DNA of 64,000 nucleotides from Yinghuangia soli. GTDB taxonomy: Bacteria > Actinomycetota > Actinomycetes > Streptomycetales > Streptomycetaceae. Positions within the stretch are counted from its first letter, which is position 1. Every line of letters starts with the position of its first letter. Under the pieces are notes generated by a model. It searched no databases, was not told the DNA's origin, and was given only the letters and a program-made list of their open reading frames with translations. The stretch is from positions 64,366-128,365 of the forward strand of contig NZ_JAKFHA010000013.1 in NCBI RefSeq assembly GCF_021502675.1. The letters run 5' to 3'. A program made the position numbers and the translations under genes. Positions 1-64,000 of the stretch are shown here, piece after piece.

Positions 1-95
1 GGGGGCGGGGGGGGGGGGGGGGGGGGGGGGCGGGGGGGGGGCGGCCCCCCCCCCCCCCCCCCCCCCCCCCCCGCCCCCGCCCCCGCCACCTTGGT
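1..95. other. Interrupted poly-G tract followed by poly-C tract
   Basis: Bases 1-44 are almost pure G with isolated C at 6, 31 and 42. Bases 45-72 are uninterrupted C, followed by short C5-G units to about 88. The two halves are mutually complementary and could fold back on each other. No coding sense is visible. Such a tract right at the window edge is most likely a sequencing or assembly artefact at a contig end, although a genuine GC palindrome cannot be excluded. The following bases to 227 look like ordinary intergenic sequence leading to the first gene. Confidence 0.6.
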
Positions 96-227
96 TCGCG
101 CCTTTGCCGTCCTCGGCTTCGCCGCTGGACGTACACCAAGGCCCGCGAAGCGCCTTCCCCGTCAGTACGCGTACCTCTACGAACACCCCCGTCCGCGCAG
201 CGGACGCCCAGCCCTGAGGAGACCCCC

Positions 228-1034
228 ATGACCGCCCCCGTCACCTGGCAGTCCGCCGCCATCCGCAGCCTCGGCCACGACATCACCGTCCCGGTCCGGA
301 TCTACCGGCCGAAGAACGCCGACGCGCACGCAGGTCGCTTGGTCTGGGCCCACGGCGGCAGTTGGCGGTCCGGATCGGTCGCCGACTGGCATCCGGCGCT
401 CGCGGATCTGGCCCGCCGCACCCGGGCCACGGTCGTCGGCGTCGACTACCGGCTGGCCCCTTGCCACCCGCACCCCGCGGCCTTGCGCGACCTCCTCGCT
501 GTCCTCGCCTGGGCCGACGAACAGGCGCCCGGCGAGCCCGTCGCGGTCGGCGGCGACAGTGCGGGCGGCACGCTCGCCGCCTCGGCTGCGCTCGTACGCC
601 GCGACCAAGGCCGCCCGCTGGCCGCGCAGTTGCTCGCGTACCCGCCGCTCGACCCGGCCTGCCGGGCGGCCTCGTACCACCGCGATCCGCGGGCCTTTCC
701 GTCGCGCGTGGTGCTGCGCGAGGCTTGGCGGGACTACCGCGGACCGGGCGCGGTCGAAGCCGTCCGGGCCGGCGAGTACAGCACTCCCACCGAAGCGCAC
801 GACCTCGCCGGTGCCGCGCCCGCTGCGCTCGTGGTCGGCGCCCTCGACCCGGTCGTCGACGACGTACGCGCCTACGCCCACGCCCTCAGTCGCGACGAAG
901 TCCCCGTCCGATACGAGGAATTGCCCGGCATCGGCCACGGTGTGTTCCTCGCCTCCACGCACTTCCGCAGCCGCCTCGCCACCGCGTACCGCGACGTACT
1001 GGCCGTCCACACAACGCAAGGAGTCCCGCGATGA
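228..1034 (+). CDS. Alpha/beta hydrolase, HSL-type esterase/lipase
   Basis: A 268-residue cytoplasmic hydrolase of the hormone-sensitive-lipase (alpha/beta hydrolase fold-3) type. It carries the oxyanion-hole HGG at residues 42-44 and the nucleophile elbow GDSAGG with Ser111. Asp207 (GALDP) and His237 (GIGHG) complete a plausible triad. These enzymes hydrolyse short-chain acyl esters; the natural substrate cannot be read from sequence. The ATG at 228 follows GAGGAG with normal spacing. The stop overlaps the next ATG (ATGA), so this is the first gene of a coupled trio with an unknown protein and a luciferase-like oxidoreductase, which suggests one small catabolic or detoxification operon. Confidence 0.88.
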   Translation: MTAPVTWQSAAIRSLGHDITVPVRIYRPKNADAHAGRLVWAHGGSWRSGSVADWHPALADLARRTRATVVGVDYRLAPCHPHPAALRDLLAVLAWADEQAPGEPVAVGGDSAGGTLAASAALVRRDQGRPLAAQLLAYPPLDPACRAASYHRDPRAFPSRVVLREAWRDYRGPGAVEAVRAGEYSTPTEAHDLAGAAPAALVVGALDPVVDDVRAYAHALSRDEVPVRYEELPGIGHGVFLASTHFRSRLATAYRDVLAVHTTQGVPR

Positions 1035-1612
1035 GCACCGACGACGACGCCTCCACCGCCCGCACGGACCACCACCGCGCGCTCGTACGCCACTTCGCCG
1101 ACCTGCGCGACGGTACCCACGGGCACGACCCCGCCTCCCCGCAGCGCACCCGGGCCGGAAAGGAGCAGCTCTTCCGGACCGCCGTCGACTTGCTCGACCC
1201 CTACGCCCGCCAGGCGCTCGCCGAAATCGACGCCGAACTCCTCCTCGGTACGGGCGAGATCACCGCGACCGGTGTCCGTCCCGCCCCCGCGGGCGGTCTG
1301 GTCGCGCACTGGGAACTCGGGTGGCCCGAACAGCGCACCACCGCCCTCGACCCGATCCGGCTGACCGCTTTCTACGGCGCCGGCTTCCACCACCCGCACC
1401 TGCAGGGCGGCACGGTCGGCCAATGGCCGCTCAACATCTTCACCCCGCGGGACGCTGCCGCCGAACTCCCGGTCCTGCGTGCCATCGCCGCCGCCGACCT
1501 GCACAACCTCGTCTTCCGGCGCGACCACCGCATCATTCCTGCCACGACCCGAGGCGCCGCTCAAGGCACCGCCCAAGACGCCACGAGCGACGCCACCCGA
1601 GGAGCATCCTGA
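1031..1612 (+). CDS. Conserved hypothetical protein in esterase/LLM operon
   Basis: A 193-residue soluble protein with no motif I can assign. The N-terminal third is polar and charged. The middle contains a His-rich segment (FHHPHLQGG near residues 118-126) and the sequence GQWPLNIF. The C-terminal tail is low-complexity Ala/Thr. The ATG overlaps the stop of the esterase gene by four bases, and the stop shares one base with the ATG of the LLM oxidoreductase, so translation is coupled on both sides. Its likely role is as a partner or accessory of those two enzymes, an inference from position only. Confidence 0.75.
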   Translation: MSTDDDASTARTDHHRALVRHFADLRDGTHGHDPASPQRTRAGKEQLFRTAVDLLDPYARQALAEIDAELLLGTGEITATGVRPAPAGGLVAHWELGWPEQRTTALDPIRLTAFYGAGFHHPHLQGGTVGQWPLNIFTPRDAAAELPVLRAIAAADLHNLVFRRDHRIIPATTRGAAQGTAQDATSDATRGAS

Positions 1613-2556
1613 TGAGCGGCACCACGACCCTCCGCCTCTCCGTCCTCGACCAGTCGCCGGTCGGCACCGGCCAGACCCCCGCGGACGCCCTCGCCGCGAC
1701 CGCCGCTCTCGCCCAGGAGGCCGACGAACTCGGCTACCACCGCTTCTGGGTGGCCGAGCACCACGACACCGAGGGGTTCGCCGGCACCGCCCCCGAAGTA
1801 CTCGTCGGCATGCTCCTCGAACGCACCCGGAACCTGCGCATCGGCAGCGGCGGCGTACTGCTGCCGCGCTATCCGGCACGCAAGGTGGCCGAGACCTTCC
1901 GCGTCCTGTCCGCACTGCACCCCGGCCGCGTCGACCTCGGCATCGGGCGCGCCGGCGGCCCGGCCCGCGATTTCCCGGACCGGGTACGCGAGCTGCTCCG
2001 CCACCTCGCCCCGCAACCCGGCGACCCGGCGTCGACCCCACCCCCAGCCTCACCCCCGGCCCCACCCGTGTGGCTGCTGGGCGCGGGTACGCAGTCCGCG
2101 CGCCTCGCCGCCGAACTCGGCACGAGCTTCGCCTTCGCCCACTTCTTCAGCCCGGACCATGGCCCCATCGCGTTCGCCAGGTTCGCCGAAGGGCCCACCG
2201 GCCGCGCATCGGAGCATCGCGCGCTGGCCGTACGCGTCATCGCCGCCGACACCACCCGCGACGCGGACGCCCTCGCCGACGCGTACCTGCTGTGGCGCTC
2301 CCGCAAGGACCTCGGCCACGACGAACCGCACCCCACCACCACCCACGCCGCGCGCCACCGCTGGACCACCGACGAGTCGGCCCGTGCCGCCGCCAATCGC
2401 GCGGCACTGATGCACGGCACCGCCGACGACGTGGGCCCCCGCCTGCTCGAACTCGCCCGCGTCCACGGCGTCGACGAGCTGATCGTCAACACCCTGACCC
2501 ACGACCCGGAGGCCCGCGCGCACTCGTACCGCCTGCTCGCCAAGGCGCTGCTGTGA
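1612..2556 (+). CDS. LLM-class flavin-dependent oxidoreductase (MsnO8-like)
   Basis: A 314-residue luciferase-like monooxygenase. The N-terminal strand LSVLDQSPVG and the block FWVAEHHD near residues 44-51 are hallmarks of the MsnO8-type branch. The following segment IGSGGVLLPRYPARKVAE contains the usual flavin/F420-binding surface. The family uses FMNH2 or F420 for substrate oxidation. A Pro-rich stretch at about residues 142-155 replaces part of the variable insertion region, so the protein is slightly short. It is the third gene of the coupled trio, starting with a TGATG overlap. The substrate is unknown; a hydrolase plus a monooxygenase fits degradation of an ester-containing compound. 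Confidence 0.88.
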   Translation: MSGTTTLRLSVLDQSPVGTGQTPADALAATAALAQEADELGYHRFWVAEHHDTEGFAGTAPEVLVGMLLERTRNLRIGSGGVLLPRYPARKVAETFRVLSALHPGRVDLGIGRAGGPARDFPDRVRELLRHLAPQPGDPASTPPPASPPAPPVWLLGAGTQSARLAAELGTSFAFAHFFSPDHGPIAFARFAEGPTGRASEHRALAVRVIAADTTRDADALADAYLLWRSRKDLGHDEPHPTTTHAARHRWTTDESARAAANRAALMHGTADDVGPRLLELARVHGVDELIVNTLTHDPEARAHSYRLLAKALL

Positions 2557-2606
2557 ACGCCGGGCAGTAGAGTCCGGCAATCGCCATCGTCGACGGGGAA
2601 GCGGCC

Positions 2607-3320
2607 ATGAAGCAGTCCGGCACGTTCCTTACCGGCCCCTATGCCGCCTGGCGCATCGACGCGGAGCAGGACGCGGACGGCAATGTGATCGCCGTGGTGG
2701 CCGGAGCGGGCGAGGACGGCCGTACGAGGTCCGCCGATTTCTGGTTCGCTTCCTTCGCCGACATGCACGAGGCGTTCGCCGAACAGCGCGCGCAGATCGC
2801 GTGGGACATCCAGAGCCTCCTGTGGCACCGGCCCGAGGGCCTGGATGCGCCCGCGGTCTCCTGGGACCCGCTGGTGGAGGACGACGCCCTCCTGGAGGCG
2901 CAGATCCTGTGCGTGCAGGCGGACTTGGTGGTCGGCACGGTCGGGATCCTGCTGGAATTCCGCACCGCGCTGCAGTACCGGACCGGCAATACCGCACTCA
3001 TCGTCGTACGCAGGGCCGAGAGCCTGCAGTACGCGATGCCGGCTCCGTCGGAACGCCCCTACGCGCGCGTCGTGATGGGCTCCGGCATCCAAGGGCCGAA
3101 GCAAGCAGGCGAACCGTTCTCGCTGCACCTGTCCTGCTCTCCGGGACCGGACGTGCATGTCACCGGACGAAGCGTCGAGTTCTACCTCCTGGAAGTGCCC
3201 GGCCTCGGAGGCACGCCGCCTGATTACGCCGACGGGGCACGCTTCCGGGCAGGCCTGCCCGGATGGGGATCGTCGGCATCCGTCCTCGCGAAGTCCGAGA
3301 TCGGGCCCGCGGCTGGCTGA
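2607..3320 (+). CDS. Hypothetical protein, 237 aa
   Basis: A cytoplasmic mixed alpha/beta protein with no signal peptide, no transmembrane segment and no recognisable catalytic motif. It is rich in aromatic and acidic residues in the first 100 positions, for example ADFWFASFADMH near residues 43-54. The ATG follows a GGGGAAG ribosome site and lies 50 bp after the LLM gene. Its size, composition and pairing with a second small acidic unknown just downstream are reminiscent of actinobacterial immunity or accessory proteins, but no toxin gene is adjacent. The function is unknown. Confidence 0.7.
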   Translation: MKQSGTFLTGPYAAWRIDAEQDADGNVIAVVAGAGEDGRTRSADFWFASFADMHEAFAEQRAQIAWDIQSLLWHRPEGLDAPAVSWDPLVEDDALLEAQILCVQADLVVGTVGILLEFRTALQYRTGNTALIVVRRAESLQYAMPAPSERPYARVVMGSGIQGPKQAGEPFSLHLSCSPGPDVHVTGRSVEFYLLEVPGLGGTPPDYADGARFRAGLPGWGSSASVLAKSEIGPAAG

Positions 3321-3376
3321 GCGGCGTGCCGATCAGGTGCAGAGCCGATGACGTGTACGCCAGGAAAGGGAGACCC

Positions 3377-3853
3377 ATGGGCGAGATCGACTTCTACGTG
3401 GCGGCTGTGTGCTCCCGGACCGTGCTCGGGGTGGGAGCCGGCGCGCAGCCTGCCGATGTGGCAGCCGTGCTCGGTGACTCCTACCTGGACGATCGCAGCC
3501 GCCGCCGACTACGCCGGGACTACGGCCTCGTGGAGTTCTTCTTCGAGTTCGAGCCGGCGACGGATTGGCGGTGCCGGGGATTCTCGGTGCAGGTCCATCG
3601 CCTCGACCACGGTGACGAGTCGATCGTCCCCGAGGCGGTACGGGAGGCCTACGGCGAACTGCACGACCGGGTCGGCGAGCAGCGCCTCGCGGACGCGCTC
3701 CGCGCCGCGGGTGCCGAGATCGTCCCGTACGAGGAGCGCAGCGACGGACCCGGATGGTCGCGGTTCCGGGTGGGCTCGGCCTCGGTCATCTCCGAGTCCG
3801 AACCGGGCAGCGGAGATCCGGCGTTGGTCTGGTCGATCCACGTCTCGGCGTGA
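3377..3853 (+). CDS. Hypothetical acidic protein, 158 aa
   Basis: Start chosen at the ATG at 3377 because GGAAAGGGAG stands just upstream; the reading frame extends further but without a comparable site. The product opens MGEIDFYVAAV and contains Phe/Glu-rich strands such as EFFFEFEP near residues 53-60, with no signal peptide. It resembles small single-domain proteins found in polymorphic-toxin or immunity neighbourhoods, which is only an impression. It converges with maf with a 12-bp gap, and it lies 56 bp after the previous unknown gene, so the two probably share a transcript. Confidence 0.7.
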   Translation: MGEIDFYVAAVCSRTVLGVGAGAQPADVAAVLGDSYLDDRSRRRLRRDYGLVEFFFEFEPATDWRCRGFSVQVHRLDHGDESIVPEAVREAYGELHDRVGEQRLADALRAAGAEIVPYEERSDGPGWSRFRVGSASVISESEPGSGDPALVWSIHVSA

Positions 3854-3865
3854 CGCCCGCGGCCG

Positions 3866-4486
3866 TCAGGTCCAGAGGTCGGTGATCGAGGTGCCCAGGT
3901 CCGCCAGCAGCGTGCGGAGCAGCGGCAGCGACAGCCCGATCACGTTGCCCGGGTCCCCGTCGATGCCGTCCACGAACGGTGCGGAACGGCCGTCCAGCGT
4001 GAACGCGCCTGCGACGTGCAGCGGTTCGCCGGACGCGACGTACGCCTCGATCTCCGCATCACTCGGCGTCCCGAACCGCACCACGGTCGACGCCGTCGCG
4101 GAAGCCTCGCGGCCGCTCGCGGTGTCGATCACGCAGTGGCCGGTCTGCAGCACGCCCGCGCGGCCGCGCATCGCGTGCCAGCGGGCGGTGGCCTCCTCGG
4201 GCGAGGCGGGCTTGCCGAGGGCCTGGCCGTCCAGCTCCAGGACCGAGTCGCAGCCGATGACCAACTCGCCATCGGTGCACAGCGCCGCGACCGTACGGGC
4301 CTTCGCCTCGGCGAGGACCAGGGCCAGTTCGCCGGGGGTGGCCGCGGTGAGCGCGTCCTCGTCGACACCGCTGACCCGGACCTTGGGATCCAGCCCGGCC
4401 TGCCGCAGCAGCCCCAGCCGGGCGGGGGACGCGGAGGCGAGGACCAGAAGACGGGCCGGGGTACGGGAGGCAGCGCGCTCGGACAT
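3866..4486 (-). CDS. maf: Maf-family nucleoside triphosphate pyrophosphatase
   Basis: A 206-residue house-cleaning pyrophosphatase that hydrolyses non-canonical or modified (d)NTPs to monophosphates and has been linked to division arrest. The signature [18 protein letters not shown] sits near the N-terminus, with ACID-type motif VSGVDED, the catalytic block [17 protein letters not shown] and the distal GAFTLDG. I chose the ATG at 4486 because it places the signature about 13 residues from the start as in homologues; an upstream in-frame start would add 17 residues. It lies near pccB-accE, as in Streptomyces as I remember it. Confidence 0.9.
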
Positions 4487-4647
4487 GCGGACCAAAGTAG
4501 CCGAGCTCACCGCCCCCGCGAGACCGGCCCCGAACACCCGGCTCCTCCCGAAGCCGCCGCCGACCCGCCCGTCACCGCCTTACCCATCCCCGCCTACCTG
4601 CCTCCGCCTACCCGTCTTCCCCGTCGCCGTGCTACCCGACTTCCGCC

Positions 4648-5124
4648 CTATCCGCTGCCGTCCAAGTACTCCGCCCGCCACGCGGCCAGCCACGTCTCGT
4701 AGTCCTCGGGCCCGCCGAAAGTCAGATCCTCGACATGCGTCACCACCAGCGGCGCGGCGGGTTCGGGGCGGGTGACCGTGTACTGCCAGCGGATCCGGAA
4801 CACGTCGCGGTTCGATGCGGTGATCTCCAGCTGCAGGACGGCCGTGAACGTGACCCCGAGGTCCTCCGCGTGCGGCACGACGTCCGGCGGCCCGGTAAGC
4901 CGCCACGCGAGGCTCCCGTCCGGCAGCCCTTGCAGCACCGGGAACGCATGCCCCATCAACTCCGCCGCATCCGCGTCCTCCGGATCGAACGGGGCCAGGA
5001 AGGCATCCAGATCCTCGGCGTCGAACTGGTCCTGCAGAAGCTCGGTGAACCGGGCCGGCAGATCGGCGACCTGCCGCGCATGCCGCCACCGGGCCAGGAG
5101 TACGCCCGCTTCTTCGTCGTCCAT
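4648..5124 (-). CDS. Hypothetical protein, 158 aa
   Basis: A soluble acidic protein starting MDDEEAGVLLARWRHARQ, with a predicted helical N-terminal half and a beta-rich C-terminal half that ends in WLAAWRAEYLDG. No catalytic motif, signal peptide or membrane segment is visible. The region between it and maf (4487-4647) is pyrimidine-rich with repeated CCGCCTACCC-like words and no gene. Codon usage matches the surroundings, so it is a resident gene. The function is unknown. Confidence 0.75.
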   Translation of the reverse strand: MDDEEAGVLLARWRHARQVADLPARFTELLQDQFDAEDLDAFLAPFDPEDADAAELMGHAFPVLQGLPDGSLAWRLTGPPDVVPHAEDLGVTFTAVLQLEITASNRDVFRIRWQYTVTRPEPAAPLVVTHVEDLTFGGPEDYETWLAAWRAEYLDGSG

Positions 5125-5266
5125 GGCATCGTCCCCGTGCTGCGCCTGTCGCCTGTCGCGGAGCTGTCCACGATTGCGGACCGAAGCTCAAACGCGCGGG
5201 ACCTGCAGGGCGATTCGCAACCCGTTCACCCGATTGAATGACCAATCCGGCAACCGTGGCGTCGCC

Positions 5267-5395
5267 TCAGAGCGCCAAGAGCGCGATGACCAGGATCACC
5301 ACGACCGGCAGCACCATCACGACGCGCCGCAGATGCTCGGCGGCGCGTCGAAGTTCCTCCGGGGGTTCCTCACGGATGCGACGCATGGTGTCCAT
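5267..5395 (-). CDS. Small single-pass membrane protein, 42 aa
   Basis: This very short gene runs from an ATG at 5395 to a stop at 5267. The product has an amphipathic charged N-terminal half (MDTMRRIREEPPEELRRA) followed by one hydrophobic helix of about 18 residues (VMVLPVVVILVIALLAL) at the C-terminus. A second in-frame ATG at 5386 is possible. The layout suggests a tail-anchored or regulatory small membrane protein. A perfect palindrome lies 26 bp upstream of the start (5421-5438), which supports genuine regulated expression. It lies upstream of, and on the same strand as, the 158-residue unknown. Confidence 0.55.
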   Translation of the reverse strand: MDTMRRIREEPPEELRRAAEHLRRVVMVLPVVVILVIALLAL

Positions 5396-5420
5396 GGTCC
5401 GCGTTGAGTCCGCTGTGCTC

Positions 5421-5438
5421 TTGAGTACCGATACTCAA
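5421..5438 (-). promoter_or_regulatory. Perfect palindrome, candidate operator
   Basis: TTGAGTACCGATACTCAA is a perfect inverted repeat with 7-bp arms and a 4-bp spacer. It lies immediately upstream of the 42-residue membrane protein and about 146 bp downstream of the accE stop. AT-rich arms in such GC-rich sequence are unlikely by chance. It has the size of a TetR, GntR or PadR operator; the regulator is unknown. Confidence 0.5.
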
Positions 5439-5584
5439 TTCACATGACCAGCCCGGTCACCCGAAGACTATGCGCCGGCCCCCGCCCACCCACCCGCAGG
5501 TAGGCGCGCAGGGGCCGAGGACCGGAGACTCAGTCCCCGTCGTCGCAGATCTCGCGAGCGTGGCCTTTTGAACCGTGGTGGGGC

Positions 5585-5782
5585 TCAGCGGGCCCAGCCG
5601 CTGGCCTGCCAGGCGCCCGGGCCCGGGTGGAGTGGGGTGCGGACCAGGCGGGCGGGGGTGTTCCACTGGGACGGGGGCGCGGGGGACTCCGGGGGGCCGC
5701 CGGCGGCGGCCCTGGCGGCGACCACGGCGACGATCGCGGCGAGTTCCTCGGGGGTCGGCTCGCCCCTGACTATCTTGATCAT
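5585..5782 (-). CDS. accE: Acyl-CoA carboxylase epsilon subunit
   Basis: A 65-residue protein opening MIKIVRGEPTPEELAAIVAV, the signature of the small epsilon subunit of actinobacterial acyl-CoA carboxylases. It stabilises the biotin-carboxylase/carboxyltransferase complex. The C-terminal half is a Pro/Ala-rich linker ending with Trp residues (WQASGWAR). The ATG at 5782 follows AGGAGCAGTC. It is 74 bp downstream of pccB on the same strand, forming the usual beta-epsilon pair that yields methylmalonyl-CoA and malonyl-CoA for odd-chain metabolism and polyketides. Confidence 0.92.
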   Translation of the reverse strand: MIKIVRGEPTPEELAAIVAVVAARAAAGGPPESPAPPSQWNTPARLVRTPLHPGPGAWQASGWAR

Positions 5783-5856
5783 GACTGCTCCTGCTCGCTG
5801 ATGGCGGCGGGTGCCGTGTACCCGCTGGGGATACGCGGCACCCGCACCGCGCCGGA

Positions 5857-7443
5857 TTACAGCGGGATGTTGCCGTGCTTCTTCGGCGGCAGCGTCTCGC
5901 GCTTGCCGCGCAGCGCGCGGAGCGCCTTCACGACGTGGGCGCGGGTGGTCGACGGCATGATGACCGCGTCCACGTAGCCGCGCTCGGCCGCGATGTACGG
6001 GTTGCAGAGCGTGTCCTCGTACTCCTGGATCAGCTCGGCGCGCCGCACGTCCGGGTTCTCGGACGCGGCCAGCTCCTTGCGGTACACGATGTTCGCCGCG
6101 CCCTGCGCGCCCATGACCGCGATCTGCGCGGTCGGCCACGCCAGGTTCACGTCGGCGCCCAGGTGCTTGGAGCCCATGACGTCGTACGCACCGCCGTAGG
6201 CCTTGCGCGTGATGATGGTGACCAGCGGCACGGTCGCCTCGGCGTACGCGTAGATCAGCTTCGCGCCGCGCCGGATGATGCCGTTCCACTCCTGGTCGGT
6301 GCCGGGCAGGAAGCCGGGCACGTCGACCAGGGTCAGCACCGGGATGTTGAACGCGTCGCAGGTCCGCACGAAGCGCGCGGCCTTCTCGGACGCGTCGATG
6401 TCGAGGGTGCCGGCGAACTGCATCGGCTGGTTCGCCACGATGCCGACGCTGTGCCCCTCGACGCGGCCGAAGCCGACGATGATGTTCGGCGCGAAGAGCG
6501 GCTGGACCTCCTGGAACTCCGCGTCGTCGACGACATGCTCGATGACCTTGTGCATGTCGTACGGCTGGTTCGCGGAGTCCGGGATCAGCGTGTCGAGCTC
6601 GAGGTCGTACTCGCTGGTCTCCAGGTCGGCGACCTCGGGGAACGCCGGAGCCTCTTCGAGGTTGTTGCTCGGCAGGTACGAGAGCAGGCCCTTGACGTAC
6701 TCCAGGGCGTCCTTCTCGTCGCCGCCCATGTAGTGGGCGTTGCCGGACTTGGTGTTGTGCGTGCGCGCGCCGCCCAGGTCCTCCATCGAGACGTCCTCGC
6801 CGGTGACCGTCTTGATGACGTCCGGGCCGGTGATGAACATCTGCGAGGTCTGGTCGACCATCACGATGAAGTCGGTCAGCGCGGGGGAGTAGACGTGGCC
6901 GCCGGCCGCCGCGCCCATGATGAGCGAGATCTGCGGGATCACGCCGGACGCGATGACGTTGCGGCGGAAGATCTCGCCGTACAGGCCGAGCGAGACGACG
7001 CCCTCCTGGATGCGCGCGCCGCCGCCCTCGTTGATGCCGATGATCGGGCAGCCGGTCTTGATCGCCAGGTCGAGGACCTTGACGATCTTCTCGCCGTACA
7101 CCTCGCCGAGCGAGCCGCCGAAGATCGTGACGTCCTGCGAGAACACGCACACCTGGCGGCCGTCGACGGTGCCGTAGCCGGTCACCACGCCGTCGCCGTA
7201 GGGGCGGTTCTTCTCCAGGCCGAAGTTGGTCGACCGGTGCCGGGCGAACTCGTCGAGCTCGACGAACGAGCCCTCGTCGAGGAGGTACTCGATGCGCTCG
7301 CGCGCGGTCATCTTGCCCTTGGCGTGCTGCTTCTCGACCGCACGGGCCGAGCCCGCGTGCACGGCCTCATCGATGCGGCGACGCAGGTCGGCAAGCTTGC
7401 CGGCCGTGGTGTGGATGTCGGGATCGCCCTGTACCGGGTCCAT
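5857..7443 (-). CDS. pccB: Propionyl/acetyl-CoA carboxylase carboxyltransferase beta subunit
   Basis: A 528-residue carboxyltransferase that moves CO2 from carboxybiotin to propionyl-CoA, and possibly acetyl-CoA. Typical blocks are [17 protein letters not shown] near the N-terminus, [13 protein letters not shown], the acyl-CoA oxyanion segment [13 protein letters not shown], and the biotin-side segment [13 protein letters not shown] in the C-terminal half. The length fits the PccB/AccB family. The ATG at 7443 has an AGGAGC site, whereas a longer frame would add an atypical 23-residue extension. With accE downstream and biotin ligase divergent upstream it forms a biotin-dependent carboxylase locus. 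The alpha (biotin carboxylase) subunit is not in the window. Confidence 0.95.
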
Positions 7444-7551
7444 TGCGCGGGCTCCTGTCAAGTCGAACTGCGGCGATCCGTAGCGTAGCCGCGCCCGGAA
7501 ACACGTTCTCACCGCCCCGGCTCAACGGCATCTCCGCCCCCTTCCGCGCCC

Positions 7552-7557
7552 TAATGT
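7552..7557 (+). promoter_or_regulatory. Extended leaderless -10 box of birA
   Basis: TAATGT ends 7 bp before the birA ATG at 7565, the spacing expected when transcription starts at the start codon itself. No ribosome-binding sequence lies in between, so the birA mRNA is probably leaderless. Confidence 0.6.
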
Positions 7558-7564
7558 GGGCGGC

Positions 7565-8425
7565 ATGAACGAGGGCAACACACAAGGCGGCCCGGCCGGC
7601 TCGCCGTGGACCGATCTGGACCGACCGCCGCTGCGCGAAGCCGAGTTGCGCCGCGCCTTCGAGGGCGGCGGAGGGCTGTGGCGCGAGGTGCAGGTGGTCG
7701 CCGAGACCGGCTCCTCCAACGCCGACCTCGCGGCCCGCGCCGCCGAGGACGAGGGCCTGGTGCTGGTCGCCGAATACCAGAACGCCGGACGCGGGCGCCT
7801 GGACCGCCAGTGGACCGCCCCGCCGCGCTCCGGCATCTTCGTGTCCGTGCTGCTCCGTCCGGACGACGTGCCGGTGCAGCACTGGGGCTGGCTGCCGCTG
7901 CTGGTGGGCGTCGCCGCGGCGCAGGCCACCAGCCGGGTAGGCGGCGTCGACGTACGCCTCAAGTGGCCCAACGACCTGCTGATCGGCGAGCGGAAACTGG
8001 CCGGCATCCTCGCCGAGCGCGCCGGCTCGTCGGTCGTGGTCGGCATGGGCCTGAACGTGTCGCTCCGCGAGGAGGAGCTGCCTGTGCCCGGCGCGGTCTC
8101 GCTGAGCCTGGCCGGCTCCATCACCACCGACCGCGACCCGCTGCTGCGGGCGGTTCTGCGCGACCTGGAGACCTGGTACGGGCGCTGGCGCGCGGCCGGC
8201 GGCGACGCCCGGGCGAGCGGCCTGCACGCCGCGTACACGCAGGCCTGCGCGACCATCGGCCGCCGCGTCCGCGTCGACCTGCCCGCCGGCCAGGCCCTGG
8301 TCGGCACCGCGACGGGCATCGACAACGACGGCCGCCTGATCGTGGCCACCCCGGAGGGTCCGCAGGCGGTCGGCGCGGGCGACGTCGTCCACGTACGCCC
8401 CGCCGACGAGGCACCGTACGTCTGA
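7565..8425 (+). CDS. birA: Biotin-[acetyl-CoA-carboxylase] ligase
   Basis: A 286-residue biotin protein ligase that activates biotin as biotinyl-AMP and attaches it to the carrier lysine of acyl-CoA carboxylase. Motifs seen are the biotin site GSSNADLA, the adenylate loop AGRGRLDRQW near residues 76-85, and the strand block KWPNDLLIGERKLAGIL. A C-terminal SH3-like domain follows (VGTATGIDNDGRLIV). It lacks an N-terminal helix-turn-helix, so it is a group I ligase and not a repressor. It is divergent from pccB, which places the modifying enzyme beside its substrate complex. Confidence 0.93.
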   Translation: MNEGNTQGGPAGSPWTDLDRPPLREAELRRAFEGGGGLWREVQVVAETGSSNADLAARAAEDEGLVLVAEYQNAGRGRLDRQWTAPPRSGIFVSVLLRPDDVPVQHWGWLPLLVGVAAAQATSRVGGVDVRLKWPNDLLIGERKLAGILAERAGSSVVVGMGLNVSLREEELPVPGAVSLSLAGSITTDRDPLLRAVLRDLETWYGRWRAAGGDARASGLHAAYTQACATIGRRVRVDLPAGQALVGTATGIDNDGRLIVATPEGPQAVGAGDVVHVRPADEAPYV

Positions 8426-8560
8426 CCGGGCATTGGGTGCGGCGGCCGGCCGTCCGGCCTGCGGCCGCACCCGCTCGGCGCCCTGCATACCCACCCGTAC
8501 GTGGTGGGCGTGTCACCGTGCCGCGCCGACGCGACCGGCGGACAATTTCCGGCAGGGGAC

Positions 8561-8590
8561 GGCGCAGGTACGCGCAGGTACGTGCAGGTA
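8561..8590 (+). repeat. Three tandem 10-bp repeats upstream of PH-domain gene
   Basis: Three head-to-tail copies of a 10-bp unit with consensus SGNGCAGGTA (positions 8561, 8571 and 8581) end directly at the GGAGG ribosome site of the next gene. Because the repeat abuts the translation start, changes in copy number would alter leader length. It may equally be neutral. Confidence 0.6.
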
Positions 8591-8604
8591 CGGAGGTGGG
8601 GGCC

Positions 8605-9147
8605 TTGGCGGTCGGGAAACCCGCGGAGCGGCCCGGCGGGCCGCTGCCCGAAGCCGGCGTCCCGCTCGTCTTCCGCGAGCACTGGCGCGTGCTCGTCCGG
8701 CCCGTCGCCGTCCTCTTCCTGGTCGTCGGCGCGGCCGCGTTCCTCGCCTCGATAGCCCCGGACCGGGACGGCCGCATGTGGGCCCGGCTGGCGGTCCTCG
8801 TGCTCGCCCTGGCCGCGGTCGCCCGCTGGACCGTGGTGCCCTGGCTGCGCTGGCTCACCGACAAGCACGTCGTCGAGGACGGCCGCCTGGTGGTCCGCAG
8901 CGGCCTGGTCACCCAGGAAGGCCGGGCCATAGCGCTCGCCCGCGTCCAGGACGTCACGTTCACCCAGGACTCCCTCCTGGAGCGCGTCCTCGGGATAGGG
9001 ACCCTCGTGGTGACCCCCGACGACGGCCGCGAGCCGATGGAACTGGTCGGCGTCGGGCACGTCGAGCAGGCCCAGGCGCAGCTGCTGCGCTTGGTGGACC
9101 TCGCCCGCGACGCCGCTTACTACGCGGGCCGGGACGGCACCGGCTGA
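8605..9147 (+). CDS. PH-domain (bPH2/YdbT-like) membrane protein
   Basis: A 180-residue protein with two hydrophobic segments near residues 30-75 (LVRPVAVLFLVVGAAAFLAS and LAVLVLALAAVARW) followed by a bacterial PH domain with TDKHVVEDGRLVVRSGLV and RVQDVTFTQDSLLERVLGIG. Such proteins sit in the cytoplasmic membrane and probably scaffold or bind lipid. I chose the TTG at 8605 because GGAGGTG stands 8 bp upstream and the residues before it are repeat-derived; a GTG at 8518 would give a longer Arg-rich N-terminus. It lies between birA and cya. Confidence 0.8.
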   Translation: MAVGKPAERPGGPLPEAGVPLVFREHWRVLVRPVAVLFLVVGAAAFLASIAPDRDGRMWARLAVLVLALAAVARWTVVPWLRWLTDKHVVEDGRLVVRSGLVTQEGRAIALARVQDVTFTQDSLLERVLGIGTLVVTPDDGREPMELVGVGHVEQAQAQLLRLVDLARDAAYYAGRDGTG

Positions 9148-9167
9148 CCGGTGTGATGCCCGCCACG

Positions 9168-9173
9168 TAAGGT
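9168..9173 (+). promoter_or_regulatory. Leaderless -10 box of cya
   Basis: TAAGGT ends four bases before the ATG at 9178. The spacer contains no purine-rich ribosome site, so transcription probably begins at or within a few bases of the start codon. Confidence 0.5.
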
Positions 9174-9177
9174 GGGC

Positions 9178-10491
9178 ATGACGAGACACCCTGACCCCAC
9201 GGTGGAGCGCATGCCCGAAGAGAGTGCCGGCGAAGGGCACCCGATCGACGGCCGGACGACCCCGGCCGGCGGCCGCGAGACCCCCCGCCGCAAGGACGCC
9301 GAGGCGTCCAATGACAGCCGGGACGGCAAGGACCACATAGTCCTGCCGGACCTCGACGATGCCGAGGCCGTGCAGCACTCGATCTCCGACATGGAGGAGA
9401 TCGTGCTCGGCGCCCCGCGCCGCTATACCTCCGGTCAGGTCGCGCACATGGTCGGCGTCCCGCTGGAGGAGGCCCGCCGGCTGTGGCGGGCCCTGGGCTT
9501 CCCGGACTTCGGTCCGGCCCGCGCCTTCACCGACGCCGACGTCGAGGCCCTCAAACACCTGCTGGAGCTGGTCCGCACGGGGCTGCTCCCGGAGCCGGTG
9601 GCCGCGCAGTTCGTGCGCTCGGTTGGCCAGACGATGGCCCGGTTCGCCGAGTGGCAGACGGAGGCCTGGGTCGAGTACATCGGCGGCGAGCTGACCGGGG
9701 CGCGCTCCGAGCAGGTCGTCGGCGGTGCCGGGGACGTCATGCCGGAGCTCGAGCCGCTGGTCCTGTACGCGTGGCGCCGCCACCTCGCCGCCGCGACCAC
9801 CCGCGTGATGGAGTCGCTCACCGACCACAACACCGTCGGGCAGCGGCTCGCCGTCGGGTTCGCCGACCTGGTCGGCTTCACGCGCCTGTCGCGCAACCTC
9901 TCCGAGGCCGAACTGGGCCGCCTGGTCCAGACGTTCGAGGACGCAGCTTCGGATGTCATCACCGCGCTGGGCGGCCGTCTCGTCAAGACGCTCGGCGACG
10001 AGGTGCTGTTCGTCGCGTTCAAGCCGGAGTCCGCGGTGGAGCTCGGGCTGCGGCTCGTCGAGGCGATGGCCGACGAGCCGATACTGCCCGAACTGCGGGT
10101 CGGCATCGCGTACGGCCAGGTCCTGTCCCGGATGGGCGACGTCTTCGGCACCACGGTCAACCTGGCCAGCCGGCTGACCGCGCTGGCGCCCAAGAACACC
10201 GTGGTCGTGGACCGCGAACTCGCCGCGGCGCTGGGCGAGGGGCCCGGGTACGACCTGCAGCCCATGTGGCGGCGCCCGGTGCGCGGCCTCGGCCTGGTCG
10301 AGCCGTGGACCGTGCAGCGCCTGGGCGTCCGCGACAAGCAGCCCGACGGGCCTGCGCCGGTCTCGGAGGTCGAGATGGTCGTCGACGTGGATGTGGACGT
10401 CGACGTCATCGACGAGGTGAACGACGTGAACGGTGTGGACGCGGGCGTGGACGGCACCCCGATACCGGACCAGGCGGGCCCGATCGCCTGA
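9178..10491 (+). CDS. cya: Class III adenylate cyclase with N-terminal regulatory domain
   Basis: A 437-residue cyclase producing cAMP, in Streptomyces needed for germination and development. Residues about 75-150 form the helical regulatory domain (YTSGQVAHMVGV, LWRALGFPDFG) known from the pH-sensing mycobacterial Rv1264 type. The catalytic domain spans about 220-385, with metal aspartates in FADLVGFT (about 230) and LGDEVLF (about 273). The adenine-selecting Lys/Asp pair lies in RLVKTLGDE and MGDVFG, and the transition-state Asn/Arg in TVNLASRL. All key residues are present, so it should be active. The last 55 residues are an odd Val-Asp repeat tail (VDVDVDVDVIDEV). Confidence 0.92.
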   Translation: MTRHPDPTVERMPEESAGEGHPIDGRTTPAGGRETPRRKDAEASNDSRDGKDHIVLPDLDDAEAVQHSISDMEEIVLGAPRRYTSGQVAHMVGVPLEEARRLWRALGFPDFGPARAFTDADVEALKHLLELVRTGLLPEPVAAQFVRSVGQTMARFAEWQTEAWVEYIGGELTGARSEQVVGGAGDVMPELEPLVLYAWRRHLAAATTRVMESLTDHNTVGQRLAVGFADLVGFTRLSRNLSEAELGRLVQTFEDAASDVITALGGRLVKTLGDEVLFVAFKPESAVELGLRLVEAMADEPILPELRVGIAYGQVLSRMGDVFGTTVNLASRLTALAPKNTVVVDRELAAALGEGPGYDLQPMWRRPVRGLGLVEPWTVQRLGVRDKQPDGPAPVSEVEMVVDVDVDVDVIDEVNDVNGVDAGVDGTPIPDQAGPIA

Positions 10492-10498
10492 CGGCGGG

Positions 10499-11770
10499 TC
10501 AGGGCCAAGTGCCCGGGCCCGCCACGTAGCCGGGCTTGTCCGCCTTCCGTTTGCGGATGTCCGCCAGGAAGGCTGCCGCGTCCGGGACGTCCATCAACTT
10601 GGCGAAGGCCCAGGCCAGTTCGGCTTCCGATGTGCCGGCCGGCCAGCATGCGAGGAACGCCGGCCATATACCCACGTTGCGCGACATGAGGCGGAACAGG
10701 CTCACCGTCGTGTCCAGGGACAGGGTGAGCAGCGCCCGTACGGCCGGAGCTCCGTACGTGTGCACGGCCTGTTCGAAGATCGGGTGCCCGACGAGGTCCC
10801 ACTTGACGAAGCGGTCCTTGAACGCGCGGATATTGCCTTCGATCGCCGCGGTCAGCCGGGGCATGTCGGCGACCGTCGCGACCGCGGACGACCGCGCCGC
10901 GGCGAGCGGCGCCGCCATCGCCTGGTGCTGCTCCTCCAGGCCCGCGCCCATCGAGGCGCGCAGTGCCCGGTCGGACTCGTCCGCGGCCCGGTGCCCGCCG
11001 TTCATCGTGCGACGCGCCGCGTCCCGGGCCGCGAAGTCCGCGGCCAGCAGCGGGAGCAGGGTGTTCCGCAGGGACAGCGAACTGCGCACCTCCGCCTCGA
11101 TCTCGTCGATGCGGGCGAGCGGCGCGGACAAGGCGGGCGTGATGTGGCCGAGTTCGGCGAGCCGGGCGGTCCGCAGGTCGTCGAGGACCGACGACCGTAC
11201 GGCACGCTCGACGGCCGCGGCGTCGATCTCCAAGGCGAGTGCGGTCAGTTCGCGGCCGATCGCGGTGGACCCGACGGTGTCCGCGAGCATGCGGAGGATC
11301 TCCGGGGTGCGCCGGGACAGTTCCCGTTCGGTGGGCCGCGGGGTCGCGTCGCGCAACCGGGCGTACGTCTGGTCCGCCAGGGCGTGCAGGGCTGCCCGTC
11401 CCGCCTCGCGGAACCGGTGGGTGTGCTCGCGGGCGTACGCGCGCACCTGCTCCCGCCACCAGACGCGGCGGTCGTCGGTGGCGATGTTCCCGAACGCCTG
11501 CAGCAGCACCTGCGGGCCGTCCCACCTGGCGGGCAGCGCCCGTTCGGTGTCCTCGACCCAGCGGCGGGTCGCCTCCTCGGCAGCCCTGCGCAGGTACGAC
11601 TCGTCGACCGGAGGGGGGACGGGACGCGGCGTCGGCGTCGGCACAGGATCCGGGCCGGGAGCAGGCCCCGGGCCGGTCGGCGGGCACGGTTCAGACCCCG
11701 GGTCCGCGTCCGGGGCCGGCTCCGGCTCGGGTTCGGGCTCCGGGCATGGATCCGACGTCGTTTCCGGCAT
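10499..11770 (-). CDS. Unknown helical protein with Pro/Glu-rich N-terminus, 423 aa
   Basis: Residues 1-50 are low complexity, made of Pro-Glu and Pro-Gly repeats (PEPEPEPEPAPDAD), ending at a predicted folded region from about residue 55. The remainder is mostly alpha-helical with many Arg and Ala residues and a hydrophobic patch near 370-400 (NVGIWPAFLACWPAG). I see no catalytic motif, signal peptide or clear membrane helix. The gene converges with cya, with only 7 bp between the stops. The disordered head may be a tether. I do not recognise the family. Confidence 0.7.
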   Translation of the reverse strand: MPETTSDPCPEPEPEPEPAPDADPGSEPCPPTGPGPAPGPDPVPTPTPRPVPPPVDESYLRRAAEEATRRWVEDTERALPARWDGPQVLLQAFGNIATDDRRVWWREQVRAYAREHTHRFREAGRAALHALADQTYARLRDATPRPTERELSRRTPEILRMLADTVGSTAIGRELTALALEIDAAAVERAVRSSVLDDLRTARLAELGHITPALSAPLARIDEIEAEVRSSLSLRNTLLPLLAADFAARDAARRTMNGGHRAADESDRALRASMGAGLEEQHQAMAAPLAAARSSAVATVADMPRLTAAIEGNIRAFKDRFVKWDLVGHPIFEQAVHTYGAPAVRALLTLSLDTTVSLFRLMSRNVGIWPAFLACWPAGTSEAELAWAFAKLMDVPDAAAFLADIRKRKADKPGYVAGPGTWP

Positions 11771-11849
11771 GCTTCCTCCCCAGGGTCGCGTGACCGCACC
11801 GACGCACCCGCTCCCCTGGCTGCGTTCGGCCCTGTCCGGAGTCTCGCAG

Positions 11850-12314
11850 CTAGTGGCTCAGTCTGCGGCGCAGTTCGCGCAGGGCGGGGCGGAACATGTC
11901 GCGTTCCAGGCGGCGTACTTGGTCGCGCGCTGCGTCCGCGCCGTCTTCGGCGTAGTCGTAGCGCACCGACCACACCACCCGGGCCATGGTGCCGCCGATG
12001 ATCGACTCGACGCGCACGGTGGCCAGGCACGGCCCGGTCAGCTGCAGCCCGCACGGCTGCCGCTCCAGATCGAGCACTTCGTAGGTGTAGCGGCAGCCGG
12101 TGTCGTCGTGCTCGACGAGCCGCTCGCGCAGCAGGGCGCCGCCGGGGGCCACGACCCGGCGGATGCCGGCCTGGGCCGGGTCCGGCGGGCTCCCGGTCCC
12201 GTCGGCGGCCAAGGCCATCGGGTACCACGCGGACGGGTCGCGGAAGTCGCGGAGCACCGCCCAAACGTGCGGTGCGGGCCGGTCGATCACGGTGGTGACG
12301 GAGAGCGTGGGCAC
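11850..12314 (-). CDS. SRPBCC (START-like) family protein
   Basis: A 154-residue protein of the polyketide-cyclase/dehydrase (Bet v1-like) fold, which binds hydrophobic ligands in a deep cavity. The opening VTTVIDRPAPHVWAVLRDF is typical of the family, as are the central WYP motif and the long C-terminal helix (VRRLERDMFRPALRELRRRL). I chose the GTG at 12314 because GGGAGGAAC stands directly upstream; the frame stays open upstream but without family similarity. It lies 79 bp upstream of the Pro-rich unknown on the same strand, so the two may be cotranscribed. The ligand is unknown. Confidence 0.82.
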   Translation of the reverse strand: MPTLSVTTVIDRPAPHVWAVLRDFRDPSAWYPMALAADGTGSPPDPAQAGIRRVVAPGGALLRERLVEHDDTGCRYTYEVLDLERQPCGLQLTGPCLATVRVESIIGGTMARVVWSVRYDYAEDGADAARDQVRRLERDMFRPALRELRRRLSH

Positions 12315-12622
12315 AGTTCCTCCCGGCCCGCGCTGTCCGGTGCCGGGTGCGCCGGTCCGGCCGGGCCGCCGCGGACCGTGCACGCGTGACCGTACTCCGT
12401 CCGCCCGGCGCCCGGGAGAGGCCGAGCCCGACCCGGGCCGCACTCGACCGGCCACTGGCCCGACCGCTGCCCTGACCGGGCCTGCCCCAAGCGTTCCCAG
12501 GCCCCGTCTCCGCCCCCACCCCCGGGCGGCGCATTCCGGCGTTTCGGGATCTCCCCGCGATGTCGGGGCGGTCTGCGACGGTACGGGCACACGGCGTTGC
12601 CAAGTCGGGACGGAGGAGTAAG
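12315..12622. other. Intergenic region without supported gene
   Basis: This divergent intergenic stretch precedes the GGDEF gene. It is GC-rich, with Pro/Arg-coding shadows in all frames but no frame having a ribosome site and plausible product. It should hold the promoter of the SRPBCC gene; I cannot point to clear boxes. Confidence 0.4.
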
Positions 12623-12724
12623 GTGCGAAGGGCGTGGACGGAGGGTCCCGTGGGGTCCGGGCCGAGTGCCGCGCCCGCGGGGAGCTCCCAGGGGGATGAC
12701 CAACAGCTAGCGACGCATCTGTGA
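12623..12724 (+). CDS. Candidate small ORF (33 aa) upstream of the GGDEF gene
   Basis: A GTG at 12623 is preceded by GGAGGAG at 4 bp spacing and opens 33 codons ending at 12724. The product starts MRRAWTEG, is Gly/Ser/Pro-rich in the middle and ends QGDDQQLATHL. It is hydrophilic, without signal or membrane segment. It ends 66 bp before the GGDEF gene, so it could be an upstream ORF affecting that gene, or a chance ORF. Only the ribosome site argues for translation. Confidence 0.3.
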   Translation: MRRAWTEGPVGSGPSAAPAGSSQGDDQQLATHL

Positions 12725-12777
12725 CGCTTCGTCGACCGGATGCGACCTTTTTCTGCTGCGAATACCGCAAATAGCGA

Positions 12778-12783
12778 CATACT
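12778..12783 (+). promoter_or_regulatory. Leaderless -10 box of the GGDEF gene
   Basis: CATACT lies 7 bp before the GTG at 12791 in an unusually AT-rich segment (12748-12783). No ribosome site separates them. This is the same arrangement as at birA and hutH. Confidence 0.5.
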
Positions 12784-12790
12784 CTGAGTG

Positions 12791-14713
12791 GTGTCGGGCG
12801 TGGCCGAACGACGGCCGACACGTGACCGGGAAGCCCGTGCTGCGGCGGTCCGCCGGCCGTTTTCCAGGCATCCCGGCGCTCGCGTCGGCACCCGTACGGA
12901 GGGCGAGGTGAGGAAAGTCGTAGCGCGCGCTGACCGCCAAGGCCACGGCCGCGACCGGCCCGACTCCGGTGACCCGGGTGCCGCGACCGGTGTCTCCGTA
13001 CCCCCTGCGCCCGTGCCGCTCCCGCCGCCGGCCGCTCCGGCGGCGTCCGACGCCGCCCGGCGGCTGCATGCCGTGATGGAGCTGGCCCGGGCGCTGGCGA
13101 CCGCGCACACCCTTATGGACGTGGTGCGCACCTCGGCCCGGCAGGCCCGGCTCGCGATGGATGCCGCGCTCGCCTCGATCTCGGTGTGGGAGCGCGACTC
13201 GGGGCACCTGCGGGTGCTGGTGAACGACGGCGACCTGGCCGAAGGGGAGGAGGCGCTGCCGAACGCCGAGACGTACGCGGTCACCGACTTCCCGGAGATC
13301 ATCGATCACACCGCTTGGCCGAACGCGTGGTCGAATTCGGTCGACGAGCACGACTCCGAGCACGAGCGCGTCGTCGCGCTGCGGCGCCGCGGGCGGCACG
13401 GCTGCATGGTCGCGCCGATCATGGTCGAGGGCCGGGTGTGGGGTGAGCTGTATCTCGCCCGGCATGCCGACCAGCCGCGGTTCGATGCGGTGGACGCGGA
13501 GTTCGCCGCGGTGCTGGCCGCGCAGATCTCGGCCGGGCTGGCCCAGGCCGAGCACTACCAGCGCATCGAGAAGCTGGCGTTCACCGACCCGCTGACCGGG
13601 CTGGCCAACCGGCGTGCGATCGATGCGCGGCTGGATGCGGCGATGAACCGGCACTACCGCGAGGGCACCGTCGTCAGCCTCATCGTGTGCGACGTCAACG
13701 GCCTCAAGCGGCTCAACGACGAACGCGGCCACGACGTCGGGGACCGGCTCCTGGAGCGCTTCGCGGACCAGTTGTCGGCGTGCAGCGCGATGCTGCCCGG
13801 TTCGATGGCGGCCCGTCTGGGCGGCGACGAATTCTGCGTGCTGGCCGAGGGATTCAGCCCGGACGAGGTCGTCGCGGTGGCCGAGGACCTGTGCCGCCGG
13901 GCCTTGCGCATGCACGACGGCGAGGGCGTGGCGTGCGGCGTCGCCTCGACCGGCGACCCGGTCGGGCCGGTGACCAGCGCGGACCGGCTGTTCCGGCTGG
14001 CCGACGCCGCGCAGTACCGGGCCAAGGGCAGCCGGGCCATCCACCCGGTGGTCGCGGGCCGCGGGCAGCCGCCGGACCTGACCGTCTCGCTGGCCGGGGA
14101 CGACGCCCCGGTCGCGGCCGAGCCGGCCGCGGGGCTGCCGCCGCGCGACCGCCGCCGGTTCCGCGGCGCGCTGCACAACGCCGACCCCGGCCGGCTGCTG
14201 GCCGCGGTCCTCGGCGCGCTCGACGAACGCGAGCCGGGCCGGGTGCACCGCGCGGACACCCTGGGCCGCCTGGAGATCGTCGCCGACACCTTCGCCCGCA
14301 TGCTCGACGGGGTCTCGTGGTGGATCTCGTACGTCCCGCCGCAGGGCCGCGCGCTGCGCTCGGTGCGCTACTCGATCCACCGCATGACGGGGACGCCGAG
14401 CGCCGCCCGGGCCCGCTACGAGGCGCTGACCACCGAGTACGACCTGGCCGCCTACCCGGCGTCCGCCGAGGCGGTCCAGGGCGGCGGCTTCGTCCAGCAG
14501 GTGGGCGACGTGGGCAACGACCCGGCGGAAGAGGACCTGCTGCTGATCGGCGGCTACAAGGCGATGGTCGTCGCGGGCGGCACCAACGCCGCCGGCGGCT
14601 GGCTGGTCGAGGTGTTCACGGACGACCTGAGCCTGCCCGTGCAGGGGCTCGGCCCGGTCCTCCGCGCCCTCGTCGCGGTCGCCCTGACCGGCGGCGCCTC
14701 GCTCCCGGAGTGA
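12791..14713 (+). CDS. GAF-GGDEF diguanylate cyclase (CdgE-like)
   Basis: A 640-residue cytoplasmic protein. After a basic, Pro-rich head of about 90 residues comes a GAF sensor (about 95-255). A GGDEF domain follows (about 265-420) with an intact GGDEF at about 344-348 and the metal site IVCDVNGLKRLND, so it should make c-di-GMP from two GTP. The RxxD inhibitory site normally just upstream of GGDEF is absent. About 200 further residues form an unassigned C-terminal domain (for example SWWISYVPPQGRALRS). The start at GTG 12791 is based on the leaderless promoter; a GTG at 12908 with GGAGGG is an alternative. In Streptomyces such proteins control development through BldD. Confidence 0.87.
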   Translation: MSGVAERRPTRDREARAAAVRRPFSRHPGARVGTRTEGEVRKVVARADRQGHGRDRPDSGDPGAATGVSVPPAPVPLPPPAAPAASDAARRLHAVMELARALATAHTLMDVVRTSARQARLAMDAALASISVWERDSGHLRVLVNDGDLAEGEEALPNAETYAVTDFPEIIDHTAWPNAWSNSVDEHDSEHERVVALRRRGRHGCMVAPIMVEGRVWGELYLARHADQPRFDAVDAEFAAVLAAQISAGLAQAEHYQRIEKLAFTDPLTGLANRRAIDARLDAAMNRHYREGTVVSLIVCDVNGLKRLNDERGHDVGDRLLERFADQLSACSAMLPGSMAARLGGDEFCVLAEGFSPDEVVAVAEDLCRRALRMHDGEGVACGVASTGDPVGPVTSADRLFRLADAAQYRAKGSRAIHPVVAGRGQPPDLTVSLAGDDAPVAAEPAAGLPPRDRRRFRGALHNADPGRLLAAVLGALDEREPGRVHRADTLGRLEIVADTFARMLDGVSWWISYVPPQGRALRSVRYSIHRMTGTPSAARARYEALTTEYDLAAYPASAEAVQGGGFVQQVGDVGNDPAEEDLLLIGGYKAMVVAGGTNAAGGWLVEVFTDDLSLPVQGLGPVLRALVAVALTGGASLPE

Positions 14714-14756
14714 CCCGGGCGGCGGGGAGGGCTCGTACCCGGGCAGCGGGGACGGC

Positions 14757-15581
14757 TTACACGTCGATGCGTTCCGGGTGGGCGTAGACGTTGGCGCCTT
14801 CGCCGCGGAGGAAGCCGACGAGGGTGATGCCGGCGTCCTCGGCGAGTTCGACGGCGAGGGACGACGGGGCGGAGACCGCGGCGAGTACCGGGATGCCGGC
14901 CATGGCGGTCTTCTGGGTGAGTTCGAACGAGGCGCGGGCGCTGACCGCGAGGACGTGGCCGTGCAGCGGGAGGCGGCCTTCGCGCAGGGCCCAGCCGACG
15001 ACCTTGTCGACCGCGTTGTGCCGGCCGACGTCCTCGCGGACGCAGACGAGGCGGCCGTCCGGGGTGAACAGGCCCGCGGCGTGCAGGCCGCCGGTGGCGT
15101 CGAAGACCTTCTGGGCGGCGCGCAGTTCGCCGGGCAGCCGGTACAGCGCGGCCGGGGTGATCCGCAGGGGGTCGGCGGCGACGTCGTGCCGGGACATGCG
15201 GCGCAGGCCCTCGATGCCGGTCGTGCCGCAGATGCCGCAGGCGCTGGACGTCCACACACCACGCTGCAGCCCGGGGTCCAGGGGCGGCACGTGGGCGGCG
15301 AGCACGGCCTCGACGACGTTGTAGGTGTTGCGGCCTTCCTCGTCGGTGCCCGCGCAGTAGCGCAGGCCGGCGAGGTCGCGGGTCTCGGCGACGATGCCTT
15401 CCGCGACGAGGAATCCGGCGACCAGGTCGAAGTCGTCGCCGGGGGTGCGCATCGTGACGGTGAGGGTCCGGCCGCCGACCCGGATCTCCAGCGGTTCCTC
15501 GGCGGCAAGCGTGTCGGTGCGCCGGGAGGTCGCGGCGCCGTCCAGGCGCAGGATCTTGTGGCGGCTGGTCACCCGGCCCAC
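14757..15581 (-). CDS. fdhD: Formate dehydrogenase accessory sulfurtransferase FdhD
   Basis: A 274-residue enzyme that passes sulfur from a cysteine desulfurase to the molybdenum cofactor of formate dehydrogenase. The redox-active pair is visible in SSACGICGT (Cys115 and Cys118), together with FDLVAGFLVAEGI and the conserved REDVGRHNAVDKVVG block. Start is a GTG at 15581; an in-frame GTG three codons later is also possible. It is divergently arranged with hutH across 194 bp. No formate dehydrogenase subunit is in the window. Its position beside a pathway that would release formate is noteworthy. Confidence 0.93.
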   Translation of the reverse strand: MGRVTSRHKILRLDGAATSRRTDTLAAEEPLEIRVGGRTLTVTMRTPGDDFDLVAGFLVAEGIVAETRDLAGLRYCAGTDEEGRNTYNVVEAVLAAHVPPLDPGLQRGVWTSSACGICGTTGIEGLRRMSRHDVAADPLRITPAALYRLPGELRAAQKVFDATGGLHAAGLFTPDGRLVCVREDVGRHNAVDKVVGWALREGRLPLHGHVLAVSARASFELTQKTAMAGIPVLAAVSAPSSLAVELAEDAGITLVGFLRGEGANVYAHPERIDV

Positions 15582-15763
15582 GAGCGGCCCCCTTGCATTC
15601 GTCTTGCCTTCGTCCGGCGGTCGATGGTCGTCCGTCCGGCGGCGCCGCGGTCGTCCGTCCGGCCTGCGGTCCAGGCAGGAACCCTACGTGCCGCCCGAGC
15701 CGCGGGCGAGGCGGGCCGCGGGACGGATTCCGCATCACCTCTGGTGCTGTCGTCATCTATGCA

Positions 15764-15769
15764 CATAAT
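15764..15769 (+). promoter_or_regulatory. Leaderless -10 box of hutH
   Basis: CATAAT lies six bases before the GTG at 15776, in a short AT-rich patch (15756-15790) within GC-rich sequence. No ribosome site is present between box and start codon, so the hutH transcript is probably leaderless. Confidence 0.6.
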
Positions 15770-15775
15770 GAGCTC

Positions 15776-17350
15776 GTGAATAAGGATCTGCACAACGGCT
15801 CCGTCCCTGCCGTCACCGTCGCCGAGGCCGGGCTGACCCCCGCCGACGTCATCGCGGTCGCCCGCGGCGCCGCCCGCGTCGACCTGTCCCCGCGCGCGCT
15901 CAAGGCGATGGCCGCGAGCCGGGCCGTCGTCGACGACCTGGCCGCCTCGCCGCGCCCGGTCTACGGCGTCTCGACCGGCTTCGGCGCGCTGGCCACCCGG
16001 CACATCAGCGCCGAGCTGCGCACCCGGCTGCAGCACTCGCTGGTCCGCTCGCACGCGGCCGGCATGGGCCCGCACGTCGAGCCCGAGGTGGTCCGCGCGC
16101 TGATGCTGCTGCGCCTGAAGACGCTCGCGTCCGGCCGCACCGGCGTACGCCCCGAGGTCGCCCAGGCGATGGCCGCGCTGCTCAACGCGGGCATCACGCC
16201 GGTCGTCCACGAGTACGGCTCGCTGGGCTGCTCGGGCGACCTGGCGCCGCTGTCGCACTGCGCGCTGGTGCTCACCGGCGAGGGCGAGGCGCACGGCCCG
16301 GACGGCGTGGTCCGCCCGGCCGCCGAACTGCTCGCCGAGCACGGACTCGCGCCGGTCGAGCTGCGCGAGAAGGAGGGCCTGGCCCTCATCAACGGCACCG
16401 ACGGCATGCTCGGCATGCTGCTCATGGCGCTGGCCGACCTGGCCGCGCTGTTCACCGCGGCCGACATCACCGCCGCGATGACGCTGGAGGCGCTGCTCGG
16501 CACCGACCGCGTCCTCGACCCGGCGCTGCACGCCATCCGCCCGCACCCCGGCCAGGCCGCGAGTGCCGGCAACATGCTCCGCATGCTGGCCGGTTCGGGC
16601 ATGACCGGGCACCACCAGGACCAGAAGCCGCGCGTGCAGGACGCGTACTCGGTGCGCTGCGCTCCGCAGGTCGCCGGCGCCGGCCGCGACACCCTCGCGC
16701 ACGCCGCACTGGTCGCCGACCGCGAACTGGCCGCCGCGGTCGACAACCCGGTGATCCTGGACGACGGCCGCATCGAGTCGAACGGCAACTTCCACGGCGC
16801 GCCGGTCGCGTACGTCCTCGACTTCCTCGCCGTCGCGGTGGCCGACCTCGGCTCCGTCTCCGAGCGCCGCACCGACCGGCTGCTCGACCCGGCGCGCTCG
16901 CACGGCCTGCCCGCGTTCCTCGCCGACGACCCGGGCGTCGACTCCGGCCTGATGATCGCCCAGTACACCCAGGCCGCGCTGGTCTCGGAGTGCAAGCGGC
17001 TCGCGGTCCCGGCGTCGGTCGACTCGATCCCGTCGTCCGCGATGCAGGAGGACCACGTCTCGATGGGCTGGAGCGCGGCCCGCAAGCTGCGCACCGCGGT
17101 CGACAACCTCACCCGCATCCTCGCGGTCGAGCTGGTCGCCGCGGCCCGCGCCACCGACATGCGCACGCAGTCCGGCGACCTGGCCCCGGCGCCCGCCACG
17201 GCCGCGGTCATCGCCGCGCTGCGCGGCGCGGGCGTCCCGGGCCCGGACGCGGACCGGTTCCTGTCCCCGGAACTCGCCGCCGCCGAGGAGTTTGTACGCT
17301 CGGGCGCGCTGGTCCGCGCGGCCGCCGCGGTCACCGGACCGCTGGCCTGA
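15776..17350 (+). CDS. hutH: Histidine ammonia-lyase
   Basis: A 524-residue enzyme that deaminates L-histidine to trans-urocanate, the first step of histidine use. The family fold is plain: the loop PVYGVSTGFG holds the catalytic Tyr63, and GSLGCSGDLAPLSH at 148-161 is the site that self-cyclises to the MIO electrophile. Here the triad is Cys152-Ser153-Gly154 rather than the textbook Ala-Ser-Gly, a variant I recall from other actinomycetes. Further blocks are QDAYSVRCAPQV and ESNGNFHGAP. The GTG start follows the leaderless promoter; an RpiR regulator begins 48 bp downstream on the same strand. Confidence 0.95.
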   Translation: MNKDLHNGSVPAVTVAEAGLTPADVIAVARGAARVDLSPRALKAMAASRAVVDDLAASPRPVYGVSTGFGALATRHISAELRTRLQHSLVRSHAAGMGPHVEPEVVRALMLLRLKTLASGRTGVRPEVAQAMAALLNAGITPVVHEYGSLGCSGDLAPLSHCALVLTGEGEAHGPDGVVRPAAELLAEHGLAPVELREKEGLALINGTDGMLGMLLMALADLAALFTAADITAAMTLEALLGTDRVLDPALHAIRPHPGQAASAGNMLRMLAGSGMTGHHQDQKPRVQDAYSVRCAPQVAGAGRDTLAHAALVADRELAAAVDNPVILDDGRIESNGNFHGAPVAYVLDFLAVAVADLGSVSERRTDRLLDPARSHGLPAFLADDPGVDSGLMIAQYTQAALVSECKRLAVPASVDSIPSSAMQEDHVSMGWSAARKLRTAVDNLTRILAVELVAAARATDMRTQSGDLAPAPATAAVIAALRGAGVPGPDADRFLSPELAAAEEFVRSGALVRAAAAVTGPLA

Positions 17351-17397
17351 CCCGTCCGGTACGGAACGCGGACCACGCAGACGGGAGAGGGGGAGCC

Positions 17398-18453
17398 ATG
17401 GACATGACGGCGGACGCACCGGCGGACACGCCGACCGGCCGGTCGGCGGGCACGCCGGCGGACCCGGGCCGCGAAGCGGCGGAAGGTGCCGGGGAGTTCC
17501 CGGCACCCGAGGAACCCGGCGCGGCCGGGGCCGCCGGCACCGCCGACGCCGACGGCGCAGCCGGTACCGGCGGTGCTGCCGGTACCGCGGCCGCGCTCGT
17601 CCGGGAAGGCCAGGAGAGCCCGTCCTCGCGTCTGCTCGCCCTGTTCGAGGAGCACCGCCTCACGCCCACCCAGCGGCGCATCGCGCACTGCCTGGTGCGG
17701 CATGCGGGGGAGGCCCCGTACCTGTCCAGCGTCGAGGTGGCGCAGCTCGCCGGGGTCAGCCAGCCGTCGGTGACGCGTTTCGCCGTCGCGCTCGGCTTCG
17801 ACGGCTATCCGGCGCTGCGCGCCCGGCTGCGCACGCTCGGCCTGCCGGTGCGCACCGAGACCGAGGCGGAGGTGCACCGCAACGAGTACGTCGGCGCGGT
17901 GCACGCCGAGATCGCCAACCTGACCCGGCTCGCGGAGCAGCTCGCCGATCCCGGGCCGGTCGCCCGGGCCGCCGAACTGCTCGCCGATTCACGGCCGCTG
18001 GTGGTGCTGGGGCTGCGCACCGGCATGGCGCCGGCGCGCAGCTTCGGCTACTTCGCCGCCAAGGTGCTGCCGGACGTGCGGGTGCTCGACGAGGGCGGTT
18101 CGCTGCTCGGCGACCGGCTCGACCAGGCGCGCGCCGCGGGTGCGACCGGGGTGCTGTGCTTCGCGCTGCCGCGCTATCCGCGCGAGCTGACCGATGCGCT
18201 GCGCACCGCGAAGGACCTGGGGCTGCGCATCGTGACGATCGCGGACGGGCCGTTCGCACCGGCCGCGGCGCTGTCCGACGCGGTCCTGGTCGCGGGGGTG
18301 AGCGGCCAACTGGTGTTCGACGCGTGCGGGGCGCCGATGCTGCTCGGCCAGGTGCTGCTGCAGGCGATGTGCGACATCACCCCCGGGCGGGCGCAGGCCC
18401 GCCTCGAGGAGTTCGACCGGCAGGCGGCGGAACGCGGCCTGTTCGAGGCCTGA
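17398..18453 (+). CDS. RpiR/MurR-family transcriptional regulator (HTH + SIS)
   Basis: A 351-residue DNA-binding protein. Residues 1-70 are a low-complexity Ala/Gly/Asp linker. Residues about 78-150 form the RpiR helix-turn-helix (SSVEVAQLAGVSQPSVTRFAVALGF), and about 175-330 form an SIS sugar-phosphate/ligand-binding domain. The ATG at 17398 follows GGGAGAGGGGGAGCC. It lies 48 bp after hutH and upstream of the other hut genes, so the simplest view is a regulator of histidine use responding to a pathway intermediate. That assignment is from position; RpiR proteins more often sense sugar phosphates. Confidence 0.88.
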   Translation: MDMTADAPADTPTGRSAGTPADPGREAAEGAGEFPAPEEPGAAGAAGTADADGAAGTGGAAGTAAALVREGQESPSSRLLALFEEHRLTPTQRRIAHCLVRHAGEAPYLSSVEVAQLAGVSQPSVTRFAVALGFDGYPALRARLRTLGLPVRTETEAEVHRNEYVGAVHAEIANLTRLAEQLADPGPVARAAELLADSRPLVVLGLRTGMAPARSFGYFAAKVLPDVRVLDEGGSLLGDRLDQARAAGATGVLCFALPRYPRELTDALRTAKDLGLRIVTIADGPFAPAAALSDAVLVAGVSGQLVFDACGAPMLLGQVLLQAMCDITPGRAQARLEEFDRQAAERGLFEA

Positions 18454-18489
18454 CCGGCGATTTTGCCGCCCCCGGGCGGCCTCGGCGAC

Positions 18490-18873
18490 CTACTGCCGGG
18501 GCCGCCCGGCGCTGTTTCCGGCGCCGTTCCGGGCGTTCTTCGGAGCGTTCTCGGGAGCGTTGCCGGGGGCGTTCTTGGGGGCGCGGCCGTGCTCGGCCTG
18601 CCAGGTGCGGTCCTTGGCGCCGGTACGCCCCCACACCAGGCCCACCATGACGCCCACCGCCGCCGCGCCGCCCGCGATCAGCGCGGTGTAGGCGTACCGC
18701 GGCGTGCTCAGCAGGAACCCGCCCGCGCAGAACATCAGCCCGGCCAGCAGCACCGCGACCACCACACCGGTCTCCCGCACCCGGGTGCGGGCGAAGGCCA
18801 GCAGGGCGAAGGCGGCGCCCGCGGCGAGGGCGCCGAGGGCCGTGACGCCCCAGATCAGCTGCTCGAGTTGCAT
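18490..18873 (-). CDS. Small membrane protein with Asn-Ala-Pro repeat tail
   Basis: A 127-residue protein with three hydrophobic helices in the first 85 residues (LIWGVTALGALAAGAAFALL, VVAVLLAGLMFCAGGFLL, YTALIAGGAAAVGVMVGLVW). A cytoplasmic-type tail follows, built of repeated four-residue units close to NAPK/NAPG/NAPE. The ATG at 18873 is the first one placing the first helix properly; longer readings enter the hutU promoter region. It is convergent with the RpiR gene and divergent from hutU. The function is unknown. Confidence 0.7.
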   Translation of the reverse strand: MQLEQLIWGVTALGALAAGAAFALLAFARTRVRETGVVVAVLLAGLMFCAGGFLLSTPRYAYTALIAGGAAAVGVMVGLVWGRTGAKDRTWQAEHGRAPKNAPGNAPENAPKNARNGAGNSAGRPRQ

Positions 18874-18912
18874 CGCGTTCCGGCCCGACTCTCTTACGTA
18901 TCGCTTACATAG

Positions 18913-19014
18913 TGGAAGAAATCTCCCAAAAGGGTAGCTCTGCCGTCCGGATCCCCTCTGTTCGGCACCCGGAAGACGAGATACATTCACTCTCGAAGGT
19001 TCTGAAGATTTCCA
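18913..19014 (+). promoter_or_regulatory. hutU upstream region with inverted TGGAA...ATCT elements
   Basis: This AT-richer stretch separates hutU from the divergent membrane protein. It contains TGGAAGAAATCT at 18913-18924 and, inverted, the complement of TGGAAATCT at 19006-19014. RpiR-family operators often contain TGGAA half-sites, so this is a reasonable place for the neighbouring RpiR protein to bind. This is pattern matching only. Confidence 0.3.
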
Positions 19015-19129
19015 TGCAAGATGTCCGTGCCGGGCGTCGCGCATGGTCCGGGACAGATACACAGCAGCCGCCCCGCGGACCCCGCCGACCCTCCGGCGCG
19101 GGCGGGAGGGGGCGAGATTGGGACGAGCG

Positions 19130-20805
<1,676 letters not shown>

Positions 20806-20809
<4 letters not shown>

Positions 20810-22107
20810 CCTTCGAGCCCATGTGGGCGGACCTGCTGCCGGTCGGGCGCGACGCCCGCACCGGCGGCTACCGCCGCTTCGCGTGGAACGCCGCGGACCT
20901 GGAGTGCCGCGCGTGGTTCCGCGAGCAGGCCGAGCGCCGCGGCCTCGTGTACGAGGCCGACCGCAACGGCAACCAGTGGGCCTGGTACGCCGGTCCGGGC
21001 GCGGCGGCCGCCGCGCCCCGCCCCCGGGTGTCCCCGGCCCGCGCCCGCCCACCGGTCGTCACCGGCTCGCACCTCGACTCGGTGCCGGACGGCGGCGCGT
21101 TCGACGGCCCGCTCGGCGTCATCTCCTCGTTCGCCGCGTTCGACCTGCTGATCGAGCGCGGAGCGGAGTTCCGCCGCCCGCTGGCGATCGTGAACTTCGG
21201 CGACGAGGAAGGCGCCCGCTTCGGCGTCGCATGCGTCGGGTCCCGGCTGGCCGCGGGCGTGCTCACCCCCGAGCAGGCCCGCGCGCTGAAGGACGGCGAC
21301 GGCGTCTGCCTGCCGGACGCCATGGCGGCGGCCGGCTACGACCCCGAGCGCATCGGCGCCGACCCGGAACTGCTGGACCGCATCGGCTGCTTCGTCGAAC
21401 TGCACGTCGAGCAGGGCCGCAAGCTCGTGGACGTGGACGCCGCGGTCGGCGTGGCATCGGCCATCTGGCCGCACGGCCGCTGGCGGTTCGACTTCCGCGG
21501 CGAGGCCAACCATGCGGGCACCACCCGCCTGGAGGACCGCCGCGACCCGATGCTCACGTACGCGACCACCGTGCTGGCGGCCCGCAAGAAGGCCCGCCTC
21601 GCGGGTGCGGTGGCGACCTTCGGGAAGGTCGCGGTGGAGCCCAACGGCACCAACGCGATCGCCTCGCTGGTGCGCGGCTGGCTCGACTCGCGGGCGCCCG
21701 AGGAGGTCGTCCTCGACGAGGTCGTCGCAGCGATCGCCAAGGCGGCCGCGGACCGGGCCGAGATCGACGGCACCGAGGTCGACGTCGTGCGCGAGTCGTA
21801 CACGCCGATCGTGGAGTTCGCCGGCGGCCTGCGGGACCGCATCGCGAAGAACCTCGGCGGCGCCCCCGTGCTGCCCACCGGCGCCGGGCACGACGCGGGC
21901 ATCCTGTCCGCGACGCTGCCCACCGCGATGGTGTTCGTCCGCAACCCGACCGGGGTATCGCACTCCCCGGCCGAATCGGCCGAAATGCCCGACTGCCTGG
22001 CCGGTGTGGAAGCCCTTGCGGACGTGCTCGCCGACCTGCTCGTCGACGACAGCGCGGGCCGCGGCGGCACCGGCCACGACAACGACCGCAAGGAAGCGAC
22101 CACGTGA
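20806..22107 (+). CDS. M20-family amidohydrolase, probable HutG replacement
   Basis: A 433-residue zinc amidase of the allantoate amidohydrolase/N-carbamoyl-amino-acid hydrolase branch. Metal ligands are visible in [19 protein letters not shown] (His/Asp), the catalytic pair in FGDEEGARF, and further ligands in FVELHVEQG and GVSHSPAE. Homologues are usually labelled allantoate amidohydrolase. Its GTGA-coupled position exactly between hutU and hutF, with no HutG-type deformylase or purine gene nearby, argues that it hydrolyses N-formyl-L-glutamate to glutamate and formate. The family call is firm; the substrate is inferred. Confidence 0.88.
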
Positions 22108-23441
22108 CCACCCAGCTCCTGTGGTGCGAGATCGTGCACACCCGCACCGGGGTCGAACGCGACACCGTCATCGAGATCACCGACGGCGTCATCACCGGCG
22201 TACGCCCGGACACCCCCGCCCCGCCGCCCGGCGCGGCCGTGCGGCGCGGGCTGACCCTCCCCGGCTTCGCGAACGCGCACTCGCACGCCTTCCACCGCGT
22301 GCTGCGCGGCCGCACCCAGGCCGGCTCGGGGACGTTCTGGACGTGGCGCGAGATGATGTACTCCGCCGCGGCCAAGCTCGACCCGGACACCTACCTCGCG
22401 CTCGCGCGGGCGGTGTACGCCGAGATGGCGTTGGCCGGCATCACCTCGGTCGGCGAGTTCCACTACCTGCACCACGGTCCCGGCGGCACCCCGTACGACG
22501 ACCCCAACGCCATGGGCAACGCGCTGATCGAGGCGGCCCGGCAGGCAGGCATCCGCATCACGCTGCTGGACACCTGCTACCTGACCGGCGGCGTCGGCCA
22601 GAAGCCGGCCGGCACGCAACTGCGCTTCGACGACCGCGACGCGGACGGCTGGGCGGCGCGCGCAAGCGAGCTCAAGCCCGCCGAGCACGCCCGCATCGGT
22701 GCGGCGGTGCACTCGGTGCGCGCCGTGCCGGCCGACCAGATCCCGGTGGTCGCGGCCTGGGCCGCGGAGCGCGGCGCCCCGCTGCACGCGCACGTCTCCG
22801 AGCAGCCCGCGGAGAACCACGCGAGCCTGGAGGCGTACGGCAAGACGCCGGTCGAGGTCTTCGACGCGGCGGACGCGCTGGACCCGCGGTTCATCGCGGT
22901 GCACGCCACGCACCTGACCGACCACGACATCGCCCGCCTGGGCTCGACCGGCGCGGGCGTGTGCCTGTGCCCGACCACCGAGCGGGACCTCGCGGACGGC
23001 ATCGGCCCGGCCGGGGAGCTGTCGCGCGCCGGGGTGCCGCTGTCGCTGGGCACCGACAGCCAGGCGGTCATCGACATGTTCGAGGAGGCCCGCGCGGTCG
23101 AGCTCGACGAACGCCTGCGCACCGGCAGCCGCGGCCACTTCACCACCGCCCGCCTCCTCGTGCACGGCACCGTGCTGGGCCAGGCCGCGCTGGGCTGGGA
23201 GGGCATCGGCCGCATCGAGGCCGGCATGGCGGCCGACCTCGTCACGGTCGGCCTGGACTCGGTACGCCTCGCCGGCACCGTGCCCCGCCTGGCCTCGGAA
23301 TCGGCGGTCTTCGCCGCGACCGCGAGCGACATCACGCACGTGATGGTCGCGGGCCGCACGATCGTCGAGGACGGGCAGCACACGCTGGTCGAGAACGTGG
23401 CAGGCGAATTGGCGGCGTCGATCGGCGCCCTCGTCGAGTAG
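22104..23441 (+). CDS. hutF: Formimidoylglutamate deiminase
   Basis: A 445-residue amidohydrolase-superfamily enzyme that converts N-formimidoyl-L-glutamate to N-formyl-L-glutamate and ammonia. The metal-site motif FANAHSHAFHRVLRG and the FTWR-type loop FWTWREMMY are characteristic of HutF. HAHVSEQPAEN, VHATHLTD and the terminal metal Asp in LGTDSQAVIDMFEEAR complete the site. It starts at a GTG overlapping the previous stop (GTGA). Its presence shows that this organism uses the two-step route through formylglutamate rather than direct formimidoylglutamase. Confidence 0.93.
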   Translation: MTTQLLWCEIVHTRTGVERDTVIEITDGVITGVRPDTPAPPPGAAVRRGLTLPGFANAHSHAFHRVLRGRTQAGSGTFWTWREMMYSAAAKLDPDTYLALARAVYAEMALAGITSVGEFHYLHHGPGGTPYDDPNAMGNALIEAARQAGIRITLLDTCYLTGGVGQKPAGTQLRFDDRDADGWAARASELKPAEHARIGAAVHSVRAVPADQIPVVAAWAAERGAPLHAHVSEQPAENHASLEAYGKTPVEVFDAADALDPRFIAVHATHLTDHDIARLGSTGAGVCLCPTTERDLADGIGPAGELSRAGVPLSLGTDSQAVIDMFEEARAVELDERLRTGSRGHFTTARLLVHGTVLGQAALGWEGIGRIEAGMAADLVTVGLDSVRLAGTVPRLASESAVFAATASDITHVMVAGRTIVEDGQHTLVENVAGELAASIGALVE

Positions 23442-23493
23442 CAGCCGAGTGCGCCCGCAGTCACCCACCCCAAGACTGCGGGCGCGCGGCTGC

Positions 23494-23630
23494 CGAGCCG
23501 GACTTCCGAGCCGGACTTCCGAGCCTGACTTCCAAGCCGGACTGCCAAGCCGGACTTCCGCGAGCCGGACTTCCGAGCCTGCTTCCGAGCCTGCTTCCGA
23601 GCCCGACTTCCGAGCCCGACTTCCGAGCCC
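23494..23630 (+). repeat. 13-bp tandem repeat (minisatellite) between hutF and hutI
   Basis: About ten imperfect head-to-tail copies of CGAGCCGGACTTC, with two 12-bp copies (CGAGCCTGCTTC), one 15-bp copy and a final partial unit. Substitutions are mostly G/T/C at position 7 and G-to-A at position 2. The array occupies most of the 327-bp gap between hutF and hutI. The unit is not a multiple of three and no gene runs through it. It breaks the otherwise overlapping hut operon. Confidence 0.9.
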
Positions 23631-23768
23631 CGCCCGGACCCGGAACCCGCGGAACGCCCCCCTCCCGCCATTCGTTGTGGCTCGCAGGGGGCCCACCCGC
23701 TTTGCCTGCGCCAGACCTCGTTTTCCACTTCCCACAACCCGCCCCGCCGCAGCCTCCGGAGCCCGCCC

Positions 23769-24947
23769 GTGCCGTCGCTTCTCCTCGACAACATCGGTTC
23801 CCTCGTCACCAACGACCCCGCGCTCGGCGAAGGCCCCCTCGGCCTCCTCCGCGACGCCGCCGTGGTCGTCGACGGCGGCCGCGTCTCCTGGGTCGGCCCC
23901 GCCGCCGCGGCCCCCGACGCCGACGCGCGCCACGACGCCGAGGGCCGCGCCGTCATCCCCGGCTTCGTCGACTCGCACGCGCACCTCGTCTTCGCGGGCG
24001 ACCGCACCGCCGAGTTCGCCGCCCGCATGGGCGGCCAGGCGTACGCGGCCGGCGGCATCCGCACCACCGTCGCGGCCACCCGCGCCGCGTCCGACGACGC
24101 CCTCGCCGCCAACCTCGAACGCCTGGTTGACGAGGCCGCCCGCCAGGGCACCACCCTCATCGAGTGCAAGTCCGGCTACGGCCTGACCGTCGACGACGAA
24201 GCCCGTGCGCTCAAGCTCGCACACCGGGTCACCGACGAGGTCACCTACCTCGGCGCCCACGTCGTCGCCCCCGAGTACGCCGACGACCCCGCCGCCTACG
24301 TCGACCTCGTCACCGGCCCCATGCTCGACGCCTGCGCCCCGCACGCCCGCTGGGTGGACGTCTTCTGCGAGCGCGGCGCGTTCGACGGCGACCAGGCCCG
24401 CGCGATCCTCTCCGCCGGCATGGCCCGCGGCCTGACCCCGCGCGTGCACGCGAACCAGCTCGGCCACGGCCCCGGCGTGCAGCTGGCCGTCGAGCTCGGC
24501 GCCGCGTCCGCCGACCACTGCACGCACCTGACGGACGCCGACGTCGACGCGCTCGCCCACGGGCAGACGGTCGCCACCCTGCTCCCCGGCGCCGAGTTCT
24601 CCACCCGCGCCGTCTACCCGGACGCCCGCCGCCTGCTCGACGCGGGCGCGACGGTCGCGCTGTCCACCGACTGCAACCCGGGGTCGAGCTTCACCACCTC
24701 GATGCCGTTCTGCATCGCGGTCGCGGTCCGCGACATGCGCATGACGCCCGACGAGGCCCTGTGGTCGGCGACCGCCGGCGGCGCGGCCGCCCTGCGCCGC
24801 ACCGATGTGGGACGCATCACCCCGGGCGCCCGCGCCGACCTGGCCGAGCTGGACGCGCCCTCCCACGTGCACCTGGCCTACCGGCCCGGCGTCCCGCTGG
24901 TCCGCACGGTGTGGCGCGAAGGCGCCCTGGTCACGGCCGCCCGCTGA
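23769..24947 (+). CDS. hutI: Imidazolonepropionase
   Basis: A 392-residue amidohydrolase that opens the imidazolone ring to give N-formimidoyl-L-glutamate. Key blocks are the metal motif [13 protein letters not shown], the substrate segment [34 protein letters not shown] and [16 protein letters not shown], in family order and spacing. The GTG at 23769 follows CCGGAG at 7-bp spacing. It is separated from hutF by the minisatellite, so it may be read through or have its own promoter. A short hairpin follows its stop. Confidence 0.94.
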
Positions 24948-24970
24948 CGCAGCGCCGACGCACCGCCGAC

Positions 24971-24988
24971 GCGGGGCCGGAGCCCCGC
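24971..24988 (+). terminator. Short hairpin after hutI
   Basis: GCGGGGC and GCCCCGC form a 7-bp stem with a CGGA loop, 23 bp after the hutI stop. No T-run follows, as is common in actinomycete terminators. Confidence 0.45.
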
Positions 24989-25041
24989 AGACCGCGGCCC
25001 TGGGCTGACAATCCGTCAGACTTTGGGTGACCGGTGTTACG

Positions 25042-25088
25042 GGGGTCCCCCTTCTCGGGACCCCGCCCGTCGTACATACTCCCGAGTA
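25042..25088 (+). promoter_or_regulatory. Hairpin and TACTC-GAGTA palindrome upstream of acyl-CoA dehydrogenase
   Basis: GGGGTCCC (25042-25049) pairs with GGGACCCC (25057-25064). Just downstream, TACTCCCGAGTA (25077-25088) is a perfect 12-bp palindrome. Both lie in the 221-bp gap before the acyl-CoA dehydrogenase start at 25169. The palindrome is a candidate operator for a fatty-acid regulator; the hairpin may end readthrough from hutI. Confidence 0.4.
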
Positions 25089-25168
25089 ACCCTCACGACC
25101 AAGACGCGTGGCCGGGACCCGCCTGCGAGCAGGCCCGGACATGCGCGTACACGAGAAGGAGGCGCCTG

Positions 25169-26362
25169 GTGGGCCGCCTTGCGCAGACCGACGGGCTGAC
25201 CGACGTCCAGCGGGAGATCCTCTCCACCGTCCGCACCTTCGTGGACAAGCAGATCATCCCCGTCGCGACCGAACTCGAGCACCGGGACGAGTACCCGACG
25301 GAGATCGTCGAGGGCATGAAGAAGATGGGGCTGTTCGGCCTCATGATCCCGGAGGAGTACGGGGGCCTCGGCGAGTCGCTGCTGACCTACGCGCTCGTGG
25401 TCGAGGAGATCGCACGTGGCTGGATGAGCGTGTCCGGCATCATCAACACGCACTTCATCGTCGCGTACATGATCAAGCAGCACGGCACGCAGGAGCAGAA
25501 GGACTACTTCCTGCCGAAGATGGCCGAGGGCGAGATCCGCGGCGCCTTCTCGATGTCCGAACCGCAGTGCGGGTCCGATGTGTCGGCGATCCGCACCAAG
25601 GCGGTCAAGGACGGCGAGTTCTACGTCATCAACGGCCAGAAGATGTGGCTGACCAACGGCGGCTCCGCCAACCTCGTCGCGGTGCTCACCAAGACCGACG
25701 AGGGCGCCGACTCGGTCTACAAGAACATGACCACCTTCCTGATCGAGAAGGAGCCGGGCTTCGGCGAGACCCGTCCGGGGCTGACCGTGCCGGGCAAGAT
25801 CGAGAAGATGGGCTACAAGGGCGTCGACACGACCGAGCTGGTGCTCGACGGCGTGCGCGTGCCGGCCGACCGCATCCTCGGCGGAGTCCCGGGCAAGGGC
25901 TTCTACCAGATGATGGACGGCGTCGAGGTCGGCCGCGTCAACGTCGCCTCGCGCGGCTGCGGTGTCGCGCAGCGCGCGTTTGAACTGGGCGTGCAGTACG
26001 CGCAGCAGCGCGAGACATTCGGCAAGCAGCTCGCCGAGCACCAGGCGATCCAGTTCAAGCTCGCCGAGATGGCCACCAAGGTCGAGGCCGCGCACCAGAT
26101 GATGGTCATGGCGGCCCGCAAGAAGGACGCCGGCGAGCGCAACGACCTCGAGGCCGGCATGGCGAAGTACCTGGCCTCGGAGTACTGCAAGGAGGTCGTC
26201 GAGGACTCCTTCCGCATCCACGGCGGCTACGGCTTCTCCAAGGAATATGAGATCGAACGCTTGTACAGGGAAGCCCCGATGCTCCTGATCGGCGAGGGCA
26301 CGGCCGAGATCCAAAAGATGATCATCGGTCGCCGGCTGCTGGAGAACTACAAGCTCCGCTGA
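25169..26362 (+). CDS. Acyl-CoA dehydrogenase
   Basis: A 397-residue FAD enzyme that oxidises acyl-CoA to trans-2-enoyl-CoA. The FAD/substrate block AFSMSEPQCGSDVSAI lies in the middle of the N-terminal half and MWLTNGGSANL follows. The C-terminal helical domain ends with IHGGYGFSKEYEIERLYREA and IGEGTAEIQK; the Glu of EGT is the expected catalytic base. The GTG at 25169 has GGAGG six bases upstream; earlier in-frame starts would read through the regulatory palindrome. It is a single gene followed by a strong terminator. Confidence 0.94.
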   Translation: MGRLAQTDGLTDVQREILSTVRTFVDKQIIPVATELEHRDEYPTEIVEGMKKMGLFGLMIPEEYGGLGESLLTYALVVEEIARGWMSVSGIINTHFIVAYMIKQHGTQEQKDYFLPKMAEGEIRGAFSMSEPQCGSDVSAIRTKAVKDGEFYVINGQKMWLTNGGSANLVAVLTKTDEGADSVYKNMTTFLIEKEPGFGETRPGLTVPGKIEKMGYKGVDTTELVLDGVRVPADRILGGVPGKGFYQMMDGVEVGRVNVASRGCGVAQRAFELGVQYAQQRETFGKQLAEHQAIQFKLAEMATKVEAAHQMMVMAARKKDAGERNDLEAGMAKYLASEYCKEVVEDSFRIHGGYGFSKEYEIERLYREAPMLLIGEGTAEIQKMIIGRRLLENYKLR

Positions 26363-26377
26363 GTCCCGCGGCGCGCC

Positions 26378-26416
26378 GCGAAGGCCCTGGCACCTTTTAA
26401 GGGCCAGGGCCTTCGC
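26378..26416 (+). terminator. Strong hairpin terminator after acyl-CoA dehydrogenase
   Basis: A perfect 14-bp stem (26378-26391 with 26403-26416) and an 11-base loop containing CCTTTTAAG begin 15 bp after the stop. Together with the gap to 26604 it isolates the gene from the DUF998 gene downstream. Confidence 0.85.
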
Positions 26417-26604
26417 GCAGCATCGACGCATCCCGGTACAGGCGCTCGATTTCGTTGCGATCCTCCGCGCGAGCGCGGCCACTACCCCTTCAGCCTGGGG
26501 CACCCGTCGGGCTGGCGATGTCGGCCGAACGAGTGACTCGCTGCCGGAAATCAGGCACTTCGGCGGCGTATGACCCGACCCCGCCGTGAGACGCTGAACG
26601 GGTC

Positions 26605-27585
26605 ATGACCTTGCTCCGCCCGCACCCCCGCACGCGTCTCCTCCTCGCTGCGATCCTGCTGGCGGTCGCGGCGGTCGCCTACAGCTCCTGGGTGCTGGAG
26701 ATCCTCCTGCCGACCCGGCTCAGCTCGGTCGACGGCTACGCGAGCGAGCTGTTCGCCGCCGACCAGCCGTACCGCTGGGTGTTCGGCAGCCTCGACATCC
26801 TCGCCGGGGTCTGCGCCGTCGCGGCCGCGCTGCTCGTCCTGCCACAGGTCGCAGGCCCGCGGACCGGCAGGCGCCCGGCCCACCTCGGCTGGGCCCGTCT
26901 CGGCTGGGTGCATCTCGGCTGGGCAGCCCTCGCCGTCTTCGGCATCGCCACCCTCCTGGACGTGGTGTTCCCCCTCGACTGCGCCCCCTCCCTGCCGGCC
27001 TGCGCGGCCTTGGAGGAAGGCGGCCTCGCCTCCTGGCGCCACAACGTGCACCTGGTCACCAGCGTGATCGCGAACGCCGCCGCGATCGCCGCGATCGGCG
27101 CGCTCTGGCTCGCCGCCCGGCACCGCGACGCGCAGCCCTCGCACCCCTCCCACCCCTCCCACCCCACCCACCCCGCCGAGCCCGCGCGAGCCGCCCAGCC
27201 GGTGCAGCCCGTACCGCCGCGCCGCGCCGGCATGCTGCTCTTCTGGACGGTCCTCGTCCTCGCCCTCGCGACCGCCGCGCTGAGCCTGCACGGCATGCGC
27301 ATCGCCGTCCCGGACGTGCTCGCGCACGGCGGCCAGGGCGTCCCGCAGCGCCTCGGTGTGGCGATGATCGCCGTATGGCTCGCGGTCGCCGCCGCGTCGC
27401 TGCACCGGGCGGCGCGGGCGGCCGGGGATGATGGCCGCACCGGCCCGCAGGACGCGCGGCGCCCGGGAGGATCGGGGAGCGGAACATGGCACGCGGAGTC
27501 GGGCGGCCGCCGGGCGAATTCGTCGACGTCGGCGGAGTCGTCCTCCACGTCGTCCGGGACGGGCGGGGCGGCGGACCGTCGGTGA
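26605..27585 (+). CDS. DUF998 membrane protein
   Basis: A 326-residue integral membrane protein with about six hydrophobic helices, for example LLLAAILLAVAAVAYSSWVL, GVCAVAAALLVLPQ and MLLFWTVLVLALATAAL. The DUF998 landmark of a Ser/Trp-rich first loop followed by FGSLDILAGV is seen. The loop near residue 175-190 is a Ser-His-Pro repeat (SHPSHPSHPTHP) from a pyrimidine-rich DNA repeat. The last ~33 codons overlap the following hydrolase gene by 100 bp in another frame and encode only Ser/Thr/Gly-rich sequence, so the true domain ends near residue 290. The function of the family is unknown. Confidence 0.8.
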   Translation: MTLLRPHPRTRLLLAAILLAVAAVAYSSWVLEILLPTRLSSVDGYASELFAADQPYRWVFGSLDILAGVCAVAAALLVLPQVAGPRTGRRPAHLGWARLGWVHLGWAALAVFGIATLLDVVFPLDCAPSLPACAALEEGGLASWRHNVHLVTSVIANAAAIAAIGALWLAARHRDAQPSHPSHPSHPTHPAEPARAAQPVQPVPPRRAGMLLFWTVLVLALATAALSLHGMRIAVPDVLAHGGQGVPQRLGVAMIAVWLAVAAASLHRAARAAGDDGRTGPQDARRPGGSGSGTWHAESGGRRANSSTSAESSSTSSGTGGAADRR

Positions 27586-28379
27586 TCGTCACCAGCGGAC
27601 TGGGCGGCGCCTGGTTCGACTGGGACCTCGTCGCACCGGAACTGGCCGCGGCCGCGGACTGCCGGGTGGTGCGCTTCGACCGGCCCGGCCTCGGGTTCAG
27701 CGCGCCGGATCCGCGCGCGCCCACGCTGCGCGGCGAGGCGGACCGGATCGCCGCGCTGGCCGCGCGGCTGTCGCTCACCGGCCCGTACGTCCTGGTCGCG
27801 CATTCGTTCGCGGCCTTCCACGCCGAGGCGTTCGCGCGGCTGTATCCGGATCTGACCGCGGCCCTCGTGCTGGTGGACCCCAGCGTGGAGTCGGCCCCGC
27901 GGCCGCGCCCCGCGCGCGAGGCGCGGCTGGCCGCGAGCCGGGCCGCCGGGGCGGCGTTCCGGGTCTCCGGCCTGAGCCGCCCGGTGGGTCCGGCGCTGCG
28001 GCGGCTGACCGTGCTGGCGCAGGCGCGGCGCGGGCGGGACGTGGCCGATCCGCGGTGGATGCGGATGGCGTACGGCTCGGGGAGGTTCCTGACCGCGGCG
28101 TTCGTGGAGAACACCACGTACCTGGACGAGGCGGCCGAGCTGATCGACCTGCGCCGCCGGCTGGACCTGCCCGACATCCCGGTACGCGTCCTCGCGGGAG
28201 CGGGCGGCCGCGAGACGCTCGCCGCGCGGGCGAAGTGGCTGCGGGCGCAGCGCGCGCTGGCCGCGCTGGCCCCGCGCGGCCGCTGCGACGTCCTGGAGGA
28301 CGCGGCGCACCTGCTGATGATGGACCGCCCGGACGCGGTGGTGGCGGCGGTGCGCGAGGTGCTGTCCGAGACCAAATGA
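27486..28379 (+). CDS. Alpha/beta hydrolase
   Basis: A 297-residue hydrolase with SGLGGAWFDW as the oxyanion region near residue 37, FDRPGLGFS, the nucleophile elbow VAHSFAAFHAE (Ser at about 105) and a His near the C-terminus (DAAHLLMMDRP). The nucleophile motif reads HSFAA rather than GxSxG, so one glycine is replaced. The ATG at 27486 follows GGGAGCGGAAC. The gene overlaps the 3' end of the DUF998 gene by 100 bp, implying cotranscription. The substrate is unknown. Confidence 0.85.
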   Translation: MARGVGRPPGEFVDVGGVVLHVVRDGRGGGPSVIVTSGLGGAWFDWDLVAPELAAAADCRVVRFDRPGLGFSAPDPRAPTLRGEADRIAALAARLSLTGPYVLVAHSFAAFHAEAFARLYPDLTAALVLVDPSVESAPRPRPAREARLAASRAAGAAFRVSGLSRPVGPALRRLTVLAQARRGRDVADPRWMRMAYGSGRFLTAAFVENTTYLDEAAELIDLRRRLDLPDIPVRVLAGAGGRETLAARAKWLRAQRALAALAPRGRCDVLEDAAHLLMMDRPDAVVAAVREVLSETK

Positions 28380-28442
28380 CCTGGTGTCTTTCCCGGCAGG
28401 CCGGGTAATCGGGTGGAACGCCGAGCCGACCGAGAGGACACC

Positions 28443-28931
28443 ATGTTCGGACAGGAGAAAATCCCCGCCGCTGCCGGAGGCCGGCCCGCCGGGGGAGAGT
28501 CGATCGCCTCGTACACCGACTACGCCGGGGCCCAGCGCGCCGTCGACTACCTGTCCGACAACGAGTTCCCGGTCGAGCACACCTCGATCGTGGGCGCCGA
28601 CCTGCGCCTCGTCGAGAACGTCCTGGGCCGCCTCGACGCCAAGAAGGCGGCGCTGGCCGGGGCCGCCAGCGGCGTGTGGTTCGGTGCGCTGATCGGCTTG
28701 TTCCTGGGCATCTTCGCGGAGCGCGCCACCAGCTGGATCTGGATCGTGCTGATGGGCGTGGTGTGGGGTGCGCTGGCCGGTGCGCTGTTCGGCTGGATCG
28801 GCTACCGCAGCATGGGCGGCAAGCGCGACTTCGTGTCCACCAGCCAGCTCGTCGCGGCCCGGTACGACGTGCTCGTGGAGCCGGCCTTCGCCGAGCAGGC
28901 CCGCAACATCGTGGGCCGGCTCAGCCTGTAG
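28443..28931 (+). CDS. General stress protein 17M-like membrane protein
   Basis: A 162-residue protein of the YflT/general stress protein 17M type. The N-terminal domain opens SIASYTDYAGAQRAVDYLSD. Two close hydrophobic helices follow in the middle (VWFGALIGLFLGIFA and WIWIVLMGVVWGALAGALFGW) and then a ligand-binding-like C-terminal strand pair (YDVLVEPAFAEQARNI). The ATG at 28443 lies behind GAGAGGACACC. It converges with corA, with 15 bp between the stops. The family is linked to general and envelope stress; the precise role is unknown. Confidence 0.8.
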   Translation: MFGQEKIPAAAGGRPAGGESIASYTDYAGAQRAVDYLSDNEFPVEHTSIVGADLRLVENVLGRLDAKKAALAGAASGVWFGALIGLFLGIFAERATSWIWIVLMGVVWGALAGALFGWIGYRSMGGKRDFVSTSQLVAARYDVLVEPAFAEQARNIVGRLSL

Positions 28932-28946
28932 CCGCGGGCGGCCCCG

Positions 28947-30035
28947 CTACAGCCACCCGTTGCGCCGGAACCCCCGGTGGATCATGAGGCACACCGACAG
29001 CGTCACCGACAGGACGGTCGGATAGCCGTACTTCCACTGGAGTTCGGGCATGTGCTCGAAGTTCATGCCGTAGATGCCGGCCACCATGGTCGGCACCGCG
29101 AAGATCGCCACCCAGGCCGAGATGCGGCGCATGTCCTCGTTCTGCGCGACCGTTACCTGGGCGAGGTTGGCCTGCAGGATCGAGGTGAGCAGTTCGTCGA
29201 ATGCGGCGATCTGCTCGCTGACCCGGGCCAGGTGGTCCTCGACGTCGCGGAAGTACTCGCGGATGTCGGGATGCACCTGCCGCATGGGCCGTTCGGCGAG
29301 GATCTGCAGCGGCCGGGCGAGCGGCGTCACGGCCCGCTTGAGTTCGAGGAGCTCGCGCTTGAGCTGGTAGATGCGGCCCGCGTCGCCGTTGCCCTTGCCG
29401 CCGAAGACCTCGTTCTCGACGTCGTCGATGTCGTCCTGCAGCAGCTGGGTGACGTCCAGGTAGGTGTCCACCACCCGGTCCGCGACCGCGTGCAGGATCG
29501 AGGACGGGCCGGCCGCCAGCAGCTCCGGGTTCTCCTCCAGGCGGTGCCGCAGCTCGCCGAGGCCGCCGTGCAGGCCGTGCCGGACGGTGATGACGAAGTC
29601 CCGGCCGAGGAACACCATGATCTCGCCGGTCTCCACGACCTCGCTGGTCGCGGTCAGGTGCTCGTGCTCGACGTACCGCACGGTCTTGAAGACCGCGAAG
29701 AGCGTGTCGTCGTACCGCTCCAGCTTGGGCCGCTGATGGGCTTTGACGGCGTCCTCGACGGCCAGCGGGTGCAGGTCGAAGCGCTCCGCGATGCCCGCGA
29801 GTTCGTCGGCGCTGGGCTCGTGCAGGCCGATCCACACGAAGCCGTCGCCGCGCGTGTGCACGTCCTGGATCGCCGCGTCGGGCGCGGTGCAGCCGTGCTG
29901 CCGGCGGCCGTCCCGGTAGACCGCGCAGTCCACGACGCAGTTGCCCGTCACCGGATCGGGGGCGGCGGTGCGCACCGGGGCGCGGCGCGGCATGACGGGG
30001 CGTACGGCGGCACGCAGGTCGCGGATCATCGACAT
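28947..30035 (-). CDS. corA: CorA-family magnesium/cobalt transporter
   Basis: A 362-residue divalent-cation channel. The cytoplasmic funnel domain includes FVWIGLHEPSADEL and a long coiled helix. Two C-terminal transmembrane helices follow; the first ends in the pore signature YGMNFEHMPEL near residue 330. This identifies it as CorA type, forming a pentamer in the membrane. The ATG at 30035 follows AAGGAGCCCGCC. The 250 bp upstream contain a candidate 26-residue peptide gene on the same strand, so a long or attenuated leader for corA is possible. Confidence 0.93.
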   Translation of the reverse strand: MSMIRDLRAAVRPVMPRRAPVRTAAPDPVTGNCVVDCAVYRDGRRQHGCTAPDAAIQDVHTRGDGFVWIGLHEPSADELAGIAERFDLHPLAVEDAVKAHQRPKLERYDDTLFAVFKTVRYVEHEHLTATSEVVETGEIMVFLGRDFVITVRHGLHGGLGELRHRLEENPELLAAGPSSILHAVADRVVDTYLDVTQLLQDDIDDVENEVFGGKGNGDAGRIYQLKRELLELKRAVTPLARPLQILAERPMRQVHPDIREYFRDVEDHLARVSEQIAAFDELLTSILQANLAQVTVAQNEDMRRISAWVAIFAVPTMVAGIYGMNFEHMPELQWKYGYPTVLSVTLSVCLMIHRGFRRNGWL

Positions 30036-30291
30036 GGCGGGCTCCTTCACAGGAGGGCGCGCGTCAAGGCAGGCGTCGGTCCCGGGCGCACGGATGCGCG
30101 GACGGGTACGGCGTTTGCCCCGGTGCGGGCGGCGACAACGGGACAGGCAAATCCGGTCCTGCGGCCTGGCCGGGCAAAGTACGGGAAGGCGTCCGGTGCG
30201 CACCGGACGCCGCGGCCGACGGGTCGGCGGACGTCACGCGATACCGGGCGGCATCACGGGTACGGCAGGCAAGGGGCCGGGCTGCGGCGGC
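30036..30291. other. Leader region between small peptide ORF and corA
   Basis: No gene is supported here. If corA is transcribed from near 30450, this would be a roughly 250-base 5' leader. Long leaders of Mg2+ transporters can hold riboswitches, but I could not recognise an M-box consensus. Confidence 0.35.
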
Positions 30292-30372
30292 TCAGAAGGC
30301 GGCGAGGACCTCGGTGGCGGACCGAGGGAGATCGGGCGAACCGCCGGTACTGCAAGAGCTGGTATGCACCAC
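30292..30372 (-). CDS. Candidate 26-residue Cys-containing peptide
   Basis: A GTG at 30372 with GGAGG five bases upstream (30378-30382) opens 26 codons ending at 30292. A GTG one codon later is also possible, and the frame is open further upstream (60 codons) without a better site. The product begins VHTSSCSTGGSPDLPRS and ends EVLAAF; its Ser/Thr/Cys-rich front and single Cys resemble a short leader peptide or a modified-peptide precursor. No modification enzyme is nearby. A perfect palindrome lies about 64 bp upstream of the start. Confidence 0.4.
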   Translation of the reverse strand: MVHTSSCSTGGSPDLPRSATEVLAAF

Positions 30373-30435
30373 AACCACCTCCCTGGGCCGGTCCCCGCTG
30401 GGGGTACGCCTGCGCATGCTCATCTGCTCGCACGA

Positions 30436-30451
30436 CATGTCGTCCGACATG
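30436..30451 (-). promoter_or_regulatory. Palindrome CATGTCG-TC-CGACATG
   Basis: A perfect inverted repeat with 7-bp arms and a 2-bp centre. It lies upstream of the 26-residue peptide on the minus strand and about 100 bp before the SUFU gene on the plus strand. It has the form of a dimeric repressor site. The regulator is unknown. Confidence 0.45.
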
Positions 30452-30549
30452 CGGCACAACAGCGCCGACTGCACGGGAATTCCGCGCGATCCGGCAAATC
30501 AGGGTAGCAGGCAGCGAGTTGCCGGACGGGGGCGTTGCGGTGAACCGCG

Positions 30550-30555
30550 TACGAT
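30550..30555 (+). promoter_or_regulatory. Leaderless -10 box of SUFU-domain gene
   Basis: TACGAT stands six bases before the ATG at 30562 with no ribosome site between them, giving the leaderless arrangement seen at several other genes in the window. Confidence 0.6.
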
Positions 30556-30561
30556 GCGCGC

Positions 30562-31170
30562 ATGTTCGACATGACGCCGCACCACGACCTGCCCGACCCC
30601 GTCCCGGCGGTGGAGGCGCATCTGGCGGCGGCGTTCGGCGAGCCGTCCGGCCGCGCGGGCGTCACCTTCGTGGGCGTCGACCCGATCGAACTGCTGCGCT
30701 TCGGTCCGGACGAGTCGGGCGTGGTGCGCTACGCCACGCTCGGCATGTCCCGCGCGCCGATGACCGACCCGGCCGCCGCGCTCGCCGATCCGGTCCGCGG
30801 CCCGCGCGCCGAACTCGTCCTGTCGGTCCGCGGCGCGCAGGACTCGGTGCTGCGTCCGCTCGCCGTGCTGGCTGCGTCCCCGCAGGTCGAGGGCCTCGTG
30901 GTGGCGCCGGGCGCGTCGCTGGACGTGGGCGGGCCGCTGTGGGAGGGCAGCGCGTTCACCGCGGTCCTGGTCGCCGAACCGGGCGGCCTGGTCGCCGACC
31001 TCGCCCTCCCGGAGCCGGCCGAGCCGGTCCGCTTCCTGCCGCTCCTGCCGATGACCGCGGCGGAGACCGCGTGGAAGCGCGTGCACGGCGCGGAGGCGCT
31101 GCAGGAGCTGTGGCTCAAGCACGGCACCGACCTGCGCGACCCCAAGCGCCGCGCGGTCCCGCTCTCCTGA
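30562..31170 (+). CDS. Suppressor-of-fused (SUFU) domain protein
   Basis: A 202-residue soluble protein whose layout fits the bacterial SUFU-like family. Landmarks are a helical start (VEAHLAAAFGEP), a beta-sheet core with VGVDPIELLRFGPDE and YATLGMSRAPM, and the segment LLPMTAAETAWKRVHGAEAL near the C-terminus. In bacteria this domain often occurs in immunity or toxin-neutralising proteins, or alone with unknown function. No toxin gene is adjacent. Expression is from a leaderless promoter. It is a stand-alone gene between corA and a universal stress protein. Confidence 0.75.
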   Translation: MFDMTPHHDLPDPVPAVEAHLAAAFGEPSGRAGVTFVGVDPIELLRFGPDESGVVRYATLGMSRAPMTDPAAALADPVRGPRAELVLSVRGAQDSVLRPLAVLAASPQVEGLVVAPGASLDVGGPLWEGSAFTAVLVAEPGGLVADLALPEPAEPVRFLPLLPMTAAETAWKRVHGAEALQELWLKHGTDLRDPKRRAVPLS

Positions 31171-31254
31171 CTGCGCTTCAGCCCCGGCCCGATCCCTGTC
31201 CCGGCTTCGGCTCCGGCCCCAGGTCCGGCTCCGCTCCGGGCTTCGGCCCCGGCC

Positions 31255-31689
31255 TCAGGGGACGAGCATCACCGGGCACGGCGCTCGGTGCACCACCGCG
31301 TCGCTGACGCTGCCGAGCATCAGGCGCGCCAGGCCCTTGTGGCGGCGCGCGCCGAGCACCAGCAGGTCGGCGCCGTACTCCTTGGCGTGGTCCACGACGG
31401 CGTTGGGCACGTCGGCGCGCAGCGTCTCGCCGGCCCAGCCCTCGACCTCGGCCACCCCGGCCTCGCGCAGCACGGCGACGGCGTCGGTCACGACCTTGGC
31501 GGCCTCGGCGTCCGTCTCTTCCTCGACGATCCCGGCGGCGCCGGTGCCGCCCGCGTCCACGACGTCGACGGTCTGGACGTGCAGGACCCGGACGGCCGCA
31601 CCGAGCGGTCCGGCCAGTCCGGCGGTGCGGGCGAGTACTTCGGCGGTCTCGGGCGTCGCGTCCACCGCGACCAGAATGCGTGCATACAT
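31255..31689 (-). CDS. Universal stress protein (UspA family)
   Basis: A 144-residue Rossmann-like protein. The N-terminal strand ARILVAVDATPE and the C-terminal ATP-binding signature, seen as LGARRHKGLARLMLGSVSDAVV, mark it as an ATP-binding Usp. I chose the ATG at 31689 because a TATATT -10 box (31696-31701) lies six bases upstream, giving a leaderless message; an ATG at 31704 would add five residues but overlaps that box. Such proteins respond to hypoxia and stationary-phase stress. It is divergent from the MaoC gene. Confidence 0.9.
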   Translation of the reverse strand: MYARILVAVDATPETAEVLARTAGLAGPLGAAVRVLHVQTVDVVDAGGTGAAGIVEEETDAEAAKVVTDAVAVLREAGVAEVEGWAGETLRADVPNAVVDHAKEYGADLLVLGARRHKGLARLMLGSVSDAVVHRAPCPVMLVP

Positions 31690-31828
31690 ACTTGCAATAT
31701 ACATCTATTCATCCACGGGCCGTGGCGGCGCGCCGTGCCGCGGAGGGGTGCCTACCTGCTGGTAACCCGGGTCGGGGATGATGTGCCGCAGAACCCCACG
31801 GGGCTCCCCGAGAGAGGACCGCATAACC

Positions 31829-32335
31829 ATGCAGTTTGGCCGCTACTACGAGGAGTTCGAGGTCGGTGCGATCTACAAGCACTGGCCCGGCAAGACGGTC
31901 ACCGAGTACGACGACCACCTGTTCTGCCTGCTCACGATGAACCACCACCCGCTCCACATGGACGTCAACTACGCCGAGAAGACGACCGACTTCGGCAAGA
32001 ACGTCGTGGTGGGCAACTACATCTACTCGCTGCTGCTCGGCATGTCCGTCCCGGACGTGTCCGGCAAGGCGATCGCCAACCTGGAGATCGAGTCGCTGCG
32101 GCACGTGGCGCCGACCTTCCACGGCGACACGATCTACGGCCAGACCGAGGTCCTGGACAAGTGGGAGTCCAAGTCCAAGGACGACCGCGGCGTGGTCTAC
32201 GTCGAGACCAAGGGCTACAAGCAGGACGGCACGCTGGTCTGCATCTTCCGCCGCAAGGTCATGGTCCCCAAGACCTCCTACGGCGAGGCGCGCGGCGGCG
32301 AGCAGCCCGGCCGCCCCGAGCTCCGCGAGGCCTGA
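31829..32335 (+). CDS. MaoC-family dehydratase
   Basis: A 168-residue single hot-dog-fold enoyl-CoA hydratase. The family motif is visible around HHPLHMDVNYAEKTTDFGK, containing the catalytic Asp and His, and GNYIYSLLLGMSVPDV follows. The sequence closely matches what I remember of the MaoC protein found with crotonyl-CoA carboxylase/ethylmalonyl-CoA genes in Streptomyces. Here those genes are absent and it stands alone. The ATG at 31829 is at the expected hot-dog start and GAGAGGACC lies upstream. It probably hydrates a mesaconyl- or enoyl-CoA-type thioester. Confidence 0.9.
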   Translation: MQFGRYYEEFEVGAIYKHWPGKTVTEYDDHLFCLLTMNHHPLHMDVNYAEKTTDFGKNVVVGNYIYSLLLGMSVPDVSGKAIANLEIESLRHVAPTFHGDTIYGQTEVLDKWESKSKDDRGVVYVETKGYKQDGTLVCIFRRKVMVPKTSYGEARGGEQPGRPELREA

Positions 32336-32554
32336 TCCGCGGGCGGCCCACCCGCGCCGCCCCTGGCAGTCCGCACCCCGAGGCCCGTCGACCGCACCCG
32401 CGGCGGCGGGCCTCGTCGGCGGGTCTTGCGGGCGGGCCGCGGGGCCGGGCCCTGCGGGCCTTGTGCCGCCGCAGGCCATCCGCCAGTCTGGCCGCCCAAG
32501 ATCACATCCGGTGCCGGTACCGGGAACCGACAGAGCCACGCCGCGGGGGACGCC

Positions 32555-33043
32555 ATGCAGCGCGCAAGCAGCACACCGATACGCGGACCGCTGGCCGTCG
32601 CGGCCGCGCTGACCGGCGCGGTGGCGTTCGCGGTGTTCGCCGGATGCTCCTCCGGCGGCGCCGCGTCGAAGCCGCCGGCGACGGCCCCCGGCACCGGGAC
32701 GGCCACCCCGACACCAGGGCCTGCCACGGGCACGCCCACCGCAGCCGAGTCCGAGACGCCGGCGCCGTCGTCGACCGGCACGCGTCCCGCGACGGGGACC
32801 GCCACGGCCAAGCCGACGACCACCGGCAAACCCGCCACATCGGCCAAGCCGCGGTCGTCGACGCAGGTGCCCACAGCACCCAAGGACCGCCCGACCCCCA
32901 CGGCAGCGCCGGTGGTCGACTCGGCCGCGCAGGTCATCGAGGACATTCGGAACGGCAAACGCACCGGGGACGTACTCATCGGCCCCGACGACTACCCCAC
33001 GCCGACGCCGTACACGCCACCGCAGGTGACACCCGCGCCGTGA
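32555..33043 (+). CDS. Pro/Thr-rich lipoprotein
   Basis: A 162-residue predicted lipoprotein. Residues 1-31 form a signal peptide with a Leu/Ala-rich core (GPLAVAAALTGAVAFAVFAG) and lipobox FAGC, the Cys being the lipidation site. Residues 32-125 are a disordered Pro/Thr/Ala linker. A short C-terminal module (AAQVIEDIRNGKRTGDVLIG) follows before a Pro-rich end. It probably forms a wall-spanning stalk displaying this small module. The function is unknown. The 218 bp upstream hold no gene. Confidence 0.8.
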   Translation: MQRASSTPIRGPLAVAAALTGAVAFAVFAGCSSGGAASKPPATAPGTGTATPTPGPATGTPTAAESETPAPSSTGTRPATGTATAKPTTTGKPATSAKPRSSTQVPTAPKDRPTPTAAPVVDSAAQVIEDIRNGKRTGDVLIGPDDYPTPTPYTPPQVTPAP

Positions 33044-33058
33044 CGCACCTTCGGCGCT

Positions 33059-34060
33059 TCAGAGCAGCGGGAGGCGGTCCGGTGTCGGGTACGACGGCTG
33101 CGCGCCCTCGGCGGTGACCGCCGCGGCGCCCGCGCGTACCGCGTAGCGGACCGCGTCGAGAAGGCTGTCGCCGCAGGCCAGGCGCCAGGCGAGGGCTCCG
33201 GTGAAGGCGTCGCCCGCGCCGGTGGTGTCGACCGCTTCGACTGCGGGCGCCGGGACGTGCGCGGGCTCGCCGTCCCCGTCGATGCAGATCGCGCCGGCCG
33301 CGCCGAGCGTCAGCACCAGCGACCGCGGGCGGGCGTCGACCGCGTGCGTGCCGCGCATGATGCGCCGGGCGCGGTCGACGGGCGCGAGCGCGGACTCCGC
33401 GGTGCCGTCGCCGGGACGGGCCGCCGCGTCGAGCGCCTCGTGCTCGTTGACGACCAGCGGATCGCACAGCCGCCACACGTCGGTCGGCGCGGCCCACGGG
33501 CCCGGCGAGAGGTTCAGGACCACGCGGGTGCCCGCGCGGCCGCAGCGCCGCATGATCTCCGCGACGGTCTCGTGCGGGATCTCCAACTGCAGGGACACCA
33601 CGGCCGCGGCGCGCAGCGCCGGTTCGAGGGCCTCGGCGGCATCGGGGCCGAGCCGCCCGTTGGCGCCGGGGGAGACGGTGATGGCGTTTTCACCGCGCCC
33701 GTCGACGGTGATCAGCGCGACGCCGGACGGGCCGGGCTCGGTGCCCACCAGCGAGACGTCGACCCCGTCCCGGCGCAGGCCGTCGACCAGCATGCTGCCG
33801 TGCGCGTCCGAGCCGACGCGTCCGGCGAACGCCACCTGCGCGCCGAGCCGCGCGGCCGCCACCGCCTGGTTCGCGCCCTTGCCGCCGGGGTGCACGGCGA
33901 GATCGCCGCCGAGCACGGTCTCGCCGGGCCGCGGGTGGCGCGGCACGCGGACGACCAGATCGGCGTTGACCGAGCCGACGACCAAGAGCCCGGCCTCATG
34001 CCCGGCGCCATGTCCGGCCTCATGCCCGGCCCCATGTCCGGCCCCCTGGTCAGCGGACAC
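33059..34060 (-). CDS. PfkB-family carbohydrate kinase (ribokinase-like)
   Basis: A 333-residue sugar kinase. The N-terminal signature GSVNADLVVRVPRHPRPGE and HPGGKGANQAVAAARLG bind the sugar, and the C-terminal DTTGAGDAFTGALAWRL contains the catalytic Asp and the anion hole. It probably phosphorylates ribose or a related sugar or nucleoside. The GTG at 34060 overlaps the NUDIX stop by 11 bp. It adds an unusual N-terminal run of about 18 residues made of Ala-Gly-His-Gly/Glu repeats; a TTG right before GSVNAD could be an alternative start. The gene is coupled to the NUDIX gene. Confidence 0.88.
   Translation of the reverse strand: MSADQGAGHGAGHEAGHGAGHEAGLLVVGSVNADLVVRVPRHPRPGETVLGGDLAVHPGGKGANQAVAAARLGAQVAFAGRVGSDAHGSMLVDGLRRDGVDVSLVGTEPGPSGVALITVDGRGENAITVSPGANGRLGPDAAEALEPALRAAAVVSLQLEIPHETVAEIMRRCGRAGTRVVLNLSPGPWAAPTDVWRLCDPLVVNEHEALDAAARPGDGTAESALAPVDRARRIMRGTHAVDARPRSLVLTLGAAGAICIDGDGEPAHVPAPAVEAVDTTGAGDAFTGALAWRLACGDSLLDAVRYAVRAGAAAVTAEGAQPSYPTPDRLPLL
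33990..34046 (-). repeat. 12-bp tandem repeat encoding Gly-His repeats
   Basis: Four copies of the 12-bp unit GCCGGRCATGRS in the minus strand encode AGHG/AGHE at the start of the PfkB kinase. Copies alternate between two subtypes, which suggests duplication of a 24-bp pair. It lies inside the predicted coding sequence, just after the NUDIX overlap. Confidence 0.85.
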
Positions 34061-34451
34061 CGGGGACGTTCCACTCGCGCAGCGCGTCCAGCAGCCCGCC
34101 GGTGAGCGGGAGCAGCAGCAGTTCCTCGGGGGACGCCCAGCGCACGTCCTCGGCGTCGTCGCCCGCCCGCAAGGTGCCGCCGTGCACGATGCAGGCGTAG
34201 TCGCGGATCTCGTACACGCCGCCGTCCGGCGCGGGCCGCAGGACGCTGCCGACCAGCGGGCCGACGGTGGCCTGCAGCCCGGTCTCCTCGGCCAGTTCGC
34301 GGGCCAGGGCCTGCGCGTCGGTCTCGCCCTCCTCGACGCGGCCGCCCGGCAGCGACCACAGCCCCTTGCCCGGGGGCGTACCGCGGCGGATGAGGAGGAG
34401 GCGCCCCTCGCCGTCCAGGACGATCGCACCGACACAGGGAGTTGCCCGCAT
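34050..34451 (-). CDS. NUDIX hydrolase
   Basis: A 133-residue NUDIX protein. The 23-residue NUDIX box is intact, beginning GGRVEEGETDAQAL and ending RELAEETG, with the metal-binding Glu residues present. The family hydrolyses nucleoside diphosphates linked to another moiety (oxidised nucleotides, ADP-ribose, NADH). I chose the ATG at 34451 because a TACGCT -10 box (34458-34463, minus strand) lies six bases upstream, so the message is leaderless. It overlaps the PfkB kinase gene by 11 bp, suggesting a joint role in nucleotide or sugar salvage. Confidence 0.9.
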   Translation of the reverse strand: MRATPCVGAIVLDGEGRLLLIRRGTPPGKGLWSLPGGRVEEGETDAQALARELAEETGLQATVGPLVGSVLRPAPDGGVYEIRDYACIVHGGTLRAGDDAEDVRWASPEELLLLPLTGGLLDALREWNVPGVR

Positions 34452-34579
34452 ATCGCGAGCGTATCCGCCGTTCGGGCGGATGCGCCGCCGTACACCCCGC
34501 GTGTCCGCCGCGGAACACGCGGCCCCCAATGGGGTGATCGTCCTTGACGCAGCGCCTCCGGCAAGGGACCGTCGTGCGT

Positions 34580-35218
34580 ATGAAGGGCGAGCCGAGTTGC
34601 CCGCGCTGCGGTGGTCGGGTCCGTCCCCCAGGCCTCTTCGCCGAGACCTGGCAATGTGAGCTGCACGGATCCGTGCCGCCCCTGCAACCGGTGGTCCCGC
34701 CGAGCGTCGAGGCGCTCGATGTCGTGGTCCGCCGCTCCCGCGTGCCCGTCTGGCTGCCGTGGCCGCTCCCGGTCGGCTGGCTCTTCACCGGCGTCGCGCA
34801 CGCCGGCGACGACCGCTCCGGTCCGCGCGGCGTCGCGGTGGCCTGCACCGGGCCCGCGCCGCTCGGCGGCCCCGGTGAACTGGTCCTGGTCGCCGAGGAG
34901 CTCGGCGTCGGCCTGGGCGCCCGGTTCGCGGGCCTGCCGGGGCCCGACCCCGGGCAGGGCCTCGTCGACAAGAACCTCGCCCCCGCCAAGGTGATGGCCG
35001 CCGGCCGCCCGACCGCGCTGTGGTGCGTGCCCGGGACGCCGGACGACCGGGCGGCCTACGCCGGCGAGGCGATGGGCCTGTGGCTGTGGGCGATCCTGTG
35101 GCCGGGCAAGGCCGGGCACCTGGTGTACGACGACGTCGTGCTCACCGATCTGCGGGACGCCGGCGCCGAGTTGGACCTGCTGCCCTGCGGCGCGCTCTCC
35201 CCGCAACTGCTCACCTGA
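34580..35218 (+). CDS. Conserved hypothetical with N-terminal zinc ribbon (DUF6758-like)
   Basis: A 212-residue protein that opens with CPRCGG and a second Cys/His pair (WQCELHG) about 20 residues later, a small zinc ribbon. A domain of about 170 residues follows with WLPWPLPVGWLFTGVAHAGDD and an amphipathic stretch YAGEAMGLWLWAILWPGKAG, well conserved among Streptomyces in my memory but of unknown function. No signal peptide is present. It lies between the divergent NUDIX gene and the PHP phosphoesterase gene, 99 bp upstream of the latter. Confidence 0.8.
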   Translation: MKGEPSCPRCGGRVRPPGLFAETWQCELHGSVPPLQPVVPPSVEALDVVVRRSRVPVWLPWPLPVGWLFTGVAHAGDDRSGPRGVAVACTGPAPLGGPGELVLVAEELGVGLGARFAGLPGPDPGQGLVDKNLAPAKVMAAGRPTALWCVPGTPDDRAAYAGEAMGLWLWAILWPGKAGHLVYDDVVLTDLRDAGAELDLLPCGALSPQLLT

Positions 35219-35317
35219 CCCCGGCTGCGCGTCCGCCTGCCGGTCGCCCCGACACATCGCCCACCGCGCGAACTAGGGTTGATCGTCCCGACCGGCCCCG
35301 ACCCTCGCGAGGTCCGC

Positions 35318-36166
35318 GTGCGCATCGACCTGCACACCCACAGCACCGCGTCCGACGGCACGGACAGCCCCACCGCGCTCGTGCACGCCGCCCACGCCGC
35401 CGGGCTGGACGTCGTCGCGCTCACCGACCACGACACGACGGGCGGCTGGGACGAGGCGGCCGCGGCGCTGCCCGACGGGCTGACGCTGGTCCGCGGCGCG
35501 GAGATCAGCTGCATCGACGGCGACGGCATCAGCCTGCACATGCTGGGCTACCTCTTCGACCCGGACGAGCCGGAGTTCGCGCGGGCGCGCGAGCTGGTGC
35601 GTACCGACCGGGTGCGCCGGGCGCGCGCGATGGTCGAGCGCTGCATCGAGCTGGGCGCGCCGATCACCTGGGAGCGCGTCGTGGAGATCGCCGGGGCCGG
35701 CGCGGTCGGCCGCCCCCACGTGGCGACCGCACTGGTCGAGGCCGGCGTGGTGCCGGACGTGTCCGGCGCGTTCACCCCCGAATGGCTCAAGGACGGCGGC
35801 CGGGCCTTCGTCGGCAAGTACGAGATCTCCGCCGCGGACGCGGTCCGGATGATCCGCGCGGCCGGCGGCGTCGCGGTCTTCGCCCACCCGGGCGCCACCA
35901 AGCGCGGCCGCACGGTCTCCGACGCCACCATCGAGGAACTGGCCGAGGCCGGCCTCGGCGGCGTCGAGGTCGACCACGCCGACCACGACGACGCCATGCG
36001 CACCCACCTGCGCGGACTCGCCCGCGCGCTGGACCTGGTCACCACCGGCTCCAGCGACTACCACGGCACCCGCAAGACCATCGAGATCGGCCGCTACACC
36101 ACCGGCCCCGAGGCGTTCGAGGCCATCGCCGGCCAGGCCGCCGGAGTGCCGCTGCTGCGCTCCTGA
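35318..36166 (+). CDS. PHP-domain phosphoesterase
   Basis: A 282-residue polymerase-and-histidinol-phosphatase-type metal hydrolase. Motif 1 is DLHTHSTASDG, motif 2 LTDHDTTGGWDEA, then AEISC, FAHPGAT and the terminal SSDYHG. All trinuclear metal ligands appear present. Homologues include 3',5'-nucleoside bisphosphate phosphatases and cleave phosphoesters such as pAp. I chose the GTG at 35318, with GAGG just upstream, because it places motif 1 at the very N-terminus. A -10-like TAGGGT lies at 35274-35279. Confidence 0.9.
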   Translation: MRIDLHTHSTASDGTDSPTALVHAAHAAGLDVVALTDHDTTGGWDEAAAALPDGLTLVRGAEISCIDGDGISLHMLGYLFDPDEPEFARARELVRTDRVRRARAMVERCIELGAPITWERVVEIAGAGAVGRPHVATALVEAGVVPDVSGAFTPEWLKDGGRAFVGKYEISAADAVRMIRAAGGVAVFAHPGATKRGRTVSDATIEELAEAGLGGVEVDHADHDDAMRTHLRGLARALDLVTTGSSDYHGTRKTIEIGRYTTGPEAFEAIAGQAAGVPLLRS

Positions 36167-36320
36167 CCACCGCAAAGCCTCCGCCGCGCGGGCCGCGCAC
36201 CCTCCCCGATCCAGACCCGGCGCGTTCGCGTAGTGCGTCCCCCTGACTCGCACTGCGCAACGCCGTTACAGTGCGGAACGTATCCAGAGTTACGTCCGCA
36301 GTTACGGAGGGGAGCGGCAG

Positions 36321-37406
36321 ATGAGCCGACTGGTTCGCGGGGTCGTCGCCCGGGGCAAGGGCGCGCCGGTGAGCGTCGAGACGATCGTCGTCCCGGACCC
36401 GGGGCCGGGCGAGGCACGTGTGAAGGTGCAGGCGTGCGGTGTGTGCCACACCGATCTGCACTACCGGGAAGGCGGCATCAACGACGAGTTCCCGTTCCTG
36501 CTCGGCCACGAGGCCGCAGGCGTGGTGGAGTCGGTCGGCGAGGGCGTCAGCGGCCTCGCACCCGGCGACTACGTGGTCCTGGCGTGGCGGGCGCCGTGCG
36601 GCGAGTGCCGCTCGTGCCTGCGCGGCCGGCCCTGGTACTGCTTCGACTCGCGCAACGCCGTGCAGCCGATGACGCTCGAGGACGGCACGCCGCTCAGCCC
36701 TGCGCTCGGCATCGGCGCGTTCGCCGAGATGACGCTGGTCGCGGCCGGGCAGTGCGTCAAGATCGACCCGGCGGCGCGCCCCGAGGCGGCCGGCCTGATC
36801 GGCTGCGGCGTGATGGCCGGCTTCGGTGCCGCCGCGAACACCGGCAACGTGCAGCGCGGCGACTCGGTCGCGGTGATCGGCTGCGGCGGCGTCGGCAACG
36901 CCGCGATCGCCGCCGCGCACCTGGCCGGCGCCCGCAAGGTCATCGCGGTCGACATCGACGACCGCAAGCTGGAGTGGGCCAAGGGCTTCGGCGCCACCGA
37001 CACCGTCAACGCGGGCTCCACCGACCCGGTCGAGGCCATCAAGGCGCTGACCGAGGGCAACGGCGCGGACCTGGTCGTGGAGGCGGTCGGCCGCCCCGAG
37101 ACCTACGAACAGGCCTTCTACGCCCGCGACTTGGCCGGCACTGTGGTCCTGGTCGGGGTGCCCACCCCGGACCTGAAGATCGAGCTGCCGCTGATCGAGG
37201 TCTTCGGGCGCGGCGGTTCGCTCAAGTCGTCCTGGTACGGCGACTGCCTGCCCACCCGCGACTTCCCGATGCTCATCGACCTGTACCTGCGCGGCCGCCT
37301 GCCGCTGGACAAGTTCGTGTCGGAGACCATCAAGCTGGACGAGGTCGAGGCCGCGTTCACGAAGATGCACCACGGTGAGGTCCTCCGCTCGGTGGTCGTC
37401 CTGTGA
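36321..37406 (+). CDS. S-(hydroxymethyl)mycothiol dehydrogenase
   Basis: A 361-residue zinc-dependent medium-chain dehydrogenase that oxidises the formaldehyde-mycothiol adduct with NAD+. Catalytic zinc ligands are in [15 protein letters not shown] and GHEAAG. Structural zinc cysteines are in [15 protein letters not shown], and the Rossmann motif is [10 protein letters not shown]. The next gene is the metallo-beta-lactamase hydrolase that habitually accompanies this enzyme, which favours the mycothiol assignment over a generic alcohol dehydrogenase. The ATG at 36321 follows GGAGGGGAGC. Two direct AGTTACG repeats (36288 and 36300) lie just upstream. Confidence 0.93.
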
Positions 37407-38026
37407 CGATCGAGCACCTCGTCACTTCCGGCGTCTTCTCGCTCGACGGCCAGGACTTCGACGTCGACAACAACGTCTGGCTGGTCGGCGACGCGCACGA
37501 GGTCGTGGTGGTGGACGCCGCGCACGACGCGGACGCCATCGCCGCGGCGGTCGGCGACCGCCGGCTCGCCGGGATCATCTGCACGCACGGGCACAACGAC
37601 CACATCAACGCGGCCGCGGCCCTCGCCGAGCGCTTCGGCGCGCCGGTGCACCTGCACCCGCAGGACCGCATGCTGTGGGACGCCGTCTACCCGGACCGCG
37701 CCCCCGACCACGACCTGGCCGACGGCCAGGTGGTGAAGGTCGCGGGCACGGAGCTGCGCGTGGTCCACACGCCGGGGCACGCGCCCGGCGCGGTGTGCCT
37801 GTACGCGCCGGAGCTCGGCACGCTGTTCTCCGGCGACACACTGTTCCGCGGCGGCCCGGGTGCGACCGGCCGGTCGTTCTCGTCGTTCCCGGTGATCCTC
37901 GACTCGCTGCGCGACCGGATCCTCACGCTGCCCGGCGACACCCGGGTGCTGACCGGGCACGGCGACGAGACGACGGTCGGCGCCGAGGCGAAGGACTACG
38001 ACGCCTGGGTGGCCCGCGGGCACTGA
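37403..38026 (+). CDS. Metallo-beta-lactamase-fold hydrolase, partner of mycothiol dehydrogenase
   Basis: A 207-residue glyoxalase-II-type hydrolase. The zinc motif reads [20 protein letters not shown], with further ligands in [24 protein letters not shown] and TGHGDET. Its GTG overlaps the dehydrogenase stop (GTGA). It most likely hydrolyses S-formylmycothiol, the product of the dehydrogenase, releasing formate and mycothiol. The substrate is inferred from pairing. A strong terminator follows at 38100-38141. Confidence 0.9.
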
Positions 38027-38054
38027 GCCCGCCGCCGGCAAGCGCGCGGCTCGC

Positions 38055-38348
38055 TCACGAGCCGCCGGTCGCGTGCCGGGATCGTGCAGGCACGGCAAAC
38101 GCCGAAGGCGCCTCACCCGTTCGGGTGAGGCGCCTTCGGCGGTTTTGGAATAAGACGGCCGGCGGCACCGGAGGTGCCGCCGCGGCGGTCGCCGCGATCG
38201 GCCGGATGTACAGGGACTCGCCGCGGGCCGCGGCGTGCGCCACGGCTTCGTTGACCGCGTCGATGTCGAACGTCGCCGGCTTGGCGTGCGTCCCAGTGGT
38301 CTTGCTCGAATCGTCGGTGCGGGTGAGGTTCGTGATTCGGTAGCGCAT
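38055..38348 (-). CDS. Small protein with a TTA codon, 97 aa
   Basis: The ATG at 38348 has GAGGAGG seven bases upstream. The first 50 residues (MRYRITNLTRTDDSS, then ESLYIRPI) look like a compact folded domain. A Pro/Ala linker and an Arg-rich tail follow. Codon 66 (38151-38153 on the complement) is TTA, which in Streptomyces is read by the developmentally controlled bldA tRNA. The last third of the frame is encoded by the terminator hairpin at 38100-38141. The gene is divergent from the NYN gene. The function is unknown. Confidence 0.6.
   Translation of the reverse strand: MRYRITNLTRTDDSSKTTGTHAKPATFDIDAVNEAVAHAAARGESLYIRPIAATAAAAPPVPPAVLFQNRRRRLTRTGEAPSAFAVPARSRHATGGS
38100..38141. terminator. 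19-bp perfect hairpin, terminator of the mycothiol dehydrogenase operon
   Basis: Positions 38100-38118 pair perfectly with 38123-38141 around a GTTC loop, and GTTTTGG follows on the plus strand. It should end the operon coming from 37403. On the other strand it lies inside the coding frame of the small TTA-containing gene, which is unusual. Confidence 0.85.
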
Positions 38349-38670
38349 ACGCGCCTCCTCTTCTTCCTCGTCTGCGGAGCCGAGTCCGGGCCGGAAAACG
38401 GCCAATCGAACACGACATAGCGTACAAATGACCCGTCGATCGCGCGCGGCGAAACAGGCGAGCCACCCGTGGGCACACGGGAGCCGCGCTGCGCGAATCG
38501 GCGAGTGATCTGCACAACACCGGATCCGGCCGAAGCATTCCCGGAACCGAAAAGTCACCGGTTCGCGACCCGCCGCCGCGGTCCCGGCACGCGGTCCGCA
38601 GGCCCCCGCGCGGGTGGCGCGTGCGGCGTACGCCCCCCGATACGGCCGCGGCGTAGGACAATACGAATCA
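38349..38670. other. Divergent intergenic region
   Basis: No gene is supported in these 322 bp. On the minus strand TACGCT near 38415-38425 is a plausible -10 for the small TTA-containing gene. On the plus strand an AT-containing patch (38655-38670) precedes the NYN gene start. Confidence 0.4.
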
Positions 38671-39777
38671 ATGGACCCGATGGATCAGTCGGCGACGCCG
38701 TCCCGCCCCGCGCCCGGGAACGCGTCCGATCCGACCGCCGCAGCCGAGCCGCCGCCGCATGCCCCGGAGCGGGCCCCGGACCGCGCCGCGGACGCCGTCC
38801 CGGAGGCTGCCGGGGCACCGGCCGCGGACCCGGCGCCCGAGGCGGCGCGTACCGCCGTGCCGGTGCGCCTGGTCTCCGCGCCCCCGCACGCGGGCACGCA
38901 CGCGCTCTTCGTCGACGTCGGCTACGTCTATGCCGCGATCGGCCTGCTGGTCGCCGGGACCGCCGAGCGCCGGGCCTTCCGCGTCGATGCGGAGTTCCTC
39001 ATCAGCTCGCTGATCGACGAGGCCCGCGCGGTCTTCCCGGAAGGCCGCCTGCTGCGCGTCTACTGGTACGACGGGGCCCGCAACCGGGTGCCGACCTTCG
39101 AGCAGAAGCAGGTCGCCGAGCTGCCCGACGTCAAGGTCAGGCTCGGCAACCTCAACGCGCACAACCAGCAGAAGGGCGTCGACTCGCTGATCCGCAGCGA
39201 CCTCGAGTCCTTGGCCCGCAACCGCGCCATCGAGGACGCGGTCGTGGTGAGCGGCGACGAGGACCTCGTGCTGGCCGTCGAGGCCGCGCAGTCGTACGGC
39301 GTCCGCGTGCACCTGTGGGGCATCGAACCGGCGTACGGCATGAACCAGGCCGAGCCGCTCGTGTGGGAAGCCGACGTGACCCGCACGCTGCACCACGACT
39401 TCTGCGCGCCGTGCGTCTACCAGCCCGCCGGCACCGGCCCGTCGGCCGCAGCGGCGGCCTCGGCGAGCGCCGCGGCCTCGGCCGCCGCTGCGTCCGGTGC
39501 GCTGCCGACCGGCGGCACACCGCCGACGTTCGACCAGGTCTGGCGGCTGGGCGGCAAGATCGCCGAACGCTGGCTGGGCGCGCGCGGGCGCGAGGACATG
39601 GCCGGGCTGATGCCGGGGCCGCGCCTGCCGGAGAACGTCGACAAGGCCCTGCTCGTCGACGCCGAAGGCGAACTGCAGTTCTCGCTGCGCCCGCACGAGG
39701 ACCTGCGCCGCGCTTTGCGCAACGGTTTCTGGGACCGCCTGAACCAGGAGTTCGGCCCCCTGCACGGCGACAGCTGA
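38671..39777 (+). CDS. NYN-domain (PIN-like) protein
   Basis: A 368-residue protein. After an acidic, Pro/Ala-rich head of about 65 residues comes an NYN ribonuclease-like domain. Acidic sites are seen in ALFVDVGYVYAAIGLL, YWYDGARNR, the central KGVDSLIRSDLESLARN and VVVSGDEDLVLAVEAAQ. Such domains are metal-dependent nucleases acting on RNA, and the four acidic positions look conserved. A poly-Ala/Ser hinge (about 268-285) leads to a C-terminal helical domain ending FWDRLNQEFGPLHGD. The ATG at 38671 was preferred over an upstream start at 38614 that lacks a ribosome site. Confidence 0.82.
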   Translation: MDPMDQSATPSRPAPGNASDPTAAAEPPPHAPERAPDRAADAVPEAAGAPAADPAPEAARTAVPVRLVSAPPHAGTHALFVDVGYVYAAIGLLVAGTAERRAFRVDAEFLISSLIDEARAVFPEGRLLRVYWYDGARNRVPTFEQKQVAELPDVKVRLGNLNAHNQQKGVDSLIRSDLESLARNRAIEDAVVVSGDEDLVLAVEAAQSYGVRVHLWGIEPAYGMNQAEPLVWEADVTRTLHHDFCAPCVYQPAGTGPSAAAAASASAAASAAAASGALPTGGTPPTFDQVWRLGGKIAERWLGARGREDMAGLMPGPRLPENVDKALLVDAEGELQFSLRPHEDLRRALRNGFWDRLNQEFGPLHGDS

Positions 39778-39792
39778 GCCGTCCGTGCCCCG

Positions 39793-40680
39793 TCAGCCCC
39801 GCACGGCTGCCGCTGCGTCCCAGAAGTCGGCGAGCACCTTCGCGGTCGCCTCCGGGCGCTCCGCGTTGGGGGAGTGCGCGGCGCCGTCCACCACCGTGTG
39901 CGGGACGCCCAGCCGCGCTGCCGTCTCCGCCTGCCACGGCACCGGCCACGCGTAGTCGCGGGTCCCGGACACCACCGCCACGCGCAGCCCTTCGGCGACG
40001 CATCGGGCGAGTTCGTCCGTGCGGTCCGGTTCGGTGCGCAACTGCCGTGCCACCGCGGCCAGTCCGGCCGGGGCGTTGGCGAGCCAGCGGGCCTTCATGT
40101 ACGCCGCGATCCGCGGATCGGCAGGCGGCAGCACCCCCGCCTCCGCATCCATCTGCCGCATGGCGTCCCAGACTTGCTGCAGCGAAAAGGCGGCGAGCGC
40201 GTCCTCCAGCATGACCAGCCGCGGCGTCTCGGTCGCCCGGACCGCCGCCGGGCCGGTGCTCATCAGCGTCAGCGACGCCAGCCGCGCGGGCGCGTCCAAC
40301 GCCGCGGAACGCCCCACCAGGCCGCCGTACGAATGCCCCACCAGGTGCACCGGCTCCCCGCCGAGCAGCGCATCCTGCACCGCCCACAGGTCCGCGACCG
40401 CCTCGGCGCGCTCGTATGCCGCCGGGTCGGACGGCCCCGCCGTCTCGTACTGGCCGCGCTGGTCGAGCGCGACGGTCCGGTAGCCGCGGCGCGCCAGCGG
40501 GTCGAGCAGCGCGATGAAGTCCTCTTTGCCGCCGGTGAACCCCGGCACCAGCAGCGCGGTCCCCACCGTCGGCAGGCCGTCCGGCGGCGCGGCGTCGAGG
40601 TACGCGAACTCCCCGCGCGGCGTCGCACCCCGGCGTGCGCGCACGGTGCCGGGCAGATCGAGAAAGGGCGGCGTGCTCAC
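39793..40680 (-). CDS. Alpha/beta hydrolase
   Basis: A 295-residue hydrolase with VPGFTGGKEDF near the N-terminus, ALDQRGQYET, the nucleophile elbow VGHSYGGLVG, an Asp in VVSGTRDYAWPVPWQ and a C-terminal His in VDGAAHSPNAERPE. It belongs to the broad esterase/haloperoxidase-like class; the substrate is unknown. The GTG at 40680 has a TACCCT -10 box (40688-40693, minus strand) seven bases upstream and no ribosome site, so it is probably leaderless. It converges with the NYN gene. Confidence 0.9.
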   Translation of the reverse strand: MSTPPFLDLPGTVRARRGATPRGEFAYLDAAPPDGLPTVGTALLVPGFTGGKEDFIALLDPLARRGYRTVALDQRGQYETAGPSDPAAYERAEAVADLWAVQDALLGGEPVHLVGHSYGGLVGRSAALDAPARLASLTLMSTGPAAVRATETPRLVMLEDALAAFSLQQVWDAMRQMDAEAGVLPPADPRIAAYMKARWLANAPAGLAAVARQLRTEPDRTDELARCVAEGLRVAVVSGTRDYAWPVPWQAETAARLGVPHTVVDGAAHSPNAERPEATAKVLADFWDAAAAVRG

Positions 40681-40756
40681 CTACCCGAGGGTAACGGCCC
40701 ATCCGCGGTCCGCCGAGATCCCGCGCCCCCGCCGCCCGGCGGCAGACGCACCGCGG

Positions 40757-40790
40757 GCGCGTACCGGGACCTCTCGGTCCCCGTACGCGC
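40757..40790 (-). terminator. Hairpin terminator after DEAD-box helicase
   Basis: A 15-bp stem with one mismatch (40757-40771 with 40776-40790) and a TCTC loop begins 39 bp after the helicase stop on the minus strand. Confidence 0.65.
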
Positions 40791-40828
40791 CCGCGCGGTA
40801 CTTCAGTCGCTCTTCAGCGGCCCGTCGC

Positions 40829-42595
40829 TCAGTCCGTGCTCTCGGCGGCCGCACCGGCTGCCGCGTCGGGACGGCGGCGACGGCGGCGGCGGCGCGGCTT
40901 GTCGCCGTCCGCAGCGGCGTCGCCCGGCGCACCGGCCTCGCCCGCCGCAGCCGCGGCAGGCTCCACGGCCGCCTCGACGAACGTCGCAGCCGGAATCCCG
41001 GCCTTCGAGGCCGCGGACTTGCGGGACCGCGTGGTCTTCTTCGCCGTAGGCGCCTGCGCCTCGGCCGCAGCGGCCTCGACGACCGTCGGAGCGGCCTCGA
41101 CCGCGGCATCCGCAGCGCCCTCGACCGCGACACCGTCGCTCAGGCGGCGACGGCGGCGGCTGCCCGGGGCCCGGCGGCGGCTCGGCTCGGCGGCCTCGTC
41201 GCCCGCACCCGCCTCGGCACCCGCACCCGAGCCCGAACCGCCGCGCCCGCCGGAGCGGCCGCCCGGCCGGGTCGACCCCCCGGAGGACCGGCCGCCGCGG
41301 CCGCGGCCGCCCTTGCCGGTCTCGCCCAGGTCCTCGACCTCTTCGGCACCCAGACCCGCACGGGTCCGGTCGGCGCGCGGCAGCACGCCGGTGGCCGACT
41401 CGGGGATCTCCAGGTCGGTGTAGAAGTGCGCGGACGTCGAGTAGGTCTCCACCGGCTCCGGGAACGGCAGTTCCAGGGCCTTGTTGATGAGGCCCCAGCG
41501 CGGCATGTCCTCCCAGTCGACCAGGGTGACCGCGACGCCCGAGGCACCCGCGCGGCCGGTGCGGCCGATGCGGTGCAGGTACGTCTTCTCGTCCTCCGGG
41601 CACTGGTAGTTGACGACGTGCGTGACGCCGTCGACGTCGATGCCGCGCGCTGCGACGTCGGTCGCGACGAGCACGTCCACCTTGCCGTTGCGGAACGCGC
41701 GCAGCGCCTGCTCACGGGCGCCCTGGCCCAGGTCGCCGTGCACCGCCGCGGCCGCGAAACCGCGGTCGGTCAGGCCCTCGGCGAGGTCCGCGCAGGTGCG
41801 CTTGGTCCGGCAGAACACCATCACCAGGCCGCGGCCCTTGGCCTGCAGGATGCGCGAGAGCATCTCCTGCTTGTCCATGGCGTGCGCGCGGTAGACGTGC
41901 TGGCTGACCGAGGCAACCGTGGTGCCCTGGTCGTCCGGCGCGGACGCGCGGATGTGCGTCGGCTTGGTCATGTAGCGGCGGGCCAGCGTGATGATCTGCC
42001 CCGGCATGGTGGCCGAGAACAGCATCGTCTGGCGGACCGCGGGCAGCCGGTCGACGATCTTCTCGACGTCCGGCAGGAAGCCGAGGTCGAGCATCTCGTC
42101 GGCCTCGTCCAGGACCAGCATGCGGACCTGCGACAGGTCCAGGTGGCCCTGGCCCGCCAGGTCGAGCAGCCGGCCGGGGGTGCCGACGACGACCTCGACG
42201 CCCTTCTTGAGCGCCTCGACCTGCGGCTCGTACGCGCGGCCGCCGTACACGGACAGCACGCGCACCGAGCGGACCTTGCCGGCGCCGAGCAGGTCGTTGG
42301 TGACCTGGACGCACAGCTCGCGGGTGGGGACGACGACCAGCGCCTGCGGGCTCTTGCCGGGCAGCGCCGCGGCGCGGCCCGCCTCCACGTCGGCAGCGGT
42401 CACGACACGCTGCAGGACGGGGATGCCGAAACCGAGGGTCTTGCCGGTGCCGGTCTTCGCCTGGCCGATGACGTCGCTGCCGGCCAGGGCGACCGGGAGA
42501 GTCATCTCCTGGACGGGGAATGCTTCGGTGATGCCGAGGCTCTCGAGGGCCTCGGCAGTCTCGGAAAGTACGCCGAGTTCTCTGAATGTGGTCAG
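40829..42595 (-). CDS. DEAD-box ATP-dependent RNA helicase, CTG start
   Basis: A 588-residue helicase that unwinds RNA duplexes, probably in cold or ribosome metabolism. Motifs seen are the Q motif TTFRELGV...FPVQE, Walker A AKTGTGKT, VLDEADEMLD, LFSATMPG, and the C-terminal VATDVAARGIDVDGV and HRIGRTGRAG. After about residue 390 comes a basic tail, first Gly/Arg-rich (GGRGRGGRSSGG), then Ala/Lys-rich, then an Arg8 run, suited to RNA binding. The first ATG (42505) would remove the Q motif. The frame has no ATG, GTG or TTG before it, and CTG at 42595 aligns with the usual MTTFREL start. Confidence 0.9.
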   Translation of the reverse strand: MTTFRELGVLSETAEALESLGITEAFPVQEMTLPVALAGSDVIGQAKTGTGKTLGFGIPVLQRVVTAADVEAGRAAALPGKSPQALVVVPTRELCVQVTNDLLGAGKVRSVRVLSVYGGRAYEPQVEALKKGVEVVVGTPGRLLDLAGQGHLDLSQVRMLVLDEADEMLDLGFLPDVEKIVDRLPAVRQTMLFSATMPGQIITLARRYMTKPTHIRASAPDDQGTTVASVSQHVYRAHAMDKQEMLSRILQAKGRGLVMVFCRTKRTCADLAEGLTDRGFAAAAVHGDLGQGAREQALRAFRNGKVDVLVATDVAARGIDVDGVTHVVNYQCPEDEKTYLHRIGRTGRAGASGVAVTLVDWEDMPRWGLINKALELPFPEPVETYSTSAHFYTDLEIPESATGVLPRADRTRAGLGAEEVEDLGETGKGGRGRGGRSSGGSTRPGGRSGGRGGSGSGAGAEAGAGDEAAEPSRRRAPGSRRRRRLSDGVAVEGAADAAVEAAPTVVEAAAAEAQAPTAKKTTRSRKSAASKAGIPAATFVEAAVEPAAAAAGEAGAPGDAAADGDKPRRRRRRRRPDAAAGAAAESTD

Positions 42596-42897
42596 GGGTC
42601 CAGCCTCTTCTGTGTGTAGGGCCGCTGTTCTCTCTCCGAGGCGGGTCAGGACCGCGTTGCCGTAAACAGGCTTCCGAGCTGGACCTCAATGTCCGCATTT
42701 GAGCCTGTGGCACGACACGGGACCTCGGCCTCGGGCAGCAGCCCGAGCGGGGCGGTCGGAGCCGATCGTCCTCCGACCGGGCATCCGCGTTCCCTACCAC
42801 TGTACCCGCCGGGCTGCTCGAAATGGTGTGAAGAGTGATAGGGGCAACGCGCGCATCGGCTATAGCGGCGGCCCGCGGGCTGGCTACGCTCGGTGCC
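42596..42897. other. Divergent region with long leader of the helicase gene
   Basis: No gene is supported in these 302 bp between the helicase and the ferritin-like gene. It must hold the helicase promoter and a leader that may be long, as is common for cold-inducible DEAD-box genes. Its right end carries the ferritin gene's leaderless promoter. Confidence 0.4.
42885..42890 (+). promoter_or_regulatory. Leaderless -10 box of ferritin-like gene
   Basis: TACGCT lies seven bases before the ATG at 42898 with no ribosome site between them. Confidence 0.6.
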
Positions 42898-43602
42898 ATG
42901 ACTGAAGGAACGCAGCCCGAGACCGCCGTCGGAAATGACGCGGGGCCGGCCGCCAGGGCCGCCGTGTTGGAGCTGCTGGGGGTGCTCGCATACGGCGAGA
43001 TCACTGCCTTCGAGCGGCTGGCCGAGGATGCCAAGATGGCGCCGTCGGTCGACGACAAGGCCGCGCTCGCCAAGATGGCGGTCGCGGAGTTCCACCACTT
43101 CGAGCGGCTGCGCGAGCACATCGCCGGGCTGGGCGCCGACCCGGCCGAGGTGATGGCCCCCTTCGTGAAGCCGCTGGACTCGTTCCACCGCCACACCGCG
43201 CCGTCGGACTGGCTCGAAGGCCTGGTCAAGGCGTACGTCGGCGACGGCATCGCGGCGGACTTCTACCGCGAGGTGGCCGTGCACCTCGACGCGGACAGCC
43301 GGGCGCTGGTCGAGGACGTGCTGCGGGACACCGGGCACGCCGACTTCGTCGTCGAGACGGTCCGCGCCGCGATCGAGCGCGACCCGCGGGTGGCCGGCCG
43401 CCTCGCACTGTGGGGCCGCCGGCTGATGGGCGAGGCGCTCAGCCAGGCGCAGCGCGTCGCCGCCGAACGCGACGCCCTCTCCGCACTCCTGGTCGGCGGC
43501 CTGGCGGTGCCCGGCTTCGACCTGGCCGCGATCGGCCGCATGTTCACCCGCATCACCGAGGCCCATACGGAGCGCATGGCCGCCCTGGGCCTGGCGTCCT
43601 GA
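42898..43602 (+). CDS. Ferritin-like fold protein
   Basis: A 234-residue helical protein with ferritin-type metal residues: EITAFERLAED in helix A and EFHHFERLREH in helix B form the classic Glu...ExxH pattern, and later Glu/His residues lie in DFYREVAVHLD. This fits the ferritin-like superfamily related to MiaE-type tRNA hydroxylases. In Streptomyces it is a conserved neighbour of the DEAD helicase, DUF3107 and TetR genes as I recall, which hints at RNA modification. It is read from a leaderless promoter and converges with DUF3107 through a shared terminator. Confidence 0.82.
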   Translation: MTEGTQPETAVGNDAGPAARAAVLELLGVLAYGEITAFERLAEDAKMAPSVDDKAALAKMAVAEFHHFERLREHIAGLGADPAEVMAPFVKPLDSFHRHTAPSDWLEGLVKAYVGDGIAADFYREVAVHLDADSRALVEDVLRDTGHADFVVETVRAAIERDPRVAGRLALWGRRLMGEALSQAQRVAAERDALSALLVGGLAVPGFDLAAIGRMFTRITEAHTERMAALGLAS

Positions 43603-43663
43603 CGCCCGGCGGCAGAGAAGCGGCAGAGAAGGGGACGTCCGGCCCGGCCGGAGGTCCCGGAAG

Positions 43664-43710
43664 ACGCCCGAGGGGCGCGACCGCAGTTTGCGGGCGCGCC
43701 CCTCGGGCGT
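43664..43710. terminator. Bidirectional 16-bp hairpin terminator
   Basis: Positions 43664-43679 pair perfectly with 43695-43710. The loop itself contains a nested CCGCA-GTT-TGCGG hairpin. It lies between the convergent ferritin-like gene and the DUF3107 gene and can serve both. Confidence 0.85.
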
Positions 43711-43746
43711 TGCAGTCTCCGCGGGACGCCGCGGACTGCGGAGAAC

Positions 43747-43974
43747 TCAGACGGCGCCGAAGCCGACGCGGCGGACGCTCGGCTCGCCGATCTCGATGTA
43801 GGCGAGCTTGTCGGCGGGGACGATGACCCGGCGGCCCTTTTCGTCCGTCAGCGAGAGCACGCCCGCGGTGCCGGCCAGCGCCTCGGCCACCGCGCGCTCG
43901 ACGTCCTCGGCACTGTCCGTGCTCTCCAGCACGATCTCTCGTCCGGCGTGCTGCACGCCGATCTTGACCTCCAC
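43747..43974 (-). CDS. DUF3107 family protein
   Basis: A 75-residue cytoplasmic protein of the actinobacterial DUF3107 family, starting VEVKIGVQHAGREIVLES and containing VPADKLAYIEIGEP near the end. The GTG at 43974 follows GGAGGGAC. The strands and length match the family, whose function is not established. It lies downstream of the TetR gene on the same strand, from which a hairpin (44160-44202) separates it. Confidence 0.9.
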   Translation of the reverse strand: MEVKIGVQHAGREIVLESTDSAEDVERAVAEALAGTAGVLSLTDEKGRRVIVPADKLAYIEIGEPSVRRVGFGAV

Positions 43975-44159
43975 GGCTGTCCCTCCGATTTCGACGAATG
44001 GGAGCGGCCATCGAACTGCGCGCGCCCTTACAGAACTGAAGGCTAATCGAGCCGGAAGGGTGCGAAGCCACACCGCGGGTACGCCGAGCGCGAACGGGGA
44101 GCGGGAACAACCGCGGACCGCGGGGGCCGCCGGGCAGGGGCCGGTGCGGGACGCGCGAA

Positions 44160-44202
44160 GGCCGCCCGCAGCGACGGTGTGATCGTCGTCCTGCGGGCGG
44201 CC
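44160..44202 (-). terminator. 12-bp hairpin terminator after TetR gene
   Basis: Positions 44160-44171 pair perfectly with 44191-44202, beginning 15 bp beyond the TetR stop on the minus strand. The loop is 19 bases. Confidence 0.75.
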
Positions 44203-44216
44203 TGGTGCGGCAGGCG

Positions 44217-44858
44217 TCAGCCGGCCGGGGTCTCGTCGCGGCGCGGGAAGCGCGAGATGCCGCGCCAGCCGAGCGTCGAGATGAGCTTCGAGGCGGTGTC
44301 GCGCGGGATGGCCACGCCCTTGGAGATCCAGTAGCGGGCCGTCACCTGCGCCATCCCGGTCAGGCCGATGGCCAGCAGCATCGCCTCGTCCTGGCCCAGG
44401 CCGGTGTCCTCGGCGATCACCTTGCTCACCGCGTCCGCGCACGTCTCCGCGACGCGCTCGACGCGGTCGCGGACCGCCGCCTCGTTGGTGAGGTCGGATT
44501 CGAAGACCAGGCGGAACGCGCCGCCGTGGTCGTCGACGAAGGCGAAGTACGCGTCGACCGTGGCGGCCACCCGCAGCTTGTTGTCGTGCGTCGACTCGAG
44601 CGCGGTGCGCACCGCGGCCACCAGGGCCTCGCAGTGCTGGTCGAGCAGCGCGAGGTACAGCTCGAGCTTGCCCGGGAAGTGCTGGTACAGGACCGGCTTG
44701 CTCACCCCGGCGCGCTCGGCGATGTCGTCCATCGCGGCAGCGTGGTAGCCCTGCGCCACGAACACTTCCTGGGCGGCACCGAGCAACTGGTTCCTACGCG
44801 CCAGCCGGGGCAGCCGGGTACCGCGCGGGCGGGAATCCGCATCCTGGATGGCTGTCAC
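44217..44858 (-). CDS. TetR-family transcriptional regulator
   Basis: A 213-residue repressor. The DNA-binding domain spans about residues 20-70 with the family helix-turn-helix DDIAERAGVSKPVLYQHFPGK. The C-terminal two thirds form the helical ligand-binding and dimer domain (AYFAFVDDHGGAFRLVFESD). I chose the GTG at 44858 with GAGGAGC upstream, which gives the usual N-terminus before GTRLPRLARRNQLLGAAQEVF; an ATG at 44894 would add 12 residues. The ligand and targets are unknown. CTGAC-N5-GTCAG (45037-45051) upstream is a possible operator. Confidence 0.92.
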   Translation of the reverse strand: MTAIQDADSRPRGTRLPRLARRNQLLGAAQEVFVAQGYHAAAMDDIAERAGVSKPVLYQHFPGKLELYLALLDQHCEALVAAVRTALESTHDNKLRVAATVDAYFAFVDDHGGAFRLVFESDLTNEAAVRDRVERVAETCADAVSKVIAEDTGLGQDEAMLLAIGLTGMAQVTARYWISKGVAIPRDTASKLISTLGWRGISRFPRRDETPAG

Positions 44859-45099
44859 GGCGCTCCTCAGACGTTTACGAACCAGATCCTGCATCCCCCT
44901 TGACCATCCAGGGGACGGGCAGGTTGTTCCACCACGTCATCCTACTTTCGGGTAACCCGTCGTCGTAAGTTTCGTGGCGCAACGAACAGAGTTCTGGAAA
45001 CAGTGTGCGCCTTGCAAGGCCCCGACCGGGACAAACCTGACGTTCTGTCAGAAATTCTGGGTCGATCGGCCATCCGGTCGCCTCCGCGTCACCCCCAGG

Positions 45100-45393
45100 T
45101 CAGCGGTATTCCTCCTCGTCCGGAGCCGCCACTCGGCGCTGGTCGGTGCCGTCCGCAGGGTCCACTCCATCGGGTACCGGTGCCCAGACCTGCTCGTCGT
45201 CGTCGACCACCGGGGCGCGCTGCTCGGCGACATCCGCCTCGGGCGCCTCCAGGCCGAGGTCGAGGCCCTCCGAGGCCGGGACGTCGGCCGGATCGTCGTG
45301 CGTGAGCCCGGCATCCGCCGCCGCATCCGGGTCGGCCGCGGCGAAACCGGGGATCTCGTCGGCTCGGGGGCCGGGTGCGTTCGCCATGTCCAT
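45100..45393 (-). CDS. Small acidic hypothetical protein, 97 aa
   Basis: A strongly acidic, Ala/Asp/Pro-rich protein beginning MDMANAPGPRADEIPGF and ending DEEEYR, probably largely disordered. The ATG at 45393 lies behind GGAGCGGGAC. No domain or signal is recognised. It lies upstream of the TetR gene on the same strand, with a 241-bp gap that includes the candidate TetR operator, so it may be in the regulated unit. It is divergent from the hydrolase gene. Confidence 0.6.
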   Translation of the reverse strand: MDMANAPGPRADEIPGFAAADPDAAADAGLTHDDPADVPASEGLDLGLEAPEADVAEQRAPVVDDDEQVWAPVPDGVDPADGTDQRRVAAPDEEEYR

Positions 45394-45647
45394 GTCCCGC
45401 TCCTTCGCTCCTGCCGGTCTTCCCCATGATCCTGCCGGGGTGCGGAAATCTCGCGCGGTGGGCCGTGACGGCCCTCCACCGGAGTACTACCCGCGAAGTG
45501 GACGTTGCGCTCGACCGTCCATCGATATCGAACCGTTGCCTTCGTACGCGGGGGAAGTGCGGCCAAAAATGCGCATTCAAGGGCCAAATCACCCCCGGGT
45601 CCGAAGCCGATCACGCCCGCAACCCTTCCGCGCCGGTGACCGTCTCG

Positions 45648-45653
45648 TAATAT
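45648..45653 (+). promoter_or_regulatory. Leaderless -10 box of hydrolase gene
   Basis: TAATAT lies eight bases before the GTG at 45662. There is no ribosome site between them. A purine-poor, AT-richer segment precedes it. Confidence 0.6.
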
Positions 45654-45661
45654 TGGCGACC

Positions 45662-46612
45662 GTGACGACGACTCAGGCGGTATCCGACGCTCCTGCGGCG
45701 GCCTGGCCTGCGCGTATGGTCGCGGTGGCAGGCGAGGACACCACGGTGTCCGTGCGCCGGCATCCGGCGTACGACGCCGACCTGCCGCCCGCGGTGCTCG
45801 TGCACGGCCTCGGCGGCTCCTCGCTCAACTGGGCCCCGATGGTCGGCGAGCTCTCCGGGGTGCTGGCCGCCGAGATGGTCGACCTGCCGGGCTTCGGCTT
45901 CTCGCCGCCGCCGCACGACGGCGACTACTCGGTCTCGGCGCACTGCCGCGCGGTCGAGGGCCTGATCATCGGCATGGGCCGCGGCCCCGTCCACCTGATG
46001 GGCAACTCCATGGGCGGCGCGGTCGCCACCCGGCTGGCCGCCCGGCGCCCCGACCTGGTCCGCACGCTGACCCTCGTCTCGCCCGCGCTGCCCGACCTGA
46101 AGCCGCAGGCCACCGCACTGCCGACGGCGCTGATGGCGGTCCCCGGCTTCGCCGCCGCGCTGGGCCGCTTCACCCGCAACATGACGCCCGAGCAGCGCAC
46201 GCGCGTCTCGGTCGGGCTGTGCTTCGGGCACCCCGAGATGCTGAGCACGCAGGAATTCGCCGACTTCGCCGCGGAATACAGGCGGCGCCTGGGGCTGCCG
46301 TACATGGTCGACGCCTTCACGCGGTCCGCGCGCGGCGTGGTCACGTCCTACCTCGAACGCGGCCCCCGCTCGCTGTGGCGGCAGGCCGCCGCGGTCCAGG
46401 CGCCCACGCTGCTCGTGTACGGGCGCCGCGACAAGCTCGTCGACTCGCGCATCGCGCGGCGTGCGCAGGGCACCTTCCCCGACTCCCGGCTCGTCATGGT
46501 CCCCGACTCCGGGCACGTGGCGATGCTGGAGCACCCGCGCGTGGTCGCGCGGGCGGTCCGCGACCTGCTGGCCGAGACCGGCAAACCCGCGAGCCCGGCG
46601 GAGGCCGGGTGA
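45662..46612 (+). CDS. Alpha/beta hydrolase
   Basis: A 316-residue hydrolase with the oxyanion segment VHGLGGSSLNW near residue 45, VDLPGFGFSPPP, the nucleophile elbow LMGNSMGGAVATRLA (Ser about 118), an Asp in VYGRRDKLVD and a C-terminal His in VPDSGHVAMLEHP. The complete triad suggests an active esterase or lipase; the substrate is unknown. The GTG at 45662 follows the leaderless box. Its stop overlaps the GTG of the DUF3152 gene (GTGA), so the two are translationally coupled. Confidence 0.9.
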   Translation: MTTTQAVSDAPAAAWPARMVAVAGEDTTVSVRRHPAYDADLPPAVLVHGLGGSSLNWAPMVGELSGVLAAEMVDLPGFGFSPPPHDGDYSVSAHCRAVEGLIIGMGRGPVHLMGNSMGGAVATRLAARRPDLVRTLTLVSPALPDLKPQATALPTALMAVPGFAAALGRFTRNMTPEQRTRVSVGLCFGHPEMLSTQEFADFAAEYRRRLGLPYMVDAFTRSARGVVTSYLERGPRSLWRQAAAVQAPTLLVYGRRDKLVDSRIARRAQGTFPDSRLVMVPDSGHVAMLEHPRVVARAVRDLLAETGKPASPAEAG

Positions 46613-48543
46613 GCGGCGCCATGAGCAGGCACCCGGAGACGTCGCCGTACGACGCCTATGCGGCCGCGCCCTATGCGGCCGGCTCCTACGAGGCGTCGTA
46701 CGCGGATCCGCAGTCCGCTTATGGGGCAGCTGCTTACGAGGCCGGGTACGCGGCCCAGCAGCACATAGCCGAGCAGGTCCCGGCGGCCTACCCGCAGCAG
46801 GCCTACCCCTACCCGGAGCCCCCGGACGCGTACGGGTACGACGCCTTGGGCGGCGCCGAGCACGGGTATGCGCAGGAGTACTACGCGCCGCAGCAGCACC
46901 CGGTGCAGCCGATGCAGGCGCAGTATCCGCAGGAAGCGCAGCCGCAGTACTCGGAGCACCTCGGGTACGCGCAGTACGGGCATCAGCAGCCCGGCGAGCA
47001 GGCCTACTACGCGGCGGAGCAGCAGCCGTACTACGTGGAGCAGCCGTACTACGAGGAGCCGACCGCGTTCCCGGCGGCGGCCGCGCAGCAGCAGATGCCG
47101 TACTGGGACGACCCGGCCTACTGGGAGGCCCCGGCCGACCCGGCGTATGCGCTCGACCCGCTGAACCCGGCGTACGGCATCCCGCAGCAGCAACAGCCGC
47201 AGCACTACGAGCAGCCGTACCAGCCGCAGCACGAGCAGCAGTTCCAGGAGTACCAGCAGCAGTACTTGGAGCCGTCGGCGTTCCCGCAGCAGGACGCGCA
47301 GTACGCCGGCCACCAGCACGAGTACGCGCACGGGTACGCCTACGACCCGGCCCCGGAGACGTACGTGGCGCCCGCGCCCATGTACGTGCCGGTGCCCGAG
47401 CCCGAGCCCGAATTCGACCCCGAGCCGGCCGCCTGGGAATCGACCGCGCTCATAGACCCGGTCGAAGACCTGCCGATGGACCTCGGCGTCATCGCGGACG
47501 ACGTGGACGCGGTCGACCTCGCCGACGACTCGCCCCGCTACGACCCGGTCGGCGCGAGCCCCGCGGCGCCGTCCCGCACGGCCCACCCGCGCCCGATCCA
47601 GCCCGGCGGCCGCGCCGCCGCACGCCGGAGCCCGGCGCGCACCCCCGCCCGCAAGAGCCGCCGCCCGCTCATCGCGGCCGGCGGCGCCGTGGTCACCGGT
47701 GCCGTGCTGGCCGGTGTCGTCGTGATGCAGATGCCCGACGGCGGCTCGCAGGCGCAGGCCAGCGGCGACAGCACGCACACCGACGACCCGCGGGCCACCG
47801 ACCAGGCGGCGTCCCGGGATTCCGAGCGGCCGCAGGTGCAGGCCGGACCGGGCGCGCAGGCGTCGCCCAACACCCCGGTGCCCGGCGGCACCGGAGCCCC
47901 CGGGCCGAGCACCCTGCCGATGCCGACGCCCGGTGCGCCGCTGACCACCACAGAGCGCATGAAGGTGCGCTTCGAGCTGGACCCGATGCTGGCGCTGTCC
48001 GGCAAGTTCGACACCGTCCCGGGCAAGCAGACGCCGGCGTCGACGTCCGGCCGCAAGACCTCGACGTACCGCATCGAGATCGAGCAGGGCCTGAACCTGG
48101 ACGGCAAGTTGTTCGCGGAGGCCGTGCAGCAGACGCTGAACGACCCGCGCTCGTGGGCGCACGACAACCGGGCCTTCGTGCGCACCGACGGCAAGGCCGA
48201 CTTCGTGATCCGGCTGGCCAGCCCCGGGACCACGCACAAGGTGTGCTCGGCGGCCGGCCTGGACACCTCGATACAGAACGTGTCGTGCGATGCGGGCGGC
48301 ACGCCCTGGGTGATGATCAACGCGTGGCGCTGGGCGCAGGGCTCGCCGACGTTCGGCGACGACATGGTGTCCTACCGGCAGATGCTCATCAACCACGAGG
48401 TCGGGCACCGGCTGGGCCGGCTGCACGAGACCAAGGAGTGCATGCCGAGCGGGCTGGCGCCGGTCATGATGCAGCAGACCAAGACGCTGGAAGCCGACAA
48501 CGGGGCGAGCTGCAAGCCGAACGCCTGGCCGTACCCGTCCTGA
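46609..48543 (+). CDS. DUF3152 membrane protein with Tyr/Gln/Pro-rich cytoplasmic domain
   Basis: A 644-residue type II membrane protein. Residues 1-about 290 are low complexity, very rich in Tyr, Gln, Pro, Ala and Glu (for example QQPYYVEQPYYEEP), a composition seen in phase-separating proteins. A basic stop-transfer segment and one membrane helix follow at about 350-375 (RPLIAAGGAVVTGAVLAGVV). After a Pro/Thr linker, about 450-644 is the extracytoplasmic DUF3152 domain with a metalloprotease-like INHEVGHRLGRLHE (His596). The GTG overlaps the previous stop; an ATG at 46621 is possible. Role unknown, possibly a wall-associated peptidase. Confidence 0.88.
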   Translation: MSGAMSRHPETSPYDAYAAAPYAAGSYEASYADPQSAYGAAAYEAGYAAQQHIAEQVPAAYPQQAYPYPEPPDAYGYDALGGAEHGYAQEYYAPQQHPVQPMQAQYPQEAQPQYSEHLGYAQYGHQQPGEQAYYAAEQQPYYVEQPYYEEPTAFPAAAAQQQMPYWDDPAYWEAPADPAYALDPLNPAYGIPQQQQPQHYEQPYQPQHEQQFQEYQQQYLEPSAFPQQDAQYAGHQHEYAHGYAYDPAPETYVAPAPMYVPVPEPEPEFDPEPAAWESTALIDPVEDLPMDLGVIADDVDAVDLADDSPRYDPVGASPAAPSRTAHPRPIQPGGRAAARRSPARTPARKSRRPLIAAGGAVVTGAVLAGVVVMQMPDGGSQAQASGDSTHTDDPRATDQAASRDSERPQVQAGPGAQASPNTPVPGGTGAPGPSTLPMPTPGAPLTTTERMKVRFELDPMLALSGKFDTVPGKQTPASTSGRKTSTYRIEIEQGLNLDGKLFAEAVQQTLNDPRSWAHDNRAFVRTDGKADFVIRLASPGTTHKVCSAAGLDTSIQNVSCDAGGTPWVMINAWRWAQGSPTFGDDMVSYRQMLINHEVGHRLGRLHETKECMPSGLAPVMMQQTKTLEADNGASCKPNAWPYPS

Positions 48544-48746
48544 CCCGGCCGTCCGACCGGGCCGTCCCGCCCCGCGCGTCAGCCGCGCCACCGCCGCCCC
48601 GCCCGTACCACCGGTACCGGGCCGCCGGCCGCTGCCGCTGAGACGGGTGTCTCAAGCTGCGGACCCCCTGTCCGGGAATCCAAAACGCCATGGCACTGTT
48701 GGTCAGGAGAAATGTCGCAGAAGTAGGTCTGACCATCGGAGTTCCC

Positions 48747-49925
48747 GTGTCGCTACCACCCCTGGTCGAGCCGGCTGCCGAGCTCACCGTCGACGAGGTC
48801 CGCCGCTATTCGCGCCACCTGATCATCCCGGACTTCGGGATGAGCGGGCAGAAGCGCCTGAAGAACGCGAAGGTCCTGTGTGTGGGCGCGGGCGGCCTCG
48901 GCTCCCCGGCGCTCCTGTACCTGGCCGCGGCCGGCGTGGGCACGCTGGGCATCATCGAGTTCGACACGGTCGACGAGTCGAACCTGCAGCGCCAGATCAT
49001 CCACGGCCAGTCCGACATCGGTAAGTCGAAGGCGCAGTCCGCCAAGGAGAGCGTCAACGAGGCCAACCCGTACGTGAACGTCGTCCTGCACGAGGAGCGC
49101 CTCGAAGCGGACAACGTCATGGAGCTGTTCGCGCAGTACGACCTGATCGTCGACGGCACCGACAACTTCGCGACCCGCTACCTGGTCAACGACGCCTGCG
49201 TGCTGCTCAACAAGCCGTACATCTGGGGCTCGATCTACCGCTTCGACGGCCAGGCCTCGGTCTTCTGGGCCGAGCACGGCCCCTGCTACCGCTGCCTCTA
49301 CCCGGAGCCCCCGCCGCCCGGCATGGTCCCGTCCTGCGCCGAGGGCGGCGTGCTCGGCGTGCTGTGCGCGTCGATCGGGTCGATCCAGGTCAACGAGGCC
49401 ATCAAGATGCTGGCCGGCATGGGCGAGCCCCTGCTCGGCCGCCTGATGATCTACGACGCGCTGGAGATGACCTACCGCCAGGTCAAGGTCCGCAAGGACC
49501 CGGAGTGCGCGGTCTGCGGCAAGAACCCGACCGTCACCGAGCTCATCGACTACGAGGCCTTCTGCGGCGTCGTCTCCGAGGAGGCCCAGGAGGCCGCGCT
49601 CGGTTCGACCATCACGCCGCGGCAGCTCAAGGAGTGGATGGACGCGGGCGAGAACATCCACGTGATCGACGTCCGCGAGCCGAACGAGTACGAGATCGTC
49701 TCGATCCCGGGCGCGGTCCTCGTCCCGAAGAACGAGTTCCTGATGGGCAACGCCCTCGAGGGCCTGCCGCAGGACAAGCGCATCGTCCTGCACTGCAAGA
49801 CCGGCGTGCGCTCGGCCGAGGTCCTCGCGGTCCTCAAGGCCGCGGGCTTCGCCGACGCGGTCCACGTGGGCGGCGGCGTCATCGGCTGGGTCAACCAGAT
49901 CGAGCCGGAGAAGCCCGTCTACTGA
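48747..49925 (+). CDS. moeZ: Adenylyltransferase/sulfurtransferase MoeZ
   Basis: A 392-residue two-domain protein. The N-terminal ThiF/MoeB-type domain (about 1-265) adenylates sulfur-carrier proteins, with GAGGLGSPALLYLAAAG, DESNLQRQ and the zinc cysteines CYRCL and CAVCG. The rhodanese domain (about 285-392) carries the active Cys in HCKTGVRSAE near residue 350. It activates and thiolates several small carriers for molybdopterin, thio-amino-acid and thiolated metabolite synthesis. The GTG at 48747 with GGAG upstream gives the normal SLPPLVEPAAELTVDE start. A terminator follows. Confidence 0.95.
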   Translation: MSLPPLVEPAAELTVDEVRRYSRHLIIPDFGMSGQKRLKNAKVLCVGAGGLGSPALLYLAAAGVGTLGIIEFDTVDESNLQRQIIHGQSDIGKSKAQSAKESVNEANPYVNVVLHEERLEADNVMELFAQYDLIVDGTDNFATRYLVNDACVLLNKPYIWGSIYRFDGQASVFWAEHGPCYRCLYPEPPPPGMVPSCAEGGVLGVLCASIGSIQVNEAIKMLAGMGEPLLGRLMIYDALEMTYRQVKVRKDPECAVCGKNPTVTELIDYEAFCGVVSEEAQEAALGSTITPRQLKEWMDAGENIHVIDVREPNEYEIVSIPGAVLVPKNEFLMGNALEGLPQDKRIVLHCKTGVRSAEVLAVLKAAGFADAVHVGGGVIGWVNQIEPEKPVY

Positions 49926-49945
49926 CGGTCTGTCATATCTCGTAC

Positions 49946-49985
49946 CCCGCAGGCCTCTTCCGGTTTCCCGGAGGGGGCCTGCGGG
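49946..49985 (+). terminator. Hairpin terminator after moeZ
   Basis: CCCGCAGGCC (49946-49955) pairs with GGCCTGCGGG (49976-49985), 21 bp after the moeZ stop; GCGTTTG follows. Confidence 0.75.
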
Positions 49986-50096
49986 CGTTTGCGGAGATGT
50001 TCGGTACCGACGGTGAAGCGGTCGGAAACTCGCTGGTTTGGGTGAGAGTCGGTCAGTAGCGTTCAGCTGCCATCCACACGAACCAGAGGGGGATTC

Positions 50097-51692
50097 TTGC
50101 GCGTTCAGCCGATCCGCGGCGTGCGCAGACGCACGCTTGGTGTCGCGACGGCCGCACTTGCGCTCGTCGCCGGCCTCGCCGGCACGGGCGTGGCGTCCGC
50201 CGACGAGACGCAACTTCCGGTGCCCACCGACCCTGCCACCAATCCGGCGACGGCCTGCACGGCCGCACCGCCGCTGGCCCTGCTCGGCATCAACAACGGT
50301 CTGACGCTGAGTGCCAACCTGGCTCCCGCGACCGAAGGCGGCACCGTCTCCGCCCGGTTCCGGGTCACACCGTTCGGCAAGACGGAACCGGTGCTCGCCG
50401 AGTACGCGTCCGGCGCGACCCCCGGCGGACCGGTCAATGTGCAGGTCCCGAGCGGCCTCCTGGCCGACGCCACCCGCTACCAGTGGTCGGTGCGTGCGGA
50501 ACAGGGCACGGCGGCTTCGGAGTGGTCGGCGCCCTGCGGGTTCCGCACCGACTTCACGCCGCCCGGGACCCCGGGCGTCTCGTCCGAGGTCTATCCGGCG
50601 GAAGGCGGCGGGGCGACCGCCCGCACGCCCGGCGAGTTCGTCTTCACGCCGAACGGCGCCACGGACGTGGTGGCGTACCGGTATTCGCTGAACGAGCCCA
50701 TTCCCGTCGGCAGCGCTGCCCAGGTCAAGGCGACCGGCACCGAGCGGATCGGCAAGGTCACGCTCACCCCCACCCAGTGGGGTACCAACATCTTGTACGT
50801 CCAGGCCGTGGACCGGGCCGGGAACGTCTCGCAGGCGACGGGCTACGCCTTCTACGTCGCGAGCCAGACCGGTCCGGACGCCGCCCGCGACTACAACGGC
50901 GACGGCCGCCTCGACCTGCTGACGACCGAGGCCGACGGCTCCCTCACCTGGCGCGCGGGACAGGGCGGCGGCGCGTTCGCCGCGCCTCAGCCGCTGATCG
51001 TGGGCGGGAGTCCCATGCCGCCTGGCTTCTACAAGGAGGCCGTGCCGGGCCTGCTCGGGACAGGCGGCTGGAACCAGGACGTCTTCTTCACGGAAGCAGG
51101 CGGTGGCATGCTTTCCCGCGGCTTCGGGAACGGCAGCTTCGACAACGGCGTCAGCGTCGACGCCTACGAGGTGTGGGACGTCGAAGAGCCGGGCCTTCCC
51201 TCGCACACGATCGTCGTCGGCCCCGGCAACGAGGATCAGCAGCCCCAGGTGCTGCTGCACTACGGCGATCACCTCTGGTCCTTGGGCGTCCTGCGCTACA
51301 GCAGGTACACCCCGACTCCGGTTCTGATCGGCACCTCCGGCTGGGCGAACCGGACCGTGGCCGCCGCGGGTGACGTCACCGGGGACGGCGTGGCCGACCT
51401 GTGGATCCGGGACAACACCACCGGGGCGCTGAGCCTTGCGCCCGGCGAAGCCGGGAACTCGGCCGCCTACGTGGACAGTTCGCGCTGGATCCAGGTCGCG
51501 GCCAAGGGCTGGACGCCCACCGCGCGGCCGCTGCTGGTCTCGGCCGGTGACGGCAACGGCGACGGCCGCCCCGACCTCTGGGCCACCAACGCGAACGGCG
51601 CCCTGCTGATGTACACGACGTCCGCGGACGGAACGCTGTCCGCGCCTACGCGCGTGGGCGGTGGTTGGACCGGGGTCACCGCTGTGGCCTGA
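50097..51692 (+). CDS. Secreted FG-GAP/VCBS repeat protein A
   Basis: A 531-residue exported protein. The TTG at 50097 is used because AGAGGGGG precedes it. A signal peptide covers about 1-37, ending VASADE. The mature part has a beta-sandwich region with paired Cys (CTAAPP and CGFRTDF), then a second Ig-like stretch. From about residue 260 come FG-GAP calcium-binding repeats: DYNGDGRLDLL, DVTGDGVADLW and DGNGDGRPDLW. Such half-propellers mediate adhesion or lectin-like binding. The next gene is a paralogue in tandem, with a terminator between, so each has its own promoter. Confidence 0.85.
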   Translation: MRVQPIRGVRRRTLGVATAALALVAGLAGTGVASADETQLPVPTDPATNPATACTAAPPLALLGINNGLTLSANLAPATEGGTVSARFRVTPFGKTEPVLAEYASGATPGGPVNVQVPSGLLADATRYQWSVRAEQGTAASEWSAPCGFRTDFTPPGTPGVSSEVYPAEGGGATARTPGEFVFTPNGATDVVAYRYSLNEPIPVGSAAQVKATGTERIGKVTLTPTQWGTNILYVQAVDRAGNVSQATGYAFYVASQTGPDAARDYNGDGRLDLLTTEADGSLTWRAGQGGGAFAAPQPLIVGGSPMPPGFYKEAVPGLLGTGGWNQDVFFTEAGGGMLSRGFGNGSFDNGVSVDAYEVWDVEEPGLPSHTIVVGPGNEDQQPQVLLHYGDHLWSLGVLRYSRYTPTPVLIGTSGWANRTVAAAGDVTGDGVADLWIRDNTTGALSLAPGEAGNSAAYVDSSRWIQVAAKGWTPTARPLLVSAGDGNGDGRPDLWATNANGALLMYTTSADGTLSAPTRVGGGWTGVTAVA

Positions 51693-51742
51693 TCCGAGCC
51701 AGGCATGACCGAAGGGCTGCAGGCCCTTCACGTGGGACATGG

Positions 51743-51774
51743 GCAGGCCCCTCCGGGAATCCGGAGGGGCCTGC
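51743..51774 (+). terminator. 14-bp perfect hairpin terminator between the FG-GAP genes
   Basis: Positions 51743-51756 pair perfectly with 51761-51774 around a GAAT loop, 51 bp after the first FG-GAP stop. Confidence 0.85.
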
Positions 51775-51916
51775 GGCATCTGGTCCGGCCTCAGGAATGG
51801 CCGGAAACAGGTCATCGAAAAATCTTGCTTGGAGCACAGCTCGCGACCGTGCAGAGTTCTCCGGAACACCCTGGTCGGCGTGCTGGGGATCCGTGGAACG
51901 GGGAGATCGACTGCAC

Positions 51917-53494
51917 ATGAAGACACGGTATTTGGGGCACATCGCGGTGGTGGCGTCCGCCGCACTGGCCTACGGAATGGCCGGAACCGGTATGGCTGCG
52001 GCCGACGAACTGCCGCTGCCGGCACCGACCGAGCCGGCCACGTCTCCCGCGCTGCCCTGCACAGCCGAGAGCCCGCTGCCCTGGCTCGGGCTCACCGACC
52101 AGATCCGCCTCGGCGTCAAGGCCCGTGAGGCCGAAGGCGGTTCGATCGGGGTCCGGTTCCGGATCACGCCCTTCGGTGCGGACGCACCGGTACTCGCCGA
52201 CCGGCTCCAGGAGACGACGAGTGCGCAGGCCTCCGTCTGGGTGCCGACCAGCCTGCTGGCGGACGGGAAGCGCTACCAGTGGTCGGCCCGCGTCGAGCAG
52301 GACGGCGCGGTCTCGGACTGGTCGGCCCCGTGCGGCTTCCGTACCGACTTCGTCCGGCCGGCCACCGCCCCCATGGTGTCGTCGGTGCAATTCCCGGCGC
52401 AGGGCGACGAGAACGGGACGGTCCGGACCTCCGGCGAGTTCGCGTTCGGTACGTCCGACGCCGATGTCGCCTCCTACGTCTACTGGTTCGGCGGCGGCCC
52501 GCAGGGCACGGTGAAGGCGCGCGGAGAAGAGCGCACGGCGAAGATCACGTACACGCCGACGGACACCGGCCCCAACACGCTCAGCGTGTATGCCGTCGAC
52601 CGGGCCGGAAACCGCTCGGACACCACCCAGTACCTGTTCTTCGTGGCCCCGCCCGCGGAACGCGACAAGGCGGGCGACTACAACGGCGACGGCCTCGTCG
52701 ACCTGGTGACCGTCGAGGCCGACGGCCAGGTGTCCCTGCGTGCCGGACGGGCCGGCGGCGGGTTCGCGGCGCCCAAGCCGATGGGCGCGGTGGTCGCCGC
52801 CCCCGACCCGGCGTACCGCACGCTCACCGCGCGCGGGCTCGGCGTCAGCGAGACGTACGCGCAAGACCTCGTGGTGATCCGCGACTCCGGCGTCACCTTC
52901 GGCGGCAACGGCCTGGGCGGCGTGCGGCCGAACCCCACCAACGTGTACACGCCGTGGGACTTCCCCGGGGAGTGGAGCGATGTCGACGCGCTGATCACGA
53001 TCGGCGACCCGGCCGAGCCCGAGGGCGAAGAGCCCAGGCACCACCCGCAGATGGTCGCCGTCGTGGACGACAAGCTGTGGCTCTTCGGGGAGTTGGGCGG
53101 CGGGTTCTTCTGGGGCGACCAGTTCGTCATCGGGGAGTCCGGCTGGGCGAACCGCACGGTGGCCGCCGCGGGCGACGTGACCGGCGACGGCGTCCCGGAC
53201 CTGTGGGTCCGCGACAACACCACCGGGTCGCTGCACCTGGCACCCGGCGAGGCGGGTAATCCGGCGGCGTACGGCGACCCCGCGAAGTGGGTCCAGGCGG
53301 CCGCGAGCGGCTGGCTGCCCGCGGCGCGGCCGCTGCTGGTGTCGGCCGGCGACGGGAACGGCGACGGGCGCCCCGACCTGTGGGCGACCAATGCGAACGG
53401 CGCGCTGCTGATGTACACGGCGTCCGCGGACGGGACGCTGTCCGCGCCGACGCGCGTGGGCGGCGGCTGGACCGGGGTCCTCTCGGTCTCCTGA
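51917..53494 (+). CDS. Secreted FG-GAP/VCBS repeat protein B (paralogue)
   Basis: A 525-residue exported protein with the same architecture as its upstream neighbour: signal peptide about 1-32 ending MAAADE, Cys-paired beta domain (CTAESP, CGFRTDF), Ig-like stretch, then DYNGDGLVDLV, DVTGDGVPDLW and DGNGDGRPDLW. The final ~115 residues are nearly identical to those of protein A while the middle section (about 290-400) has diverged. DNA identity in the tail is lower than protein identity because of silent changes, which indicates selection on the protein. The ATG at 51917 lies behind GGGGAG. Confidence 0.85.
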   Translation: MKTRYLGHIAVVASAALAYGMAGTGMAAADELPLPAPTEPATSPALPCTAESPLPWLGLTDQIRLGVKAREAEGGSIGVRFRITPFGADAPVLADRLQETTSAQASVWVPTSLLADGKRYQWSARVEQDGAVSDWSAPCGFRTDFVRPATAPMVSSVQFPAQGDENGTVRTSGEFAFGTSDADVASYVYWFGGGPQGTVKARGEERTAKITYTPTDTGPNTLSVYAVDRAGNRSDTTQYLFFVAPPAERDKAGDYNGDGLVDLVTVEADGQVSLRAGRAGGGFAAPKPMGAVVAAPDPAYRTLTARGLGVSETYAQDLVVIRDSGVTFGGNGLGGVRPNPTNVYTPWDFPGEWSDVDALITIGDPAEPEGEEPRHHPQMVAVVDDKLWLFGELGGGFFWGDQFVIGESGWANRTVAAAGDVTGDGVPDLWVRDNTTGSLHLAPGEAGNPAAYGDPAKWVQAAASGWLPAARPLLVSAGDGNGDGRPDLWATNANGALLMYTASADGTLSAPTRVGGGWTGVLSVS

Positions 53495-53507
53495 CCCGGG
53501 CGTGCGG

Positions 53508-53542
53508 CGGGCCGGTGCTCCACGGGGGTGGGCACCGGCCCG
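53508..53542. terminator. Bidirectional hairpin between convergent genes
   Basis: An 11-bp perfect stem (53508-53518 with 53532-53542) lies between the FG-GAP B stop and the stop of the flippase-like gene on the other strand. Confidence 0.7.
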
Positions 53543-53566
53543 TCGCGCTGCGCGGGAAAGACCGGC

Positions 53567-55990
53567 TCAGATGGCCTGCTTGCGCTGCAGGTAGGTGAAC
53601 GCCAGCCAGCCCGGCAGGACCGGGAGCCAGAAGGTCAGGAAGCGGAACAGCAGGACGGCCGCGGTGGCGGTGTCGATCGGCAGTTTCGCGGTGGTCGTCA
53701 GGCCCGCGATCAGGGCCGCCTCGATCGCGCCGATGCCGCCGGGGACCGGGGCCGCGGAGCCGATCGCGTTGCCGGCCAGGAACACCACCGCGATCGCGGC
53801 GAAGCTCGCCGAGCCGCCGAAGGCGCGCACGCTGGCGTCCAGGCACAGGATGAACGACACCGTGAGCATGACCGTGCCGCCCAGGCCCGCGGCCAGCTTG
53901 GTGGGCGTCTGGAGGACGTCCAGCAGGCGCGGCACGATGCCGGAGAAGAGCGCGCCGAGGCGCTTGACGATGAAGCGCCGCAGCGGGCCGATGGCCATGA
54001 CCAGCAGGCACACCAGGGCGAGGACGAGCAGGCCCGCGATGACCGCTCCCGAGGGCGCGAACGACGGGGTCTGCTCGGTGCCGGCGATGTAGCCGAAGAA
54101 GATCAGCAGGCCGATGTGGAAGACCAGGCCGCCCAGCTGCGAGACGCCGATACTGGCCGCCGCGAGCGCCGGGGGCACCCCGGACTTCTGCAGGTAGCGG
54201 GCGTTGAGGGCGACACCGCTGACCGCGGCCGGCATGACCAGCTTCACGAAGGATCCGGCCAACTGGACGATGGTCGTCCGCCACACCGAGAGGCGTTCCG
54301 GGACGAACCCGAGCAGCATCAGCGCGGCCGCGACGTAGCTGAGCGAGGAGGCCACGAAGCCGATCGCCGCCCAGCCCCAGTTGGCGCGTTCGAAGATGTC
54401 GCCGAGGTTGGCGTGGGTCAGCTGGGACAGCAGGAAGTACCCGGCGAACGCGGACGCCACGACCGTGACGAGGGTGCGCGGCCGGATGCGCTCCAGGCGG
54501 ATCGGCTCGGCCTCGGCACGCGGCCGGAGCTCCAGGATCTGCTCGCGGATCCGGGACAGCAGGTTGGCGTCCTTGCGCAGCGCGGCGCGCGTCGAGCGGT
54601 TGAGCGCGACCTTCTGCAGCAGCGGCAGGCAGGCCGCGACCGCGTCGGCGCCCAGGCCGCGGGTCGCGGTGCGGACCGCCCGCTCCTCGCCGACCCGCAG
54701 GGCCAGCGCGGTCAGCATCTGCGCGGTGTCGATGCGCAGCGACAGGTCCCCGGACGCGATCTCGCCGGCCCGCAGGTCGGTCAGCCATGGCCGGTTCTCG
54801 TCGTCGACCACGAAGCTGTTGGTGCCGAGCCGGCGGTGGGTGAGCCGGTGCGCCTGCATCAGCGCGATCTGCCGCCAGATCTCGACGAGGAGGGCATCGG
54901 TGAACTCCTCGTCGTCCAGGCTCTCCAGGCTCCGCCCGGGGATGTGCGCATACGCGAGCAGCGCGGCGTCCGAGCCGACCTCGGTGGTGGCGACCAGCCG
55001 CGGGGTGCGGACGCCCGCGTCGGCGGCCGCGTAGGCCATCAGGGACTCCTGCTCCAGCGCCCGGCGCAGCGGCAGGAACGTGCGGCGCGCGGTGGTCACG
55101 CGCAGCCGGACGCGGCGGTAGAAGCGGTAGACCGCGCCCGCGGTCTGCTGGTCGCGGTCCAGCACGGTGACGTCGAGGAGCTGGTCGTCGGTCAGCCGGA
55201 CGGCGTAGCGGCGGGTCTCCTCGGGGCCGTCGTCGGTGCGCACCGCGGAGGCGGCGACCAGGCCGAAGCGGCGCAGTGCGGCGACCACGGCGTCGGCGGG
55301 CGGGCGCCGGTTCGGCACCCCGACCGCGTACATCGTGGCGTACGCCATGGTCCGGCCGAGGAGCACGCTGGTGAGCAGCGCGAGCGGCGTCGTGTAGCCG
55401 CCGACCAGCACCGTGGCGGCGTTGAGGGCGAGCAGCGTCCAGACCAGGGCCTGCCATTTGGGGCGGCGGACCAGGCCGACGGCAGTGATGTAGCCGACGA
55501 TCGGCGCGAGGTAGCCGTGCACCGGGTCGGTGAGGCCGCCGCCGGGCAGCGGCCGGGTGAGCGCCGCCTCCAGGGCGTCCGGAGCGGGCCCGGTGACCCA
55601 CCAGTCCAGGCCGAGCGCGGCGAGGTACGTCAGGGCCGCGGCGATGACGCCGTCGGCGACCCGCAGGCCGTCGCGGCGCAGCAGGCGCTCGACGCCGTAG
55701 GCGACCGGGACGACGAGCACCGCGACCGCGAAGACGCCGCCGGACAGGTTGAGCAGCAGGCGGGGCAGGCTGTTCTGCGCGCCCCGCACGATGTCGGACT
55801 CCAGGCCCGAGGTGGTCTCGCGGGCGATGCTGCCCAGGAAGAACACGACGGCCAGGCAGAGGATGCCGAACACCACGCGCAGCAGGTCGCTGGTGCGGTG
55901 CACGCGCGCCGGCTGCGAGGGCTCGACGACGAGGGCGCGCCCGGTCACGGGGGCACCCGCGTGAGATGTGTCCTCATGGTCTCGAATCAC
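53567..55990 (-). CDS. Lysylphosphatidylglycerol synthase TM region/flippase-like protein with kinase-like domain
   Basis: An 807-residue polytopic membrane protein. Residues about 35-225 contain five to six hydrophobic helices. Residues about 235-480 are a soluble domain resembling an aminoglycoside-phosphotransferase/kinase fold (EQESLMAYAAADAGVRTPRLV, MQAHRLTHRRLGTNSFVVD). The usual catalytic HxDxxxxN reads HRRLGTNS, so the Asp is missing and the domain is probably inactive. Residues about 485-800 form a flippase-like domain (VKLVMPAAVSGVALNARYLQ, GGIGAIEAALIAGL). It probably moves or senses lipids. The start at GTG 55990 has a weak ribosome site. Confidence 0.88.
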   Translation of the reverse strand: MIRDHEDTSHAGAPVTGRALVVEPSQPARVHRTSDLLRVVFGILCLAVVFFLGSIARETTSGLESDIVRGAQNSLPRLLLNLSGGVFAVAVLVVPVAYGVERLLRRDGLRVADGVIAAALTYLAALGLDWWVTGPAPDALEAALTRPLPGGGLTDPVHGYLAPIVGYITAVGLVRRPKWQALVWTLLALNAATVLVGGYTTPLALLTSVLLGRTMAYATMYAVGVPNRRPPADAVVAALRRFGLVAASAVRTDDGPEETRRYAVRLTDDQLLDVTVLDRDQQTAGAVYRFYRRVRLRVTTARRTFLPLRRALEQESLMAYAAADAGVRTPRLVATTEVGSDAALLAYAHIPGRSLESLDDEEFTDALLVEIWRQIALMQAHRLTHRRLGTNSFVVDDENRPWLTDLRAGEIASGDLSLRIDTAQMLTALALRVGEERAVRTATRGLGADAVAACLPLLQKVALNRSTRAALRKDANLLSRIREQILELRPRAEAEPIRLERIRPRTLVTVVASAFAGYFLLSQLTHANLGDIFERANWGWAAIGFVASSLSYVAAALMLLGFVPERLSVWRTTIVQLAGSFVKLVMPAAVSGVALNARYLQKSGVPPALAAASIGVSQLGGLVFHIGLLIFFGYIAGTEQTPSFAPSGAVIAGLLVLALVCLLVMAIGPLRRFIVKRLGALFSGIVPRLLDVLQTPTKLAAGLGGTVMLTVSFILCLDASVRAFGGSASFAAIAVVFLAGNAIGSAAPVPGGIGAIEAALIAGLTTTAKLPIDTATAAVLLFRFLTFWLPVLPGWLAFTYLQRKQAI

Positions 55991-56070
55991 CAGTCACCGC
56001 CGCCTTGATGGTGGCATGGAGTGCCGGGATTCCGCGGGTCGGGACAGTGCGGCATGGCACGATGCGGGAC

Positions 56071-56451
56071 GTGACTCTGCCCACGCCGATCGCCGAACGC
56101 GTCCTCGACCTCGTCGCCCGCATTCCCGCCGGACGGGTGATGGCGTACGGGGACATCGCCGCCTGGTTCGCCGACGAAGCCGCCGACGGCCCCGAAGCCG
56201 GGCCGGATACCGAGCCCGATGCGGTGAAGCTCGGCCCGCGCCAGGTCGGCCGGGTGATGTCGCACTTCGGCGGCGGCGTCCCGTGGTGGCGGGTGCTGCG
56301 CTCGGACGGCACGCACGCGCCGGGGCTGGCCGAGGAGGGCCTGCGGCGGCTGCGCGCCGAGGGCACCCCGCTGCGGGCCGGCGGCACGCGCGTGGACATG
56401 GCGAAGGCGCGCTGGGACGGCGTGGAACGCGGCGGCCGGGGCCCGGCGTGA
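56071..56451 (+). CDS. Alkyltransferase-like protein (MGMT family, no catalytic Cys)
   Basis: A 126-residue DNA-binding protein of the O6-alkylguanine transferase fold. The N-terminal RIPAGRVMAYGDIA and recognition helix GPRQVGRVMSH are clear. At the place of the transferase PCHR motif the sequence reads VPWWRVL, with Trp instead of Cys. This makes it an alkyltransferase-like protein, which binds O6-alkylguanine and hands it to nucleotide excision repair. GTG at 56071 and ATG at 56062 are both possible starts. It is divergent from the flippase-like gene and upstream of a UvrD-type helicase. Confidence 0.9.
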   Translation: MTLPTPIAERVLDLVARIPAGRVMAYGDIAAWFADEAADGPEAGPDTEPDAVKLGPRQVGRVMSHFGGGVPWWRVLRSDGTHAPGLAEEGLRRLRAEGTPLRAGGTRVDMAKARWDGVERGGRGPA

Positions 56452-56499
56452 CCGTGTGTGCGCCGTGGCGCGGGGGTCCCGTGTGATCTGATGGGGCAA

Positions 56500-56528
56500 G
56501 GCCGCGCCCTGCCGACCGGGGCGCGGCC
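56500..56528 (+). terminator. Hairpin terminator after alkyltransferase-like gene
   Basis: GGCCGCGCCC (56500-56509) pairs with GGGCGCGGCC (56519-56528) around a 9-base loop, 48 bp after the stop. The following 200 bp are pyrimidine-rich with a 16-bp direct repeat at 56668 and 56710 and no gene. Confidence 0.7.
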
Positions 56529-56736
56529 CCCTGCGCACCCCGAATGCCCTGCATGACCTGGAAGATGCCCGGATGGATGCCCGGAAGGTTGCCCGTGCCA
56601 CGCGGCCGGCCGCTGTGTCGTCCGTCCGCCGTACCGCCTCGATGACCCTCTCCACTTCTCCCCGCTTCTCGGCTTCCCCGTAATCCCCGTCCCCGTCTTT
56701 CCCGAACCCCTCGGCTTCCCCGTAAGGCCCCGAGCC

Positions 56737-59700
56737 ATGACGACCGCGACCTCCGCGTACCGCTTGCGGCGTACCGACGTCAGCCCGCAGGCAGTGCTGA
56801 CGCTGGACGAGCGCCAGCGTGCCGTGGTCGCCCATCCGGGCGGCCCGCTGCTGGTGCTGGCCGGCCCCGGTACGGGAAAGACAACCACTCTTGTGGAGGC
56901 GGTCGCCGACCGGGTCGCCCGGGGGATGCTTCCCGAGGAGATCCTGGTTCTCACGTTCAGCCGCAAGGCGGCCGGGGAGCTGCGCGACCGTATCGCGACC
57001 CGGCTGCGCGGTGGCGCAGGCGCGCAGGACGGTCCCGCGCGAGGGGGTGCGCTGCCGACCGCGACCACGTTCCACTCGTTCTGCTACGCCCTGGTCCGGC
57101 AGCACCAGCCGCCCGAGCTGTTCACGTACCCGCTGCGCCTGCTGTCCGGTCCCGAGCAGGACGTGTTCGTCCGCGAGCTGCTGGCCGGCGAGGCCGAGGA
57201 CGGCACCGTGCGCTGGCCCGACGAGCTGCGTGCCGCCCTGGGCACGCGCGGGTTCGCCGACGAGGTGCGGGCGGTGACCGCGCGCAGCCGCGAGCTGGGC
57301 CTGGACCCGGAGGCGCTGGCCCGGTTCGCCGCCGCGACCGGCCGCCGGGACTGGGCCGCGGCCGCGGAGTTCCTCGGCGAGTACCTGGACGTGCTGGACG
57401 CGCAGGGCGTGGTCGACTACGCCGAGCTGGTGCACCGCGCGGTCATACTCGCCGAGCGCCCCGAGGTGTCCGAGGAACTGCGCCGCCGCTACAAGGTGGT
57501 GTTCGTCGACGAGTACCAGGACACCGACGCGGCCCAGGTGCGGCTGCTGCGTGCGCTTGCCGGGGACGGGCGCGACCTGGTCGCGGTGGGCGACCCGGAC
57601 CAGTCGATCTACGCGTTCCGCGGCGCCGACGTGAACGGCATCCTCGACTTCCGCCACCGGTTCCCGGACCGCACCGGGCAGGCCGCGCCGACCATCGTGC
57701 TGCGCACCTCGCGGCGCGCCGGGGCCGGACTGCTGCGCGCCTCCCGGGAGATCACCAAGCGCATGCCGCTGTCCCGGCTGCCCGCGGCCGACGCCCTTGC
57801 GCACCGCGACCTGACCGCGGACCGGGTGGGGGACGACGACCCGAGCCGCGTGCAGGTCTTCACGTACCCGACGCCGGGCGCCGAGCTGGACAACATCGCC
57901 GACATCCTGCGCCGCGCGCACCTGGAGGACGGCGTGCCGTGGGGCGAGATGGCGGTGCTGGTGCGGTCCGGCGCCCGCTCGATCCCGGCGATCCGGCGCG
58001 CGCTGTCGGTCGCGGGCGTGCCGCTGGAGATCGCCGGCGACGAACTCCCGCTGGCCGCCGAGCAGGCCGTCAACCCGCTGCTGACCGCGCTGCGGGTGGC
58101 CGCGGACCCGGACGCGCTGGACGAGGAGACCGCGCGGCTGCTGCTGCTCTCGCCGATGTGCGGCATGGACTCGGCGGACCTGCGGGTGCTGGGCCGCGCG
58201 CTGCGGGCCGAGGAGCGCGCGGCGGCGGTCGCGGACGCGCAGCTCGCCGAGGCCGACGCAGAGGCCGACGCAGAGGCCGACACGGAGGCAGCGGCCGATG
58301 CGGAGGCCGGCGCCGACGGCGGGCCGCAGGACGGCGAACCCGAGCAGCTGACCATGTTCGGTTTGCCGGCGGCACCGCTCGAAGCCGCGGATGCCGCCGA
58401 AACTGCCGGAGCCCAGGCCGCGGCCCCCGCGGACCCGGGCGCCCCCGCGGAACCTGCCCCGCCCGCCTTCCCCGTCGTCGCCCGCCCCTCCGCCGTTCTC
58501 ATACGCGACGCCCTCGCGCACCCCGAGCAGCTCGTCGCGGTCGACGCGCAGATCGCCGCGGGTGCGTACCGGCTCGGGATCCTGCTCGCCAAAGCCCGCG
58601 CGATCCTGGACGCGGGCGGCACCACCGAGGCCGCACTGTGGGAGCTGTGGCACGGGACCCCCTGGCCGGCCCGCCTGGAGCGCGCGGTGCTGCGCGGCGG
58701 CCCGTCCGGCCGCAACGCGGACCGCGATCTGGACGCGGTGGTCGCGCTGTTCGAGGTCGCCGCCCGGGCCGAGGAGCGGGCCGGGCACCGCGGTGCGCTG
58801 AACTTCCTGGAGGAGTTGACCGCGCAGCAGATCCCCGGCGACCGGCTGGACGACAAAGCGGTGCGCGGCGAGTCCGTGCGGCTGCTGACCGCGCACCGCT
58901 CCAAGGGCCTGCAGTGGCGGCTCGTGGTGGTGGCCGGGGTGCAGGAGGGCCTGTGGCCGGACCTGCGGCGCCGCGGCTCGCTCCTGGAAGCGGACCGCAT
59001 CGGCGCCGACGGCCTGGCCGAACCGCTCTCGCCCGGTGCGCTGCTGGCCGAGGAGCGCCGGCTGTTCTACGTCGCGGCCACCCGCGCCCGCGAGCGGCTC
59101 GTGGTGACCGCGGTGAAGTCCGCGTACGAGGACGGCGACCAGCCCTCGCGGTTCCTCGCCGAACTGGGCGACGAGAAGACCGGGGTGGAGCGGGCCGATG
59201 TGACCTCGCGGCCGCGGCGCCCGCTGTCGACGTCGGCGCTGGTCGCCGAGCTGCGGTCGGCGGCGGTCGACCCGAAGGCGCCGCGCAGTGTGCAGCTGGC
59301 CGCCGCGCGGCGGCTCGCGAAGCTGGCCGCGCTGCGCGACGAGGACGGCTACCCGATGGTCCCCGCGGCGCATCCCGAGCGCTGGTGGGGGCTGGTGGAG
59401 CCGACCGACCCGGGCATCCCGGTACGCGATCCGCGGGCGCCGGTCCGGCTGTCCGGCAGCGCGGTGGAGAAGGTCGACACCTGCTCGCTGAGCTGGTTCC
59501 TGGGCCGCGAAGTGCGGGCCGAATCGGCGCGCAGCGCAGCGCTGGGATTCGGCAATGTCGTGCACGCGCTGGCCGACGAGGTGGGCACGGGCGCGACTGC
59601 GGCCGAACTCCCGGTGCTGATGGACCGGTTGGACCGGGTATGGGATGCGCTGGCGTTCGATGCGCCATGGCAGTCCGAGCAGCAGAAGGAAGAGGCCCGG

Positions 59701-60267
59701 GGGGCGTTGGAGCGGTTCCTGGCCTGGCATACCCACGAGCGGCACCGCGTGGTGGCCGCGACCGAGCACGAGTTCGAGGTGAGCCTGACCGCGGGCGAGC
59801 ACGACATCGTGATCCGCGGGTCGATGGACCGGGTCGAGCGCGGCGCCGACGGCCTGGCGTACGTCGTCGACTTCAAGACCGGCAAGCACAAGCCGACCGC
59901 GAAGGAGGTCGACCGGCATCCGCAGCTGGCGGTCTATCAGGCGGCGGTGTCGGGCGGCGCGTTGGACGAGGTCGAGGCGTTCGGCGGGGCCCGCCCGCCG
60001 GTCGGCGGTGCGGAGCTGGTGCAGCTGCGGCACCGGGCGGCGGCGAAGGACGCCGGACCGGACGCCGAGCGGCTGCCCGCGGTGCAGGAGCAGGGCCCGC
60101 CGGTGCCGGACGAGGACGGCGGTACGTGGGTGTCCGCGCTGCTGGCCGACGTGGCGGGCCGGATCCTGGGCGAGCGCTTCCGGCCGAAGGGCGGTTCGCA
60201 CTGCGACCGTTGCGAGTTCCGGCGCTGCTGCAGCGCGCGCAGCGAAGGCCGCACCGTCGTCGAGTGA
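56737..60267 (+). CDS. UvrD-type DNA helicase fused to RecB-like nuclease (AdnA/AdnB type)
   Basis: An 1176-residue SF1 helicase-nuclease of double-strand-break resection. Helicase motifs seen are Walker A GPGTGKTT (43-50), VFVDEYQDTD, VGDPDQSIYAFRGAD, LTAHRSKGLQWRLVVVAG and YVAATRARERL. The C-terminal nuclease has VVDFKTGKHKPT near residue 1044 and four late cysteines (CDRCEFRRCC, about 1155-1165) that, with a Cys near 915 (TCSLSWF), look like an iron-sulfur cluster of the RecB/AddB kind. Residues about 500-585 are an acidic Ala/Glu/Asp insertion. In mycobacteria two such subunits are adjacent; here no second one follows in the window. Confidence 0.9.
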   Translation: MTTATSAYRLRRTDVSPQAVLTLDERQRAVVAHPGGPLLVLAGPGTGKTTTLVEAVADRVARGMLPEEILVLTFSRKAAGELRDRIATRLRGGAGAQDGPARGGALPTATTFHSFCYALVRQHQPPELFTYPLRLLSGPEQDVFVRELLAGEAEDGTVRWPDELRAALGTRGFADEVRAVTARSRELGLDPEALARFAAATGRRDWAAAAEFLGEYLDVLDAQGVVDYAELVHRAVILAERPEVSEELRRRYKVVFVDEYQDTDAAQVRLLRALAGDGRDLVAVGDPDQSIYAFRGADVNGILDFRHRFPDRTGQAAPTIVLRTSRRAGAGLLRASREITKRMPLSRLPAADALAHRDLTADRVGDDDPSRVQVFTYPTPGAELDNIADILRRAHLEDGVPWGEMAVLVRSGARSIPAIRRALSVAGVPLEIAGDELPLAAEQAVNPLLTALRVAADPDALDEETARLLLLSPMCGMDSADLRVLGRALRAEERAAAVADAQLAEADAEADAEADTEAAADAEAGADGGPQDGEPEQLTMFGLPAAPLEAADAAETAGAQAAAPADPGAPAEPAPPAFPVVARPSAVLIRDALAHPEQLVAVDAQIAAGAYRLGILLAKARAILDAGGTTEAALWELWHGTPWPARLERAVLRGGPSGRNADRDLDAVVALFEVAARAEERAGHRGALNFLEELTAQQIPGDRLDDKAVRGESVRLLTAHRSKGLQWRLVVVAGVQEGLWPDLRRRGSLLEADRIGADGLAEPLSPGALLAEERRLFYVAATRARERLVVTAVKSAYEDGDQPSRFLAELGDEKTGVERADVTSRPRRPLSTSALVAELRSAAVDPKAPRSVQLAAARRLAKLAALRDEDGYPMVPAAHPERWWGLVEPTDPGIPVRDPRAPVRLSGSAVEKVDTCSLSWFLGREVRAESARSAALGFGNVVHALADEVGTGATAAELPVLMDRLDRVWDALAFDAPWQSEQQKEEARGALERFLAWHTHERHRVVAATEHEFEVSLTAGEHDIVIRGSMDRVERGADGLAYVVDFKTGKHKPTAKEVDRHPQLAVYQAAVSGGALDEVEAFGGARPPVGGAELVQLRHRAAAKDAGPDAERLPAVQEQGPPVPDEDGGTWVSALLADVAGRILGERFRPKGGSHCDRCEFRRCCSARSEGRTVVE

Positions 60268-60330
60268 CCGCGCCGCGCCGCGCCGAGGACGCCGGACGGG
60301 GGCGGTTCGGCGGGACGAATCGGGGCATCG

Positions 60331-60337
60331 CCATACT
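60331..60337 (+). promoter_or_regulatory. CCATACT promoter element, lipoprotein array
   Basis: CCATACT here recurs before the next two lipoprotein genes (61188-61194 and 62103-62109), and as GGATACT (63661-63667) before the fourth. At the second and third genes the sequence just downstream is also shared (GCGCGCAC). At 61188 a TTGACG lies about 16 bp upstream of the CATACT, the expected -35 spacing. Distances to the starts vary between about 42 and 80 bp. Confidence 0.5.
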
Positions 60338-60379
60338 GGCGATCAAGACCGGCCGCCCCCGGAACCGATGGAGCTTCTC

Positions 60380-61123
60380 GTGCACGTGCGCCGTATTGCC
60401 CTCTCCGTGTCCGCCGCGTTCCTCGCGGTCGCCGCTCTCGGCGCCTGCAGCGACGACAAGGGCGAGGACAAGACCGACAACACGAAGACCGACGCGAAGA
60501 CGCTGGCCGACCAGTCCATCGCCGAGATGGACAAGCTCGAATTCGTGCAGGCGGACGGCACCGGCACCGCGGACGACGGGAAGCCGGCGTCGGCGTCCAT
60601 GTGCGCGGTGATGAAGACCAAGGCGGTGTCCGGCTCGGTCACCATCGACGGGCACAAGCTCGACGTCATCGCCATCGACGGCGCGCAGTACATGCGCGGA
60701 GCCGGCGAGGCGTGGGCCTACCTGCTCGGCAAGCCGGACGATGCGCGCATCGTCGCGGCGGCGGGCAAGGTCGCCGGCGACAAGTACATCAAGTCCCCGG
60801 CGGAGGACAAGGACGACCAGATCGTCGACTTCTTCGACGGCAAGACCGACACGGTCACCAAGGGCGAAGTCACCGACTTCAAGGGCCAGAAGGTCGTGCC
60901 GCTGTCGCAGACCGGCACGGACGGCGAGAAGAAGACGTACTACGTCGCGGCCGAGGGCAAGCCGCTGATCGTCGGCAAGAAGGAAGAGGCGGCCGAGGGG
61001 CCGGAGCGCCAGGAGACGGTCTTCACGAAGGCCGGTTCGTGCGTGGTCAAGGCGCCCGGAACCGACCAGGTCATCGACGCGGACACGTTCGACACCGAGC
61101 TCAAGGCCGAGCTCACGAGCTGA
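60380..61123 (+). CDS. LppX-like lipoprotein 1
   Basis: A 247-residue predicted lipoprotein. The GTG at 60380 is chosen because GGAG lies six bases upstream, as in the three paralogues downstream. The signal peptide (VRRIALSVSAAFLAVAA) ends in lipobox LGAC. The mature part is acidic and Lys-rich with LADQSIAEMDK, YVAAEGKPLIVG and a conserved Cys pair (SMCAV and GSCVVKAP) likely to form a disulfide. Layout and strand pattern resemble LppX/LprG lipid-binding lipoproteins. First of a tandem array beginning about 110 bp after the helicase-nuclease. Ligand unknown. Confidence 0.82.
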   Translation: MHVRRIALSVSAAFLAVAALGACSDDKGEDKTDNTKTDAKTLADQSIAEMDKLEFVQADGTGTADDGKPASASMCAVMKTKAVSGSVTIDGHKLDVIAIDGAQYMRGAGEAWAYLLGKPDDARIVAAAGKVAGDKYIKSPAEDKDDQIVDFFDGKTDTVTKGEVTDFKGQKVVPLSQTGTDGEKKTYYVAAEGKPLIVGKKEEAAEGPERQETVFTKAGSCVVKAPGTDQVIDADTFDTELKAELTS

Positions 61124-61252
61124 CGCCTGCCCGCCGGCCGATGAACGCAAGTACCGTTGATCATTTTTGACGGTGATTTGACCGCTGCCATACTGGCGCG
61201 CACTTGCGATCTTGTGCCGGGGGAGAGCCCGGTGCCGACACCCGGAGTTTTT

Positions 61253-61981
61253 GTGCGCGTTCGCCGTCTTGCCACTGCCGCCTTTGCCGCCGTCTTCGCC
61301 GTCGCCGGCGTCGCCGCCTGCTCCGAGGACGAAGGGGCCGACAACACCAAGACCGAGGCGAAGGCGCTGGCCGACCAGGCGGTCGCCGCGATGAAGAAGG
61401 TCCAGTACATCAAGGGTGAGGCCAAGGGGAAGGACGAGGAGGGCAAGGACGTCGCGCTGTCCATGTGCGCCGACATGACCGGCAAGACCTTCTCGGCCAA
61501 GGGCACCATGGCCGGCCACGCCGTCGAGATGATCGAGATCGGCGACGACAAGTACATGAAGGGCGACGGCAAGTTCTGGGCATCGGTGACCGGCGGCGGC
61601 GAGGACCCGGAGGCCGCGGCCACGTTCGACAAGGTGCTGGGCGGCAAGTACGTCCTGACCAAGGCCGACCCGGGCGACGAGGACGGCGTCACCTTCTTCG
61701 AGGGCGGCACCGACGGCGTCACCAAGGGCGAGGTCACCACTTTCCAGGGCAAGAAGGCCGTCCCGCTCGTCAAGACCAAGAGCGGCGACAAGACGACGTA
61801 CTACGTCGCGGCCAAGGGCGACCCGGTCGTGCTCGGCCAGCTGGAGGAGAACAAGGACGGCTCGCGCAACGAGGTCACGTACAGCAAGAGCTCCAAGTGC
61901 GAGGCCCAGGCGCCTGCCAAGGACCAGGTCATGACCGACGACGACGTCGAGGCCGCGCTCGAGGCGGAGAAGGCCGCCTGA
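61253..61981 (+). CDS. LppX-like lipoprotein 2
   Basis: A 242-residue paralogue of lipoprotein 1. The GTG follows GGAGTTTTT. The signal peptide ends in lipobox VAAC. The mature chain has LADQAVAAMKKVQYIKGEA, SMCADMTGK, VTKGEVTTFQGKKAVPL and YYVAAKGDPVVLG, and ends SKCEAQAP...AALEAEKAA, preserving the Cys pair. Upstream are its own CCATACT element (61188-61194) and a GGGGGAGAGCCC stretch. The separate promoter suggests independent or staged expression rather than one operon. Confidence 0.82.
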   Translation: MRVRRLATAAFAAVFAVAGVAACSEDEGADNTKTEAKALADQAVAAMKKVQYIKGEAKGKDEEGKDVALSMCADMTGKTFSAKGTMAGHAVEMIEIGDDKYMKGDGKFWASVTGGGEDPEAAATFDKVLGGKYVLTKADPGDEDGVTFFEGGTDGVTKGEVTTFQGKKAVPLVKTKSGDKTTYYVAAKGDPVVLGQLEENKDGSRNEVTYSKSSKCEAQAPAKDQVMTDDDVEAALEAEKAA

Positions 61982-62045
61982 CCGAGGTCGGCGGCCGGTC
62001 GGGTCGCGGGTAGTCGCAAGTAGTAGCAATTAGCAGGGAAGCAAG

Positions 62046-62073
62046 CAATATCCGGGAAGCGCGCCGGATATTG
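62046..62073 (+). terminator. 10-bp inverted repeat between lipoproteins 2 and 3
   Basis: CAATATCCGG (62046-62055) pairs perfectly with CCGGATATTG (62064-62073) around GAAGCGCG, in an AT-rich patch 65 bp after the lipoprotein 2 stop. It may terminate that gene, or be an operator for lipoprotein 3, whose CCATACT element lies 30 bp downstream. Confidence 0.5.
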
Positions 62074-62165
62074 ACCGGATCTTTCCGTGTCATTGGCTGC
62101 TGCCATACTTGCGCGCACGTTCGACCTGAGCCCGGTTGCCGGGTGCCGACCCACGGAGACCTCCT

Positions 62166-63530
62166 GTGCGTGTGCGTCCCTTTGCCATAGCCGCGTCCGC
62201 GACGGCCCTTGTGGTCGCCGGCCTTGCCGGGTGTTCCGAGGGCAAGGTGGCCGACAACACCAAGCTCGACGCCAAGGTGCTCGCCGACAAGGCCGTCGCC
62301 GAGATGAACAAGATGCGGTACGTCGACGCGGCGGCGAAGGGCAAGACCGCCGAAGGCGTGGAGACGACGAGCGCTCTGTGTGCGGACCTGTCGGCCAAGT
62401 CGCTCGCGGGCAAGGGAACGTTCGCCGGGGAAGCCGTCGAGATGGTCCAGGTCGACGACCGGACCTACTCGAAGGGCAACGGCAAGATGTGGGCCGCCGC
62501 GGCCGGCTCCGCCGACGACGTGGCCGCGACCGCGGCGTTCGAGAAGGCCCTCGCCGGCAAGTTCGTCCAGGGCAAGGCGGATCCCGACGCCATGGTCGAG
62601 TTCTTCTACGGCGACACCAACGGTGTCACCAAGGGCGACGTCATGACGTTCGCGGGACAGCAGGCAGTGCCCCTCACCAAGACCAGCAGCAGCGGCGGCA
62701 AGACGACGTACTACATCGCCGCCAAGGGCGCGCCGGTCATCCTCGGCGACGTCGAGGACGACAAGGACGGCGCGCGCGACGAGACCACGTACACCAAGGC
62801 CGCCGCCAAGTGCGAGGTGAAGGAGCCGGCCAAGGACCAGGTCATCCCCGAGGACGAGGTCGAGGCGGCGCTCGAGGCCGTGGCCGACAACACGCTGGCC
62901 GACCCCAAGGACCTGGCCGACCGGTCGCGTGAGCACGCCCTCAAGCAGAAGTCCGTGGCGCTTTCCGGCACGGGCACGGACGAGGACGGCACCTTCACCA
63001 TGGAGGGCTGCATCTCGTACAAGGCGGACGGCACGATCACCGGCCTCAAGGCCAGCATGGCGGACACTAAGGGCCGCAAGATGGAGATGATCGAGGTCGA
63101 CGGCAAGTCGTACATGAAGATCCCGACCTCGGCCTTCATCGACGCCATGGGCTCCGCTGCCACCCCCAAGGCCAAGGAGGTGGTCGAGAAGGCGCTCGGC
63201 GACAAGCACCTCGTGGCCGATGCCGAGGACGGCGAGGAGTTCGACAAGGCCGTCGGCAAGGTCACCAAGGGCACGGCCACCACGTACCAGGGCAAGCCGG
63301 CCGTCGAGTTGGTCTTCAAGGCTACGGATGGCCTGCAGCACCTCCGCTATGTGGCCGCGGAAGGAGCGCCGGTCATCCTCGGGGATATCGAGGACCCGGA
63401 CGGCAAGGAGCGCGTGGAGTCGGTCTACAAGGCCTTCGGCGGCGGCTGCGACGTGGTCGCGCCTCCGGCGGCTCAGGTCATCGAGGAGTCGCAGATCGAG
63501 AAGGCCTTGGAGGACGCCGCCCGCGGTTGA
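62166..63530 (+). CDS. Two-domain LppX-like lipoprotein 3
   Basis: A 454-residue lipoprotein with two copies of the same domain. GTG after GGAGACCTCCT; signal peptide with lipobox LAGC. Domain 1 (about 35-235) has LADKAVAEMNKM, the Cys pair (ALCADL, AKCEVKEP) and VTKGDVMTFAGQ. Domain 2 (about 245-450) lacks a signal peptide and lipobox but repeats the pattern: LADRSREHALKQKSV, EGCISYKADG, VTKGTATTYQGKPAVEL, GGGCDVVAP. The junction EAVADNTLADPKDLAD suggests fusion of two neighbouring paralogues with loss of the second export signal. Confidence 0.85.
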   Translation: MRVRPFAIAASATALVVAGLAGCSEGKVADNTKLDAKVLADKAVAEMNKMRYVDAAAKGKTAEGVETTSALCADLSAKSLAGKGTFAGEAVEMVQVDDRTYSKGNGKMWAAAAGSADDVAATAAFEKALAGKFVQGKADPDAMVEFFYGDTNGVTKGDVMTFAGQQAVPLTKTSSSGGKTTYYIAAKGAPVILGDVEDDKDGARDETTYTKAAAKCEVKEPAKDQVIPEDEVEAALEAVADNTLADPKDLADRSREHALKQKSVALSGTGTDEDGTFTMEGCISYKADGTITGLKASMADTKGRKMEMIEVDGKSYMKIPTSAFIDAMGSAATPKAKEVVEKALGDKHLVADAEDGEEFDKAVGKVTKGTATTYQGKPAVELVFKATDGLQHLRYVAAEGAPVILGDIEDPDGKERVESVYKAFGGGCDVVAPPAAQVIEESQIEKALEDAARG

Positions 63531-63745
63531 GCCGAGATACACCGGGCGGCAGGGTGACCGCGCTTCTGAGCCGCCCACGGGCCGGTCCTACCGATCCCCG
63601 GGCCGGAGGCCGGCGGCAGTCCACCATCGGTGACTGTCCGTCAGATGCTTGACAGAGTCGGGATACTGGGCGCGCGATGCTCCCACGGCGCCCCGCCATC
63701 GCACGGTCCGCGGTGGCGGGGCGCCGTCCGTCCCGAGGAGTACCT

Positions 63746-64000
63746 GTGCGTCCGACCCGCCCTGTTCCGACCGCGCTGGCCGCCGGTGCCGCCCTGGTGT
63801 TCGCGTTCGCGAGCCTGACCGCCTGCTCCGGCGGCGCGGCCGAGAACCCCGAGGCGGTGTCCCGGACCGGTCCGGGCGCCCCCGGCGGTACGGCTCCCGC
63901 GCCCGGCTCCATCATCGACGGCACGAAGGGCGCGGTCCCCGACACGCGTCCGCCCGGCGCCCTCAGCGGCCGCGAACTTGCGGACCGCGCGGTGCAGTTG
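63746..64000 (+). CDS. Lipoprotein 4, partial at window edge
   Basis: The first 85 codons of a further lipoprotein, running off the window. The GTG at 63746 follows GAGGAG, and the signal peptide (ALAAGAALVFAFASLTAC) ends in lipobox LTAC at Cys27. The visible mature part is a Gly/Pro/Ala linker followed by GRELADRAVQL, the same ELADRAV-like start of domain as in lipoproteins 1-3 (LADQ/LADK), so it is probably a fourth member with a longer linker. Upstream is a GGATACT promoter element at 63661-63667. Confidence 0.7.
   Translation, partial: MRPTRPVPTALAAGAALVFAFASLTACSGGAAENPEAVSRTGPGAPGGTAPAPGSIIDGTKGAVPDTRPPGALSGRELADRAVQL

Follow-up and report, generated by a model that had tools for sequence, protein, structure and literature searches.

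What do the four consecutive lipoprotein genes between adnB and adnA of a Yinghuangia genome encode, and how did they come to stand in a row at this place? The window, that is, the whole stretch of 64,000 nt that was analysed, comprises positions 64366-128365 of a contig in the 9.7 Mb genome of this member of the Streptomycetaceae. The original prediction had described at least four tandem LppX-like lipoproteins, each with a promoter of its own, had suggested diversification for different ligands or growth stages, and had known of no comparable system described before. The reading that we regard as moderately probable is a tandem expansion, specific to this lineage, of a SCO4651-type, LolA-fold, probably lipid-binding lipoprotein at an inherited site between adnB and adnA.

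Four lipoprotein genes with five homologous domains

The array is complete, because an adnB-type gene bounds it on the left and an adnA-type gene on the right (Table 1). The two names were given from domain content and gene order, and the genes are presumably the counterparts of the mycobacterial pair. Gene 4 ends 555 nt beyond the window and is directly followed by the adnA helicase gene, so that the number of lipoprotein genes is exactly four. All four reading frames are intact, with GC3 values of 0.93-0.96. The NG86 dN/dS ratios were uninformative, as synonymous distances near 0.35 look saturated because GC3 is near 0.95.

The features that had been attributed to these genes were recovered in the open frames. 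GTG starts behind GGAG, a lipobox and the LAD(Q/K/R) helix are common to all four. The lipoboxes of genes 1-4, read by eye as LGAC, VAAC, LAGC and LTAC, each follow a hydrophobic segment, and the helix motif reads LADQ, LADQ, LADK and LADR, respectively, with LADR repeated in the second domain of gene 3. The predicted Cys pair is present in each domain of genes 1-3; among the aligned relatives, it occurs only in Yinghuangia and a sister genus. Gene 4 is the most distant copy, and its sole Cys is that of the lipobox. Gene 3 is indeed a fusion of two domains, and the second of these, 3b, lacks the signal peptide as well as the lipobox.

Tandem duplication was likewise borne out by five homologous domains in a row. 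Identity to gene 2 is 32-56% in the other domains, and pairwise searches with gene 2 alone as query found them with E-values of 6e-4 to 3e-75, far beyond chance. A profile that was built including these sequences gave E-values of 1e-65 to 1e-96 for all five domains.

Table 1. Coordinates of the genes, domains and putative promoter elements (window positions)
Feature	Position	Strand	Remarks
adnB-type UvrD helicase / PD-(D/E)XK nuclease gene, left flank	56737..60267	+	Pfam UvrD-helicase 4e-62, PDDEXK_1 1e-37
CCATACT, -10-like element of gene 1	60331..60337	+	conserved in Yinghuangia and sister genus
Gene 1, lipoprotein, one domain of predicted LolA fold	60380..61123	+	GTG start, GGAG at 60370; Cys 75/221
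TTGACG-16-CATACT, putative promoter of gene 2, TG before the -10	61167..61194	+	1 in region vs 0.1 expected
Gene 2, lipoprotein, one domain of predicted LolA fold, modelled	61253..61981	+	GGAG at 61244; Cys 72/216
CCATACT, -10-like element of gene 3	62103..62109	+	motif scan
Gene 3, whole, two-domain fusion	62166-63530	+	GGAG at 62155
Gene 3, domain 3a, signal peptide and lipobox LAGC	62166..62876	+	Cys 72/216; tree sister of gene 2, support 100
Gene 3, domain 3b, without signal peptide or lipobox	62877..63530	+	Cys pair kept (45/191); in tree with second domain of Y. seranimata fusion, support 95
Block of 50 nt before gene 4, GATACT at 63662-63667	63629..63678	+	49/50 identical in Y. seranimata
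Gene 4, lipoprotein without Cys pair	63746..64000, on to window-equivalent 64555 (L007:4112-4921)	+	GGAG at 63737; Y. seranimata orthologue 66% identical

Family membership and predicted fold

Comparison of the single window proteins with Pfam, NCBIfam and PDB sequences yielded no significant family. The Pfam family LppX_LprAFG (PF07161) gave no match for genes 2, 3 and 4 at E-values up to 10 and none for gene 1 at E-values up to 1, and no place in the whole genome scored above the Pfam cut-off. The NCBIfam family NF053532 (SCO4651 family lipoprotein) matched 15 of 15 wider homologues (best E-value 1.9e-13) and 7 of the 13 members of a Yinghuangia-centred set; the scores of gene 1 (16.4 bits), gene 4 (16.9 bits) and gene 2 (11.1 bits) lie below its curated cut-off of 65 bits. 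Judged by their sequences, the array genes are divergent members of the SCO4651 family of Streptomycetaceae lipoproteins. A phage origin was rejected, because no relative was found among the viral contigs and no viral structure match fell below E=0.001.

The AlphaFold2 model of gene 2, based on an alignment of seven sequences from the window and Y. seranimata, has a pLDDT of 83.9 and a pTM of 0.79, with the order helix, strands, helices, strands. Foldseek comparison of this model with the PDB found LprG (1.5e-6) and also LolA, LppX, LprF, RseB/MucB and EPDR1. These fold matches had E-values of 1e-6 to 1e-4 and TM-scores of roughly 0.3 to 0.7, and the TM-scores to LprG/LppX were moderate (0.47-0.60). 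The top E-value (4.0e-7) belonged to a PNGase entry, but the TM-scores were lower. At the profile level, LprG was the sole PDB chain under E=1 for the 13-sequence family profile (E 0.22), and the wider profile gave five weak matches, LppX, LprF, LpqN and LprG among them. None of the profile matches is significant alone, yet they agree with a LolA-type fold. For the gene 3 fusion, which has few related sequences, the AlphaFold model reached a pLDDT of 44.

Two hallmarks of LppX_LprAFG are therefore found in the array, a lipoprotein signal peptide in the genes (lipoboxes by eye) and a LolA-like half-barrel in the gene 2 model, which shows the LolA/LprG/LppX fold. The designation LppX-like is apt for the fold, but not for the family, because the Pfam cut-off of LppX_LprAFG was not reached.

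The presence of RseB and MucB among the fold matches raises the main rival to lipid binding, namely that the array proteins are envelope-stress sensors or regulators in which the LolA fold recognises a signal or partner protein instead of carrying lipid. The second domain of RseB/MucB is absent from the array proteins, however, and the genes next to the array include neither an anti-sigma factor nor a sensor kinase. A sensor would fit the listing of S. coelicolor SCO4651 among the targets of sigma-E, a sigma factor for envelope stress (PMC6767563), but this link concerns one distant family member. We regard a role in stress sensing as unlikely.

Putative promoter elements, inherited site and history of the copies

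On both strands of the 64 kb taken together, there are three copies of the motif CCATACT, each 48-64 nt before one of genes 1, 2 and 3, and GATACTGG lies 84 nt before gene 4. In Yinghuangia and the sister genus, 11 of 13 genes have an ATACT element 43-91 nt upstream of the start, versus 0.017 expected per region. As ATACT was kept while the flanks diverged, a functional -10-like element is well supported; the sequences upstream of genes 2 and 3 are copies of one another and thus not independent evidence. A recognisable -35 is present only at gene 2. A SATACTKG scan of the window returned the gene 4 copy and two other places, which lie outside the array on the + strand (31687-31694 and 54149-54156). 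The block before gene 4, which is far better conserved in Y. seranimata (49/50) than the gene 4 protein (66% identity), also contains an inverted-repeat-like CTGTC...GACAG, perhaps an operator. A consensus search of the window for a DNA-damage promoter of the PafBC/RecA-NDp type found no such site.

In Y. seranimata, a gap of 20 nt separates the fusion gene from the gene before it, and the fusion gene lacks an ATACT element, so that it is probably read from the preceding promoter. Between the array genes, no terminator-like sites were seen on the + strand, and read-through is therefore possible. Separate promoters for the array genes are plausible from the upstream sequences. The claim of one promoter per gene held insofar as a -10-like element lies before each of the four genes and is kept across species, but it does not extend to the fusion gene of Y. 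seranimata.

The position of the array was compared across 81 Streptomycetaceae genomes from 17 genera, with family members defined by E<=1e-6 and copy counts that are lower bounds, as up to 33 candidates per genome were scored. At least one family member was found in 56 of the 81 genomes. In 29 genomes, representing 9 of the 17 genera, a family lipoprotein is encoded directly before adnA, usually as one copy. This position cannot be chance, given about two family members per genome. Nearly all junction lipoproteins (28/29) share the orientation of adnA, with no more than about 480 nt between adnA and the end of the lipoprotein gene nearest to it; in L149 (genus g15), the family member adjoins adnA on the opposite strand. 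Where the lipoprotein is missing, the gap between adnB and adnA is mostly shorter than 180 nt, and in the other family of the order the two genes abut or overlap. Gaps of about 640 nt with no evident reading frame were observed in L084 and L093 (genera g5 and g16) and may be what is left of a lost lipoprotein gene.

The copy number at the junction is one in the sister genus, two in the Yinghuangia genome G002, three genes with a fusion in Y. seranimata, and four with a fusion here. Runs of at least three genes and two-domain fusions were found only in the latter two of the 81 genomes, and three genomes from other genera have pairs before adnA. The earlier statement that no such system had been described is thus only partly true: the family is catalogued (NF053532) and pairs exist in other genera, but the four-gene array and the fusion were found only in Yinghuangia. 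In many genera (L146, L150, L155, L156, L133), a second, separate clade of the family is located 30-46 kb upstream of adnA, and its Yinghuangia orthologues are located elsewhere (L118, L121, L125). That locus also carries tandem pairs (L133, L125), and because these are common to another genus and Yinghuangia, tandem duplication in this lipoprotein family appears to be old and recurrent.

In a tree of 59 domains (IQ-TREE, LG+G4), in which support is modest at several nodes, 3b and gene 4 pair with their Y. seranimata counterparts (support 100 for gene 4), 3a pairs with the neighbouring gene 2, and gene 1 groups with a gene of G002 (96). Read most simply, these groupings would place the origin of the fusion and of gene 4 before the split of the two Yinghuangia species, and 3a and gene 2 would have been copied or converted later within the Yinghuangia lineage studied here.

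Alternatively, the array might reflect changes in copy number that are mostly neutral, at a spot that tolerates them, with equivalent copies whose dosage is of little import. The range from one to four genes among close relatives would be in line with this, as would the close likeness of neighbours in the same genome (3a with gene 2), which is what recent copying or gene conversion would leave. However, every frame is intact, 3b appears to have been retained since before the species split, and gene 4 keeps 66% identity to its orthologue as well as 49 of 50 identical nucleotides in the block upstream. Neutral change is in our view quite improbable. A functional tie of the lipoproteins to the AdnAB helicase-nuclease, for example by shared transcription of adnA, could draw on their orientation and closeness to adnA, but it is hardly credible, because most genomes without the lipoprotein still have adnB beside adnA, it is not evident how a lipoprotein outside the cytoplasm would reach a DNA enzyme inside it, and inherited position accounts for the pattern.

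Proposed explanation and comparison with known systems

The expansion of a probably lipid-binding lipoprotein at an inherited site is therefore the reading that we prefer. The copies would have arisen by tandem duplication, probably through unequal crossing-over. Gene 3 would have formed from two copies by loss of the intervening stop codon and signal sequence, resulting in two domains on one anchor. We infer that the products leave the cytoplasm, receive their lipid on the lipobox Cys and stay anchored at the outer face of the cell membrane. There, in the cell wall space, the LolA/LprG-type half-barrel would most likely bind a hydrophobic molecule such as a lipid; lipid binding is suggested by the fold of the gene 2 model. 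LprG is reported to be involved in triacylglyceride transport together with Rv1410 (PMC4709180, PMC10576003). By analogy with LprG, a hydrophobic ligand is likely for the array proteins, although the host lacks a mycomembrane and no transporter gene adjoins the array. It is very unlikely, but conceivable, that the fusion serves as a tethered relay, in which two LolA-type domains shuttle hydrophobic ligand molecules between membrane and single-domain neighbours. If so, the array would be a small lipid-handling module in a bacterium without an outer membrane.

Taken together, the array is a real but fairly ordinary expansion of a catalogued lipoprotein family and not a new system, and the fusion is unusual. 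LolA-fold lipoproteins are understood where an outer membrane or a mycomembrane exists, and streptomycetes, which carry many relatives of them, have neither. Since gene number at this single conserved site runs naturally from one through two and three to four, and a fusion of known relative age is included, dosage, ligand and the effect on the neighbouring adnA become testable.

LolA/LolB and RseB/MucB share the overall fold of the gene 2 model, but LolA is soluble and serves outer-membrane lipoproteins, and RseB and MucB bear a second domain of a different fold. The mycobacterial proteins LppX, LprG, LprA and LprF (PF07161) resemble the array proteins in the LolA-like fold and the single lipid anchor. 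They differ in that their Pfam model misses the array and that the array has no adjacent transporter such as Rv1410. In addition, the Yinghuangia host has, to our knowledge, like other streptomycetes no mycomembrane, the layer that LprG and LppX serve. The SCO4651 family (NF053532) has the lipobox and, by sequence, the same domain, but the Yinghuangia genes score far under its 65-bit cut-off and form a tandem array with a two-domain fusion. The junction lipoproteins of other Streptomycetaceae come as one copy (two in three genomes) and without a fusion, but they belong to the same family and occupy the same place before adnA.
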